Positions 1 to 54,195 of a DNA stretch of 54,195 nucleotides are shown one piece after another. Position 1 is the first letter of the stretch, and each line of letters opens with the position of its first letter. The notes under the pieces are model-generated. The model ran no database searches and was not told the origin of the DNA. It saw nothing but the letters and a program-made list of their open reading frames with translations. This stretch comes from Paracoccaceae bacterium. GTDB taxonomy: Bacteria > Pseudomonadota > Alphaproteobacteria > Rhodobacterales > Rhodobacteraceae. The translations under genes and the position numbers were made by a program. Where the stretch lies: contig JAPORQ010000005.1 of the NCBI GenBank assembly GCA_026710155.1, positions 1 through 54,195 on the forward strand, in the 5' to 3' direction.

Positions 1-45
1 GGGCAGATGCAGTTTGAATATCATCCTGACAAAATGGTGGATTGA
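1..45 (+). pseudogene. 3' end of an HsdS-like specificity gene (element cargo)
   Basis: The frame starting at base 1 ends in the residues YHPDKMVD and a TGA at 43-45. The decayed HsdS gene at 34124-34604 ends in YLDKLVD at the same distance from its element end. Only the last 14 codons are in the window, so whether the rest is intact cannot be seen. The type I specificity-subunit identity rests entirely on the similarity to the second copy. Confidence 0.5.
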
Positions 46-80
46 TTGTCAAACCCTGTAGATTCAAATATGTAATCCCC
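1..80. mobile_element. Right end of a small HsdS-carrying element (cut by window edge)
   Basis: Bases 60-80 (ending ATTCAAATATGTAATCCCC) match the right terminal repeat of the complete element at 34061-34640, and bases 1-45 match the end of that element's HsdS cargo. The two ends align almost without gaps over about 70 bases. Base 81 onward is endonuclease-coding sequence on the minus strand, so the element interrupts that gene. The 8 bases at 81-88 (CTTTTTTA) are the expected position of a target duplication, but the other copy lies outside the window. Boundaries are inferred from the complete copy. Confidence 0.65.
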
Positions 81-88
81 CTTTTTTA

Positions 89-413
89 CATCGCATTTTC
101 GGTAAATGATTTACATTCAACTCCCATAATAAATTCATCATCAATTGACACATGTAAATCCACCTGTCTTTTATAGTATTTTTTCTTATTTGACCTGAGA
201 TATTCTTTAACATCAGAATCTAGGGAATTTAAATATTCATCTGATATTTTTAAACTGTATGTTTTTTTCTTAAAACCTAATCTTACTAAATCACCATCAC
301 ATTCAAGCCAAGCATTTGTGACTATGTTTTTGCTAGATTTTCTACTAATTTCCCTCTTATTGTTCTTTTTTGACCAGCCTCATGAGATTCTCTAACTTGT
401 TGTATGGTTTCAT
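89..413 (-). pseudogene. Type II restriction endonuclease, frameshifted and interrupted
   Basis: Reading leftward, an ATG at 413 overlaps the methyltransferase stop (TAATG) and opens MKPYNKLENLMRLVKK. The frame then stops. The next frame, entered at the A6 run around 365-372, continues with NAWLECDGDLVRLGF and reaches VDLHVSIDDEFIMGVECKSF. The pattern of an aspartate, then E-C-K in the next strand, fits a PD-(D/E)XK nuclease core, here D...ECK. After ENAM a TAA falls inside the presumed 8-bp target site of the element at 1-80. Two frame breaks and an insertion make it non-functional as read. The cognate site is unknown. Both breaks are next to A runs, so sequencing error is possible, but the insertion remains. 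Confidence 0.65.
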
Positions 414-1417
414 TATAAATCCTCTCTATTTCCCTCAAATCGTTCATAAGAGTCTCCAATAAAATCAAAACATACTTTGCTTAAACGATTATTTGCAACC
501 TCACAATAAGATTTGGAAATATCTATCCCTAGGTAATTTCGATTAAACTTCTTTGCTACAACACAGGTTGTTCCAACTCCATTGAAAGGGTCTAATATAA
601 TATCGTTCTTAAAACTGAATAACTGCAATACCCGTCTGGCAAGTTCTTCAGGAAACATTGCTGGGTGTCCAAACTCTTTCATTTTTCTTTCTGGTGCAAT
701 TGACCATTTGGCATATACCCAATCTTTAAAATCATCCGCAGTTATATCAATGTTTTCTGAATTATTAGTCATTTTCAAATCACCTTTACAAAAGACTTCT
801 AAAAACTCCCAAGTATATTTCAGATATGGGCTTGAAGGACTTTTCCAACTGCCCCAAGCAGTGTATTTACAGTTGTAGTTATTCTTCTCCCAGATTATTT
901 CGCCTTTCCATATTAGTTTTTTGCTAGTTAAAAAGTTAGAAAGAAAATGATGTAAAGGAATGTAATCTGAAAACAGTGGTTGAATATTAATAACAAATCT
1001 TCCACCGTATTTTAAAACCCTTATACATTGTTCTAAGATCTCAAAAAGATTGCTGAAATAACTTTCCCAATCCATAGAATCATTATTCTTATCCTCACTG
1101 TAATCCAAACCAAAATTATATGGGGGAGAAGTGAACACCAAATCTATACAGTTGTCAGGTAAAGATTGAAGGGTTTTTAAGCTATCAGCACATACTATTT
1201 GATTAAGCCATTTTACTGGTAGTGTATTATTTTGTTTCTTAAATGTATGGTCTTTTGCATAGTAGAATTTACCTCTATGTTGCTCTTTAAGTTTTCGGTT
1301 TTTTACTTTTCGTTCTTTATTTATCCCGTTGAATTGGGATTTGTATTCTGCAATTTCATCCATATTCAATTTCCCAATGAATAAGGCTCTTGCAATCGCT
1401 TCAGCCCTTCTATGCAC
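413..1417 (-). CDS. Site-specific DNA methyltransferase (SPPY class, type II)
   Basis: A 334-residue protein that methylates adenine-N6 or cytosine-N4 using S-adenosylmethionine. The catalytic motif IV is TSPPYNFG at about residues 95-102. The SAM-binding motif I, DPFNGVGTT, follows near residue 276, so the order is catalytic motif first (beta-class arrangement). SPPY occurs in both N4-cytosine and N6-adenine enzymes, so the modified base is left open. The start is a GTG at 1417, because an in-frame TAA lies four codons upstream. The TAATG overlap with the endonuclease at 413 shows one operon. The gene is distinctly AT-rich compared with the neighbouring metabolic genes, which suggests acquisition by transfer. 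It appears intact while its endonuclease is broken, so it would act as a solitary methylase. Confidence 0.85.
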   Translation of the reverse strand: MHRRAEAIARALFIGKLNMDEIAEYKSQFNGINKERKVKNRKLKEQHRGKFYYAKDHTFKKQNNTLPVKWLNQIVCADSLKTLQSLPDNCIDLVFTSPPYNFGLDYSEDKNNDSMDWESYFSNLFEILEQCIRVLKYGGRFVINIQPLFSDYIPLHHFLSNFLTSKKLIWKGEIIWEKNNYNCKYTAWGSWKSPSSPYLKYTWEFLEVFCKGDLKMTNNSENIDITADDFKDWVYAKWSIAPERKMKEFGHPAMFPEELARRVLQLFSFKNDIILDPFNGVGTTCVVAKKFNRNYLGIDISKSYCEVANNRLSKVCFDFIGDSYERFEGNREDL

Positions 1418-1497
1418 TTCAACATTTCTTTATCTTTGCTTTCTAGTTTTGATTTATTTTTTGTTGTCAGTTATTGTTTCATTATTTTGATCCCTGT

Positions 1498-1593
1498 CTA
1501 GTTACAAATAGACATAATGGCCAAGATGATTTGGATAACCATCGGCTGATGGTTCCAGTCCTTGCTGATCAAGGAAATGGCACTGTCAGTCAT
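1498..1593 (-). CDS. Possible 31-residue hydrophobic peptide, perhaps a truncated gene start
   Basis: This short frame begins 19 bases after the aldolase stop. It is preceded by a good ribosome-binding sequence (GAGAGGAG) and encodes MTDSAISLISKDWNHQPMV followed by a hydrophobic stretch. It ends at the edge of the AT-rich R-M island. It could be a genuine small membrane peptide. It could equally be the 5' stub of a gene cut when the island arrived, which would explain the strong ribosome-binding site and the abrupt end. No family was recognised. Confidence 0.3.
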   Translation of the reverse strand: MTDSAISLISKDWNHQPMVIQIILAIMSICN

Positions 1594-1612
1594 TTGGAAT
1601 CTCCTCTCGGTG

Positions 1613-2386
1613 TCAGGTTGCGTAATCGGGTTCTTCCCGATCCAGGATTACCTTTATTTCTTCAAAGTGCTTTTGACCGAGGCCGGGATAATTTTCAACC
1701 TCACTGGCTACCCTCTCGGCAATGTGATCAGGCATTATCCTTAATTTTTGACCTGTTTGCAACGCCCTGATGTAATTCCCCGCAGCCCTTTCGAAGAGAT
1801 ACGTTCGATCAAATGTATCAGCAACCGTCTGACCGATCACCAAAAGTCCATGATTGCCCATTACCATAACCTGCTTCCTGGGGTCCGAAAACAGGGCTGC
1901 ACATCTGTTACCCTCTTCCTCAAATGCCAATCCGCCATAATCCTCATCAATTATGACCCGGTTGAAAAACATTGCGGCATTCTGGTCCACCGGTGGGAGT
2001 GAACTGTCCTCCAGACTGGCAAGAACCGTTGAATGGATGGGATGGAGATGGATGGCACATCGTGCGCGTGGACACAGCCTGTGCAGGGCACCATGCAAAC
2101 CCCAGGCAGTAGGATCGGGACAATCGGGTCTGTTCATGGTTTCAGGATCGTTCACATCAACCAGCAATAGATTGGAGGCACGGATATTTGAAAAATGCAC
2201 TTGATTGGGATTGATCAGGAATTTTGTTCCACTTTCATTGACCGCCAGCGAAAAATGGTTTGCAACTGCCTCATGAAAATTCATTTTCACCGACCATCTG
2301 AAGGCAGCTGCCAGATCCACCCTTTCCTGCCAGTGATTGTCATTTGCCTGGTCAATTTGATCATGTGCATAATCTGTTTTGAACAT
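1613..2386 (-). CDS. Class II aldolase/adducin family protein
   Basis: A 257-residue protein of the class II aldolase family, whose members use a divalent metal to cleave or epimerise sugar phosphates or similar hydroxy acids. The metal ligands are visible as HLHPIHS near residue 110 and as NHG in VMGNHGLLV near residue 180. The length is normal for the non-fuculose branch of the family, whose substrates are mostly unknown. The start ATG at 2386 has GGAGAGG a few bases upstream. It stands alone, divergent from the corrinoid cluster, with about 260 bp between them. The substrate cannot be inferred from context. Confidence 0.85.
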   Translation of the reverse strand: MFKTDYAHDQIDQANDNHWQERVDLAAAFRWSVKMNFHEAVANHFSLAVNESGTKFLINPNQVHFSNIRASNLLLVDVNDPETMNRPDCPDPTAWGLHGALHRLCPRARCAIHLHPIHSTVLASLEDSSLPPVDQNAAMFFNRVIIDEDYGGLAFEEEGNRCAALFSDPRKQVMVMGNHGLLVIGQTVADTFDRTYLFERAAGNYIRALQTGQKLRIMPDHIAERVASEVENYPGLGQKHFEEIKVILDREEPDYAT

Positions 2387-2648
2387 TTCGATACCTCTCC
2401 CCCAATATCTTTGATTGCGAAATATATTAGGGAATAAAATATACTTACAATTATTGGAAAGATTAATTTAAAAATTAGTTTTTCTTCAATTAGTTTATTT
2501 CTTTGAAAGCCATTTCCTTGTGTCTTTTTCAGAATTGCCGGGAAGCTGTCAAATGAATGAATTTGCTAGATTGGGTATGCAGTTCCTTCAACCTGGGACA
2601 TAGACCAGCGATTTGTTTGCAACGATATCTTTGAACAATGGAAATGTG

Positions 2649-3734
2649 ATGGTTTATTTGGACAAGATCGGAGTTATGGTATGCGGGCATGGTTCCCGGT
2701 CAGATGATGCGGTCATGGAATTTGCCAATGCAGCCAGGCAGATTCCTGATTTTCTCCCCAGGGAATGGGAACTGGAATTTGGATATCTTGAATTTGCCAA
2801 TCCTGTCATCAGAAAAGGGCTTGATAGGCTAAGGGAAAAGGGATGTACAAAAATACTTGCCATTCCGGGGATGCTTTTTGCTGCCATGCATGTCAAGAAC
2901 GACATTCCCTCGGTGTTGAACAGTTATTCCAAAGAATACTCCCTACCAATTCAGTTCGGCAGGGAACTAGGAATAGATCCAAAACTTCTGAAAGCCTCGG
3001 CCGAGCGAATTCAAGAAGCCCTTGACCAGGAAAATACCAGCAATTCCATACCCTTGTCGGAAACCTGTCTGGTTGTAATTGGCAGGGGAGCTTCCGATCC
3101 GGATGCCAACTCAAATGTATCAAAGGTGGCTAGATTACTGCAAGAGGGCATGGGGTTTGGTTGGTGTGAAGTAGGCTATTCCGGTGTGACCTTTCCACTG
3201 GTGGAACCCTGTCTTGAACATGTAACAAAATTGGGATATCGCAAGGTGGTGGTATTTCCCTATTTCCTGTTTGGCGGTATATTGATTGATCGGATATATG
3301 GCTTCACCGATCTGGTTGCCCAGCGAAATCCCGAAATACAATTTCTGAAGGCCTCCTATCTGAATGATCATCCCATGGTGCTTGAAGTTTTTGCTGACCG
3401 GGCCAAGGATATTCTCGACGGGGATACAGCCATGAACTGTTCCCTGTGCAAGTATAGAACCAATGTCTTGGGATTTGAGGACGAGGTTGGGATGAAACAG
3501 GAAAGTCATCACCATCATGTTGAAGGGCAAGGCGCATCTGCACCTGGATCAAATGTTGAAAATTGTGAACTTTGTAACGATTTTTGTACAGGTGCATGCC
3601 GATTGCGACATGTTCATGATCATGGGAGCGATCACCACCACCATCACGGGGATCATGATCACCATCACCATCCTTACCCCCATAGCAAACATCCCCTGGG
3701 GCCGGAAAGTGTAAGAAAGTACCTGAAGGATTGA
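2649..3734 (+). CDS. cbiX: Sirohydrochlorin cobaltochelatase, long His-rich form
   Basis: Inserts cobalt into sirohydrochlorin, the early chelation step of the anaerobic-type B12 route. Two chelatase-fold halves are seen: the first opens with VMVCGHGSRSDD, the second runs from VVIGRGASDPDAN to FPYFLFGGILIDRIY. The C-terminus has cysteine pairs (CSLCKY, CELCNDFC) and a histidine-rich tail with HDHGSDHHHHHGDHDHHHH, as in the long CbiX form that carries a metal-binding tail and an Fe-S centre. I take the ATG at 2649, which has GGAA upstream and begins MVYLDKIGVM. An earlier TTG at 2613 is less likely. The stop overlaps the cobH start (TGATG), so translation is probably coupled. No B12 riboswitch box was found in the 260-bp leader. 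Confidence 0.9.
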   Translation: MVYLDKIGVMVCGHGSRSDDAVMEFANAARQIPDFLPREWELEFGYLEFANPVIRKGLDRLREKGCTKILAIPGMLFAAMHVKNDIPSVLNSYSKEYSLPIQFGRELGIDPKLLKASAERIQEALDQENTSNSIPLSETCLVVIGRGASDPDANSNVSKVARLLQEGMGFGWCEVGYSGVTFPLVEPCLEHVTKLGYRKVVVFPYFLFGGILIDRIYGFTDLVAQRNPEIQFLKASYLNDHPMVLEVFADRAKDILDGDTAMNCSLCKYRTNVLGFEDEVGMKQESHHHHVEGQGASAPGSNVENCELCNDFCTGACRLRHVHDHGSDHHHHHGDHDHHHHPYPHSKHPLGPESVRKYLKD

Positions 3735-4369
3735 TGTTTACTTACGAGAAGAACCCTGAAAGGATTTACCAGAAAAGTTTCGAAATCATCAAAAATGAAA
3801 TTGATATGGAAATTTATCCCGAAGGAATTCGGGAAGTTGTAATTCGAATAATCCATTCATGTGGCATGACTGATATCACCAAGGATATTCACCATTCCGG
3901 AAATTTTCTTGCTGCCGGGCTTGAATCCCTCCAAGCTGGCAATCCTGTTTTCTGTGACAGTTTCATGACCTCACATGGGATAATCCAAAAGTTTCTTCCA
4001 AAAAACAACGAGGTCAAAATCACTTTGAGTGATGTACTCCCTTGGGAAGTGTCCAATCAAACCATGACCAGATCTGCAGCTGCAATTGATCGGTGGTTTC
4101 CTTCCTGCCAAGGAGCCCTGGCGGTTGTTGGAAATGCGCCGACGGCACTTTTTCGTTTGCTGGAACTGGTCCAGACCCACAAGATAAAACCAGCCCTTAT
4201 CATTGGTGTTCCTGTTGGATTCGTTGGTGCTGAGGAGAGCAAGGCAGAACTGATCAAGTCTGAATTGGGGATTGAGTTTATAACGATTGCCGGCAGGAGA
4301 GGCGGGTCGGCCATCGCAGCCTCAATCGTCAATGCCATGTCCGTTTTGTTGAAAAATTCCAATTCCTGA
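3734..4369 (+). CDS. cobH: Precorrin-8X methylmutase
   Basis: Moves the C11 methyl group to C12 to form hydrogenobyrinic acid, or cobyrinic acid from the cobalt form. The 211-residue length fits the CobH/CbiC family. The active-site histidine region is RIIHSCGMTDI near residue 37, and the family glycine-rich segment PVGFVGAEESK is near residue 156. The start ATG at 3734 overlaps the cbiX stop by one base. Eight bases separate its stop from cobL. It lies second in a six-gene block with very short or overlapping junctions. Confidence 0.93.
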   Translation: MFTYEKNPERIYQKSFEIIKNEIDMEIYPEGIREVVIRIIHSCGMTDITKDIHHSGNFLAAGLESLQAGNPVFCDSFMTSHGIIQKFLPKNNEVKITLSDVLPWEVSNQTMTRSAAAIDRWFPSCQGALAVVGNAPTALFRLLELVQTHKIKPALIIGVPVGFVGAEESKAELIKSELGIEFITIAGRRGGSAIAASIVNAMSVLLKNSNS

Positions 4370-4377
4370 AGGATTCC

Positions 4378-5610
4378 ATGATCACTTCAACCACCAATAT
4401 CCAACCGTGGCTTCATGTCATTGGTGTTGGTGAGTCCGGCCTCAAAAGTCTGGGCACCGAAGCATTGGATGTATTGCAACAGGCAGACATAATTATTGGT
4501 GGTGAGAGACACCACAAGCTGACTGGCGGCTTCTCGGCCAGACGAATAAAATGGCCATCGCCCTTTTCAACCATGGTCGGCAAGCTCGGTGAATTTCGAC
4601 CCGGGAATGTAGCAATTCTGGTAACCGGAGATCCGCTCTGGTACTCTGCTGGAGCCTTGTTGGCCAGGGAATGGCCCAAGGAGGAAATGAAATTTTATCC
4701 ACAACTATCAGCATTCCAATTGGCTTGCTCTAAGATGGGCTGGAGTATACCTGATGTTGACAAGATAACCGTTCATGGCCGACCTGTGGAGCAAGCCATT
4801 CCATGGTTCAAGCCCTATAACAAACTAGTTGTGCTGACTGCTGGTGCCAGATGTCCATCCAAAATTGCAAACCTGCTGAAGGAAAAAGGATATGGTGCCA
4901 GCAAGCTGACGGTTCTCGGAGAGTTGGGAGGACCCAATGAATCAATGATTCAGGGGCTGGCAGCTTCATGGAAGCTGACAGAAGAAAATTATACAATTCC
5001 TGAGTTTCATGCCCTTTGCATCAAGTGTATTCCCTCGGACAAGGAAGTTATACTTCCATCTCCGCCAGGTTTGCCGGACAATGCTTTTATTTCGGACGGG
5101 AACTTCACCAAGAAAGAGATCCGTTCTCTCACGGTAAACACATTAAATCCGGGTAAAAACAAAATCCTTTGGGATCTTGGTTGTGGATGTGGATCAGTCG
5201 GAATCGAATGGCTGCTCTTGTCATTCAATGGCCGGGCTTACGGGGTGGAAAAAAATCAAAAGCGATGTGAAATGGCACAATCCAATGCCGTGACGCTCGG
5301 AACTCCAAGATTTTCAATCGCATGTGGTTTATCCTCCGATCTGATTTCCACATTTCCTGACCCTGATGCAGTATTTATCGGTGGTGGACTGGAACCTGAC
5401 CTCGTTCAGGTTGCATTCGATCGTGTCAAGCCATATGGTTGTCTAGTGGCAAATTCAGTAACCCTTGAAACGGAAGCCGTATTGGTTGGTCTGCAAAAAG
5501 AATTCGGCGGCCAATTGACCAGAATTGCCATCTCCAGAAGCAGAACATTGGGTAAATTGACCGCCTGGGATCAGTTATTACCTGTCACTCAATGGATGGT
5601 GCAGAAATGA
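4378..5610 (+). CDS. cobL: Precorrin-6Y C5,15-methyltransferase (decarboxylating), CbiE-CbiT fusion
   Basis: Methylates C5 and C15 and decarboxylates the ring-C acetate. The 410 residues hold two domains. The N-terminal CbiE-type methylase (about 1-205) begins LHVIGVGESGLKSLG and includes GDPLWYSAG. The C-terminal CbiT-type Rossmann methylase (about 225-405) has the SAM motif WDLGCGCGSVGIEW. In anaerobic-type pathways these are often two separate proteins; the fusion is the usual proteobacterial CobL form. The stop overlaps the cobI start (ATGA). Confidence 0.93.
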   Translation: MITSTTNIQPWLHVIGVGESGLKSLGTEALDVLQQADIIIGGERHHKLTGGFSARRIKWPSPFSTMVGKLGEFRPGNVAILVTGDPLWYSAGALLAREWPKEEMKFYPQLSAFQLACSKMGWSIPDVDKITVHGRPVEQAIPWFKPYNKLVVLTAGARCPSKIANLLKEKGYGASKLTVLGELGGPNESMIQGLAASWKLTEENYTIPEFHALCIKCIPSDKEVILPSPPGLPDNAFISDGNFTKKEIRSLTVNTLNPGKNKILWDLGCGCGSVGIEWLLLSFNGRAYGVEKNQKRCEMAQSNAVTLGTPRFSIACGLSSDLISTFPDPDAVFIGGGLEPDLVQVAFDRVKPYGCLVANSVTLETEAVLVGLQKEFGGQLTRIAISRSRTLGKLTAWDQLLPVTQWMVQK

Positions 5611-6311
5611 CAGGCAAGATAATTGGTGTTGGCGTGGGACCAGGAGATCCTGAGCTGCTTACTCTCAAGGCCCTGAAGATAATCAGGGAAGCAAAGGTGA
5701 TTGCCTATCCGTCGACTGAAACCGGTGAGAGCTTTGCCAGAAGCATCGTCAAGGAATTCATGCCGAAGGATGTTCAAGAAATACCCATCAAAATACCGAT
5801 GGTAGAAAGTCGGTTTCCAAGCCAGTTGATCTACAATTCAGCCTCGGATGAAATAGCAATCCACCTTGAATGTGAAGTGAATGTCGTTATCTTGTGTCAG
5901 GGTGATCCCTTTTTCTATGGATCATTCATGTACCTTTTTTCCAGGTTTGCAGGAAAATACCCGGTCGAGATCATTCCCGGAATATCTTCCTTGAATGCCT
6001 GCTCTGCTGTCGCGCAAAGACCCCTCTGTTCCCGTCTTGAATCACTTTCGGTAATTCCCGGTGGAATGGATGATGAGGCATTTCTGAAACAGCTGGAGAA
6101 GGAGGATGCCTTTGCCATCATGAAAATCGGCCGAAACATTGCAAGGATAAAACGCCTGCTGGAACAAAGTGACATGGCCAAAAGAGCTGTATATGTTTCC
6201 CACGCCACCCTTACCAATCAATTGGTTTTGCCCCTGGCTGAAGCACCCGAGACAGCACCTTACTTTTCAATGATACTGGTACCCAGCAAGGATGAATATG
6301 TCATCTATTAA
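5607..6311 (+). CDS. cobI: Precorrin-2 / cobalt-factor II C20-methyltransferase
   Basis: Adds the C20 methyl group from SAM. The tetrapyrrole methylase signature IIGVGVGPGDPELLTLKAL is at the N-terminus, and CQGDPFFYGSFMYLF near residue 90 is the second family motif. I place the start at the ATG at 5607, which overlaps the cobL stop as ATGA. An in-frame ATG at 5592 would add five residues and overlap more deeply. Because a cobaltochelatase of the early type is encoded upstream, the true substrate may be the cobalt-containing factor rather than metal-free precorrin-2. Confidence 0.92.
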   Translation: MTGKIIGVGVGPGDPELLTLKALKIIREAKVIAYPSTETGESFARSIVKEFMPKDVQEIPIKIPMVESRFPSQLIYNSASDEIAIHLECEVNVVILCQGDPFFYGSFMYLFSRFAGKYPVEIIPGISSLNACSAVAQRPLCSRLESLSVIPGGMDDEAFLKQLEKEDAFAIMKIGRNIARIKRLLEQSDMAKRAVYVSHATLTNQLVLPLAEAPETAPYFSMILVPSKDEYVIY

Positions 6312-8136
6312 ACCATGCATCTTTACCTTTACTTCAGGTGGGCAACTCATAGGGCAGGAAATAGCCGATTTCCTAGGATCAACTTTAACCTCGCCTGCAA
6401 ATGTTCCCAGTTCGGAAATTGCTTCCAGGATCAGGGAGGCCTTCATTGCAAACATCCCGATTATCGGGGTTTGTGCAACGGGTATACTCATTCGCACCAT
6501 CAGCCCACTGATCAGGAACAAACAGACCGAACCTCCCGTAATTGCAATTTCCGAGGATGGCCAATTCGTCATACCATTGCTGGGAGGTCATTATTCTGCG
6601 AACAAACTGGTTGTGGAGATAGGCAGATTCCTGAATTCCAAACCCGTACTCTCGACCGGCAGTTATGTAACTCTTGGTCTTGCCCTTGGTGAACCTCCTG
6701 ATAACTGGACACTCTTGAATCCTTCAGATATCAAGGGCATGACGGCAGCATTTCTTCAGGGAAAGAAAGTAAAAATTCTTGGTTATGACGAATGGTTGTC
6801 TCCCCTCCAAGCCAGGGGCAACACAAAGATCACAAAAACACCTTACAAGAACCGAATTGTTGTATCATCAAACGGTTTGCCATCACTGGTCTACCAAAAG
6901 AAGGAATATGCCCTTGGTGTAGGATGCATAAGAAACTGTCCTCCCGATGATTTAGTGGAATTTGTCAACAGAAACCTCTCCGAACATGGAATAAGCCAGG
7001 GAAGTATCGAGGGTATCTACTCGATAGATTTGAAATCAGATGAACCTGCCATCCATCATTTGGCACAAAACATTGGTGTCGAAGCCAGATTCTATTCCCC
7101 CGAGATATTGGAAAACCATTACGAGCAATTGAAAAACCCCTCCGAAACTGTTTACAGGGAAGTCGGTTGCCATGGTGTAAGTGAAGGTGCCTGTCTAGCC
7201 AGAGCTGGACAAGATGGCAGGCTTGTCATTGAAAAAATCAAATCAGACACGGCAACCATGGCTCTGGCAAAATTAGGGGGAGATAACCACAAGCGCGGTA
7301 TTCCACGGGGTCAATTATCGGTTGTCGGTATTGGTCCCGGTAGCAACCTGTCCCGGACACCTGCAGTAACAAGGGTCTTGATCGAGGCAGAAGTAATTGT
7401 TGGTTATAAAGGGTATCTTGATCTTTTGGACCCCTTGCCGACAAACCGTGAAATTGTGGCCTTCAAGCTTGGAGAAGAGGAAAAACGGTGTCGGCATTCG
7501 CTTGAAACAGCGGGGCTTGGCAAAAGGGTTGTTCTGGTATGTTCTGGAGACAGCAATATTTTTGCCATGAATTCGCTGGTCATGGAATTGCTTGATCTTC
7601 CGGAAAACAGTGGAGGTGTCTCTGCAAGGGCAAAACGGGCCCATGTTCAATGCCTTCCTGGTATCACGGTCATGCAGGCTGCCGCAGCCAAGGGTGGTGG
7701 TTTGATTGGACATGATTTTTGTGTGATATCACTATCCGACCTGTTGACTGATGAAAATACCATTCTTGATCGGGTTCAAAATGCAGCAGAGGGGGATTTT
7801 GTTATTTCACTTTACAATCCGGCTTCAAGAAAAAGAAGAATTCTGTTGGAAAAAGCCCTGGAAATAATACGTCAACATCGACCAGACAACACTCCCGTTC
7901 TGATAGCCAGAAATGTCGAGCGTGAAGGGGAAAGTTACACTCTCAGGAATCTTTCAACTTTCCAGCCTGAAGAAATTGACATGTTGACCTTATTGATGAT
8001 CGGAAACAGCAATACCAAAACCTTTACAACCAATTCAAGTCTAAATGGTCTTGGTGGACAGTGGGTATATACGCCGAGAGGGTACCGTAAAAAGATTCGG
8101 ACTGGCAACAAGGTTGGAAAAGGGACTAACAAGTGA
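6298..8136 (+). CDS. cbiG/cobJ: Fused cobalt-precorrin-5A hydrolase and precorrin-3B C17-methyltransferase
   Basis: About 612 residues with two enzymes. The N-terminal CbiG part (about 1-330) opens the ring-A lactone and releases the C20 carbon as acetaldehyde. It shows LLGGHYSANKLVVEIG and the C-terminal CbiG motif ALGVGCIRNCP. The C-terminal CobJ/CbiH part (about 340-600) starts LSVVGIGPGSNLSRTP and contains CSGDSNIFAM and LYNPASRKRR; it does C17 methylation and ring contraction. The fusion fits because the two steps are close in the pathway. I prefer ATG 6298, spaced six bases from AAGG; ATG 6292 is too close. The gene overlaps cobI upstream and cobM downstream (GTGA). Confidence 0.9.
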   Translation: MSSIKPCIFTFTSGGQLIGQEIADFLGSTLTSPANVPSSEIASRIREAFIANIPIIGVCATGILIRTISPLIRNKQTEPPVIAISEDGQFVIPLLGGHYSANKLVVEIGRFLNSKPVLSTGSYVTLGLALGEPPDNWTLLNPSDIKGMTAAFLQGKKVKILGYDEWLSPLQARGNTKITKTPYKNRIVVSSNGLPSLVYQKKEYALGVGCIRNCPPDDLVEFVNRNLSEHGISQGSIEGIYSIDLKSDEPAIHHLAQNIGVEARFYSPEILENHYEQLKNPSETVYREVGCHGVSEGACLARAGQDGRLVIEKIKSDTATMALAKLGGDNHKRGIPRGQLSVVGIGPGSNLSRTPAVTRVLIEAEVIVGYKGYLDLLDPLPTNREIVAFKLGEEEKRCRHSLETAGLGKRVVLVCSGDSNIFAMNSLVMELLDLPENSGGVSARAKRAHVQCLPGITVMQAAAAKGGGLIGHDFCVISLSDLLTDENTILDRVQNAAEGDFVISLYNPASRKRRILLEKALEIIRQHRPDNTPVLIARNVEREGESYTLRNLSTFQPEEIDMLTLLMIGNSNTKTFTTNSSLNGLGGQWVYTPRGYRKKIRTGNKVGKGTNK

Positions 8137-8912
8137 CTGTTTATTTTATTGGAGCTGGACCGGGTGATCCCGATTTGATAACCGTCAAGGGCCAGAGATT
8201 GATTGCCCAATGTCCTGTTTGTATTTATGCAGGCTCCTTGGTTCCAGAGGATGTAATTGCCTCGGCACCCGAAGATGCCCTGATTATGGATTCCGCCTCC
8301 ATGAATCTGGAAGAAATCATGGAAATAATAACCAAGGCACACAAAGAGGGCAAGGACATCGCCAGAGTTCATTCCGGAGACCCATCAATCTATGGCGCAA
8401 TTGCTGAACAGATGGAAAGGTTGAAGAATCTTGATATTCCCTTCGAGATCGTACCCGGGGTTCCTGCATTTGCTGCAGCGGCTGCCGCTTTCGGGCAGGA
8501 ATTGACAATTCCAAAAATCTCCCAGACGCTTATTCTTACCAGAACCTCGATGAAATCCACCGACATGCCGGAAGATGAGGATCTGGCCATACTCGGAGCT
8601 TCCAAAGCGACCCTGATCATCCATTTGTCGGTCAGGAATTCCCTGACCATCCAGAGAAAACTCATTCCCCTTTATGGTGAGGATTGTCCTGTTATCCTTG
8701 CCTACAGGATAGGCTGGCCTGATCAGCAAATCATTCGAACCGACCTGCAATCACTTCGGGATGAAATACGGGCTCACAAGCTCACCCGTACCGTTTTGAT
8801 TTTTGTTGGACATTCCATGGATCCAAAAGCCATTGAGGAAAGTGCACTCTATGACAAAAACCACAGTCATATTCTCAGATTCAAGAAACGCATCCCACAA
8901 GTTCAATCCTGA
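8133..8912 (+). CDS. cobM: Precorrin-4 / cobalt-precorrin-4 C11-methyltransferase
   Basis: Methylates C11 of the contracted ring. The tetrapyrrole methylase motif FIGAGPGDPDLITVKG is at the N-terminus. YAGSLVPEDVI and HSGDPSIYGAI are typical of CobM/CbiF. The start is a GTG overlapping the preceding stop (GTGA at 8133-8136), so it is the last gene of the tightly coupled block from cbiX. Its 3' end overlaps the convergent cobB by 10 bases, leaving no room for a separate terminator. Confidence 0.93.
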   Translation: MTVYFIGAGPGDPDLITVKGQRLIAQCPVCIYAGSLVPEDVIASAPEDALIMDSASMNLEEIMEIITKAHKEGKDIARVHSGDPSIYGAIAEQMERLKNLDIPFEIVPGVPAFAAAAAAFGQELTIPKISQTLILTRTSMKSTDMPEDEDLAILGASKATLIIHLSVRNSLTIQRKLIPLYGEDCPVILAYRIGWPDQQIIRTDLQSLRDEIRAHKLTRTVLIFVGHSMDPKAIEESALYDKNHSHILRFKKRIPQVQS

Positions 8913-10222
8913 CTTGCACAAATCAAATGCTGATAGGAGCCGAAAACATTTCCATTGACCAAACCGGCATCAGGCAATCTATTGCCAAAGGAGTCTTCCA
9001 CTTTAAACAGGCCTTTGTTGCCACCAGCAACCTCAAGATTTGTGTAATGGAACTCATGACCATTGAATTTGCCCCTGAAATGAGGATTTGGCAAGGCCTC
9101 AAAATGCCTGTATCCCAAATGCAAACTGGTGTTTTGATAGGATGTTATATGGTTCAGAAAGCCCAACATTCGATGTGATTTACCTTTGGAATCCCTGATT
9201 GCATCACCTAGTACCATAAAACCACCACATTCGCCATAAATCAAAGCATTCCGCTCCCTGGCCTTGTTCATTCCTGAAATGAATTTTGATTTGCCTGCCA
9301 ATTGAGGCAAGTGAATTTCCGGATAACCACCCGGCAGAAAAACAGCATCTGCTTCAGCATCTGGCCCTTCATCGGCGAGCGGTGAAAAGGGTAATATATT
9401 TGCACCCCTTTCCTGCCAATATGCAATCAAATGTGAATACATGAAGGCAAAAGCCTTATCCTGAGCAATTGCCATGTTTTGACCAAGTGGGTCAATCCCC
9501 ACTTTGGGATCTAGATCATTGGGTCTGGTGATATCCATCATGCCCTGCAGGATTGTATCCACCTCAACCAATCGATCCATTTTTACACTGATCCTTTCAA
9601 TGAATTCTTCCATTTCCGGGTTCTCCTCTGGTAGGACCAAACCCAGATGGCGTTCGGGTATTTTGAATTCCAGTGATTTGGGAAGCCACCCCAACAACTC
9701 AATGCCGAATCTATCCAGACTCTCCCTTGCCCCAGACAAATGTCGTGATGAACCAATATTATTCAGGATTACTCCCAGAAGATTGATTTTCGGTCGAGTT
9801 TTGATTAACCCCATTGGAGCAAGTGCAACCGAGTGAAACTGTTTGCTGGCATCAATCACCAGTATGATCGGTACCGACAGGATTTCAGCCAGGTCCGCAG
9901 CACTTCCCCTACCCTCCTTGCCTCCTCCGTCAAGAACACCCATGGCCCCTTCGATCAGTATGAGTTCATTGGAACTGGTTGCATCCACATTGCTGGGATT
10001 ATTTGCCAGGGATGTTACCAAATCCGGTTTCATTGCCCAGCAATCAAGATTTATTGATGATCTTCCACAAGCAACCTGATGAAACTTGGGATCTATGTAA
10101 TCAGGACCGGATTTTGCCGGATATACGTTTATATTCCTCTTTTGAAAGGCTCTGAGCAGTCCCAGTGCAATAATGGTTTTCCCGGCACCGGAATTGGGTG
10201 CTGAGACAAGTAAACCCCTAAT
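8903..10222 (-). CDS. cobB: Cobyrinic / hydrogenobyrinic acid a,c-diamide synthase, apparent ATT start
   Basis: ATP- and glutamine-dependent amidation of the a and c side chains. The deduced N-terminus GLLVSAPNSGAGKTIIALGL holds the P-loop and is followed by SGPDYIDPKFH. The C-terminal amidotransferase has the nucleophile context YGECGGFMVLG. No ATG, GTG or TTG exists in frame between an upstream TAA at about 10241-10243 and residue 65 or so. A strong AGGAGG sits at about 10232-10237. The codon at 10222-10220, ATT, has good spacing from it and overlaps the cobA stop (ATTAG). Starting at the first internal ATG (10033) would delete the P-loop. An ATT start is inferred; another ATT is at 10228. 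Confidence 0.85.
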   Translation of the reverse strand: MRGLLVSAPNSGAGKTIIALGLLRAFQKRNINVYPAKSGPDYIDPKFHQVACGRSSINLDCWAMKPDLVTSLANNPSNVDATSSNELILIEGAMGVLDGGGKEGRGSAADLAEILSVPIILVIDASKQFHSVALAPMGLIKTRPKINLLGVILNNIGSSRHLSGARESLDRFGIELLGWLPKSLEFKIPERHLGLVLPEENPEMEEFIERISVKMDRLVEVDTILQGMMDITRPNDLDPKVGIDPLGQNMAIAQDKAFAFMYSHLIAYWQERGANILPFSPLADEGPDAEADAVFLPGGYPEIHLPQLAGKSKFISGMNKARERNALIYGECGGFMVLGDAIRDSKGKSHRMLGFLNHITSYQNTSLHLGYRHFEALPNPHFRGKFNGHEFHYTNLEVAGGNKGLFKVEDSFGNRLPDAGLVNGNVFGSYQHLICASQD

Positions 10223-11099
10223 TTGAATTCTCCTCCTGAATTAGGGTGGATTCCCTGTCGCTAATATGTCCCCGTAGATTCAATCCGGTTTCCAAGCTTG
10301 GATTGATCACCCTGTTGAGAATTCTGTGTAATGGAACATTTTTCCCAATACAAATTATGGCTGGTGCCTTCAATCCATTGTTCCGGACATCCTCCACAAC
10401 ATGTGAAAGTGTGGTTTCCAGGACAATTTGATCTTTTAGGGTTGCATTGGACACGACTGCAACCGGTTCAGAAGGATTTCTTCCAAATTCTATTAGCTTG
10501 GCAACAATTTGGGCAAGGTTTTTCATGGCCATGTATATAACCAAGACCTGGGCACCATTGGCACATAATTCCCAATTTATGGCACTGGGAGTTTCACCAA
10601 ATTGATCGTGCCCCGTAAGAAAGGTTATGCTTTGGTTTGTCTCCCTGTATGTCAGGGGAATACCCGCATAAGCCAGGGCACCTACCCCTGCAGTAATACC
10701 GGGAGTAATTCGGATGGGAATATTTTCTTTCGCGAGAAATAATACTTCATCACCTCCACGGGCAAATATGAATGGATCTCCCCCCTTGAGTCTTACCACC
10801 CGTTTTCCCTTTTTGGAATAATCTACCAGCTTTAAGGAAATATCCCTTTGGTTGAAAGAGGGTCTTCCCCCTCTCTTGCCGGAAAAAACCTTCTCTGCAT
10901 CATCCCTGCAAAGGTGCAGGATTTCCTGATTGACCAAGGCATCATAGACAATGACATCCGCCTGTTGCAGGGCATGGATGGCATGGAGCGTCAACAGCCC
11001 AGGATCACCTGGACCTGCCCCAACCAACCAAACCAATCCCTCGGGAAATGATGGTAGCTCAATACCCGATTTTCTTATGATGTGTTCTAAGTCTGGCAT
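10218..11099 (-). CDS. cobA: Uroporphyrinogen-III C-methyltransferase (SUMT)
   Basis: Uses two SAM to make precorrin-2, the entry point of the corrinoid branch. The 293 residues show VWLVGAGPGDPGLLTLHA, YDALVNQEIL, GKRGGRPSFNQ and RLKGGDPFIFARGG, all typical of SUMT. There is no CysG-type dehydrogenase/ferrochelatase domain. Making sirohydrochlorin for CbiX would therefore need a separate dehydrogenase, not seen in the window. It is followed directly by cobB on the same strand, with overlap, and diverges from the DUF1772-like gene across the DUF2335 locus. Confidence 0.92.
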   Translation of the reverse strand: MPDLEHIIRKSGIELPSFPEGLVWLVGAGPGDPGLLTLHAIHALQQADVIVYDALVNQEILHLCRDDAEKVFSGKRGGRPSFNQRDISLKLVDYSKKGKRVVRLKGGDPFIFARGGDEVLFLAKENIPIRITPGITAGVGALAYAGIPLTYRETNQSITFLTGHDQFGETPSAINWELCANGAQVLVIYMAMKNLAQIVAKLIEFGRNPSEPVAVVSNATLKDQIVLETTLSHVVEDVRNNGLKAPAIICIGKNVPLHRILNRVINPSLETGLNLRGHISDRESTLIQEENSN

Positions 11100-11220
11100 G
11101 AAATATATGAATTAAGACTGAATGGTCACGGTTATAAGAGTCAATCTCGAGGTCTTATTGAAAGTAATAATTGTTAATTTTACCGAAATCGGTTATGTGG
11201 CATCATCTATTACGACTGGA

Positions 11221-11630
11221 CTAAATATTGAAAGCCCTGATTATACCAACTATGACACCTGAACCAACTAGAGCTATTCCAACCAATGGTTGGTTTATAT
11301 AGGCACAAAAAACTGCTGCCAATACAAGTAGGATAGAAATAAAAATACTACCCTTAATACGCAACCTGTCATTTTCTAGAGTTTTGGTATTGTCATGTTC
11401 TCGTATAGACTGTTCCTTTTCAGCCATGCTGATTATTCTTTCTGTTGCACCAGGTAAAATTATATCATAATCCTTGAACATTGTGGGTGGTGAAGAGGGC
11501 CAGAATATTCTGCTGTGGAAATCGCCCCGCTATCATTCTCAGGAATTCTGGACGGGTTATTCCCCAACTGGCCTTGTGTCTGCTTTTCAGACCTCCCAGA
11601 AACAACCTCATTGCCTGTTTTCTTTACCAT
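11221..11630 (-). pseudogene. DUF2335 predicted membrane protein, one frameshift
   Basis: The downstream part (11221-11481) reads DYDIILPGATERIISMAEKE, then two hydrophobic segments, as in DUF2335 proteins. The family's Gly-Pro-Leu-Pro segment before it is split between two frames. An ATG at 11630 opens MVKKTGNEVVSG and reaches AEYSGPL near 11495. The next frame continues PPTMFKDYD. One extra C in the CTTCACCACCC stretch (about 11488-11496) would restore GPLPPPTMF. As read the gene is broken. Its start overlaps the upstream frame's stop (TAATG), so the two were an operon. DUF2335 has no established function. Confidence 0.65.
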
Positions 11631-11889
11631 TAATCAGCGTTTAAGGGTAGTTTATGTATTGCTTTGGAAAAATAACCACGAATATTCTCAGCATCCTGAC
11701 GAAAACCATCATTGCCATTATTTACTTTTGAAAGTTCAATTTGATCTGGCATTACGAACATATCAAAAATATAATCAACAATTTTTCCTTTGGATGATCT
11801 AGCCGGTTCTGTAGAATTGATATCAGCATCGGAATTAGGTATTTCCAACTCTTTTTTTTGTTTGGAATTTTATGCTTCAAATTTTCCAT
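11630..11889 (-). pseudogene. Small acidic protein upstream of DUF2335, possible A8 frameshift
   Basis: An ATG at 11889 opens MENLKHKIPNKKK and meets an A8 run (T8 at 11852-11859 on the plus strand). Past the run, the frame that continues without stops is ELEIPNSDADINSTEPARSS and on to KAIHKLPLNAD, ending TAATG with the DUF2335 start. A ninth A would give one 86-residue protein. Without it, translation would need a TTG at 11848. I recognise no domain. The overlap with DUF2335 is the main support for a real gene. The run could be a sequencing error, a mutation or a slippage site. Confidence 0.4.
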
Positions 11890-12197
11890 ATTCAAACATT
11901 CCTTTTTTTCAAAAAATACAAAAATCTCCATAACTTAAGAAACAATTACAGATACCGGGAATAAGACGATATAATATTATCGTAAATCACTCATTGGTGC
12001 TTGTAGAATACCATATATACTTAGTAGTTTGAGTGTCAAATTCTATTTTTATCACATAACACCAAATTTTCTGTCGTGTCAACAAAACCACGAAATTATT
12101 GGCTTCAAGAATGAATAACCATGGTTATTGTAGGAGTTGAGTTATTTTTTTAACAATTAGAATTAAACATGTTCATACTAATTTATCATTGGTAATA
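11890..12197. other. AT-rich intergenic stretch
   Basis: About 300 bases with no convincing frame, no tRNA and no B12-riboswitch box on either strand. It separates the DUF2335 locus (minus) from the DUF1772-like gene (plus) and so should hold promoters for both. The only structured sequence I see is the 16-base palindrome at 12114-12129. Confidence 0.6.
12114..12129. promoter_or_regulatory. Perfect 16-bp palindrome, candidate operator
   Basis: AATAACCATGGTTATT is its own reverse complement and lies about 70 bp upstream of the ATG at 12198. Its length and position fit a dimeric repressor or activator site, but no regulator gene is adjacent. A chance palindrome in AT-rich DNA is possible. Confidence 0.3.
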
Positions 12198-12698
12198 ATG
12201 GTGCATTATACGACTCGTTCCATCCAATTCTGTGCGCTTTTGTTTACAGGTGCCATTTTCGGTTTTTTTTATGCTTATGCAGTGTCATGCTTGAACGGCC
12301 TGAGTACATTGTCGGCACGCGATGCAATTGAAGCTATGAATGCCATTAACATTGCGGTCCACAACTTCGGGTTCATGCCCATATTCTTCTTTACTCCCCT
12401 TGTCTGTCTTGCCTCAGCAGGACTTAGTATGCTTGTAGGTGAAAGACATATATCTTTTTGGATGTTTGCTGCGGCGATCCTGTATTTTCTTGGAGCACTC
12501 CTACCAACGATTTTTATCAACGTTCCCTTGAACGATGGTCTCAAAGAAGTTGATCCAAATGGTCAAGGATTGACGATTGCTGCAGATATCTGGAATAGTT
12601 ATGCACGAGAATGGCAATTCTGGAACATCATCAGAACATTCTTCTCGGGTTTGGCCTTGGTATGTGTCGGTGCTGGATTAATGAAAATCAGATCATGA
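12198..12698 (+). CDS. DUF1772 (anthrone-oxygenase-like) membrane protein
   Basis: A 166-residue protein with four predicted membrane segments: about 8-28, 55-75, 83-105 and the C-terminal 20 residues. The DUF1772 pattern is seen as AMNAINIAVHNFGFMP, then NVPLNDGL, then WNSYAREWQFWNIIRTF. The family name comes from distant similarity to fungal anthrone oxygenases; bacterial members are uncharacterised. Its place between cobA and cbiD, on the cbiD strand with about 60 bp between, hints at a corrinoid-linked membrane role, but that is only context. The ATG at 12198 is preferred over the TTG three codons earlier. Confidence 0.75.
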   Translation: MVHYTTRSIQFCALLFTGAIFGFFYAYAVSCLNGLSTLSARDAIEAMNAINIAVHNFGFMPIFFFTPLVCLASAGLSMLVGERHISFWMFAAAILYFLGALLPTIFINVPLNDGLKEVDPNGQGLTIAADIWNSYAREWQFWNIIRTFFSGLALVCVGAGLMKIRS

Positions 12699-12757
12699 TA
12701 GTCTTCCAGCAACCAAATAACTGAGTTAGAATACTGGTAAACTCAATTAGTGGTGAG

Positions 12758-13849
12758 ATGGACAAAACCAAATTAAGGACAGGATATACTACAGGAGCTT
12801 GTGCAACCGCTACCGCAATTGCTGCCTTTTCTGCTCTGCTGACTGGCCGATGGCAAAATCCCGTTACAATCCTACTTCCTAAAGGTGAAACTGCTTCCTT
12901 TAATCTTAGTGGCTGTGAGTTTCACAATGATTACGCGATTGCCGGAACCATAAAGGACGCCGGCGATGATCCGGATGTAACTCACGGTGCTCTTATCAAA
13001 TCAAAGGTATGGTTTGACCATTCCAGGCAAGGAGTATCCTTCAAAGCAGGTCAAGGAGTAGGGATAGTTACCAAATTGGGCTTGCCCATTGGGGTGGGTG
13101 AGCCTGCAATCAATCCCGTTCCTAGAAAAATGATCACGGAAGGAATCAACCATTTGGCCAGGTTGAATGACGTTGATCCAAATGTTGTGGTGGAAATATC
13201 AGTCCCAAATGGCGAACAACTTGCTCTTCAAACCTGGAACCCCCGATTGGGTATTGTGGGAGGCATCTCCATATTGGGTACGACTGGTATTGTCCGTCCA
13301 TACTCATGTGCCGCCTGGATTGCCTCCATTCATATGGGCATAGATGTAGCCAGGGCCAACGGTGCTTCCCATGTTGTTGGCTCAACAGGATCGGTTTCCG
13401 AACTAACTGCACAAAAATATTTTCAATTACCTGATTGGGCGATGTTGGATATGGGTGATTTTGTAGGCGGTATGGTTAAGTATCTCAGGAAAAACCCAAT
13501 ACCCAACCTTACGGTTGCTGGTGGCTTTGGCAAAATTTCCAAACTTGCCAATGGAGCAACTGATCTTCATTCCAAAAGATCACAGGTTGACTTCAATTTT
13601 CTGAGCAGGGTTGTAGCAAAATTTGATCCTATCGTCTCTCAGCACACCCTGGAAGCAATCAGAACTGCCAACACAGCCAATCAAATTCTGGATATTTATG
13701 GTGATAAAATTGCCGAACCTGTAGCCTTAATGGCAAAAAAAATGCTCATGGAAAAACTTAAACCTTCTAACATTGAGGCAGAAGTAATGATAGTTAACCG
13801 TTCAGGAAAAATAATAGCTACAACCCATAAACCTGTAAATTGTGGTTGA
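12758..13849 (+). CDS. cbiD: Cobalt-precorrin-5B C1-methyltransferase
   Basis: Methylates C1 in the anaerobic-type pathway, after CbiG has removed the C20 unit. The 363-residue length is typical. The N-terminal signature is RTGYTTGACATATAIAAF, followed by DAGDDPDVTHG, then GVGIVTKLGLPIGVGEPAINP. CbiD is a marker of the cobalt-early route; aerobic pathways use CobF at this step, and no cobF is seen. It starts the second plus-strand block, with cobK only five bases downstream of its stop. Confidence 0.95.
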   Translation: MDKTKLRTGYTTGACATATAIAAFSALLTGRWQNPVTILLPKGETASFNLSGCEFHNDYAIAGTIKDAGDDPDVTHGALIKSKVWFDHSRQGVSFKAGQGVGIVTKLGLPIGVGEPAINPVPRKMITEGINHLARLNDVDPNVVVEISVPNGEQLALQTWNPRLGIVGGISILGTTGIVRPYSCAAWIASIHMGIDVARANGASHVVGSTGSVSELTAQKYFQLPDWAMLDMGDFVGGMVKYLRKNPIPNLTVAGGFGKISKLANGATDLHSKRSQVDFNFLSRVVAKFDPIVSQHTLEAIRTANTANQILDIYGDKIAEPVALMAKKMLMEKLKPSNIEAEVMIVNRSGKIIATTHKPVNCG

Positions 13850-13854
13850 TTTGA

Positions 13855-14631
13855 ATGAAAATACTGGTACTGGCAGGAACTGAGGAAGCCCGGATACTTT
13901 GCCACATGCTAAGTGAAACCGAAGGATTAGAGGTCATCGTTTCCCTTTTTCAGAAAATACTCCCTTCGGATTATCCGGGACAGATAATTGCTGGTGGATT
14001 CGGAGGTACCGATGGTTTGGCAAAATACCTTCAGAAGGAAAGGATAGGTTTGCTGATTGACGCTACCCATCCTTACTCAAGTACAATCAATTCAAATGCT
14101 CTGGCTGCTTCTCGTAAGACTGGTACTGAATACATCCGGCTGGTAAGGAAGAAATGGGTTGCAGGGCCCGAATATAAATGGCTGGAATTCCCGACCCTTC
14201 TACAGGCATGTCAGAAAATACCCCCCAAATCCAGAATATTTGCGGCACTTGGAGGCAAGAATCTGGGTCGGGATATTGAAGAAATTGGCAACTCCTTGGC
14301 TCAATCACATGTTTATCTAAGGGTTATGGAACACCCCTCCTTTGAACTTCCTCCTAATTGGATCATGTTGGAGTACACCCCACCAATTACATTTGAGGAT
14401 GAAAAGGCTTTACTGATGAAGTATGGCATTACCCATATTCTCTGTCGCAATTCCGGAGGTGAAATCAGTAAACTCAAACTGAAAGCTGGAGCTGTGTTGG
14501 GTTTGGATGTATTCATGCTTGAGAGACCATGCGATTCTGAGGGTAATCGGGATTTTAAAATATTTTCGACCGTTGAAGAACTCTTGAAGTCTAGATTCAA
14601 AATGGGCAATTACCTATTTGATCCAAACTGA
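13855..14631 (+). CDS. cobK: Precorrin-6A / cobalt-precorrin-6A reductase
   Basis: NAD(P)H-dependent reduction of the macrocycle before C5/C15 methylation. The 258 residues show the N-terminal LVLAGTEEARILC, the family motif IDATHPYSSTINSNAL, and FAALGGKNLG. It lies five bases after cbiD and 39 bases before cobW, in the same orientation, so it is part of the cbiD-cobQ operon. The order cbiD-cobK fits sequential reactions. Confidence 0.92.
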   Translation: MKILVLAGTEEARILCHMLSETEGLEVIVSLFQKILPSDYPGQIIAGGFGGTDGLAKYLQKERIGLLIDATHPYSSTINSNALAASRKTGTEYIRLVRKKWVAGPEYKWLEFPTLLQACQKIPPKSRIFAALGGKNLGRDIEEIGNSLAQSHVYLRVMEHPSFELPPNWIMLEYTPPITFEDEKALLMKYGITHILCRNSGGEISKLKLKAGAVLGLDVFMLERPCDSEGNRDFKIFSTVEELLKSRFKMGNYLFDPN

Positions 14632-14670
14632 AATGAATTCTGAATATTTGATGATATCCTTAAGGCATCC

Positions 14671-15714
14671 ATGGCAAAAATACCCACCACAATCATCACC
14701 GGTTTCCTGGGAGCCGGCAAAACCACCTTGATTAGAAACCTGCTTGAACAGTCCAAAGGCAGGCAGATTGCCCTTATTGTAAATGAGTTCGGGGATCTGG
14801 GAATCGATGGCGACATCCTGACTCATTGTGGTATCGAGGATTGTGATGAAAGTGGCATCATTGAACTCACCAACGGATGCATCTGCTGTACCGTTGCCGA
14901 GGATTTCACTCCTGCCATGGAACAGTTGATCAACAGAACCCCACAACCTGACCATATCATTATTGAAACCTCGGGTTTGGCCCTTCCACAACCTTTGGTA
15001 CGAGCCTTCAACTGGCCTGAAATGAGATCGCAGGTTTGTGTTGATGGTGTAATCGTCGTGGTTGATGGACCGGCAGTTCTTGCGGGTCAGTTTGTTGACG
15101 ACAGGGATGCCATCGAGAAACAAAGGCAGGATGATGAGAATCTCAGCCATGAGACACCTTTGTCGGAACTGTTTGAAGACCAGATGGTTTGTGCCGATCT
15201 TGTGGTTGTGAACAAGACAGACTTGATTCATGAAGATGAAGTGGAACATCTGTTATCTGAAATATCCAGGGTTTTGCGTGATGGCACGAAGGCAATCAAA
15301 TCCCAAATGGGCAAGGTTGATCCTAAGGTTATTCTCGGACTTGGGATTGGTTCTGAAAAGGATGTGGCTTCCAGGCATGAAATTCATCATCACCATGGCG
15401 AAGAAGATGATCACGACCATGACGATTTTGAAAGTCTGGTACTGAAATTACCGCCCATTGACAATCCGGAAAGGTTCAAGAATACCTTGCGGGAAGCTAT
15501 CATTGAACATGATCTCTTGAGGGTCAAGGGATTTGGTACGGTCACGGGATCACCGATGCGAATGGTTATACAGGCAGTTGGACCGAGGATTGACAGTTAT
15601 TTTGACCGCCCCCTCAATCCCGGGGAACCCAACGACACCAGATTGGTAATAATTGGAGAAACAGGTATCAAGCAAGCCGACCTTTTCGAAATGTTGGATT
15701 GCGTTCCTGTCTAG
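14671..15714 (+). CDS. cobW: CobW-family GTPase metallochaperone
   Basis: A G3E GTPase thought to deliver metal, cobalt in B12 clusters. The Walker A GFLGAGKTTLIRN is near the N-terminus. The metal-binding CxCC motif is GCICCTVAED near residue 70. The guanine-specificity motif NKTD is near residue 180. A His/Asp-rich loop, HHHHGEEDDHDHDD near residue 240, precedes the C-terminal domain. It is placed directly before cobN with four bases between, which is the classical arrangement and supports supply of cobalt to the CobN chelatase. Confidence 0.93.
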   Translation: MAKIPTTIITGFLGAGKTTLIRNLLEQSKGRQIALIVNEFGDLGIDGDILTHCGIEDCDESGIIELTNGCICCTVAEDFTPAMEQLINRTPQPDHIIIETSGLALPQPLVRAFNWPEMRSQVCVDGVIVVVDGPAVLAGQFVDDRDAIEKQRQDDENLSHETPLSELFEDQMVCADLVVVNKTDLIHEDEVEHLLSEISRVLRDGTKAIKSQMGKVDPKVILGLGIGSEKDVASRHEIHHHHGEEDDHDHDDFESLVLKLPPIDNPERFKNTLREAIIEHDLLRVKGFGTVTGSPMRMVIQAVGPRIDSYFDRPLNPGEPNDTRLVIIGETGIKQADLFEMLDCVPV

Positions 15715-15718
15715 CTGA

Positions 15719-18700
15719 ATGCATATCCTTTCCACCACTTCCGGCCAGATAGCAGATGGAAATGAACCCGTTGATCCAGATCATCTACCTGCAGACCTGA
15801 TATTTCTATCGACCGCTGATACCGATCTGGCCATCCTATCGCAAGCAAGCCGAAAATACGCCAGCAATACCGATTTCATGCGCTTGGGACAGCTTGCTTG
15901 GCTTACCCATCCCTATTCGGTCGACCTCTATCTGGATAAAACAGCAACCAAATCGAAACTGGTCATAATCAGGGCCTTGGGTGGGGTATCCTACTGGCAA
16001 TATTGTCTGGAACAATTTGCCATTCGATTGCAAGATGCTGAATGTGCCTTTGTTGTACTTCCTGGTGATGACAAGCCCGATCCGGAATTACTGTCCCTAT
16101 CCAACATTTCCAGGAACCATTGGGAGAACCTGTTTGGCTATCTATTGGAAGGAGGTTTGAACAATGCGGACAACTTCCTCAAATACTGCCGGCACCTTCT
16201 TTACCAGGATCCACTCCCTCCACTGCCCTCACCCGAGTTGAAGAATGGTCTCTATTACCCGGAAACAGGTTATTATGGTCTGGAAGAACTCCGGCAAGCC
16301 TGGAATCCTGAATGGCCGGTTGCGGCCCTAGTCTTTTATCGGGCACTTTATGTTAATGGCAATACCGAACCTGTCGAAAAACTGATAGCGGGTTTACGGA
16401 AAAGGAAGGTGAACGCACTTCCCATATTCGTGTCCTCCCTCAAGGATCAGGTCTCGATTGCCTTTTGCGAGGACCTCTTTCAAAAAGCCAATCCGGATAT
16501 CGTCCTGAACATGACTGGATTTGCCCTTGGCAAGATATCCAAGGGTATGGATTGGGAACCAACCGTACTGGATAAAATCAACAAGCCTGTACTTCAGGTT
16601 GTTCTGGGATCAGCAGATTTAATGTCCTGGCAGGAAAATACCTTTGGATTGCCACCGAAGGATATAGCCATGTTTGTATCTCTCCCTGAAATAGACGGCA
16701 GGATACTATCCCGGGCCATAGCCTTTAAATCCCAATCCAGGGCAAACCACAATACCCAGTATTCAGTCAATCTGCACGAAGTCAAGGATGATCGATTGGA
16801 TTTCGTTGCTGATTTAACCAGAAATTGGATAAGGCTGGGACAAACCAAACCCAAGGACAGGAAACTGGCCCTGATTTTGGCCAACTACCCCAACAGGGAC
16901 GGACGATTGGCCAATGGTGTTGGATTGGATACTCCCGAAACGGCAGCATTGATCCTGGAAGCGTTACATGAAAGCGGATACAATGTATCCAATCAGCCCA
17001 AGAATTCTGCAGAATTGATGGATATCCTATTGAAGGGTAGAACCAATAATCCTGCCAGGGTCAATGTGGATAAACAATCACCCCGGTTATCCACCGAAGA
17101 ATATGAGCTTTACTGGAAGAAACTGCCACAGAGGATCAGACACGAGGTTCTTAATCGGTGGGGTCCGATCAAGAATGATCCCTTTCTGGTCAATTCCGAA
17201 TTTGAATTGCCACTCCACCAGTTCGGCAACATGATATTGGGTATTCAACCGGCAAGGGGATACAATATTGATCCAAAGGATACCTACCATAGCCCCGATC
17301 TCGTTCCTCCCCATAATTATTTTGCCTTTTATTTCTGGATTCGCCGGAAGTTTGAAGCCAATGCAATCGTACATCTTGGAAAACATGGCAACCTTGAGTG
17401 GTTGCCTGGAAAAGCCCTCGCACTCTGTGAAAACTGCTATTCCGAAGCGGTCCTTGGTCCCATGCCCCATTTCTATCCCTTCATCATCAATGATCCCGGT
17501 GAAGGTACGCAGGCCAAGCGAAGATCACAGGCTGTCATAATTGATCATTTGACTCCACCTTTGACACGTGCTGAATCATATGGTGTGTACCGTGATCTGG
17601 AAATACTCGTGGACGAATATTATGAGGCTCTGGGACTTGATACCAAGCGGACAAGGTTGTTGGAACAACAGATTATTGAAACCATGTCCAGAAGTAATCT
17701 TGAGGAAGATATTGGAATTGAGTCACCTGATAATATTGCAAGCAAAATGCAAAAACTGGATGCTTACCTTTGTGAGTTGAAGGAGCGTCAAATCAGGGAT
17801 GGATTGCATGTTTTCGGACAGTCTCCACAAGGTGTTCAGGAACGTGACCTGATGGCTTCCCTATTGAGAGTGCCCCGAAACAGGGGTGAGGATGGCGATT
17901 CATCCTATCTTCGAAGTCTGGCTCGTGATTTTGGTTTTTCAGATGATTTTGATCCCCTGGATTGTGAACTCTCTGCCAATTGGCAAGACTGCAAACCTTC
18001 CCTCCTTGCAGAAGTTAGCAATGATCCCTGGCGAACCAATGGTGATACCATTGAACGGCTTGAACTTTTCTTTCTGAAATTGCTTGAAGGCAAGGAGAGG
18101 GCAGGAAAACATACCGAAAGGGTCATGACCTATGTTGAGGATACGTTGAAACCGTTATTGCGATCCTGTGGTACACTTGAAACGGCAAGTTTGTTGAGTG
18201 GTCTGGAAGGCGGATTTGTTCGTCCTGGACCATCTGGTTCCCCTTCCAGGGGACGGGTCGATATTCTGCCTACAGGAAGAAACTTTTATTCCGTTGACAG
18301 CAGATCAATTCCAACACGAACAGCATGGACACTGGGTTGGCAATCGGCCAGCCTGCTGATCGAGAGATATGTTCAGGACAAGGGGGATTGGCCTAGAACA
18401 ATAGCCCTGACTGCCTGGGGCACCTCAAATATGAGAACCGGGGGTGATGATATTGCCCAGGCCCTTTCCCTGATGGGTGCTGCACCCCAATGGGATGACA
18501 ACAGTGGACGGGTTACCGGTTTTGAAATCATACCCCATACTACCCTTGGACGTCCAAGGGTTGATGTTACTCTTCGGGTATCCGGCTTTTTTCGTGATGC
18601 CTTTCCCTCACAGGTTGATCTTGTTGCATCGGCAGCAAGAGCAGTGATGAACCTTGATGAACCGGAATTTTATAACCCTGCTTCAAAACGATATAGGCAG

Positions 18701-19459
18701 GATAGGGATCAAATTGGCGAAACCAGGGCTGGATTTAGGGTTTTCGGTTCCATGCCCGGTTCCTATGGAGCCGGCTTGCAATCACTCATTGACGAGCAGT
18801 TCTGGAACAACCGTGAGGATTTGGGGCAGGCCTATCTTGAATGGGGAAGTTTCCCTCTTGGCAAGGACACTGATGGTAAAAAGGATTTGGAAGCATTTAC
18901 CCTCAGATTGGGAGAAATCGATACCGTTGTCCAGAATCAAGACAATTATGAACATGATATATTGGACAGTGATGATTATTATCAATTTGAAGGAGGTATT
19001 TCAGCTGCCATTGAAAAGATACGTGGAATCCAGCCCATGATTTATCACAATGACCATTCCCGGCCGGAAAGGCCTGTCATCAGGACCCTTGAGGAGGAGA
19101 TTGGCAGGGTTGTCCGCTCCAGATCGGTTAATCCCAAATGGATCAATGGTGTCAAGCGGCATGGCTACAAGGGAGCTTTTGAGATTGCTGCCACCGTGGA
19201 TTATCTTTTCGCGTTTGCGGCCACAACCGGTGCTGCTAGATCCCATCATTTTGATCTGGCCTATTCCGCCTATCTGGAAGACGATGATACCAGAAAGTTC
19301 ATTCAGGACAACAACCCTGATGCTTTGAGGGAAATTGTCAATCGGTTTCTTGAAGCGATGGACAGAAACCTCTGGAAACCGAAATTGAATTCCACAAGGA
19401 ATTTACTGTTGGAAATTTTAAGCCTGTACTCAGCTGAGGAGAAAACCGATGAACACTGA
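15719..19459 (+). CDS. cobN: Cobaltochelatase large subunit CobN
   Basis: A 1246-residue homologue of the large subunit of the ATP-dependent cobaltochelatase, which inserts Co2+ into hydrogenobyrinic acid a,c-diamide together with the AAA+ subunits CobS and CobT. It is related to the magnesium chelatase H subunit. The CobN/BchH region is seen in AIVHLGKHGNLEWLPGKA, LAVVLGPMPHFYPFII-like sequence near residue 580 and ALTAWGTSNMRTGGDDI near residue 900. The length is normal for CobN. No cobS or cobT is in the window, so its partners must lie elsewhere. Its 3' end overlaps cobO by 11 bases. Confidence 0.93.
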   Translation: MHILSTTSGQIADGNEPVDPDHLPADLIFLSTADTDLAILSQASRKYASNTDFMRLGQLAWLTHPYSVDLYLDKTATKSKLVIIRALGGVSYWQYCLEQFAIRLQDAECAFVVLPGDDKPDPELLSLSNISRNHWENLFGYLLEGGLNNADNFLKYCRHLLYQDPLPPLPSPELKNGLYYPETGYYGLEELRQAWNPEWPVAALVFYRALYVNGNTEPVEKLIAGLRKRKVNALPIFVSSLKDQVSIAFCEDLFQKANPDIVLNMTGFALGKISKGMDWEPTVLDKINKPVLQVVLGSADLMSWQENTFGLPPKDIAMFVSLPEIDGRILSRAIAFKSQSRANHNTQYSVNLHEVKDDRLDFVADLTRNWIRLGQTKPKDRKLALILANYPNRDGRLANGVGLDTPETAALILEALHESGYNVSNQPKNSAELMDILLKGRTNNPARVNVDKQSPRLSTEEYELYWKKLPQRIRHEVLNRWGPIKNDPFLVNSEFELPLHQFGNMILGIQPARGYNIDPKDTYHSPDLVPPHNYFAFYFWIRRKFEANAIVHLGKHGNLEWLPGKALALCENCYSEAVLGPMPHFYPFIINDPGEGTQAKRRSQAVIIDHLTPPLTRAESYGVYRDLEILVDEYYEALGLDTKRTRLLEQQIIETMSRSNLEEDIGIESPDNIASKMQKLDAYLCELKERQIRDGLHVFGQSPQGVQERDLMASLLRVPRNRGEDGDSSYLRSLARDFGFSDDFDPLDCELSANWQDCKPSLLAEVSNDPWRTNGDTIERLELFFLKLLEGKERAGKHTERVMTYVEDTLKPLLRSCGTLETASLLSGLEGGFVRPGPSGSPSRGRVDILPTGRNFYSVDSRSIPTRTAWTLGWQSASLLIERYVQDKGDWPRTIALTAWGTSNMRTGGDDIAQALSLMGAAPQWDDNSGRVTGFEIIPHTTLGRPRVDVTLRVSGFFRDAFPSQVDLVASAARAVMNLDEPEFYNPASKRYRQDRDQIGETRAGFRVFGSMPGSYGAGLQSLIDEQFWNNREDLGQAYLEWGSFPLGKDTDGKKDLEAFTLRLGEIDTVVQNQDNYEHDILDSDDYYQFEGGISAAIEKIRGIQPMIYHNDHSRPERPVIRTLEEEIGRVVRSRSVNPKWINGVKRHGYKGAFEIAATVDYLFAFAATTGAARSHHFDLAYSAYLEDDDTRKFIQDNNPDALREIVNRFLEAMDRNLWKPKLNSTRNLLLEILSLYSAEEKTDEH

Positions 19460-20060
19460 TAACTTTGAAAGACACAAGGTAAAGATGGCCAAGAAGAAGG
19501 TTGCACGGGATAAAATCATGGCAACCAAGACCGAATCAAAGGGATTGGTCATTGTGCATACCGGCAAGGGAAAGGGGAAATCCTCTGCAGCTTTTGGCAT
19601 GATTTTCAGATGCATTGCCCATGAGATACCTAGTGCCGTGGTGCAATTCATCAAGGGTGGCATGTCAACTGGTGAAAGGGACCTGATTCAGGAACATTTT
19701 TCAGACCGATGCAAGTTTTTCACCATGGGTGAAGGCTTCACATGGGAAACCCAGGACAAGGAGCGTGATATTCTGATGACCAGAAGGGCCTGGGACCTTT
19801 CGAAACAATTGATTGCCAACTCGGAAATCAAGATGGTTCTCTTGGATGAGATCAATATTTCATTACGATATGGTTACCTACCTGTTGAAGAAGTGGTTGA
19901 ATTCCTGACAAAACATAAACCGGAAGATACCCATGTGATCCTAACGGGCAGAAATGCCAGTGAGCAACTTATTGAAATAGCTGATCTGGCTACGGAAATG
20001 GAAATGATCAAGCATCCATTCAGATCAGGTGTCAAGGCCCAAAAGGGTATAGAATTCTAA
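19449..20060 (+). CDS. cobO: Cob(I)yrinic acid a,c-diamide adenosyltransferase
   Basis: Transfers the 5'-deoxyadenosyl group from ATP to reduced cobalt. The P-loop GKGKGKSSAAFGMIFR is near residue 38. The BtuR/CobA(Salmonella)-type segments VVQFIKGG and VLLDEINISLRYGYL are visible. The 203-residue length is normal. The start ATG is inside the cobN 3' end, so the two are translationally linked. Twenty-five bases separate it from cobQ. Confidence 0.94.
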   Translation: MNTDNFERHKVKMAKKKVARDKIMATKTESKGLVIVHTGKGKGKSSAAFGMIFRCIAHEIPSAVVQFIKGGMSTGERDLIQEHFSDRCKFFTMGEGFTWETQDKERDILMTRRAWDLSKQLIANSEIKMVLLDEINISLRYGYLPVEEVVEFLTKHKPEDTHVILTGRNASEQLIEIADLATEMEMIKHPFRSGVKAQKGIEF

Positions 20061-20085
20061 ACCCTTATGATATAGACCGTTAACA

Positions 20086-21552
20086 ATGTCTCCACTTACC
20101 ATCATGATCCAGGGTGCAGGATCAAATGTGGGAAAGTCCCTGCTGGTGGCCAGTATTTGTCGAGCCTATACAAACAGGGGGTACAAGGTGGCGCCCTTCA
20201 AGCCCCAGAACATGTCGAACAACTCTTCCGTGACCAAGGAGGGCCTGGAAATAGGAAGGGCCCAATCCCTTCAGGCCATGGCCTGCAAGGTTGAACCTTC
20301 AATTCACATGAATCCGGTACTGCTCAAGCCGGAGTCCAATCGAAGGTCCCAAATCATTGTCCAGGGCAAAGCTCATGCAATCTGTGATTCCATGGATTAT
20401 TTCAAACTGAAACCGTGCCTGATGACCCCAGTCATGGAAAGTTTCAGATTGCTGGGCCAGTCTTGTGACATGATCATTGTCGAAGGAGCTGGCAGTCCCG
20501 CTGAAATCAACCTCAGGAAGGACGATATAGCCAATATGGGGTTTGCACGGCATTCCAATACGCCCGTAATTCTGATAGGAGACATTGATCGGGGAGGTGT
20601 CATAGCCCAAATGGTCGGTACCAGGCAAGTCCTCTCTACAGAGGACAGGGAAATGATCAGGGGGTTTGTCATCAATAAATTCAGGGGAACAACCGCATTG
20701 TTTGAGGAGGGATATAGATATATTGAAGAACAAACGAAATGGGTTGGGCTGGGAATACTTCCATGGCTTGAAGCTGCCGGCAATCTACCATCCGAGGATT
20801 CGCTCTCGTTGACCTCTTCAGAATCAGACAAGCAAGGCAAACTGAAGGTTTGCTATCTGGCCCTGGACAAGATAGCCAATTTTGATGACCTCGATCCCCT
20901 TGATAACCATCCGGAAATAATTGTCAGGCCCGTCCAGCCCGGTAATCCACTGCCTGTAGATGCCGATCTGGTCATTATACCGGGAAGCAAGTCAACCAGA
21001 AATGACATGGCTTTCATCAGAAAGCAGGGATGGAATCATGATCTCATTGCATATTATCGACGTGGGGGCAGAATTCTGGGCTTGTGTGGAGGCTATCAGA
21101 TACTTGGCAAGCAAATCAATGATCCCGGCGGTATTGAGGGGGAACCCGGTTCGCAGCCTGGTTTGGGTTTATTGGACGTGGAAACGAATATGGCTGATGA
21201 AAAGCAAGTCGGGGTTACCCAAGCCAGGTGGAGGAATCATGCTTTCACTGCCTATGAAATTCACAAGGGGAAAACTTCCGGGCATGATTGCAGCCGATAC
21301 TTTGCCCAGACCGAATGGGAGGGAAACTGGATTGATGAAGGTGCAACCTCACCTGATGGCAGGATTCAGGGAACCTATCTGCATGGGTTGTTCACAAATG
21401 ACGGTTTTCGTTCCAAATACCTGGCTTCAATCAGGCAAGGTCTGGCTGATTACAATTATGGGGAACTGGTTGAAAAGACGCTGGATGACATGGCCCATCA
21501 GGTCGAGACACATCTTGACCTCGACCGCATGTTGGAATTGATGAAATCCTGA
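20086..21552 (+). CDS. cobQ: Cobyric acid synthase
   Basis: Amidates four side chains (b, d, e, g) of adenosylcobyrinic acid a,c-diamide using glutamine and ATP. The N-terminal P-loop-like segment is QGAGSNVGKSLLVASI, followed by PFKPQNMSNNS. The amidotransferase domain has the nucleophile context GLCGGYQILG near residue 337 and GTYLHGLF near residue 433 with the catalytic histidine. The 488-residue length fits. It ends the plus-strand block and converges on hemA with five bases between stops. Confidence 0.95.
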   Translation: MSPLTIMIQGAGSNVGKSLLVASICRAYTNRGYKVAPFKPQNMSNNSSVTKEGLEIGRAQSLQAMACKVEPSIHMNPVLLKPESNRRSQIIVQGKAHAICDSMDYFKLKPCLMTPVMESFRLLGQSCDMIIVEGAGSPAEINLRKDDIANMGFARHSNTPVILIGDIDRGGVIAQMVGTRQVLSTEDREMIRGFVINKFRGTTALFEEGYRYIEEQTKWVGLGILPWLEAAGNLPSEDSLSLTSSESDKQGKLKVCYLALDKIANFDDLDPLDNHPEIIVRPVQPGNPLPVDADLVIIPGSKSTRNDMAFIRKQGWNHDLIAYYRRGGRILGLCGGYQILGKQINDPGGIEGEPGSQPGLGLLDVETNMADEKQVGVTQARWRNHAFTAYEIHKGKTSGHDCSRYFAQTEWEGNWIDEGATSPDGRIQGTYLHGLFTNDGFRSKYLASIRQGLADYNYGELVEKTLDDMAHQVETHLDLDRMLELMKS

Positions 21553-21557
21553 TTGCT

Positions 21558-22778
21558 TCAGGCAACCGCCCGATACAATGCGCATCGGGACCACAACGCG
21601 GAAAGGGCATTGGCCAAATAACCCACATCCTTTTCACAATGCAGGGCCGAGGGTGTAATTCGCAATCTTTCAGTTCCCTTGGGCACGGTTGGGTAATTTA
21701 TCGGTTGAACATAAATGCCGAAATCTTCCAACAGCAGGTTGGCTAGCATCTTGCACTTGGCCGGATCCTTGGTCATTACCGGTACGATATGACCCTGATT
21801 ATCAATATGTGGAACACCATGATCATCAAGCCTTGAACGAAGCAGATGAACCATGTTTTTCTGACGGTTTCTCTCAATCTGGCTTACCTTCAAATGCCTG
21901 ACTGAAGCGAGTGCACCGGCCAAAATTGCCGGTGGAAGAGCCGTTGTGAAAATAAACCCGCTGGCAAAGGATCTGATGAAATCAACACTCTCCCTAGAAC
22001 CTGCAATGTATCCACCGATCAAACCATAGGCCTTACCGAGTGTTCCCTGAATGATGGACACCTGATCCATCACTCCATCCTGCTCGGCAATTCCACCACC
22101 ACGATGACCGTAAATACCAACGGCATGAACCTCGTCAAGATAGGTCAATGCGCCATGTTTATTGGCCACTTCACAGATTTCACCAACCGGTGCTATGTCA
22201 CCATCCATGGAATGGATGGATTCAAATGCGACAATTTTCATGGTTGATGAATCATAGGCGGAAAGTTTCCTTTCCAGATCTTCAACATTGTTTCTCTGCC
22301 AGATTTCTTTTCTGACCCTGGAATGTCTTATGCCTTCGATCATGGAAGCATGGTTTTTTTCGTCGGAAAAGATGACTGCATTGGGGAGGCGGGATCCAAG
22401 GGTGGAAAGGGATGCCCAATTGGCAACATATCCTGAGGTAAACAGGAGGGCTGCCTCCTTGTTGTGCAGGTCTGCCAATTCCTGCTCGAGCAATTCATGA
22501 TAATGGGTTGTACCAGATATATTTCTCGTTCCCCCTGCCCCGGCACCACTCTGCCAGGCGGCATCGCTCATGGCCTGGATGACTTTCGTATTTTGTCCCA
22601 TGCCCAAATAATCATTCGAGCACCAGACTGACACATCCCTTATGCCATCAGGCGCATAGTTCCTGGCCCGGGGGAATTCACCCCTATATCTTTCAATCTC
22701 GGCAAAAACACGGTAATTTCCCTCCTCCTTGAGGGCGTCAAGCTGCTTTTGGAATTGCAAGTTAAATGAATGATCCAA
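21558..22778 (-). CDS. hemA: 5-aminolevulinate synthase (C4 pathway)
   Basis: Condenses glycine with succinyl-CoA, using pyridoxal phosphate, to make 5-aminolevulinate for all tetrapyrroles. The 406 residues show [22 protein letters not shown], the aspartate-containing [12 protein letters not shown] and the PLP lysine in [14 protein letters not shown]. The C4 enzyme is characteristic of Alphaproteobacteria. The start appears to be a TTG at 22778, eight bases after AGGGG. No ATG is available in frame upstream before a stop. Its place beside the corrinoid cluster links precursor supply to B12 synthesis. Confidence 0.94.
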
Positions 22779-23002
22779 AATTGTTTCCCCTAGCCTCTTT
22801 TCACAAGCTCGAAATGATATCGCATGTTAAATCCATTTATACCGATTTGCTGTAATTTTAAGAGTTTGTTCCCTAAGTCTGGAAAGTTGAAAGCGCCCTG
22901 TTTAAGGTTATGGTACGATCCTCGATTTTATCCCCGAATACGGAGGAAAACCATGAACTGCAACAAGGCCACCCGGAAGAGATATAGGGAACAAACAATT
23001 AC

Positions 23003-24524
23003 ATGCAATACAACCTGACTGAAAGTGAATGGGAGTTGATTGAGCCATTGCTGCCGGAGCAGGGGCGTATGGGAAGATCCGGCAAGACCGATTTGAGGAG
23101 GATATGCCATGCAATACCTTCTGTCAATAACAAAATAGGATGCTTACATGTCTATCTAGTATCCCACCATTATTGATTTGATGGGTATAGCGGCTTCTGC
23201 AATCATCGTTTCCCGGTCGGGCATGCGCCGCTACCGTGGGGACGGGGCATTCATCCCGGTCTATGCCATGTTCAGCCAGCTGCCGTGCCCCGGGGTGTGA
23301 TGAACCTTGAATCTCCTGGACAATTCGGCCGCCTACCCGGGTTCGAGGGCCTCGTACAGGACAGTCTTCCGGTCGGGAAAGTGGATATCAGCCAGATCCT
23401 GCAACACCTTGGCGGAGTCCCTTCCGGTCCGGCGGTTTGTGGCCTTGACATGTCGCCATCCTTCGAGGGGAACATGAACAGGTTGGCCGTGCCTTGCTGG
23501 AAGCGGTATCCGGGTCTCCTGCTTCGAGGTCCCGATGGCGGAACCCAGGCACAGACGAAATCGGCATTCTTCCCGGGAGGAATGACCCGGCACTTCCCGC
23601 GCCAAGGCTTCAGGCCGTTTCCTTCAATGCCTGCCGCACCTTTACCGCCGACATGCCGTCAACGATGCAACGCACATGCCGACGCCCTTCCGGTGTCAGC
23701 CTGACCCGGTGAATCTTCCTGCCTGTTCCATGACTGCCTCCCTTCAACCGGAACGGGTGCAACCACCAGGACCGGCTGGGCCGTTGTTGGAACCGGAAAC
23801 ATTGATGATCTGCTCCTGATGTTGTGGCGGGTATGGGCAACGGGGAGGAATTTGCAAATGGCCGGGGTCAATGGGGCATGACCATCATTTCAATATTGGT
23901 GGGATACTAGTAAGGTGAGTACCCAAAATAAAAGTTCACAAAAAAATGTTTAAAAGCGCGCCATTTTTCACTGTCTGGAGCCATTTCCATGCCTAGTCAA
24001 AGTCCGGTGTGCTGACCTGCAAGTTGCAGCGTTTGCAGGAGGTTGCCTGCCAACTTGATGGCCGTTCACCAAGTCTCAGTGCTGGCATTATTGACAGCCA
24101 GAGTGTCAAGACTGACGTTGAAGGTTACCCAGTGGGGATTGTGGTCCATCCTGCCTCGGTCCAGAACCGGGATGGTCCTCCCGGGGTTGTTGAAGGGGCT
24201 CTTGCCAAGGCTCCGGAGATCACCAGGATCTGGGCTGACAGCGGGGATATGCCGCCCCCAGATTGGAAAAGGCCCTGAAGGAGCTGGATATCAGTGCGGA
24301 TCTTGAAATTGTCCGGAAAGCAAGGGTTTCGAAGCCCTTCCCCAACGTTGGGTTGTGGAACGAACCTTTGTCTGGATGGGAAGATGCCGTCCCCTGTCCA
24401 GGGATTATCAGAGAACCTTGGCAAGTGCACAAGTGGGGGGGGGACGCTGGCAACTTGCCGGTTCCTGATGCACCGGATTGCCCGTTTGATAGAGGAAACA
24501 GGAATGGAATCAGTACAATCGTGA
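23003..24524 (+). pseudogene. IS5-family transposase remnant, interrupted
   Basis: The ATG at 23003 opens MQYNLTESEWELIEPLLPEQ, the typical IS5 (IS427-group) N-terminus, and reads to RRICHAI before losing homology. After the nested IS630 element the same gene resumes with ARLE-type remnants, SAGIIDSQSVKT (about 24080) and VVHPASVQNRDG. In a shifted frame it gives RWVVERTFVWMGRCRPLSRDY and ends MHRIARLIEETGMESVQS at the TGA at 24522. Several internal deletions and frameshifts make it dead. The region is richer in G+C than the flanking hemA and gluconolactonase genes. Terminal inverted repeats of the IS5 element were not found. Confidence 0.75.
23159..23907 (-). mobile_element. Degenerate IS630-family element inserted at CTAG
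   Basis: The ends are near-perfect inverted repeats: the left begins GTATCCCACCATTATTG, the right reads GTATCCCACCAATATTG on the other strand (about 26 of 29 positions agree with CT-A at the edge). Each end is flanked by TA (23157-23158 and 23908-23909) inside a reconstructed CTAG target, which is the IS630 signature. On the minus strand, frames give KIHRVRLTPEGRRH near the N-terminus and KVLQDLADIHFPDRKTV from the DDE region, separated by frameshifts. At 749 bp it is well short of the usual 1.1 kb or so, so it has lost internal sequence. Confidence 0.8.
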
Positions 24525-24558
24525 CTTATGATTCAGGCCCTAAGGCTATCTCGTAATA

Positions 24559-25479
24559 TCAAGGTGCCTGAATACCTTCACGATTCAGTGCAATTGAGTA
24601 AATGGAATTTGTGGCGGTAATGTAAAGGGTCTGTTTGGCCCTTCCACCAAAACAGACATTGGAAACCACCTCGGGAATGTAGATCTTTCCAAGCAATCTG
24701 AAATCGGGTGATATACAATGAACACCATCACCTGCCGAAGTCCAGATATTGCCATCGGTATCCAGTCTGAATCCATCGGGAACCCCCGAGTCAATTTCAA
24801 GGTACTCGAAACTTTTTGATATCTTTTTATTGGCAAACACCTTGAACCTGTAAAGTCCCGTTTTGGCATGCGGATCATGCCGCAAACCCGTTTCGGAAAC
24901 ATAAAGGCAATCTTCGTCGGGGCTGAAGGCCAGCCCGTTGGGGCAATCCAGAACAGTGGACACACATTTCAAGGAACCGGTTGATGGATCAAAACAATAT
25001 ATTGCTCCAGGCAATTCAGGTTCAGCCTTGTGGCCTTCATAATTGGTAATTATGCCATAGTAGGGATCGGTAAACCAGATGGTACCGTCAGATTTGACGA
25101 CTACATCATTGGGTGAATTGAGTTTCTTGCCGTTGAACAGCTGGGCAATTACATCTACCCTGCCGTCATGTTCCATGCGGGTTACACTTCTGGAGCCGTG
25201 CTCGCAGGATATCAACCGTCCCTGCAGGTCTCGATAATGACCATTGGCGAAGTTTGAAGGGGCGAGGTATGTGGACAAACCTATTTCCTCATTCCACCTG
25301 TATACCTTGTTGTTGGGAATATCCGAAAACAAAAGGAAGCCCGAATCACCCATCCACACAGGTCCCTCGGCCCAATCAAAGCCGGTCGCCAGTTTTTTCA
25401 GTTTCACATTGGAAAGCAGGTAGGTTCTGAATCTTTCATCCAGTATTTCATACTCGGGATCAATGCGTTCCAACATCAT
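24559..25479 (-). CDS. SMP-30/gluconolactonase family protein
   Basis: A 306-residue six-bladed propeller enzyme of the family that hydrolyses sugar lactones with a divalent metal. Family landmarks are GFDWAEGPVW near residue 38 (metal-binding glutamate), NSPNDVVVKSDGTIWFTDPYYG near residue 121 (metal-binding asparagine) and CPNGLAFSPDE near residue 198 (asparagine and aspartate). There is no signal peptide, so it should be cytoplasmic. It abuts the IS5 remnant at its 3' end and is separated from the histidine kinase gene by 81 bases. The true substrate is not evident. Confidence 0.87.
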   Translation of the reverse strand: MMLERIDPEYEILDERFRTYLLSNVKLKKLATGFDWAEGPVWMGDSGFLLFSDIPNNKVYRWNEEIGLSTYLAPSNFANGHYRDLQGRLISCEHGSRSVTRMEHDGRVDVIAQLFNGKKLNSPNDVVVKSDGTIWFTDPYYGIITNYEGHKAEPELPGAIYCFDPSTGSLKCVSTVLDCPNGLAFSPDEDCLYVSETGLRHDPHAKTGLYRFKVFANKKISKSFEYLEIDSGVPDGFRLDTDGNIWTSAGDGVHCISPDFRLLGKIYIPEVVSNVCFGGRAKQTLYITATNSIYSIALNREGIQAP

Positions 25480-25560
25480 GAATTGACATTATTACCTGAT
25501 TGTGGAAACCGTGTTCCTGATTCTGAATTGTTTTCAAGCATGGATTAAATTGGCCAAAGT

Positions 25561-27717
25561 CTAATCAGAATCCTCTTCATCGCTTTCCTGCAGGTAAATC
25601 TTTGTTTCCTCGGGTATTTCGATGGTGAATTCCGTAAATTTCCCTACCTGTGAGTTAACGGTCAGCGTTCCGCCATGTTCCCTGACAATGTCATTTGTTA
25701 TGGCCAGGCCGAGTCCTGTTCCCTCATCAGTAGGTTTGGTCGTGAAGAAGGGGTTGAAAATCTTTTCCTTTATTTCATCAGGAATACCATCCCCATTGTC
25801 CCGGATGGTAATCTGAATCGTGCTATCTACCTGCAGGGTCTTGATTTTTAATTCAGGATGATAATCAGGGTTATTATTTTCTGCCTCCAATTGAATCCGT
25901 TTTTTATGTGTTGCATAACAGGCGTTGGTTACAATATTCAATATTACACGCCCGAAGTCCATGGGTATGACAAGAGCCTCTCCGACGTTTGGATCAAACT
26001 CCGAGACAATATGCACATTGAAACCCTCGGTGGTTGCCCGTGAACTGTGATAGGCCAGTTTTGCATGCTCGTCAACCAACTGGTTGATGGGTACCTTTTG
26101 AGCCTGTCCTTCACCCCTGCCCATACTTAACATGTCATGAACAATCCGGTCAGCCCTACTTCCATGACTTAGAATCTTTTCAAGGTTTTCCTTGATTATC
26201 GATGCTACATCCTTGATTTCCTCTATCAGCTCTTCTTGGTCCTCAATTTCCACAGCCTCTTCCAACTCATCAATCAACTCCAGAGAAGATTCAGAGAAAT
26301 TCTTCACAAAATTCAATGGATTCTTGATTTCATGTGCAACTCCAGCAGTCAATTCTCCCAAGGCTGCCAGTTTTTCACGCATGACAATTTGGTTTTGAGC
26401 CGTTTGCAGTTCTTCCAGTACTTTCTCAAGTTCCTGATTTTTACTGACTACCTCTTCGGCCAATTCTTCGACCAAATTCAACCTTTGGGCTTCAAGTGAA
26501 TTTTTGCGGAATACCTCCAGTGCTTCGGCCATTTCGGCAATTTCGTCCTTGCCCTTTACCACAACCTCCTCTTGAATGTCACCCGAAGCCATGGCCCGCA
26601 TTTTTATCGATAATTCCTCCAATCGTTTCAGAATGTGTTTTCCTACAAACAACCAGGCAATCAAAAAAGCCGATACAACACTTGCGATAGCAAGTATCAG
26701 AAGCAGTCTATTTGCTGCAGAAACAGTAGCATTGGCTTCTTCTATGGCCATGTTTGCCTGTTCATTGCTGCTGCTAACTATGGTCTCGACGTGATTGACC
26801 AGTTGGGCTGAAATGATCCTGTTTTGTTGTAACAACTCGGCCAGTCTATTTTGAATTCTTATTTCATCAATCCGAAGTTGAAAGCCATTTCCTTTGCCCG
26901 ATCCGTAAAGGTTCAGCGCATCAAAAAGCGGGAGAGTATCTACCAACACATTCACATTGTCAATTTCTTTCAAGGTTCTTTGAAGACCATCAATGGACGA
27001 TTCAAATTGATCCCTCAAGATAGTGATCAGGGCTATATCATTCTGTGTTGCTGCCTGTGCCAGCAATTGCAAGACAATATTGGTTTCTTTCTCCAGGTTG
27101 GACAGACGGCGGAATAAATTGATTTCCTTGTCGGAGCGATAAATTTCGGGATCTCCGATTCCCATGTCGAGACTCTCATATCCTGTCATCACATAAAAAA
27201 ACTGATTATCAATAAATGGTAGAAGGCCTCTTCTGATTTTCTGTTCAAGGCGACTAACCGAGATGGTAAATTTTTCTGTTTGGTCTCTAAGAACAAAAAT
27301 TTCCTTCATGAGAGTCTCTATCTCTTCGATATTCTGAGTCAATTCCTGGATGCTTTCAGTCAGAATATTCTCAAAAACGCTTTTGCTTTCCATCTCCAGG
27401 AGATTTTCCGTGATCCTCTCGAACTCCTCTAAATAGGTATCAATTTCTTCTGAAACATTTTTCAAATCGTTTTCGTTTTGGACCGTGGTCAATCTAGGAG
27501 CAACTGCACCCAAGGCCGAATTTGTTTTTGCCAGTCCGAATGCGGAGATTATCCCAGGAAGACTGACATTGTTCACCTCTTGTTGAGCTTCACCGACATT
27601 CTCAAATGAAAGCCAAGCAATTATGACAGCTGTCATTGTAATGAAAACAGTTACAAATATTGCCGTATATAACTGCGTTGACAGTTTGTAAATGCTAATG
27701 GCTGACCCCTTTGTCAT
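25561..27717 (-). CDS. Membrane sensor histidine kinase
   Basis: A 718-residue kinase. A first membrane segment is at about 15-37, then a large helical periplasmic domain to about 335, a second membrane segment (LLLILAIASVVSAFLIAWLF), then HAMP and a coiled coil. The phospho-acceptor motif is AGVAHEIKNPLNFVKNFSES near residue 470. The ATPase has VILNIVTNACYAT (N box), IRDNGDGIPDEI (G1) and GTGLGLAITND (G2). The start ATG overlaps the stop of the upstream binding-protein gene (TAATG), so sensor and binding protein are made together. It probably senses the ligand-loaded binding protein and phosphorylates the receiver-phosphatase encoded at 29000-30175. Confidence 0.9.
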   Translation of the reverse strand: MTKGSAISIYKLSTQLYTAIFVTVFITMTAVIIAWLSFENVGEAQQEVNNVSLPGIISAFGLAKTNSALGAVAPRLTTVQNENDLKNVSEEIDTYLEEFERITENLLEMESKSVFENILTESIQELTQNIEEIETLMKEIFVLRDQTEKFTISVSRLEQKIRRGLLPFIDNQFFYVMTGYESLDMGIGDPEIYRSDKEINLFRRLSNLEKETNIVLQLLAQAATQNDIALITILRDQFESSIDGLQRTLKEIDNVNVLVDTLPLFDALNLYGSGKGNGFQLRIDEIRIQNRLAELLQQNRIISAQLVNHVETIVSSSNEQANMAIEEANATVSAANRLLLILAIASVVSAFLIAWLFVGKHILKRLEELSIKMRAMASGDIQEEVVVKGKDEIAEMAEALEVFRKNSLEAQRLNLVEELAEEVVSKNQELEKVLEELQTAQNQIVMREKLAALGELTAGVAHEIKNPLNFVKNFSESSLELIDELEEAVEIEDQEELIEEIKDVASIIKENLEKILSHGSRADRIVHDMLSMGRGEGQAQKVPINQLVDEHAKLAYHSSRATTEGFNVHIVSEFDPNVGEALVIPMDFGRVILNIVTNACYATHKKRIQLEAENNNPDYHPELKIKTLQVDSTIQITIRDNGDGIPDEIKEKIFNPFFTTKPTDEGTGLGLAITNDIVREHGGTLTVNSQVGKFTEFTIEIPEETKIYLQESDEEDSD

Positions 27718-28934
27718 TATCGGGCACCCTGTGGATTATCCAAAAGGGATCGAACTGAGACAAATCCCTCTCCAGTAACCAGTTTTGTTAAAAAAACCTC
27801 ATCCAAACCTTGATTGTCAAATTCCCCAAAATTGAAACTCAGATCACCAATATTGATTTCATCGCTCTGGTTAAATTTATTCAAAAAGCATTCGCGATCA
27901 ATTTCGCGGCCACACTGTTCCAACGCCTCTATAGTAACCCTAGCAGCCAGATATCCTTCAAACGAACCAAAGCCATAGCTTTCACCCGGATTAAAATTTG
28001 ATATGGCTTCACGGTATTGCATCGCAATTTCAGAATCTGTGGCCAAGAAATCAGGCACGACCTGGGTCATGAATACATCCGGGAAATCCTTATCACCCAA
28101 AATCGAAGCCAGGGCATTTCCCCCAACAAAGGAAATGGTCATGAAGATTGGCTTGAAATCAACCTTGTGTGCCCATTCGATGGCTGTGGCTACAGGTTCA
28201 TAAGCCCCGACCACTATAATTGCCTCAGGATTCTTGATCAATAGATCGTAAAGAGCCGTTTTTACCGCATTGGTATTTCGGGGATATACGCTTGCTCCCA
28301 CCAATCGGAGGCCATAAATATTTAGGGCATTCATCGTCCCATTGTAGCCAACCCGCCCAAAGGAATCGTTCTGATAAAGGACTGCTATCCTTGATATTTT
28401 GCGATCCTGGGTTAACCGCTCAACCATTTCATTGATCTCCTGTTGGTAGGAGGCACGAATATTTACGACTGTCTCAAACCTATCCCTGTCTCTCAGGAAA
28501 CCCGCTCCGGTGAAAGGTGCTATGAATGGAACACCTGCTTCTTCACTTATACTTACAACTGCTCGTGAAGTGGGAGTTCCTACTTCACCAATGATGGCAA
28601 ATACATTCTGGTTTTTGATCAACTCTCTGGTATTGGATACTGCTCTGTCCGGTTCATAAAAATCATCAAGATGGATCAGATGGATTTCCCTACCATGCAC
28701 TCCACCGCTTGAGTTCACCTCTTCGAAGGCTGCCTGTATTCCAAGTCTCATGGCCTTGCCCAATTCACCTGCTGGACCGGTAAATGCCGCTGACTGTCCA
28801 AAGGTAATCCGGTTTTCATTTATACCTATATTTCCTATATTTTCCTGAGAATTCATGGGGTTGCCGAATATTCCAAGCAACATCAAAAAGGGGAAAAAAA
28901 TCAATTTCATCTGGTACTTGCGCATAAATTCCAT
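27717..28934 (-). CDS. Periplasmic branched-chain-amino-acid-type substrate-binding protein
   Basis: A 405-residue LivK-like protein with an N-terminal signal (KLIFFPFLMLLGIFG near residues 11-25). The first binding lobe starts RITFGQSAAFTGPAGELG, followed by FEEVNSSGGVHGREI and the lobe motif VFAIIGEVGTPTSRAV. No ABC permease or ATPase gene lies near it. The neighbours are a histidine kinase (overlapping) and a receiver-phosphatase, so its role is more likely sensory than transport, as in other sensor kinases that work with a binding protein. The ligand is unknown. Confidence 0.88.
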   Translation of the reverse strand: MEFMRKYQMKLIFFPFLMLLGIFGNPMNSQENIGNIGINENRITFGQSAAFTGPAGELGKAMRLGIQAAFEEVNSSGGVHGREIHLIHLDDFYEPDRAVSNTRELIKNQNVFAIIGEVGTPTSRAVVSISEEAGVPFIAPFTGAGFLRDRDRFETVVNIRASYQQEINEMVERLTQDRKISRIAVLYQNDSFGRVGYNGTMNALNIYGLRLVGASVYPRNTNAVKTALYDLLIKNPEAIIVVGAYEPVATAIEWAHKVDFKPIFMTISFVGGNALASILGDKDFPDVFMTQVVPDFLATDSEIAMQYREAISNFNPGESYGFGSFEGYLAARVTIEALEQCGREIDRECFLNKFNQSDEINIGDLSFNFGEFDNQGLDEVFLTKLVTGEGFVSVRSLLDNPQGAR

Positions 28935-28999
28935 TTAGTCTTCAAAATCGCTCTAAATTTATTAAGGGAACCTTAAATTCATTTCAATGATGCAATTAT

Positions 29000-30175
29000 T
29001 TAAACTCCGGGGCTGACCGGGCCATCATACCTAAGAGAAATACAGGTCAGATCATCAGATTGCGGAACATCCTTGGAAAATTCCCTAACGTTGCCCACTA
29101 TTGCTTCGTTGAACTGCGCTATATTCAAATCCTTGTTGGATTTTACGGCCTGTCTCAACCCATTTATTCCAAATAGTTCATCTTTTGAATTCATGGTTTC
29201 GGTTATACCATTTGTATAAAATACCACTCTATCATTTGGCTCAAGGGCAAATTGATGGTCTTTGAACTCAATTTCTTCAAACATCCCCAAGGCAACTCCA
29301 CTTTCCGCTGTTAAAAACATTGAACTACCATCCGGCTTTACGATCAAAGGTGGATTATGTCCTCCATTGGAATAGGAGATCTGTCCTGTTATGGTATCAA
29401 CTACACAATAAAAAACGGATACAAACATACCGGTCAGATTGTCTTCAACCAACAATCGGTTGACCTCCTTCAATACATCACTGGGATTTTTATTGCCAAT
29501 AGCCGCGCCTTTTATCAATGTTCTGCTCGACATCATGAACATTGCAGCCGGCACTCCCCTGCCAGAAACATCAGCAATTACAACGCCGAATTTGCCTTCT
29601 CCACAATTGATTATATCAAAAAAGTCCCCTCCTACATTCTTGGCAGATAATATTGTACCTGCAAGTTTGTAGTTCTCTCCACTGGGAAAGATTCTCGGTA
29701 AAATCGATTGCTGCATTTTATCAGCAATTGACAGTTCATTATTGATTGAGGTCAGTTTGTCCCTCGCTGCCAAGGCATCACGCCAAAGCTCAAGGTGTTT
29801 GGCTGTCCGCTCAATGGTTGTTTTCAAGTCCATAAAATCAATCGGTTTGGTAATAAAATCAAAGGCCCCCCGATTCATGGCCTTCCTGATGTTTTTCATA
29901 TCACCGTAAGCCGAAACAATAACCGATCTGATGTTGGGATTTACACTTGGTATTTGTTCAAGGAGAGTCAAGCCATCCATCTTCGGCATGTTTATGTCCG
30001 AAAGAACAATATCAATATCCTCATCCTCATTTAACTTGTCAAGAGCTAAAATGCCATCACTTGCAAAAGCAAATTCGTAGGTATTGTTCCTTATTTCCCG
30101 GCGCATTCTCTGGAGGACCAAAGGTTGCAGGTCCGGTTCGTCATCAACTACTAGAATCTTGTGAGGTTTTGACAT
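29000..30175 (-). CDS. Response regulator with PP2C/SpoIIE-type phosphatase output
   Basis: About 390 residues from the ATG near 30175; an in-frame GTG at 30247 would add 24 residues unlike the family. The receiver domain (1-125) has KILVVDDEPD, the phospho-aspartate in VLSDINMPKMDGL, then VSAYG and TKPIDF. A short coiled linker follows. The phosphatase domain (about 170-385) has NVGGDFFDIIN and VIADVSGRGVPAAMFM with the metal-binding aspartates. RsbU-like proteins of this build dephosphorylate anti-anti-sigma factors, but no such partner or anti-sigma factor is encoded nearby. Sixty-five bases separate it from the binding-protein gene, on the same strand. Confidence 0.9.
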   Translation of the reverse strand: MSKPHKILVVDDEPDLQPLVLQRMRREIRNNTYEFAFASDGILALDKLNEDEDIDIVLSDINMPKMDGLTLLEQIPSVNPNIRSVIVSAYGDMKNIRKAMNRGAFDFITKPIDFMDLKTTIERTAKHLELWRDALAARDKLTSINNELSIADKMQQSILPRIFPSGENYKLAGTILSAKNVGGDFFDIINCGEGKFGVVIADVSGRGVPAAMFMMSSRTLIKGAAIGNKNPSDVLKEVNRLLVEDNLTGMFVSVFYCVVDTITGQISYSNGGHNPPLIVKPDGSSMFLTAESGVALGMFEEIEFKDHQFALEPNDRVVFYTNGITETMNSKDELFGINGLRQAVKSNKDLNIAQFNEAIVGNVREFSKDVPQSDDLTCISLRYDGPVSPGV

Positions 30176-30411
30176 GAAAATCCATTCCCTTAAATATAAA
30201 TCCGCTTGACTTGATTGTCCCAATTCTTGAATTTTGGACAATACCACCGCTAGCGGTTATGTGTTTATATGAAAATAAGTAATTAAATATACATATTTTT
30301 TTTGCGATAGAAAGTGTAGCAATTCAATACATTGATCATATGCCTGCATTTAAACACAGTAAAAGACCATCCATTTAAAAATCCGCTGCAATTTGATGTA
30401 AATTTATTGGG

Positions 30412-31131
30412 ATGTTTATGAAGTTGACTGGCTACAAGGTGTTATCCTTCGATTGTTATGGAACACTTATTGATTGGGAAACCGGTATTCTTGAAAATTT
30501 ATGCCCCCTGATTCAAAAACTCGATTATAGTCCCATACCAGACAAGGTCTTGGAAACACATGCAAAATTTGAAGCCAAAACCCAATCCTTGCATCCGGAT
30601 CTGAAATACCCCCAACTTTTGTCTAGGGTGTATGAGCAAATAGCTGCTGAGTGGAATATCAACATTGATCCCAACGAAAGCAGGAATTACGGCAATTCTG
30701 TAGGTGCCTGGCCTGTCTTTGATGATTCTCCATCTGCACTGAAAACCTTGAAGAAACATTTCCAATTGGTGATCCTTTCAAATGTGGATAACTCCAGTTT
30801 CACCAAATCAAATAACAGATTGGAAGTTGAATTTGATGATATCATCACGGCTGAGGATGTAGGTTCCTACAAACCCAACCCGAATAATTTTAGATTCATG
30901 CTGGGAAAGCTTGCTCAAAAGGGAATTGAAAAGCATGAAATACTTCACGTTGCCGAGAGCCTTTTTCATGATCACATTCCTGCAAACAAATTTGAACTGG
31001 ACAATTGCCGGATTTACAGGAGGCACCGGAAAGTAGGGTATGGTGCTACAAAAAATCCCGGAAAAATGCCCACATTCAACTTCGGGTTCAATAGTATGAA
31101 AGAATTGGCTGATGCTGTTGAGAATATGTAA
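30412..31131 (+). CDS. HAD-superfamily hydrolase, haloacid dehalogenase type II-like
   Basis: A 239-residue HAD enzyme. The nucleophile motif is LSFDCYGTLIDWE, motif II is VILSNVDNSSF, the lysine lies in DVGSYKPNPNNF, and a late VAESLFHDHIPA replaces the usual acidic DD motif. This arrangement is close to the type II 2-haloacid dehalogenases, but many such proteins act on other substrates. Two ATGs lie six bases apart (30412, 30418). It is divergent from the receiver-phosphatase gene, with about 240 bp of AT-rich DNA between them. Confidence 0.83.
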   Translation: MFMKLTGYKVLSFDCYGTLIDWETGILENLCPLIQKLDYSPIPDKVLETHAKFEAKTQSLHPDLKYPQLLSRVYEQIAAEWNINIDPNESRNYGNSVGAWPVFDDSPSALKTLKKHFQLVILSNVDNSSFTKSNNRLEVEFDDIITAEDVGSYKPNPNNFRFMLGKLAQKGIEKHEILHVAESLFHDHIPANKFELDNCRIYRRHRKVGYGATKNPGKMPTFNFGFNSMKELADAVENM

Positions 31132-31362
31132 ATAACGGCGAAATGAAAAACTAGTTCAAGTTATTGCATTATTAATGTACAATATCTTTTGAACATTTGC
31201 TTTGTCAGTAAATTGGTTTGGCAGTTCTTCGGAATTGCATTTCTTGTTCATGACTTGGTGATGTATTGGGGGAATGGTTGTAGGGTTTATTTTGTTGACT
31301 TAAGTTCACACTACAATTCAGCAAGCATTTCTCTGTTAAACTGTGTATTTTAGGAGAAAATT

Positions 31363-32724
31363 ATGGGGAATAATCTTGATGCATTGACCACGATTTTTAC
31401 CGAGTTCTATTATTGGTTGACTGTGGCTTTGATGTTTTTGATTCACGTAGGTTTCTGCATGTATGAAGTCGGTGCTAGCAGGCGTCGCAACCATATGCAT
31501 ACCCTGTTAAAAAATTCAATGTTGATACCTTTGGTCACCATTACCTTCTTTTTCTTCGGTTGGTGGATTTATTGGGCATTTCCAAATGGCCCATTCATTA
31601 CCGGGGGCATTGAATGGGAAGCAGCAAATGCCAATTCGCCTGTTTCCGATATTATGGGGACCAATCTAAGCGATCGAATAACCGGCGTGTTCTGGGCTGC
31701 ATTTTTGCTCTTTTCCTGGACTGCAGCATCTATTGTATCAGGTTCGGTGATAGAAAGAATCAATTCCGGGGCTTTTTGGATTCTGGCAGTATTGATTGGG
31801 TCAGGCGCCTGGATAATCGATGCGGCCTGGGGTTGGCATTACCAAGGTTGGATGGTTCAACTTCTTGGTTATCATGATGCCTATGCCAGTGGAGTAATTC
31901 ATGCTGTTGCTGGTGGATTTGCCCTGGGGGTATTGGTCGTTCTTGGACCAAGATTGGGTAAATTTGCTGCTGATGGGAAACCGAGGGATATACTTCCCCA
32001 CAACCCATGGCTGGTTTGTATAGGTTTGTTCCTGATCTACACCGGATTTTGGGGTTTCTATGTTGCCTGTAACGTACCCTTGATTTCTCCAGAAGCGATC
32101 GGTGGACAAATTACCGGGGAAACCTGGACTGCGACAACGATTTATTTGACCCCCACCACTCTGGGAGCCATTACCTTCAATTTCCTCATGTCCCTTTCCG
32201 GAGGCATGATGATGGGATACTTTGTTTCCAAGGGGAATGCTTTCTGGACGTACTCGGGTGGATTGGCTGGAATCATTACGGCCTCGGCCGGCAATGATCT
32301 GTACCATCCGATACAGGCCATGATCATCGGTGGTGTAGGAACATACATTGCCTACAAGTTGCATTATTGGGTTGAAAACAAGTTCAAGATCGATGATGCC
32401 GTAGGTGCTGTTGCTGTCCATGGTTATGCGGGTTTCATCGGCTTGGTCATCTGTGGATTTGTACTTTGGGGACATCCAAGTTCACCTTACGAGGGTTATG
32501 CTGCAATCAATCCATTGGGTAACTTCATTGGTGCCATCATCATGTTTGGTGTACTGGGTTTTCTGCCGGGATATATTGCTTCCAAGATTCTTCATGCCTT
32601 TGGATTGTTGAGAATTCCAAAGGAAGTTGAATTGATGGGGCTTGATTTCGGGACTGCCCAGGAGGAAGAAGCGGCCGCAAGGGAAGTCCGTGAAGCAGAA
32701 ATTGCCATGGCAAATGGCAAATAA
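31363..32724 (+). CDS. amt: Ammonium transporter (Amt family)
   Basis: A 453-residue inner-membrane channel of the Amt/Rh family with about eleven membrane segments and no obvious cleavable signal. The twin pore histidines are seen in GVIHAVAGGFALGV near residue 180 and VAVHGYAGFIGL near residue 347. The gating-phenylalanine region is less clear. The N-terminus FMYEVGASRRRNH-like sequence (CMYEVGASRRRNHMH) places it in the divergent Amt branch rather than classical AmtB. A ribosome-binding AGGAG precedes the ATG at 31363. No glnK/glnB gene follows; instead there is a small membrane protein gene, then a terminator. I see no sigma-54 promoter upstream. Confidence 0.9.
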   Translation: MGNNLDALTTIFTEFYYWLTVALMFLIHVGFCMYEVGASRRRNHMHTLLKNSMLIPLVTITFFFFGWWIYWAFPNGPFITGGIEWEAANANSPVSDIMGTNLSDRITGVFWAAFLLFSWTAASIVSGSVIERINSGAFWILAVLIGSGAWIIDAAWGWHYQGWMVQLLGYHDAYASGVIHAVAGGFALGVLVVLGPRLGKFAADGKPRDILPHNPWLVCIGLFLIYTGFWGFYVACNVPLISPEAIGGQITGETWTATTIYLTPTTLGAITFNFLMSLSGGMMMGYFVSKGNAFWTYSGGLAGIITASAGNDLYHPIQAMIIGGVGTYIAYKLHYWVENKFKIDDAVGAVAVHGYAGFIGLVICGFVLWGHPSSPYEGYAAINPLGNFIGAIIMFGVLGFLPGYIASKILHAFGLLRIPKEVELMGLDFGTAQEEEAAAREVREAEIAMANGK

Positions 32725-32744
32725 CTTTTAGAAAGGAGTAAATC

Positions 32745-32966
32745 ATGAATACAACCGGAGTATCATCCTGGGCGGTAGACCTCGCTGATGTTGGGGCTAT
32801 TTATCCCTTTCAGGGTTTGGAATTGATCCTGCTCATCATTGCCTTGATTTTCTGGATTTGGTGGCATATCGCCACTTTCCGCATGGAATTTGATCGACAA
32901 GATGAAAAAATCCGCAAATATGGCAATTCTGAACATATCACCAACGCCATAGAAAATGACAAGTAG
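32745..32966 (+). CDS. Small single-span membrane protein paired with Amt
   Basis: A 73-residue protein with one membrane helix (LELILLIIALIFWIWWHIATF, residues about 26-46) and a charged cytoplasmic tail (RQDEKIRKYG). It starts 20 bases after amt with a strong AAAGGAG, and the shared terminator follows it. It is thus co-transcribed with the transporter and may be an accessory or regulatory subunit. No named family was recognised. Confidence 0.75.
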   Translation: MNTTGVSSWAVDLADVGAIYPFQGLELILLIIALIFWIWWHIATFRMEFDRQDEKIRKYGNSEHITNAIENDK

Positions 32967-32984
32967 TCATCTTGGTCTACTTAA

Positions 32985-33015
32985 TCAGGGGGCTTCTAAT
33001 GCCCCCTGACTTTTT
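32985..33015 (+). terminator. Rho-independent terminator after the amt operon
   Basis: A perfect 9-bp stem TCAGGGGGC / GCCCCCTGA with loop TTCTAAT is followed by CTTTTT. It lies 18 bases after the stop of the small membrane protein gene. Confidence 0.93.
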
Positions 33016-33368
33016 CAATACATATTGATTTACAGACCTAACTTTTAATTGAATAATCACATTAATTTATGATTAAAAGTATTTAACGATGCCAATAACC
33101 TATAAGTGGAAAGGGTTACAGCACTTGAAATTGGCAAGAAGATATTGTTTGTTTCTTTTTCACATGAACCTGGTTGGGATTAGAAAATGAAGGGTTGTAG
33201 AATCAATTTTTTGAAAATTTTGTATCCAAATTAAGTGCTTAATCAAGAAGAATGGAAACGGAAGTTATTGAATTAATTCTATCTTTTGTATTCTTGGAAT
33301 AACTTGTTCGTACATCACCCGGTCATACATTTCATTCTAACAGCCATAACTTAGCAAAAGGAAATTTT
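33016..33368. other. AT-rich spacer before the R-M relic
   Basis: About 350 bases with no frame that looks coding on either strand and no recognisable RNA gene. It probably marks the left boundary of the imported R-M segment and would hold its promoter. An AAAAGGAAATTTT just before a GTG at 33369 looks like the ribosome-binding site of the broken endonuclease gene. Confidence 0.55.
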
Positions 33369-34060
33369 GTGAAATCGAAATCATCAGATTCACGATCTTC
33401 AGAATACCAAAAATTAGGGCCAAGGGTCAATCAAAACGACTTCAAAGTCAACACGAATTGGCTAGTGGTTCCCTTGGCATATTTGGCAAGGAGGCCAAAC
33501 TTCATGATATGTGAATCCACGAAGTAAAAGAACAAATCCTTGAGAAATTGAAACACGAACACCCCGAACTGTCCTTCCGTCATCGTGGAGAAATCACAAA
33601 AAAAAGAAATTCACGAACGGCTCGCGGAAATTGACCCTGGTCTTGGTCAAGTGCTAGTTGTCGAAAATGCCACAATTAAACCGGATGGTGTTATCATTGA
33701 GGTTTTGGATCATTCCAACCGATACAGAGCAGTTCTTGTTAGTGAATCCAAGCATCAAGGAAATGATGTTGAAAAAATCCGAGCAGGAATAAAACAAGGC
33801 AAAAACAAGAACCAAGATCGGATGGTTGCAGGAAACGCAATAGAACGCGTCCACAAGAATATCCGGGAAGTGAGGAACCTAATGCTTAACGAAGTTCATT
33901 TTCCTTATGTGGTTTTTCTACAAGGCTTGAACTTTGCTACAACAACATTCTTTGTTGAATCTCCAGAAGGTCGGTTGGTCAAAATTCCACATGACGCAGG
34001 GAACCTCAACCGTATTGATCGTGTTACAGGAAGTATTTATGGCATGGAGATTAATAAAAA

Positions 34061-34640
34061 CGGGATTACATATTTGATTAAGCAGGTTTACAATTTTCCT
34101 TCCGATCCGGATAATCCCACCTGATGAAACTTGGAGATGTCGCAGAGTTCCAAAGAGGAATCCCGATCACGCGGAAGGATGTTGTCGAAGGGGATGTTCC
34201 GGTTGTTTCAGGGTGAAGGAAGCCCGCATGTTTCCACAATGAGTCCAATCGCGAAGGGGAGGTGATAGCCGTCGCCGGATCGGGAGTGCATGCAGGTTTT
34301 GTGGGTTTCCGGACGGTTCCCGTCCGGCTGTCCATTTCCTTTTCAATCCATGCCGGCAATTCCATTCTGCTGCCAAGACACCTGCATTGGTTTTTGAGAA
34401 GGAGGTGACACCACATTCACCACCTGAATGAAGGTGCCGGTGTTCCCCATGTATACATCAGAGACCTGCAAACCATTCCAATATCCCCCCATCGAGGAAC
34501 AGGCGGGGATTGTTGGAAAACTGGATTGCTGGGAGGAATTGACGAGGGAAATCGAATTGAGGCAATCCCGGTTTGGGCATTATCTTGACAAACTGGTGGA
34601 TTGATCGCTTCAGGTGTGCTTAATCAAATATGTAATCCCG
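34061..34640 (+). mobile_element. 580-bp HsdS-carrying element with 24-bp perfect inverted repeats and 8-bp target duplication
   Basis: The left end CGGGATTACATATTTGATTA plus AGCA (34061-34084) is the exact reverse complement of 34617-34640. Both ends are flanked by AATAAAAA (34053-34060 and 34641-34648). The internal sequence carries only a decayed HsdS-like gene on the plus strand and no transposase, so it is non-autonomous. Eight-base duplications occur in several families (for example IS1595, IS66, IS256); I cannot assign one. A related end is at window position 60-80, also inside an endonuclease gene. Confidence 0.9.
34124..34604 (+). pseudogene. Type I restriction specificity subunit (HsdS) half-gene, decayed
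   Basis: The ATG at 34124 opens MKLGDVAEFQRGIPITRKDV, typical of the start of an HsdS target-recognition domain. It is followed, past a TGA at 34214 where a glycine codon is expected, by KPACFHNESNREGEVIAV. A second TGA is at 34406. After a C6 run at 34485-34490 the frame shifts and reads EEQAGIVGKLDCWEELTREI, the helical spacer region, ending KLVD at 34602. It is one recognition domain with one helix, a half-subunit. There is no hsdM or hsdR nearby. It is the sole cargo of the 580-bp element. Confidence 0.75.
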
Positions 34641-34824
34641 AATAAAAACCATTGCCAGAATATTTATGTTGAATTAGATGGAAAGGTACCAATGCTTCAA
34701 GTAGCTTCATTCTATTTCCAAAGTAAACCATGGAATGCAGAGGATATGGCTGAAGTTCTTTGGGACATGGTTATGACCTCCCCAAATATTCAGTCAGATT
34801 CCCTACCGAAAAGAAGAAAATAAA

Positions 34825-35651
<827 letters not shown>

Positions 35652-35842
35652 TGAGAACTTGATAAACCCGCTGCCTACTTTCGAGTTGAGTGAAAGTCTA
35701 AATTCAAGTCATCCAGTATTTACTTCTATCAAGCATCAAGTCTCTCCGACCAGGACAAGCAAAGCATTCTTTACAATTTCAATAAATATACCGAAACCGG
35801 GATTTATAACTGAGTCATTGCATAAAACCGGTTTGATGTTCT

Positions 35843-36724
35843 CTACATGCCTTGAATCTTTATACTCATATCAAGCCAGATCGTTTCCCCTGTCTTTACT
35901 TTTTGCATACCGGCAAACCTGTTCCATCTTTGATCATGCATGGCATTGGTTACATGGCTGACGGGTTCCGCGCAAATTGCATCAAGATCCTTATTGATAT
36001 AGACATGAAGATTATTGGCACTTGAAGAAATTATTACCTCTGCATCAATTCTTTCCAATGACAATTTGGCACTTCCTTCCCAATTCCCAAAGCACGAATC
36101 AATCCCATTATTATGTCTTGAACTCAATAAGACTTGCTTGTTTTCCAATTCATTGTAGGAAGTAGGCATGTATCGCTGATCTGTTTCAAACTTTCCACCG
36201 GCAAAGAATTCAACTTTTCCCTCACCCCCTGACAGGTTGAACCATGGATGGAAACCCAAGCCTGCTAAAATCCAGTCAAAGTGGTTGTTGCAATACCCTA
36301 CCCGAGATACCAAGCCATTTTCCTCTGATACTTGAAATTCCTGGAAACCGATTCCAACGTTCCTTTCCTCAGCGGTTTTTAGTGGTGTTGACAGGGAACA
36401 GAAACCCTTCCGAACCTCCTGAGGTGTCCATGTCCCCGTAACCCCCAAACCATGAATTGCACAGGATTCCGGTGTCCAGTTTTTGCTGACAGCCAAGGGT
36501 CCCTCACTCGTCACGATATTTGGTTGGGACAATCTGTTACTAAATGGAACCATGACAAAGGAACCATAGAGTGGAATCCTGTCCTGATCATGATTGTTTG
36601 CCGGCTTGGGCTTCAATAAATCAATTGTCTTTCCCTTTGTTGAATAGACAAGAGTTTCAATCCTTCCACCCTCCTCTGGATTGACTTTGATCACATAACT
36701 TTTTGAGGAAATTTCCAGAAGCAT
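35843..36724 (-). CDS. Aldose 1-epimerase (mutarotase) family protein
   Basis: A 293-residue beta-sandwich protein of the galactose mutarotase superfamily, which interconverts sugar anomers. Family landmarks are GGRIETLVY at the N-terminus, YGSFVMVPFSNRL (arginine region), CAIHGLGVTG with a catalytic histidine, and LGFHPWFNL near residue 157. The sugar specificity is not evident, and no sugar operon is adjacent. It marks the right boundary of the R-M relic and the left boundary of a 3-kb degenerate stretch. Confidence 0.82.
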   Translation of the reverse strand: MLLEISSKSYVIKVNPEEGGRIETLVYSTKGKTIDLLKPKPANNHDQDRIPLYGSFVMVPFSNRLSQPNIVTSEGPLAVSKNWTPESCAIHGLGVTGTWTPQEVRKGFCSLSTPLKTAEERNVGIGFQEFQVSEENGLVSRVGYCNNHFDWILAGLGFHPWFNLSGGEGKVEFFAGGKFETDQRYMPTSYNELENKQVLLSSRHNNGIDSCFGNWEGSAKLSLERIDAEVIISSSANNLHVYINKDLDAICAEPVSHVTNAMHDQRWNRFAGMQKVKTGETIWLDMSIKIQGM

Positions 36725-36888
36725 TATTACTTCTCAATTCAGATAGAAACTTTAATTGGCTCTTCTCCAAACTATAGTGGGTCGTCTCCATTTATGAAAT
36801 AGAATGCTGCTCCAAAAATGTTGTTGGATAGCAAGCCCAAGTGGTTTTAAATACCCCAGTATAATTTCAATGACAGGGAAAGGAAGCG

Positions 36889-37228
36889 ATGACAAGACAG
36901 AATGTACCGAAATTTGACCTCAACCGGGAGTCCATCACCCAATTGCTTGATATCCTGCCCCTCCTAGTAGGTTGTCGAACTGGAAGTTGCCCTCGAGGAG
37001 CGGGAAGTGCTGTTTCATACGCCCACGATGGAAATGAACGGCTGGCCTGGCCTGAGTGTGGATGCAAGAGTCCGGAATATGATCATCGGGAACGCAGGTG
37101 GTGTGATCTGGATAACTTGGATTATCAAACAGGCTCTTCCCCTAATTTCAGATTTCCTGACATCGGGGTTGGTTTTGACCAACTATAATCCATCGTTTTT
37201 GAATGAAAGAGACCAGTACCGAAGTTGA
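36889..37228 (+). pseudogene. Unrecognised gene fragment with a frame change
   Basis: One frame from an ATG at 36889 gives PKFDLNRESITQLLDILPLL. Another, from about 36972, gives VVELEVALEEREVLFHTPTM and then a hydrophobic stretch (GGVIWITWIIKQALPLI) to 37228. The two overlap and read like parts of one protein broken near 36965. I recognise no family. The flanking DNA is full of transposon debris, so this is probably a relic. Confidence 0.3.
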
Positions 37229-38909
37229 TGCGGCCATAAGTAAAAGTCCTGAACTCCTATGATTGAGGTTGGTCGGGAGGTGGTCAAAATTTGAAATGAT
37301 AAATCATGGTAAAAACAAGAGTGTGGTCAAATATGGTCACCAATTCCATTCGGTAGATTCCTTCAAAATCCCTTTGGTAATGTGATGAAACATAGATGAT
37401 TCTGTTGAATTTTTATTTTGGGGTGCCGGGTAAAGAGGTCATCGTTGCTCCTCCTTACCCAAAGATCCGGACATGCCTGCATTAAAGCATCCTGTTTCTC
37501 GCATGTCAGATTCGCTCATTAGGCATGGATTGACTGTGCAACCTTGACTTTGGGAATCGGGTATCGTCTTGGTATTGAGTTGAGTTGTCCCCACCTCATA
37601 AATCCATTTCGGTATCCCTGCCCAAGCCATCTTTTCCAGCTCAGGACAACAACCTCTAAATCGGGACAGTTGTTTGCTGTCAGGCCGTAATAGGCACCGC
37701 AATGGCATTTGCTTAATCCGGGATTTCAGGTAAACCCGGTCAAGTTCTGTGGTGTCCGACAGAACAGGAGCACTTTCTTCATTCGAATATCGCCCCCATT
37801 CAAAGGCCACATCATCCAAACCCTCGTCATTTCATTGACCCTCCATGGATTAATACCTGTTGGCAACCATTCCCAACAGGTACAACCATGATTGGACAGA
37901 ACTCTCAGGTTTTTTTCGGCAATCCGCAAGCGGGGTACAACCCGATTATTTTGACATGATATCCCTTCCAATTGGTCACATGCTCATTCATGGTTTTTAT
38001 TCAAGCCTAACTACAAGCTCTCCCATCTTGATATCATACAACAGTTTCAGAAATCTGGACATGGCGAAAGGAGGGTTGCTGTAATTCCCTTTTACCTTTA
38101 GCAATACTTAGCGTGCCTCCCTTGGATAACGGTCCCAAATCATGCCAAGGAGGGCACCCACCGATGGGTTCAATTCTGAATTGGGCAAGGTATTCCTGTG
38201 GAAAGTCTCCCAGATCTTCAGTGGCGATATATTGTGTTCCACATGGCGGTCATCATGTCGCCCTCGGTGTGTTCTGGCTGTCTCCCCCCCCCCGTGCACA
38301 TTATCTTTGGACCCACCACCAGACGGAAACATCGCACCATTCCGCATAGGGGGACTGACCGGCGGCCTGATGCTCTGCACTTGGCCATGTAGGAGGTCCA
38401 CAATTCCAAGTACTGTCATGAGGGCCAAAGGAGGCTACATAACCTCCGCCACTTGTCTCGACTATTTTTCCCGTCAGGCGAATGACCATGGTGTGGCGGG
38501 CCCTTTTGTTATAAGCATTATTGCTTGATGCTCCCCACCATTGCGACGGATTCCACCAGTTGCTACATTTCTGAAGCGTTATAGCCTGACTCAGATCCAG
38601 CATGTCGTTGTTGGCATTCATTATCCGGTAGAAGTTGGAATTATCGCCAGAAGGACAGTTTTCCACTATTCTTGCCGGATGATATAAGTAATACGGAGTA
38701 CCGTCTCTTTCCTGACCCGCCGGCCCCTGCTGCCTGCCGGGTAGGATTTGGAATTCAACCATGTTGACCATGTTAGCGGGTGCCGAGGACGGTAGCGTCC
38801 AGCCAAGGCGGATTGCGGATGGTGCCTGATGTGTAGGTCATGGACTTCCACCATGCGACCCGGCATCTTTCCGGGCTTCGCAACATGCTGTCTCAAGGAG
38901 AAGCGGCAT
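37229..38909. other. Degenerate stretch without a recognisable gene
   Basis: About 1.7 kb with many short frames on both strands, none of which I can assign. Base composition rises in G+C from about 38.1 kb, unlike the neighbouring genes. Minus-strand frames at 38108-38771 contain protein-like pieces (NTLPNSELNPSVGALLGMIW) in different frames, suggesting a broken gene. Given the ISKra4 remnant that follows, this is best read as accumulated insertion debris. Confidence 0.45.
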
Positions 38910-39202
38910 CACAAATGGCGCCGCGTCCTACGCCATGGGCTGGGCGGGGTCGACAGGGTGACCAGGACATACCCATCGGGTCGGGGATTGCCTGAGCGGC
39001 AAACAGGACCCATGTCGGTGGGCGTCCCGGGAAATCGGGCATGCGGTGGGGAATGGAAGGAGGACAGGCGGTTCCGGCCTTCCGTTCGCTGGTGAAATCG
39101 AAGAGGCTCGACAGCGCATGGGAAAGGACCATGGTGGAAATTGACCGGAGGGAACCCGACAATGACAATCGGGAAGGACATGGCAAAGGCAGCCTGAAAT
39201 GA
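38910..39202 (+). pseudogene. ISKra4-family transposase C-terminal remnant
   Basis: The frame reads QDIPIGSGIA, a TGA, then KSGMRWGMEGGQAVPAFRSL, VKSKRLDSAWERTM and ends at 39200. The pattern IGSG...SGMRW..GGQA...R.LVKS..D.AW is the usual C-terminal end of ISKra4 transposases. The stop and the missing catalytic N-terminal parts make it non-functional. The G+C-rich composition matches the preceding degenerate stretch. Confidence 0.6.
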
Positions 39203-39493
39203 TCAATCATGTCGCAATATGAGATTCCACACCTGTTGGGCCATGGCAGTCGGTTGAACCAGCCCTTGTGAGTGTTTCATGTCACGATCAGTCCTGTAGT
39301 TTATCACATCCCCGTACCTGACCTTCCTCTTGGTTTTGTTCATAACAAAAGGTATCTTTTTTTCTTCCCACAGGAATTCAAGATAGGATTCGGGAACATT
39401 GAGAAGCAGGGCGGTTTCATGGGGGGATCCTTTTGCCAGATAAAAAATACCTGGATATGTTCCGGATAGATTCCACAATATTGCCCGCGGCAA
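39203..39493 (-). CDS. Excisionase-type helix-turn-helix protein, possibly truncated
   Basis: A 96-residue frame containing ETALLLNVPESYLEFLWEEK and KIPFVMNKTKRKVRYGDVINY, which fits the HTH_17 excisionase/antitoxin DNA-binding fold: helix-turn-helix, a beta wing with K-IPF, then R-V-R-Y-D. Such proteins occur as prophage excisionases and as antitoxins of PIN-domain toxins. No partner is adjacent. It lies tail-to-tail against the ISKra4 remnant, so it may be a left-over of a toxin-antitoxin pair. The start is uncertain. Confidence 0.45.
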   Translation of the reverse strand: MPRAILWNLSGTYPGIFYLAKGSPHETALLLNVPESYLEFLWEEKKIPFVMNKTKRKVRYGDVINYRTDRDMKHSQGLVQPTAMAQQVWNLILRHD

Positions 39494-39871
39494 ACTCCAT
39501 ATGTCCCGTTATTGAATATACCCTTGTTCTCCGGAATTTTCAACATTTGTTTCCAATTTCATGGTCAAACCTCTTTACGACTCAAAATCATAGAATGTTT
39601 CAAGATCTGCAATCTCCGTGTTAAACCTCCATGTGATTTTACATAAAGTACCAGAAAGGTCTAAATAAACAATTTTGCGAACATACCAATCATCCAACAG
39701 TATTATCCAAACTCGGCTTAAATTCATTTTCAAAAGTATGGACTCCTGTCATTTTTGGTTATCTGTGCCGCTTCACTTTGGGTTTCATATTGCTATAATT
39801 CCAACTTTAGATATAATTCAACGCTCATTTGAAATAAATATCTGAACCTTATCCAGCAATTGAGAAATCAC

Positions 39872-40651
39872 ATGACCAACAGTATTCCATTGAGCAAAGT
39901 CAAATATTATTGCCTTGAAGGCAGAAATGTCTTTATTTCAGGTGGTGCAACTGGTATCGGCAAATCCCTTGTGGAAGATTTTGCCAAACAGGGATCAGTC
40001 GTTGGTTTTGTCGATATCACCGCCAAGGAAGGACAGGCCCTGGCAGATGGCCTTAACGAACATGGGCATCAGGTGGAGTTCACGCAGTGTGATATCACGG
40101 AAACCCAAAATTACCAGACTGTCATCCAGGACTTTATTGAACGCAACGGTCCTTGCAAGGCCTTGCTCAATAATGCGGCCAATGATACAAGACATGGATG
40201 GTCTGATGTTACACCAGAGCAATTCAACAAGATTATTTCGGTAAATCTGAAGCACAGCTTTTTTGCTATCCAGACCGTACTCCCGAGCATGATTGATTCG
40301 GGAGGTGGTTCCATCATCAACTTTGGCTCTTCCAGCTGGTATGTTGGTTCCCAAAATCTCCCTGTCTACGGCACCTCAAAAGCTGGCGTACATGGTATGA
40401 CAAGGTGCTTTGCAACCGATCTGGGAAAGCATAATATCAGGGTCAACACCATAGTGCCGGGATGGATTATGACACAAAGACAGTTGGATTTGTGGGTCGA
40501 TGAAAAAGCCGAGGAAACACTTGATCAAAACCAACGGCTTGCGGGTCGGATTTTACCTGAAGATGTATCAGCCCTTTCGCTATTTCTTGCCTCTGATCAA
40601 TCCCGCATGTGTTCAGCCCAGAACTTTATAGTCGATGCAGGTTGGATTTAG
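39872..40651 (+). CDS. Short-chain dehydrogenase/reductase (SDR)
   Basis: A 259-residue NAD(P)-dependent oxidoreductase of the classical SDR type. The cofactor motif is SGGATGIGKSLVEDF (TGxxxGxG type), the structural motif is LLNNAAND, and the catalytic Ser-Tyr-Lys set is in FGSSSWYVGSQN and VYGTSKAG. The ATG at 39872 is preferred over the TTG four codons earlier. Its 3' end overlaps the convergent DUF1989-aminomethyltransferase gene by four bases. It is the only plus-strand gene of the amine cluster region, and its substrate is unknown. Confidence 0.88.
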   Translation: MTNSIPLSKVKYYCLEGRNVFISGGATGIGKSLVEDFAKQGSVVGFVDITAKEGQALADGLNEHGHQVEFTQCDITETQNYQTVIQDFIERNGPCKALLNNAANDTRHGWSDVTPEQFNKIISVNLKHSFFAIQTVLPSMIDSGGGSIINFGSSSWYVGSQNLPVYGTSKAGVHGMTRCFATDLGKHNIRVNTIVPGWIMTQRQLDLWVDEKAEETLDQNQRLAGRILPEDVSALSLFLASDQSRMCSAQNFIVDAGWI

Positions 40652-43041
40652 GAATGGTTTCCACGAACACGTTTCTTTTCCGGATCGAAATGTGGAAAAG
40701 GCACAATCCTCGCCTTCAGACGTTTTTGTTGCCCGTCCAACTGCCCGACTTCAAGTTCAGTTCCAAGTTCTGAATGGGTGATATCTACTCGGGCCAAGGC
40801 AATTGTTTTACCTAGGATTGGCGATTTCATGGCTGATGTAATTTCTCCTACCTGAGCCTTGCCTATACGTATGCAATCCCCATTAGAAGGTACCAGTCCA
40901 GTTTCAATATCAAGCCCCACGAGTTTTCTGGCCGGATTTTGCTTTCGTCTTTCCAAGGCCTTCCTGCCTACAAAGTCATCCTGTTTGGAGGCAAGTGGCA
41001 CGGTAAAGCCAATGCCAGCCTCGAACGGATCGGTTTGATCTGAAAATTCATAACCCGCAAAGATGAGACCAGCCTCAATCCTCACCAAATCGAGGGCCTC
41101 CAAGCCAAATGGTATCATGCCGAATTCCTGACCCGCATCCCATACGGCATCAAATACCTTTGTTGCATCTTTTGGATGACAAAAGATTTCATAACCCAAT
41201 TCACCTGTATATCCTGTTCTGCTGACCACACAGGCAATGCCCTTGGGGCCACCTATCCGTGCCACGGTAAACCTGAACCATGCCAGCTCCTCAATGGAGG
41301 ATTCTACCGGTGGGGTCCAGAATATTTTTTTCAAAACCTCCCTCGACTTTGGACCTTGAATGGCGATGTTATGCAATTGATCGGTGGAGTTTCTGACCCA
41401 GACATTCAGACCCAACTCCACGGCCTGTTTCTGAAGCCATAAACCGGATTCATCATTGCCTCCAACCCACCTGAAATTATCCTGCAACCGGAATACCGTC
41501 CCGTCATCAATCATGCCTCCATGCTCATAGCACATTGCCGTATAAACCACCTGACGGTCAGACAGTTTCCTGATATCCCTAGTTACGCAATGTTGTAAGA
41601 GATGTTGTGCATCAGGACCCGTAATTTCATATTTACGCAAGGGTGACAAATCCGTTACGATGACTTTCTCCCGGCAAGCCCAATACTCGCCGATGGCACC
41701 ATGATTGCGTATCGTGTTTGGAAGCCAGTATCCGCTGTATTCGACGAAATCACGCGTATGTTTGGCAAAACTGTCATAAAAACCGGTTTTTTTCGTTTCA
41801 ATCAAATCGCCCTCCTGTGACTTGCGATATCCCATAGATGGTTTGAAATCCTCGCCCTTGCCATAAGTACGTACCTGTACGTCGGTTGGATTCCACCCAT
41901 TGGCAGCGTCAATATCACAAGGACAGCCCGTAGAAACACAAACCAGATCAGTCAATGCCTTGAGCATGACATAATCACCAGGTCGTGACCAGGGATCATC
42001 GAATATCATGGCATGATTGCCATCAAGAGCGGTATTGAAAAAGAAATTTATGGCAGGCCACCCTTCCCGCTCACGTATTTCATAATGGGCAAGTTTGCGG
42101 GACATGTTGGTGGAACAATTCTTGTGTCCCGGATATCCCATATCCTCGTAATACTTGGCAGTACAAGCGAGTCCAAATGCATCATGGCGTCCGCAGGTGT
42201 CCTGAACTATCTGAACAAGGGGATCAAAGTCAACATTGAAAAACTTTGAGTAGAGACCCGGTGTCGGGTAAATGGTTCCCCCCAGTGATCTTGTGGCAGT
42301 TGGATCAATTTCCCTTTCAAGACCCTTGTCCAGATCACGCATCGAAAAGGCCTGGAAATCAGAACACTCCCTGCCCTGTACATCAAGAATCTGGATATAT
42401 TCACCGGCCTTGACCTCATAAACGAAGGCTTCACCAGGCAACACATTGTTGTCAACTATTGGTTCAGCCAATGGTGGCGGTGGTTTTATATGTACGGTTT
42501 CATCAATGGGATTGGCCCGTTTCACATAGAGGGCAATCTCAGTCAGGGTATTTTGTTCCCAAGGCAACATTGAAGTACCAGTCAAGGATACAATCAAAAC
42601 ACCGGTTTGAGAAGAATGGAATCGATCCAATTGACCGGCAGGAGTACCCGGGCCATGAAGCAAAACGGCATCACCATCCTCAATGGCAATTCCCATTCTT
42701 TGCAGCGAATCAATAGGAAAATCATGACCTGGCAAGGGATGTGCAATCAATCCAATTGTCCCTTCCGGTTTTCCTGAGCCCTTTGAACCAAGGAATCCGG
42801 CGTCCGATTTTCCCTCATGATTGAACATGATCATCTCGACAGCCTGGTTGCCCTCCAGATTCAAAATGCCAATTTCATCACCCTCACAGATGGGAATGGT
42901 ACGACTTCCACCACCAGATACAATGTATCGTTCCGTACCAGGTTGCAGAATTGGTCTTCCAGGCTCAATAATTCCTCCCCTCTCAAAGGGGACTTCGTAT
43001 CTGGGTCTGATCTGCTGGACAGCTGCCATTGAAGTATCCAT
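40648..43041 (-). CDS. DUF1989-GcvT fusion (aminomethyltransferase-like)
   Basis: A 797-residue two-part protein. Residues about 20-390 are DUF1989-like (urea-carboxylase-associated fold), with EGDEIGILNLEGNQAVEMIM and a second copy-like region from YEVKAGEYIQILDVQGREC with several conserved Cys/His positions (HKNCSTNM, STGCPCDID). Residues about 420-797 are GcvT-like: YWLPNTIRNHGAIGEYWACRE, the folate-binding VSRTGYTGELGYEIF and GLEALDLVRIEAGLIFAGYE. GcvT-type proteins pass one-carbon units from N-methyl or aminomethyl groups to tetrahydrofolate. In this operon it is the likely demethylating step, but the substrate is not known. Confidence 0.85.
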   Translation of the reverse strand: MDTSMAAVQQIRPRYEVPFERGGIIEPGRPILQPGTERYIVSGGGSRTIPICEGDEIGILNLEGNQAVEMIMFNHEGKSDAGFLGSKGSGKPEGTIGLIAHPLPGHDFPIDSLQRMGIAIEDGDAVLLHGPGTPAGQLDRFHSSQTGVLIVSLTGTSMLPWEQNTLTEIALYVKRANPIDETVHIKPPPPLAEPIVDNNVLPGEAFVYEVKAGEYIQILDVQGRECSDFQAFSMRDLDKGLEREIDPTATRSLGGTIYPTPGLYSKFFNVDFDPLVQIVQDTCGRHDAFGLACTAKYYEDMGYPGHKNCSTNMSRKLAHYEIREREGWPAINFFFNTALDGNHAMIFDDPWSRPGDYVMLKALTDLVCVSTGCPCDIDAANGWNPTDVQVRTYGKGEDFKPSMGYRKSQEGDLIETKKTGFYDSFAKHTRDFVEYSGYWLPNTIRNHGAIGEYWACREKVIVTDLSPLRKYEITGPDAQHLLQHCVTRDIRKLSDRQVVYTAMCYEHGGMIDDGTVFRLQDNFRWVGGNDESGLWLQKQAVELGLNVWVRNSTDQLHNIAIQGPKSREVLKKIFWTPPVESSIEELAWFRFTVARIGGPKGIACVVSRTGYTGELGYEIFCHPKDATKVFDAVWDAGQEFGMIPFGLEALDLVRIEAGLIFAGYEFSDQTDPFEAGIGFTVPLASKQDDFVGRKALERRKQNPARKLVGLDIETGLVPSNGDCIRIGKAQVGEITSAMKSPILGKTIALARVDITHSELGTELEVGQLDGQQKRLKARIVPFPHFDPEKKRVRGNHS

Positions 43042-43046
43042 TCAAC

Positions 43047-43631
43047 CTAACCCTTAATCTCCACTGATCTAGCCCAGTCAGGTGTAAACCCCAGAACCTT
43101 TATGGCTGGGGACAGATTGGGATTGAACAGTAAATTGTGCCAATAGGTGGCTTGCCAGAAATAATCACTTGCAGGAAACTCTTCGACTTTACACGACAAT
43201 GTGTATCTCTTGTTAAATGCTTCAAACCGCAAGACACAGGTATCAGAATGAATCAAATCCCCATACCCGAACGAGTTTTCTTTGAAAGTTGCTGTAAGAG
43301 TATCAGAAAATCGATCGAATTGCTGGTAATATCTTTCGGAAAAGAATCTGATTGCCTTGTCCCGAACCTGAAAGGGATCGTTGGTGGACTTGAACATGTG
43401 ATGCATTTCCGGAGTGACCGAGTGCTGGAGATTGCGGCAAAGAACCGTAATCACCTGAAAAGGTTCCCAGATACCGGTATCGGAATGAACGACAGGCATG
43501 ATGGAATGGTCGGGTTTGCCGCCATTTTCCCGTACAATGATTTGTCGTAATCGGCACTGCCATTTGAGAAATTCATCCCTCAGCGACACCTTCCTTGGTG
43601 TGTTTTCCATATCTGGAAAAAAATAAGTCAT
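43047..43631 (-). CDS. Uncharacterised protein in the amine operon (194 residues)
   Basis: A soluble 194-residue protein with no domain I can name. It opens near LRDEFLKWQCRLRQIIVREN, continues HSIMPVV and ends NLLFNPNLSPAIKVLGF, then DWARSVEIKG. It lies five bases before the DUF1989-GcvT gene on the same strand, between it and the nitrilase gene, so it should be co-transcribed. Similar hypothetical proteins seem to accompany DUF1989-GcvT fusions, as far as I recall. Two starts are possible, ATG at 43631 or at 43610. Confidence 0.75.
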   Translation of the reverse strand: MTYFFPDMENTPRKVSLRDEFLKWQCRLRQIIVRENGGKPDHSIMPVVHSDTGIWEPFQVITVLCRNLQHSVTPEMHHMFKSTNDPFQVRDKAIRFFSERYYQQFDRFSDTLTATFKENSFGYGDLIHSDTCVLRFEAFNKRYTLSCKVEEFPASDYFWQATYWHNLLFNPNLSPAIKVLGFTPDWARSVEIKG

Positions 43632-43648
43632 CGATTCGCTATGGGTAT

Positions 43649-44464
43649 CTAGCTGATTTGATACTGTCTGTCATGGCTGAGGCTAGGTATTTTTTGCCTC
43701 ATTTCCCTTGCTTTATCAATGTCTATTTCTGCCACGATGATACAGGGGCTGCCACCGCCATCCGCCAAGACCTGCCCCCAAGGATCAACGATCAGGGAGT
43801 GGCCGTAGGAAGCACCACCTCCGGGAATGTCTCCAACGGCACATGGAGAAACAACAAAAGCACCGTTTTCAATGGCCCTTGCCCTGTTCAGGACATGCCA
43901 ATGCGCTTGCCCGGTCGTTTTGATGAAGGCTGCCGGTACGGCAAGGACAATTGCACCATTTTGAGCCAAATCCCTGTATAGATGAGGAAATCTCAAATCA
44001 TAGCAAACGGACAGTCCAAGTGCACCGAAGCCGGTTTGGGCGATGACCCCTCGTTCCCCGGGTTCGACCACGGCGCTTTCCCGATATTCCTGGGTTTCCG
44101 ATAGTTTGATGTCAAACAGGTGTATCTTGTCATAGCGGGCGACTATCTCGCCATGATTGTCAATGACAAATGACCTGTTTCGAAAAAGCTCATTGGCTCC
44201 CTCGATTGCAATCGAGCCACACAATACCCACACATTGTCCTTTTTTGCCCTGTTCTGGAGATGATGAAGAACAGGATGGTTTTCCTCGCTTGCCACGGGA
44301 GGCGCAAGCAATCCATTCCTGCTCGTTAGGCCGCCGCAATATTCTGGCAGGAAAATGAATTCCGCCCCTTGGTCAACAGCTGGCTGGAAATGGATCTCAA
44401 TCTCTTCTTCTGCTTCCTTGAAGCTTGCCCTCGGGGCCAATTGCAAACAGGCTAATCTCACCAT
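43649..44464 (-). CDS. Carbon-nitrogen hydrolase (nitrilase superfamily)
   Basis: A 271-residue amidase/nitrilase-fold enzyme that cleaves C-N bonds of amides or nitriles. The Glu-Lys-Cys catalytic set is present: FLPEYCGG near residue 40, YDKIHLFDI near residue 112 and SVCYDLRFPHLY near residue 150. It resembles the branch that includes omega-amidases and deaminated-glutathione amidases. In this operon an amide substrate, such as a gamma-glutamyl amide, would fit, but that is inference. Two bases separate it from the upstream gene's stop. Confidence 0.9.
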   Translation of the reverse strand: MVRLACLQLAPRASFKEAEEEIEIHFQPAVDQGAEFIFLPEYCGGLTSRNGLLAPPVASEENHPVLHHLQNRAKKDNVWVLCGSIAIEGANELFRNRSFVIDNHGEIVARYDKIHLFDIKLSETQEYRESAVVEPGERGVIAQTGFGALGLSVCYDLRFPHLYRDLAQNGAIVLAVPAAFIKTTGQAHWHVLNRARAIENGAFVVSPCAVGDIPGGGASYGHSLIVDPWGQVLADGGGSPCIIVAEIDIDKAREMRQKIPSLSHDRQYQIS

Positions 44465-44466
44465 TT

Positions 44467-44880
44467 TCAGAATTTCATGTAGGCCTTTCGCAACAATACC
44501 AGCGGATGGCGATCCGACATCTGAAACTTGATCAGCAATTCCCGGGCTATCATATCCCGGTCCTGTTGGTTATCGGGTAATTGGATTGAATCGGGAACCC
44601 TCACCCAACCATTGATATTGCGATCAAATACAGCCGGTTTGCCATCTTCGTAACCCATGTGGACATCTTCCAGCCAATTGAGATCATCCCATCCCATGAC
44701 TTCCATGTACTCTTTCAGGAAGGGTGTTAATCGATCATGATCGGGAACCAGATTTACATCATAACGATAGCCAATATGTTGGCCAATCTCGACTTCCCGT
44801 TCCGAACCCAATCCTTCCTTGTCATTGATGAACTGATCAATGTCGGATATTTCCGAGCCCCTATATTTTGTTCCAGCCAT
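44467..44880 (-). CDS. Uncharacterised acidic protein in the amine operon (137 residues)
   Basis: A 137-residue protein with no recognised domain. It opens MAGTKYRGSEISDIDQFIN and contains MEVMGWDDLNWLEDVHMGY and the C-terminal RHPLVLLRKAYMKF. It lies between the GlxD-type gene (11 bases upstream) and the nitrilase gene (2 bases downstream), all on the minus strand. Its fixed position suggests a dedicated accessory role in the glutamate-synthase-like complex or the amidase step. Confidence 0.75.
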   Translation of the reverse strand: MAGTKYRGSEISDIDQFINDKEGLGSEREVEIGQHIGYRYDVNLVPDHDRLTPFLKEYMEVMGWDDLNWLEDVHMGYEDGKPAVFDRNINGWVRVPDSIQLPDNQQDRDMIARELLIKFQMSDRHPLVLLRKAYMKF

Positions 44881-44891
44881 CTGGTTACTCC

Positions 44892-46256
44892 CTACAAATG
44901 GTGATAGTCTTCAATTCCGACCGTATGGTTGGTTCCTGCCAGCGGAACCCCGGCCATGGCCGAAGCCTCCATGGTCAACGCCGCCAAATCCTCCACCTCA
45001 AGGGAATGGATGTTCGTCTTGCCACAGGCACGTGCAAAAAGCTGTGCCTCAATCGTCAGTGTATGGAGAAAGTTGTAGACCCTTTCAGCAGCCTCATCCG
45101 GGTCCAGCCGTGATCTCAAAACCGGATCCTGGGTGGCAACCCCAACCGGGCACCTTCCTGAATGACAATGATAACAATAACCTGCTTCAACACCCATTTC
45201 CTCAGGAAAATTCGCTTCCGGAATATCCTTGTTGCAATTCAGGGCTATCATGACCGAATGCCCTAGGGCAATGGCATCGGCTCCCAGGGCAATGGCCTTG
45301 GCCACATCAGCACCGTTCCTTATGCCACCGGCATATACAAGGCTTATTTTGCCCATCATGCCCAGATCATTAATGGCCTTTCTGGCCTGACGGATTGCTG
45401 CCATCCCCGGTACTCCGGTATCTTCGGTGGCCAAATGGGGTCCTGCACCGGTTCCACCTTCCATCCCATCGATATAAATGGAATCCGGATTGCATTTTAC
45501 CGCCATTCTGACATCATCGTAAACCCTTGCCGCACCGAGTTTCAACTGGATCGGAATCTGCCAATCAGTGGCTTCCCTGATTTCCTGAATCTTCAAGGCA
45601 AGGTCATCGGGCCCCAGCCAGTCCGGATGTCTGGCAGGTGATCTTTGATCGATACCGGCAGGCAGGGATCTCATTTCAGCAACCTGATCGGTTACCTTCT
45701 GGCCCATGAGATGGCCACCAAGGCCAACCTTGCAGCCCTGGCCGATGAAAAATTCACAGGCATCAGCCAGTACCAAATGATGCGGGTTAAAGCCATAACG
45801 GGACTGAATACACTGATAAAGCCATTTGGATGAGTATCTTCGTTCATCGGGAATCATGCCACCCTCACCCGAACAAGTTGCTGTTCCTGCCATCGTGGCA
45901 CCCCGTGCAAGTGCAGTTTTGGCCTCATAGGAAAGGGCCCCAAAACTCATGCCGGTTACATACACTGGTATATCCAGCTCAAGGGGGCGCTTGGCCCTTG
46001 GACCGATTATGGTCTTGGTATCACATTTCTCACGATAACCCTCGATGACAAATCTTGTCAAGGTACCCGGCAAAAAGGTCAGATCATCCCAGTGGGGTAT
46101 TTTCTTGAATAGGGAAAAGCCCCGCATCCGATAACGGCCCAGTTCAGACTTGACATGAATGTCATCAATAACATGAGGGGGGAAAACAAATGATTTGCCA
46201 AGATTGTACCTGTCCCGCTGCATCGGTTGCTTATGACTGTCTTCAGATTTTAACAT
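44892..46256 (-). CDS. glxD: FMN-binding glutamate-synthase-like protein (GlxD/MgsC type)
   Basis: A 454-residue protein matching the central FMN/synthase part of the glutamate synthase large subunit. It shows PVYVTGMSFGALSYEAK, SGEGGMIPDERR, QLKLGAARVYDDVRMAV and YIDGMEGGTGAGPHLATEDTG-type segments. A cysteine set, CYHCHSGRCPVGVATQDP near residue 355, would bind an Fe-S cluster. With the separate amidotransferase (GlxB) and GXGXG (GlxC) proteins it rebuilds a split glutamate synthase. In methylamine users the same trio (MgsABC) makes N-methylglutamate. Which reaction occurs here is not settled by sequence. Confidence 0.87.
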   Translation of the reverse strand: MLKSEDSHKQPMQRDRYNLGKSFVFPPHVIDDIHVKSELGRYRMRGFSLFKKIPHWDDLTFLPGTLTRFVIEGYREKCDTKTIIGPRAKRPLELDIPVYVTGMSFGALSYEAKTALARGATMAGTATCSGEGGMIPDERRYSSKWLYQCIQSRYGFNPHHLVLADACEFFIGQGCKVGLGGHLMGQKVTDQVAEMRSLPAGIDQRSPARHPDWLGPDDLALKIQEIREATDWQIPIQLKLGAARVYDDVRMAVKCNPDSIYIDGMEGGTGAGPHLATEDTGVPGMAAIRQARKAINDLGMMGKISLVYAGGIRNGADVAKAIALGADAIALGHSVMIALNCNKDIPEANFPEEMGVEAGYCYHCHSGRCPVGVATQDPVLRSRLDPDEAAERVYNFLHTLTIEAQLFARACGKTNIHSLEVEDLAALTMEASAMAGVPLAGTNHTVGIEDYHHL

Positions 46257-46276
46257 TCCGGTTGTCTCCTTTGGAT

Positions 46277-47146
46277 TTATAAAATCAATTTCTTCTCGTT
46301 TGGTTCCAGATTATCGTAGTTCCACAACTGCTTGCCGGCCACGATCTTGGTGAAATGATCGATCCCCTGTACCGGAACCATGCCGTAAAGATTGAGTTTA
46401 CGATGCAACCAGTTCTTGTCCAGATCGGTCAATTCGGCTGGAACCGCATCAACGCCAAAACTCTGGATATCGCCACCAATGTAAATGGTTCCGTCATACA
46501 TGGAATCACCCAGGTTCTTGCCGGCATTGCCACAAACGATCATTCTTCCCCGTTGCATCATGAAACCCGAAAGGGCTCCTGTATCACCGCCAACAATGAT
46601 TGTTCCACCCTTCATGTCAATACCGGTTCTGGATCCGACGGAACCCTTGCAGACAAGGTCGCCACCCCTGATGGCAGCACCAAAGGTCGAACCGGCATTC
46701 TTTTCAACAATAATGGATCCCGACATCATGTTTTCGCCGCAAGACCATCCGACCCTGCCGTTGATCCTTACATTGGGACCATCGTTCAGACCGACGGCGA
46801 AATAACCCAATGATCCTTCGAAAATCAGGTTCAGGCGATTGAGAATTCCAACCCCAAGACCGTGCATGCCCCTTGGATTCTTGACAACTATTGATCCATA
46901 ACCCTCGGCCATCAGATTTCTGATTCTTGCATTTATTTCCGTGGTCGTCCTGCCGTCTGCATCAAGTTCAATTCGCTTGTTGTAATCTACATCCGAAGCC
47001 CAGGGATAAACAAATCTCGATTCTTCATCTGGATCAAACTCGATGGCCATTGACCTTCCGGTCAATTGCTCAGTGGTCATCCCAAGAGCCTTGACCCGTT
47101 CCTCCTGGGTCAATTCCCTCAATTCGGAATCACTTAGGTGTGCCAT
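46277..47146 (-). CDS. glxC: GXGXG-domain glutamate-synthase-like subunit (GlxC/MgsB type)
   Basis: A 289-residue protein whose second half is the right-handed beta-helix of the glutamate synthase C-terminal domain, with regularly spaced glycines: NPRGMHGLGVGI, GVSRNGRVGWSCGENM-type, GGDLVCKGSVGSRTGIDMKG and GGDTGALSGFMMQRGRMIVCG. It provides the structural scaffold of the split synthase. The N-terminal 60 residues are outside the helix and lie over the end of glxB, which it overlaps by 13 bases. The order GlxB-GlxC-GlxD is the usual one. Confidence 0.87.
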   Translation of the reverse strand: MAHLSDSELRELTQEERVKALGMTTEQLTGRSMAIEFDPDEESRFVYPWASDVDYNKRIELDADGRTTTEINARIRNLMAEGYGSIVVKNPRGMHGLGVGILNRLNLIFEGSLGYFAVGLNDGPNVRINGRVGWSCGENMMSGSIIVEKNAGSTFGAAIRGGDLVCKGSVGSRTGIDMKGGTIIVGGDTGALSGFMMQRGRMIVCGNAGKNLGDSMYDGTIYIGGDIQSFGVDAVPAELTDLDKNWLHRKLNLYGMVPVQGIDHFTKIVAGKQLWNYDNLEPNEKKLIL

Positions 47147-48066
47147 ACACGTACCTCCTCATCATAGGGATCATAGGTATCAATTTCCTGGGGAAGTATT
47201 GACCGTATTGCGACTTCTTCCGACGCCATGGCAATCAAATCGTCACTTTCATAGAGAACCAGCGGTTTTGCCGCCATTGTGTCCTTGGCCATTCCAAGTT
47301 CGTCCCTGGTTGCAACCAGATAGGTAAAGACACCATCGATTTCATGGATTGACTTGGTCAGGCTTTCTTCAAGTGTTTCACCATTTGAAAGATTGTGCGC
47401 GGTATAAACGGCAAGAAGTTCGGAATCACAATTGGACATGAATCTGTGCCCCATTCGTTCCATTTCCCTTCGCATGATCCAGTAATTGGTGATCTGGCCA
47501 TTGTGAACCACGGAAATATCGTTGTAGGGGAAAGCCCAATAGGGGTGTGCGGACCTTATATCGACATCCGATTCGGTTGCCATCCTAGTGTGCCCTATGG
47601 CATGTGTGCCATTGAATGATTTCAAATCGTAATCCGAGGCCACTTCAGCAGCATCACCCAAATCCTTTACCAATTCCAGCCTTCTTCCGAGCGAAAGAAT
47701 TTCCACCCCTTCAAGTTCTTCAATGGTTTCAGCCATTTCGGTAGGGTTGTCCTTTATTGCAAGGACATATCTCAAGGCGTAATCTGTAGCCTGGTCCTTG
47801 GATCTTATGGTTGCATGCTCATCGATTATATTTTCCACCTCTTCGACACGATCTCGAATGATGGCTTTTATCTTGCTGCCCTTGTCCAAATCCTCTCGTT
47901 CGGCCACCTTTACCCGCATGATCAGATCACCACCCGCAATATCTCCATAGATGGCATAACCTGTCGAATCCGGCCCCCTGTGCTTCAGGGCCTGAAGCAT
48001 ATCGGTCATTTCAGATCCGACACCAGAGGATTTTCCCCGATGAATTATTCCTGCAATTCCACACAT
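47134..48066 (-). CDS. glxB: Class II glutamine amidotransferase (GlxB/MgsA type)
   Basis: A 310-residue N-terminal-nucleophile amidotransferase. The mature nucleophile would be Cys2 in MCGIAGIIHRG, with HRGPDSTGYAIY, THAIGHTRMATESDVD, and HNGQITNYW with the asparagine and glycine of the glutaminase site. It would release ammonia from glutamine, or an amine from a glutamyl amide, for the GlxD-type partner. It follows the glutamine-synthetase-like gene but is separated from it by a clear terminator-like hairpin. Confidence 0.9.
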   Translation of the reverse strand: MCGIAGIIHRGKSSGVGSEMTDMLQALKHRGPDSTGYAIYGDIAGGDLIMRVKVAEREDLDKGSKIKAIIRDRVEEVENIIDEHATIRSKDQATDYALRYVLAIKDNPTEMAETIEELEGVEILSLGRRLELVKDLGDAAEVASDYDLKSFNGTHAIGHTRMATESDVDIRSAHPYWAFPYNDISVVHNGQITNYWIMRREMERMGHRFMSNCDSELLAVYTAHNLSNGETLEESLTKSIHEIDGVFTYLVATRDELGMAKDTMAAKPLVLYESDDLIAMASEEVAIRSILPQEIDTYDPYDEEVRVWHT

Positions 48067-48091
48067 TTAAATTACTCCATAACAAACGTTA

Positions 48092-48121
48092 GAAAAAATC
48101 AGGGTATCAATACACACCCTG
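48092..48121 (-). terminator. Rho-independent terminator between the GS-like gene and glxB
   Basis: On the minus strand TCAGGGT is followed by a 10-base loop and ACCCTGA, then TTTTTT. The hairpin lies 17 bases after the stop of the glutamine-synthetase-like gene and 26 bases before glxB. Only part of the transcripts would pass into glxBCD unless there is a second promoter. Confidence 0.8.
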
Positions 48122-48137
48122 ACCCCATGATTTATTC

Positions 48138-49616
48138 CTATGGCAAACAGTCAATATATTCTTCCTGATCCCAATCGGTGACCGTATGCATGAACCGTTC
48201 CCACTCATCGGTTTTGTATTCATGATACAAGCGGTACATCTCACCCGGCATTCCGCCTTGAATGACTTCATCATTGGCCAAGGCTTCAAGGGCTTCACCA
48301 AGGGACATCGGCAGTTTGCGAACATCTTTGCCGGCTTCAATTGCCTCGTAAATGTTTCTTTCCTCGGGCTTGCCCGGATCAAGGTTGTTTTCTATACCAT
48401 CCTTGACAGCAGCCAGAATGACCGATCCCATGAGGTAAGGATTTACCATTGAATCGACTGACCTGTATTCAAACCTTCCCGGTGCGGATACCCGCAAGCC
48501 GGTCGTTCGATTCTGAAAACCCCAATCGGCAAAAACCGGTGCCCAGAAACCCGTATCCCAAAGCCTGCGGTATGAATTGACAGTGGAAGAACCAACTGCC
48601 GTCAATGCCCTCAAGTGCTTGACAATGCCGCCGATGGCCATCAGCCCAACCTTGCCGGGCATTCTGGGATTATCCGAATCGGGCATAAAGGTATTTTCTC
48701 CACCAACCGTGTACATGTAGTTGTCCTTCATGCCCGGCAGGTTCTCTGGGTCATTACCCACCCTGACAAATGATTGTTCACCACCTCTCCAAAGCGAGAG
48801 GTTGTGATGGCAACCGGAAGCAGACACGCCCATGAACGGTTTTGACATGAAACAGGCAATCAGATTGAACTCCCTTGCAACCTGGGCACAGATTTGCCGG
48901 TAGGTTGAAAGACGGTCAGCATTCTTCAGCACATCATCATACATCCAGTTGAGTTCCAACTGCCCTGGAGCATCTTCATGATCTCCCTGAATCATGTCGA
49001 GTCCCATCTTGCGGGCATATTCGATAACCTTCATGTAAACCGGACGCAGTGATTCAAATTGATCGATGTGATAGCAAAAAGGTTTGGAGAATCCCCCTGC
49101 AGGTTTGCCATCCTCATCTCTTTTCAACCACATCATTTCAGGTTCGGTTCCCATCCTCAGTTGCAAGCCATGCTTGTTCTGAAACTCGTCATGGAAGCGT
49201 CGCAAATTCCCTCTGCAATCGGCCGTCAGAAATGCTCCGGGATCTTCCGGCTCTTCCCTGTTACGGAAAAGGGTACAGTAAAACCTGGCAATCTTCGGTT
49301 CCCATGGCAACTGCATCATGGTTTCAGGTTCGGGTATGCCTACCAGTTCAGCAGCCTCAGGTCCATAACCCAGATAGTCACCATGACGATTTGTAAACAG
49401 GTTGACAGTTGCGCCATAAACCAATTGGAATCCCTTTTTGGAAATGCTTTCCCAGTGGTCGGCAGGAATGCCCTTGCCCATAATCTTACCGGTAACCGAG
49501 ACAAATTGCAGATAAATATACTCGACGCCCAAGGCATCAATTTTTGCCCTTACCTCCTTGACCTGTTCATCGCGGCCAGGGGCATTTACAAATTTTTCGA
49601 TATCCATTTCCGGCAT
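48138..49616 (-). CDS. Glutamine-synthetase-family ligase (GlnT/GmaS-like)
   Basis: A 492-residue member of the glutamine synthetase superfamily. It shows the beta-grasp region FVSVTGKIMGKGIP, the metal-binding LRMGTEPEMMW, QGDHEDAPGQLELNW and ASGCHHNLSLW, and the late arginines in GRFEYRSVDS. It would ligate glutamate, or a similar acid, to ammonia or an amine with ATP. In methylamine users the homologue GmaS makes gamma-glutamylmethylamide, the substrate of MgsABC. The adjacent glxBCD-type genes make that reading attractive but not proven. It is somewhat longer than classical GmaS. Confidence 0.87.
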   Translation of the reverse strand: MPEMDIEKFVNAPGRDEQVKEVRAKIDALGVEYIYLQFVSVTGKIMGKGIPADHWESISKKGFQLVYGATVNLFTNRHGDYLGYGPEAAELVGIPEPETMMQLPWEPKIARFYCTLFRNREEPEDPGAFLTADCRGNLRRFHDEFQNKHGLQLRMGTEPEMMWLKRDEDGKPAGGFSKPFCYHIDQFESLRPVYMKVIEYARKMGLDMIQGDHEDAPGQLELNWMYDDVLKNADRLSTYRQICAQVAREFNLIACFMSKPFMGVSASGCHHNLSLWRGGEQSFVRVGNDPENLPGMKDNYMYTVGGENTFMPDSDNPRMPGKVGLMAIGGIVKHLRALTAVGSSTVNSYRRLWDTGFWAPVFADWGFQNRTTGLRVSAPGRFEYRSVDSMVNPYLMGSVILAAVKDGIENNLDPGKPEERNIYEAIEAGKDVRKLPMSLGEALEALANDEVIQGGMPGEMYRLYHEYKTDEWERFMHTVTDWDQEEYIDCLP

Positions 49617-49637
49617 GCTAACTCCTATTTGACTTTG

Positions 49638-50981
49638 CTAACTCCATGGGTATGGACTATTTGAAACAGGGTACAACTCCCCTTTTTCAAAACGGGAAAA
49701 TTTGAATGGCTCCAGCAATTCCTGAGACTCACCCATGATTTCATCGGCCACAAGGTGACCAACACCAAGCATTTTCCAACCGTGGTTGGAATCTGCAATT
49801 ATAAACACATTTTCATTGAATTTATCAAATACCGGAAAACTGTCAGGTGTAAAACAACCTATTCCACCTGATGGTTCCCTATGGTATTTGGGCATGGTTC
49901 CCTCGAATCGTTTGTGACAATGGGCCAATGCCGAGACCCACATATGGGCAAATGCCTGACTCGAAACAAACTCGGGGCTTGAGGGACCATAGGGATCTAT
50001 CGCGACTTCGTCAACCGGCGTATTCACCCTGTAGGGAGATGCACCTCCCTGAACTCCACCAAAATGCCAATCCGGCTTATAGTAAATACCCCACATTTCC
50101 TCGGTAATGACCGAACCATCAACATCCGAATAGAGTGGTGCATCCGTGTCCACATGGATAACCGGTGGCATTTTACCATCATCGGTCAAAAGAGTTTCAG
50201 GTGGAACCGTAAGAACCCCCTCTTCCAACTGCCAGTATCTCCACATGTCAACATCATTGTGAATTTCCCCATCCAGATCCTTAACCGTGATTTGTTTGGG
50301 AAGTTCAAGCATGGACCAAAAATCTCTAACCCACGGGCCGGCACCAACAACTATCTGCTCGCAGGTTATATCCCCCTTGTCAGTGACCACCGTGGAAATT
50401 GCTTTCGATGTCGAATCAGTTACAAACCCCTTGACTTCTATTCCCGAAATTATTCGTACCCCGAGTTTCTCCACTTTTGCCGACAATCCATACATTGCCT
50501 TGGTATTGTTGGAGTAACCACCTTTTTTTTCGTGCAGAACCGAAGTAATGTGTTTGGCCTGCCAATCCTCGAACATGCCTCTCATGTAATTCGTGGAGGC
50601 ATTTTCACCTTCTATGAAAATACTTTCGTATCCTATTTCCTGTTGCTGTTCAAAGATTGTTCGTACATCTTCCCTCATGGTCTCGCATGATATCTGCATG
50701 TATCCAACCGGATGATAGTTCAGACCTTCAGGATCGGACTCCCAAACATCCACGGAGTGTGCCATAAGCCTCCGCATGGCGGGCTGGAAATAATTGTTTC
50801 GTACAACACCACAGGCAATACCTGAGGCACCCGAGGCAATACCGGATTTATCAAGAACAACTATTCTGTCCTCGACGGCTTCACCTTTGTCAATGAGCTT
50901 TTGTGCCAATCTCCATGAAGTCGAGAGGCCGTGGATACCGGCACCAATAATTACAAACTCCACATGTTCAGGTATGGCCAT
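49638..50981 (-). CDS. FAD-dependent oxidoreductase of the DAO/sarcosine-oxidase type
   Basis: A 447-residue amine oxidase-like flavoprotein. The FAD motif is FVIIGAGIHGLSTSWRL. SGASGIACGVVRNNYF lies near residue 56, GAGPWVRDFW near residue 223, and the late FAD segment is IADSNHGWKMLGVGH. It resembles the beta subunit of heterotetrameric sarcosine or dimethylglycine oxidases and MgdA, but no alpha, gamma or delta subunit genes are here. The ATG at 50981 has GGAGG eight bases upstream, so it is preferred over the earlier TTG. It is the first gene of the minus-strand operon and faces the regulator at 51142. Confidence 0.87.
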   Translation of the reverse strand: MAIPEHVEFVIIGAGIHGLSTSWRLAQKLIDKGEAVEDRIVVLDKSGIASGASGIACGVVRNNYFQPAMRRLMAHSVDVWESDPEGLNYHPVGYMQISCETMREDVRTIFEQQQEIGYESIFIEGENASTNYMRGMFEDWQAKHITSVLHEKKGGYSNNTKAMYGLSAKVEKLGVRIISGIEVKGFVTDSTSKAISTVVTDKGDITCEQIVVGAGPWVRDFWSMLELPKQITVKDLDGEIHNDVDMWRYWQLEEGVLTVPPETLLTDDGKMPPVIHVDTDAPLYSDVDGSVITEEMWGIYYKPDWHFGGVQGGASPYRVNTPVDEVAIDPYGPSSPEFVSSQAFAHMWVSALAHCHKRFEGTMPKYHREPSGGIGCFTPDSFPVFDKFNENVFIIADSNHGWKMLGVGHLVADEIMGESQELLEPFKFSRFEKGELYPVSNSPYPWS

Positions 50982-51061
50982 CAATCCTCCGCCCAAACCA
51001 AAATTATTATTCCATCAAATAACATATATTGATTACCTTAAAGTGAACCAATTTCTTAATC

Positions 51062-51070
51062 GGTTAAACC
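51062..51070. promoter_or_regulatory. Candidate operator between the amine operon and its GntR regulator
   Basis: GGTTAAACC is a symmetric half-site pair around a central base, in the 160-bp divergent region. FadR/GntR regulators often bind short palindromes of this size. The flanking DNA (TTTTGGTATATTTTTGG at about 51102) has a second, weaker symmetry. No further evidence. Confidence 0.3.
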
Positions 51071-51141
51071 AAAAAAATGCCATTTATTGATTTTTTTCTT
51101 ATTTTGGTATATTTTTGGTTTGTTATTTTGATTTGATTGTT

Positions 51142-51819
51142 ATGGAAAAACGAAAATCATACTCTGACATTGCAGCTCATTTGCGTGGAGAGATATACTC
51201 GGGTGGTTACAAGATGAATGACCGCTTTCCTCCCGAAAGGGAGTTGGCAGAAAAAATGAAAGCTTCCAGAGGAACCATCAGAAAGGCCCTTGGTCAACTT
51301 GAGAGCGAGGGTTTGGTAGACACCGCCAATAACAGCGGTACTTTTGTAAAGTTCAACAGCAAAAATTTTCGTCAACCCATTTTCGAATCAGCTCGCCCCT
51401 TGGAATTAATGGATGCCCGTTTTGCTTTTGAACCTCATATTTGCAGATTGTCTGTCCTCAACGCCCGTCCCATCGATATTCTTGAATTATCCCGCATTCT
51501 TGATGCCATGGAAACCAAAACAAATGATGCAGTCGCTTTCGCCATTCTGGACACACAATTTCATATGAAATTGGTTGATACAACTGGCAATCCCCTGCTT
51601 GAATGGATCGCCATGCAAATCAATTCGGTTCGAGGCAACCAGTCATGGACCCGCATGAGGAAACTAACACTTGAGCCCAACATAATTTACCAATACAATC
51701 TACAGCATCGACAAATACTGGACGCTATCAAGTTCAGGGAACCTGAACTTGCTGCCGAACGGATGAAAGAACATCTTGAAACCGCCAGACTATCATTGAC
51801 AAGGGCATCAGCCACCTGA
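51142..51819 (+). CDS. GntR-family transcriptional regulator (FadR/FCD subfamily)
   Basis: A 225-residue regulator. The winged helix-turn-helix (about 1-72) is seen in RFPPERELAEKMKASRGTIR and GQLESEGLVDTANNSGTFV. The FCD ligand-binding domain follows, with DARFAFEPHICRLSV and DTQFHMKLVDTTGNPLLEW, which hold the residues expected for a metal or carboxylate ligand. It is divergent from the FAD oxidoreductase gene and so likely controls the whole amine operon and itself. The ATG at 51142 is preferred over an upstream TTG. Confidence 0.88.
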   Translation: MEKRKSYSDIAAHLRGEIYSGGYKMNDRFPPERELAEKMKASRGTIRKALGQLESEGLVDTANNSGTFVKFNSKNFRQPIFESARPLELMDARFAFEPHICRLSVLNARPIDILELSRILDAMETKTNDAVAFAILDTQFHMKLVDTTGNPLLEWIAMQINSVRGNQSWTRMRKLTLEPNIIYQYNLQHRQILDAIKFREPELAAERMKEHLETARLSLTRASAT

Positions 51820-51857
51820 ATCGATAAACAATTTAATCTCGAGAGAGGTATAAATCT

Positions 51858-52553
51858 ATGAGTTTTTCTATGAATAAACAACTGTATCTTATACTTGGTT
51901 TTTTGGTAATCCTTGCTGGATTACCCGTTTCCATTCAAGCAAATCAAAGCTGTGATGATTCGTTGACTGGGGATTTCTATAAAAAAGTTGTTCCCACCAA
52001 TCTTGACCGGTGTCTGGATGAACAGCCAGCGCTCATAAACCTAACCACTTCTGGTGGATTAACAGTTCTTCATCTGGCTGCCGGCAATACCCAAGAACCC
52101 GAAATCCTCAAAATTCTGATAAATGCCGGTGCCAACATCGAAGCCAAGAGCAGTGAGGGATTTACCCCCTTGCACATAGCTTCAGCACACAACACAAACC
52201 CCACAATCACTAAAGTATTTCTTGATGCAGGGGCTAACATCGAAGCCAAGGCTGAATTGGGACTGACCCCCTTGCATTCAGCAGCAGCCTATAATACCAA
52301 CAATGAAATAATCGAATTACTTCTAAAAGCGGGAGCACAAATCAATTCAAAAATTATATTGATTGGCTGGACGCCATTACACGCAGCAGCAGCCTATAAT
52401 GGCAATCCAAAAATTATTGTGACCTTGCTTGAAAATGGTGCTGACCCGGGGGAACCAGATGCACAGGGGAAAATTCCCCTTGATCTTCTATCTGAGAATA
52501 ATAATCTGGCCTATGATAAAAATATTTATGAAAGGCTTTCTGAAGGACAGTAA
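51858..52553 (+). CDS. Exported ankyrin-repeat protein
   Basis: A 231-residue protein with a signal peptide (LYLILGFLVILAGLPVSIQA, cleavage near residue 29), a mature N-terminus with a Cys pair (SCDDSLTG, DRCLDE), then four to five ankyrin repeats: LTVLHLAAGNTQEPEI, FTPLHIASAHNTNPTI, LTPLHSAAAYNTNNEI and WTPLHAAAAYNGNPKI. Repeats of this type bind other proteins, here outside the cytoplasm. The last repeat region (IPLDLLSENNN) caps the array. GAGAGG precedes the ATG. It stands alone, 38 bases after the regulator gene, and its partner is unknown. Confidence 0.85.
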   Translation: MSFSMNKQLYLILGFLVILAGLPVSIQANQSCDDSLTGDFYKKVVPTNLDRCLDEQPALINLTTSGGLTVLHLAAGNTQEPEILKILINAGANIEAKSSEGFTPLHIASAHNTNPTITKVFLDAGANIEAKAELGLTPLHSAAAYNTNNEIIELLLKAGAQINSKIILIGWTPLHAAAAYNGNPKIIVTLLENGADPGEPDAQGKIPLDLLSENNNLAYDKNIYERLSEGQ

Positions 52554-52939
52554 ATACCTGATTGGCTTTTAGTCAAAAATGGTGTGCAACTCACCAGTTG
52601 ATACCCTTGGTATATACCCCCACCCACCAATAACAAATTCCAAACACCTGTTATCGAGATAATAAATCCCGCTCGGCATAATGGGGATTATCGGTTCCTT
52701 ATCTATTTAACAGGGGCTTATACTAAGGCAACTAATTAATAACTCATAACCCTTAACCAACTACTAGTAAAATTTGGAGCCCCAGAATCATCACAATTGG
52801 ACGCTGTTACTAGGCTAAACTACAATTAGAAAAGGGTATCAAAAAACTATATGGTTATGGTTGGCCTATAGGTTATTAATTAGATGCTTTATGGATTTAC
52901 CTATTGATATTCAACTTGCCAGAAAGCGTGCATGGCCTT
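52554..52939. other. Intergenic stretch without recognised features
   Basis: About 390 AT-rich bases. No frame longer than a few dozen codons looks coding, and no tRNA or clear terminator was found. The sequence is rich in stop codons on both strands. Confidence 0.55.
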
Positions 52940-53233
52940 ATGTTCAGAATCAATGGAAGGAGAATTCACCTGCAGGAAAGCATTGACGAAGAACTGAAAA
53001 GGATCGTTCAGAAACTACTGAGGCCAGCCAGGATTGTTGATCTGAAGTCTGCATAGGCCGAAGATGATTATGGCGATCCCATCCTGAATATCAGAATCGT
53101 TTTCGAGACTGACAAAAATCGGCTGGATCCTGAAAAGGTCATGAGCCTGGCATGACATCTCCGTCACCCCCTCAGTGAATTTCGGTCGGACATTGATCCT
53201 GTTTTTCCTACATGGCAACTAAAGAAGCAGCCC
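52940..53233 (+). pseudogene. Small partner of a HEPN-like gene, with two in-frame stops
   Basis: From the ATG at 52940 the frame reads MFRINGRRIHLQESIDEELK, then hits TAG at 53054, continues EDDYGDPILNIRIVFETDKN to a TGA at 53153, then SEFRSDIDPVFPTWQ. The frame runs into the next gene without a stop. Such a short protein before a HEPN-like gene resembles paired toxin-antitoxin or defence genes, but I do not recognise the family by name. Two stops make it inactive as read. Confidence 0.5.
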
Positions 53234-53643
53234 TTGCAACCCCTTGATCTCATATCCACTGCCCGAAGACTGGTGGGCAAGCCCAGACAGGCGGACCTGA
53301 AAAGGGCACTGAGTACAGCCTACTATGCGCTTTTTCATGCTCTCTCAGGACCACGGTTTCCAGAGACGAAAAAGCCTGGGAGCAAGCCTACCGGACGGTC
53401 GAACATGGTTTTGTAAGAAACCAGTTACGGAATAACATGATCAGGGACAGTTTTCCGGAAGAAATCCAGGATCTGGCCAGCATATTTGTAGAACTTCAGA
53501 GAAAGCGCCATCAGGCCGACCATGTTCCCCGCTACAGGCTCACACGTTCCGAGGTCCTCACTGAAATTGAAGCCTCCGAAATGGCAATCAAAAAACTGAG
53601 GCGGGCAAGGGAACAAAGATGGGTGAAGCAACCGCCGGCATGA
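53234..53643 (+). pseudogene. HEPN-like protein, frameshifted
   Basis: The first frame, from a TTG at 53234, gives PLDLISTARRLVGKPRQADL and KRALSTAYYALFHAL. After about 53345 the homology continues in another frame as SRDEKAWEQAYRTVEHGFV and EEIQDLASIFVELQRKRHQA, ending 53641-53643. The pattern ADL-RA-STAYYALFH and a later R-K-R-H-Q-AD resembles uncharacterised HEPN-fold proteins. The last dozen codons (from about 53608) are read from sequence of the coiled-coil gene family in another frame, so the true 3' end has probably been lost by recombination. Confidence 0.5.
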
Positions 53644-53822
53644 GGGAAGACAATGCCAGGTTGGAGGCAAGGTTGGGCAATGATATCGCTAAGCTCCGGG
53701 AGGACAGCGCCAAACGGGACACCGAGATGGCCAAGCGGGACACCGCCAACACCCGCTGGCTCATTGGCGTGATCATTGCCGCTTCAGCGATCGTAATCGC
53801 CGTTTTGTTGGCCACCTCCTGA
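53619..53822 (+). CDS. Coiled-coil protein with C-terminal membrane anchor (partial copy)
   Basis: A 67-residue frame with a charged coiled coil (GMREDNARLEARLGNDIAKL, then REDSAKRDTEMAKRD) and a C-terminal membrane helix (WLIGVIIAASAIVIAVLLA). The first 60 bases or so are nearly identical to 54084-54155 in the next gene, so this is the 3' part of a paralogue. Its 5' part was replaced by the HEPN-like gene, whose end it overlaps. Similar tail-anchored coiled-coil proteins (DUF1640-like) are widespread and of unclear role. Confidence 0.5.
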   Translation: MGEATAGMREDNARLEARLGNDIAKLREDSAKRDTEMAKRDTANTRWLIGVIIAASAIVIAVLLATS

Positions 53823-53909
53823 ATACCCCATGCCCCCATTCACTGAAATAAAAAACAATCCTGGAAATACCACTTGCCAAATCGGTGCCGGGGATATATT
53901 GTCACTGTC

Positions 53910-54195
53910 ATGCCGGAGCCTGATAAAACCATTGATCTTGACCGCAGGCTTTCGGTGTTGGAGGAACGCATGAACACGATAACCGAAAGCTATGACCGGG
54001 GCTGGAAACTCCTTGAGGCCAAGATGGGGGAAGCAACCGCCGGCATGAGGGAGGACAGTGCCAAGTTGGAGGCCAAAATGGGGGAAGCCAATGCCAAGCT
54101 TGAGGCCAAGATGGGGGAAGCAACCGCCGGCATGAGGGAAGACAATGCCAGGCGGGACACCGAATTTGCCAAGCTCCGTGAGGACAGTGCCAAGC
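53910..54195 (+). CDS. Repetitive coiled-coil protein, runs off the window
   Basis: The ATG at 53910 opens MPEPDKTIDLDRRLSVLEER and leads into repeats of KMGEATAGMREDSAKLEA and KMGEANAKLEA, still open at the last base. The heptad-like spacing predicts a long coiled coil. By analogy with the copy at 53619-53822 it probably ends in a membrane helix beyond the window. Repeated DNA units of about 33 and 60 bases make this gene prone to expansion or contraction. Confidence 0.65.
   Translation, partial: MPEPDKTIDLDRRLSVLEERMNTITESYDRGWKLLEAKMGEATAGMREDSAKLEAKMGEANAKLEAKMGEATAGMREDNARRDTEFAKLREDSAK

Follow-up and report, generated by a model that had tools for sequence, protein, structure and literature searches.

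The analysed stretch of DNA, hereafter the window, comprises 54,195 nucleotides and represents contig C23 of an assembly of 3.13 Mb (83 contigs, 98% complete). It contains an EcoRI-like endonuclease gene in two parts, a left part at 33585..34060 (+), which matches the Pfam EcoRI family at 2.3e-65, and a right part at 34649..34823 (+), separated by an element of 580 bp (34061-34640). The element is bounded by two 24-bp terminal inverted repeats whose arms are 100% complementary to each other, the left one, of IS1595 type (CGGGATTACATATTTGATTAAGCA), at 34061..34084 (+) and the right one at 34617..34640 (-). Outside the repeats, the same 8-bp target-site duplication, AATAAAAA, stands at 34053..34060 and at 34641..34648, with 8/8 positions in agreement (no strand is assigned to either copy). 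An N6/N4 DNA methyltransferase ORF, recognised by profile match, lies outside the element at 34908..35651 (+), where it adjoins the EcoRI-like gene as its probable partner. In addition, the contig starts inside a further member of the hsdS element family, a decayed copy whose right end, identified by family match, occupies 1..80 (+) of the window.

The host gene would be continuous without the element, since the two flanks match adjacent, non-overlapping stretches of the EcoRI chain. When searched alone, the left flank aligns with residues 46-198 of this 261-residue PDB chain (E 1.5e-49), and the right flank with residues 200-249 of the same chain, a match that is weak when taken alone (E 0.07) and in which five EcoRI sequences are top-ranked. 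The codon phase is also preserved across the insertion junction. That the element might be an ordinary internal part of EcoRI-like genes is ruled out by flanks that match adjacent EcoRI residues. Upstream of about 33585 the EcoRI-like gene has lost its frame as well, its match beginning only at residue 46, so that the element is not the sole lesion of the gene.

Within the element, a leader (34087..34123, +) with a promoter-like TTTACA-17-GATAAT, which ends 8 nt 5' of an ATG, precedes an hsdS remnant with a single target recognition domain (TRD) of type B (34124..34604, +). The promoter-like site is a consensus match and not evidence of activity, two such sites being present in the region of the window copy vs 0.7 +/- 0.8 expected in shuffled sequence; comparison of the copies reveals that the leader is kept across the hsdS elements. 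The remnant has 47.5% identity with TRD2 (residues 183-303) of the HsdS encoded by a copy on contig C70, and its C-terminus reads ...DKLVD followed by a stop. It has one TRD, in-frame stops and a frame change in place of the open frame with two TRDs of an HsdS, it is absent from the 7 Methylase_S matches of the genome, and it was detected by tblastn to C70 and to relatives. No transposase frame was found within the 580 bp by open reading frames and translation, so that the element is regarded as a derivative of the IS1595 family and not as an autonomous member. The first-pass annotation had described perfect 24-bp inverted repeats with an 8-bp duplication, a clean in-frame insertion in an EcoRI-like gene and a decayed hsdS piece as the sole cargo with no transposase, and each of these features holds on closer analysis.

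The element is one of many in the genome, where it matches 56 stretches that merge to at least 40 places. When these 40 places were scored by module, 13 contained TRD A without B, 12 contained B without A, one (C70) contained both, and 14 contained neither, the last being end pieces or places cut at contig ends. These counts are lower bounds, 40 of 89 first-look candidates having been scored, and many copies are truncated at contig ends, so that a single copy can account for two places. The copy-level comparisons covered 398,232 bases of the 3.13-Mb genome, picked around the matches and later extended by 13 stretches, and L001-L008, which duplicate other loci, were left out of the end and duplication listings.

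Both ends were located in 15 hsdS copies, five of which are bordered by exact 8-bp duplications that differ from one another: AATAAAAA in the window, AATAAATT in C25, AAAAATTC in C70, AATATAAA in C48 and ATATTTTT in a second C25 copy. None of the 210 cross pairings of flanks between copies gives an exact match. At the other 10 of the 15 copies the exact duplication is absent or imperfect, reaching 7/8 in C20b, 6/8 in C32 and at most 5/8 in the remaining eight (C27, C20a, C59, C10b, C33, C65, C43 and C51). Only exact duplications are counted here, because AT-rich flanks give near matches in the cross pairings as well (8 of the 210 reach 7/8 and 18 reach 6/8). The ten copies without an exact duplication would be compatible with a spread of the family through homologous or segmental duplication instead of transposition, but that account is contradicted for the five copies with different exact duplications (0/210 in the cross pairings), and the sequences past the ends differ from copy to copy, so that we regard it as extremely improbable.

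Sites that resemble the ends with three mismatches or fewer number 173 in the genome, vs 3 for the reversed pattern; together with the exact duplications (5/15 vs 0/210), this rules out a chance repeat. The left terminal repeat of the window element is identical at 20/24 positions to the end of a transposase-bearing IS of the same genome. An IS1595-family insertion sequence of 1,494 bp runs off the end of contig C73 and resumes at the start of C36, the two pieces being joined over the contig gap via a 26-base overlap. It contains an open transposase frame of 330 codons, AAATAATA flanks it on both sides, and its ends are identical at 20-23 of 24 positions to the seven hsdS-element ends compared. 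The genome yields 16 DDE_Tnp_IS1595 matches in all, some of which are pieces of one gene, and 8-bp duplications are also present at the C73/C36 element and at the transposase-bearing L205, L216 and L218. From the shared ends and duplications we infer that the hsdS elements are mobilised in trans by IS1595-type transposases. The central proposal of the first-pass annotation, a non-autonomous element carrying a type I specificity domain, which was to be backed by further copies with different 8-bp duplications and by a transposase with the same ends, is thus supported by multiple copies, differing duplications and an IS with similar ends.

A second end type, GGGGCTTATAAAGAYRGGTTG, occurs at 39 sites vs 0 for its reversed form and also bounds hsdS copies, among which C48 and the second C25 copy have exact 8-bp duplications, so that the cassette has come to lie between ends of more than one kind. 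No transposase with this second end type was found in the stretches read. Several copies share nested double ends, in which the hsdS-element end is accompanied, 8 bp on, by a second IS1595-type end (L009 2639-2694, L017 2845-2900, and the contig ends of G000 C3 and C12, G000 being the present genome); these give the impression of an outer end that was captured and used again. The genome also contains, at L036, L049, L050, L053, L054 and L062, a MITE of 180-181 bp whose ends resemble GGGAATTATATACTTGATTGAATTTC and which is bordered by exact 8-bp duplications, that of L049 sitting within a broken IS1595 copy.

The copy on contig C70 is intact. C70:54511-55677 (L023 2512-3678) is a complete element of 1,167 bp between exact 8-bp duplications, and its cargo is an open HsdS frame of 355 aa with a Pfam Methylase_S match (1.3e-39) in two stretches. 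The best solved sequence relative of this protein is the S subunit of EcoR124II (2.1e-28). Its predicted fold (pLDDT 89.1, from a 16-sequence alignment) follows the order TRD, helix 129-168, TRD, and helices 307-329 and 335-354, with long helical spacers, and the nine top PDB matches of this fold are type I S subunits or complexes of them, followed by BsaXI and others. The two halves of the protein align mutually, and the protein starts directly at the first TRD. Pfam, sequence and predicted fold agree in giving it the two TRDs and conserved helical regions that characterise a type I HsdS. Its promoter-like TTGCAA-16-TATAAT, which also ends 8 nt 5' of the ATG, is a consensus match of a kind found 6 times vs 2.1 expected. 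C70 may yet produce a functional S subunit. Four same-genus genomes (G008, G006, G001 and G005) have kept the right-hand neighbour gene of C70 without the element at the fetched loci, where no precise empty site was found and the spacer is unalignable.

A promoter-like leader and the HsdS C-terminus are common to complete copies, and only the TRD between the two varies. In alignments with type A copies, the window element matches through the leader to position 87-94 (111 in C10b), about seven residues into the protein, and then again from 433-448, which corresponds to the start of the C-terminal conserved region, while the alignment with type B copies, C25, C27 and C8 among them, spans the middle. 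The breakpoints between types A and B coincide with the TRD edges, and leader, start and stop are common to both types; modular TRD exchange is shown by these alignments. An exchange like the domain movement (DOMO) of type I S genes may underlie this pattern, in which the breakpoints lie at TRD edges and the halves of the C70 HsdS align as repeats; no intermediates were seen. A search for more TRD types with 109 HsdS-like frames from other loci returned, in the searched stretches, nothing beyond the listed places and the C51 operon. The 14 places without a TRD match may harbour a further TRD type.

Translation of 22 copies, seven of them cut at contig ends, left C70 as the only intact one, and in C10b the single-TRD frame is almost open, interrupted by one inner stop. 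When differences from TRD2 of C70 are distributed over the first, second and third codon positions, they amount to 13/9/33 for C25, 4/3/11 for the window copy and 3/3/11 for C72, three comparisons that share ancestry and are not independent. The third-position excess suggests that the TRD B lineages parted as coding genes. Type A copies differ from C70 almost evenly over the codon positions (C20a 13/10/18; C10b 16/15/21; C41 24/13/17; C20b 16/18/19; C32 22/13/17; C39b 16/11/13; C48 15/16/16), which is the pattern expected for dead copies. By this measure, the scattered copies appear to have decayed later without visible constraint.

These data bear on the possibility that an IS1595-type MITE captured a dead hsdS piece by chance and multiplied, in which case the hsdS content would be irrelevant and the TRD types accidental. 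The proposal accommodates the single intact copy among the 22 translated (with the seven cut by contig ends), the even codon-position differences of the type A copies and the presence, at six loci, of MITEs (180-181 bp) whose ends are similar and whose duplications are exact. However, it is at odds with the intact two-TRD gene of 355 aa within a complete element, with the third-position excess between C70 TRD2 and the type B copies, and with the fact that types A and B have the same leader, start and stop and differ only in the TRD. Chance capture is a serious but unlikely explanation.

It is highly likely, in our judgement, that the family consists of transposase-less mobile insertion cassettes (MICs) with IS1595-type ends, whose hsdS cargo was mostly reduced to one TRD and which were moved in trans, multiplied and mostly decayed. 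According to this model, the ancestral cargo would have been a two-TRD hsdS like that of the intact C70, and recombination at the TRD-flanking repeats, to which the breakpoints at domain edges point, would have dropped one TRD to produce type A or type B cassettes with the same start, stop and ends. IS1595-family transposases of the same genome would recognise these ends, and each insertion of a cassette would duplicate 8 bp of the target, as the shared ends and duplications suggest. The single-TRD cassettes would have multiplied and then decayed, and most present copies, the window copy included, would be non-coding hitch-hikers. The model is weakened by the ten copies without an exact duplication, by the even codon-position differences of the type A copies, by the second end type, for which no transposase was found, and by the contig gap across which the C73/C36 element is joined. 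It might alternatively be postulated that the HsdS domain benefits its own element, for instance through DNA binding that regulates or targets the transposase. The TRDs of HsdS are, as is generally known, specific DNA binders, and the cargo seems to have stayed coding for some time; against this, MITEs and transposase-bearing elements with similar ends have no HsdS domain, and a service to the element is very unlikely.

The only typical hsdM of the genome (in an assembly 98% complete) lies at the C51 locus, in the order hsdR-hsdS-(379-aa ORF)-hsdM, and two further N6_Mtase matches on C29 fall in proteins of 515 aa and 1011 aa with another layout. A type I restriction-modification system has hsdM and hsdR beside hsdS; the hsdS cassettes do not have them, and the typical hsdM sits with its own hsdS on C51. 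The C51 HsdS is 25% identical to that of C70 in a local alignment of 311 columns. When the HsdM-like proteins encoded close to C70-like HsdS genes of other species are compared with the C51 HsdM, identities come to about 35-44%, and no well-matched HsdM for C70 was found in the genome. It is not likely that the C70 HsdS works with the C51 HsdM. A present function is doubtful, since C70 is the only intact copy of the 22 translated and no well-matched HsdM accompanies it. As for the 379-aa ORF between hsdS and hsdM (L077 8347-9486, G000 C51), it encodes, judged by eye, a putative ATPase-like protein.

The cassettes could also be viewed as a mobile store of specificity, supplying S subunits, or TRDs by recombination, through which a type I enzyme would be given other targets in trans and the host or the elements would gain new recognition sequences. 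Two TRD types in the same frame behind a promoter-like leader, the intact C70 and the DNA methyltransferase and nuclease genes borne by other IS1595-type transposons here would all suit such a store. Nevertheless, there is one typical hsdM, on C51, its neighbouring HsdS is 25% identical to that of C70, the C51 HsdM stands at the identity given above to the HsdM-like proteins near C70-like HsdS elsewhere, and the majority of the cassettes are dead, all of which makes a working store improbable. We likewise give little credence to transposon-borne TRD shuffling in the stronger sense, in which IS1595-mobilised hsdS cassettes would constitute a moving TRD store and specificity would shift via insertion and inter-copy recombination.

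Several other IS1595-type transposons of this genome carry cargo. L218 91-2414 (G000 C11) contains a transposase, a Dam-family methyltransferase and a PD-(D/E)XK nuclease between exact duplications (AAAAAAGA) and, judged from its predicted genes, is a whole type II-like system on a single IS1595-family transposon. L217 181-2752 (G000 C13) combines a transposase with an N6/N4 methyltransferase and a 204-aa ORF without a Pfam match (duplication TCTTTTTT), and L219 146-3174 (G000 C21) a transposase with a methyltransferase-HNH fusion and a 171-aa ORF without a Pfam match (duplication CAAATAAT); the limits of these two are less sure, because their ends depart from the pattern at up to 4 positions and were chosen with the help of the duplication. 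L050 1304-3860 (G000 C55) has IS1595-type ends, no transposase, a methyltransferase-T5orf172 fusion, a SocA/Panacea protein and an exact duplication (GTTTGATT). Transposase-less cassettes with exact duplications also carry a ClpP-like SDH-type serine proteinase (L046 1101-2494, G000 C82) and, in a same-genus genome, an NYN-domain protein (L210 1840-2838, G005 C48). A repeated family of frames of 160-225 aa with the common ending RNCLCGR (L083, L088, L055 and L249) occurs within or close to elements whose ends are of the IS1595 type or of the second type. A solitary hsdS cargo fits with the restriction-type cargo of the IS1595-type transposons in this genome.

Beyond this genome, the exact end pattern is present in 6 of 9 same-genus genomes, the host included, and hsdS genes in 7 of 9. 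In other species, at least 588 stretches were matched and at least 570 encode a relative, of which 80 were kept; among the matches listed, an HsdM-like match is present at 71 of the 80 loci and an HsdR-like match at 69, the gene order having been read for L111. A search for flanking repeats with an exact 8-bp duplication around hsdS gave no candidate in the 104 loci offered (the 80 kept and 24 from the same genus, several from the same genes, with loci without a blast hit passed over uncounted) and recovered 2/2 positive controls, the test being blind to elements without an exact duplication, such as 10/15 copies in this genome. The DNA of the C70 element has a match in 2 of 61 genomes, the host included, the other being G003 with only 68- and 35-base pieces, and exact matches to the end pattern in viral contigs number 0.

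With respect to the IS1595 family, the window element has similar terminal repeats and 8-bp duplications, and the same genome encodes transposases in which Zn_ribbon_IS1595 and DDE_Tnp_IS1595 domains are present, but the element itself has no transposase. IS1595 family members can reportedly carry passenger genes, as Siguier et al. are said to have set out in 2009. MICs, first described in Bacillus cereus, are non-autonomous, without their own transposase and mobilised by insertion sequences, according to the available part of PMC3281130, and in qnrS2 cassettes a mic takes the place of the transposase gene, according to that of PMC4444841. The window family resembles them in having a passenger gene instead of a transposase (an hsdS remnant in the window, an intact hsdS in C70), ends like those of a resident IS (20-23/24) and a duplication of the length made by the partner IS (8 bp). 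It differs from them in that the passenger is hsdS, in its many copies with two exchangeable TRDs, and in its IS1595-type ends. The available parts of PMC9296519, PMC12707154, PMC3031569, PMC3281130, PMC6211672, PMC3317919, PMC4444841 and PMC3077401 do not describe a cassette with IS1595-type ends that contains hsdS. The type of cassette and the IS family are known, and for hsdS as a modular, multiplied cargo no description was found in a mostly non-subscription literature, in which a precedent is possible.

Among systems that alter type I specificity, the tvr locus of Streptococcus pneumoniae is a type I locus whose phase variation proceeds through excision and reintegration, in the available account (PMC6265443). 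It differs from the hsdS cassettes in being, as far as that account goes, a single locus. To our knowledge, no transposon ends or target duplications are known from it. Movement of restriction genes by insertion sequences is a likeness to IS-linked restriction-modification systems, which, in the accessible text of PMC3031569, are moved complete, as cointegrate or composite forms, whereas here a solitary S gene lies between terminal repeats. A further parallel is provided by DOMO of type I S genes, in which, in the portion available of PMC3077401, TRDs are exchanged via flanking repeats and two TRDs can become one by recombination. The hsdS cassettes would likewise have exchanged TRDs at flanking repeats and had two TRDs reduced to one, but DOMO takes place within and between chromosomal S loci in that source, and here the cassettes are transposable and scattered over the genome. 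While the movement of type I TRDs is explained there by recombination at TRD-flanking repeats, a solitary hsdS between transposon ends would move TRDs without homology at the target, and could explain orphan hsdS genes and half-S fragments distant from any hsdM. The family illustrates in this way a possible shuffling and spread of recognition domains by transposons.
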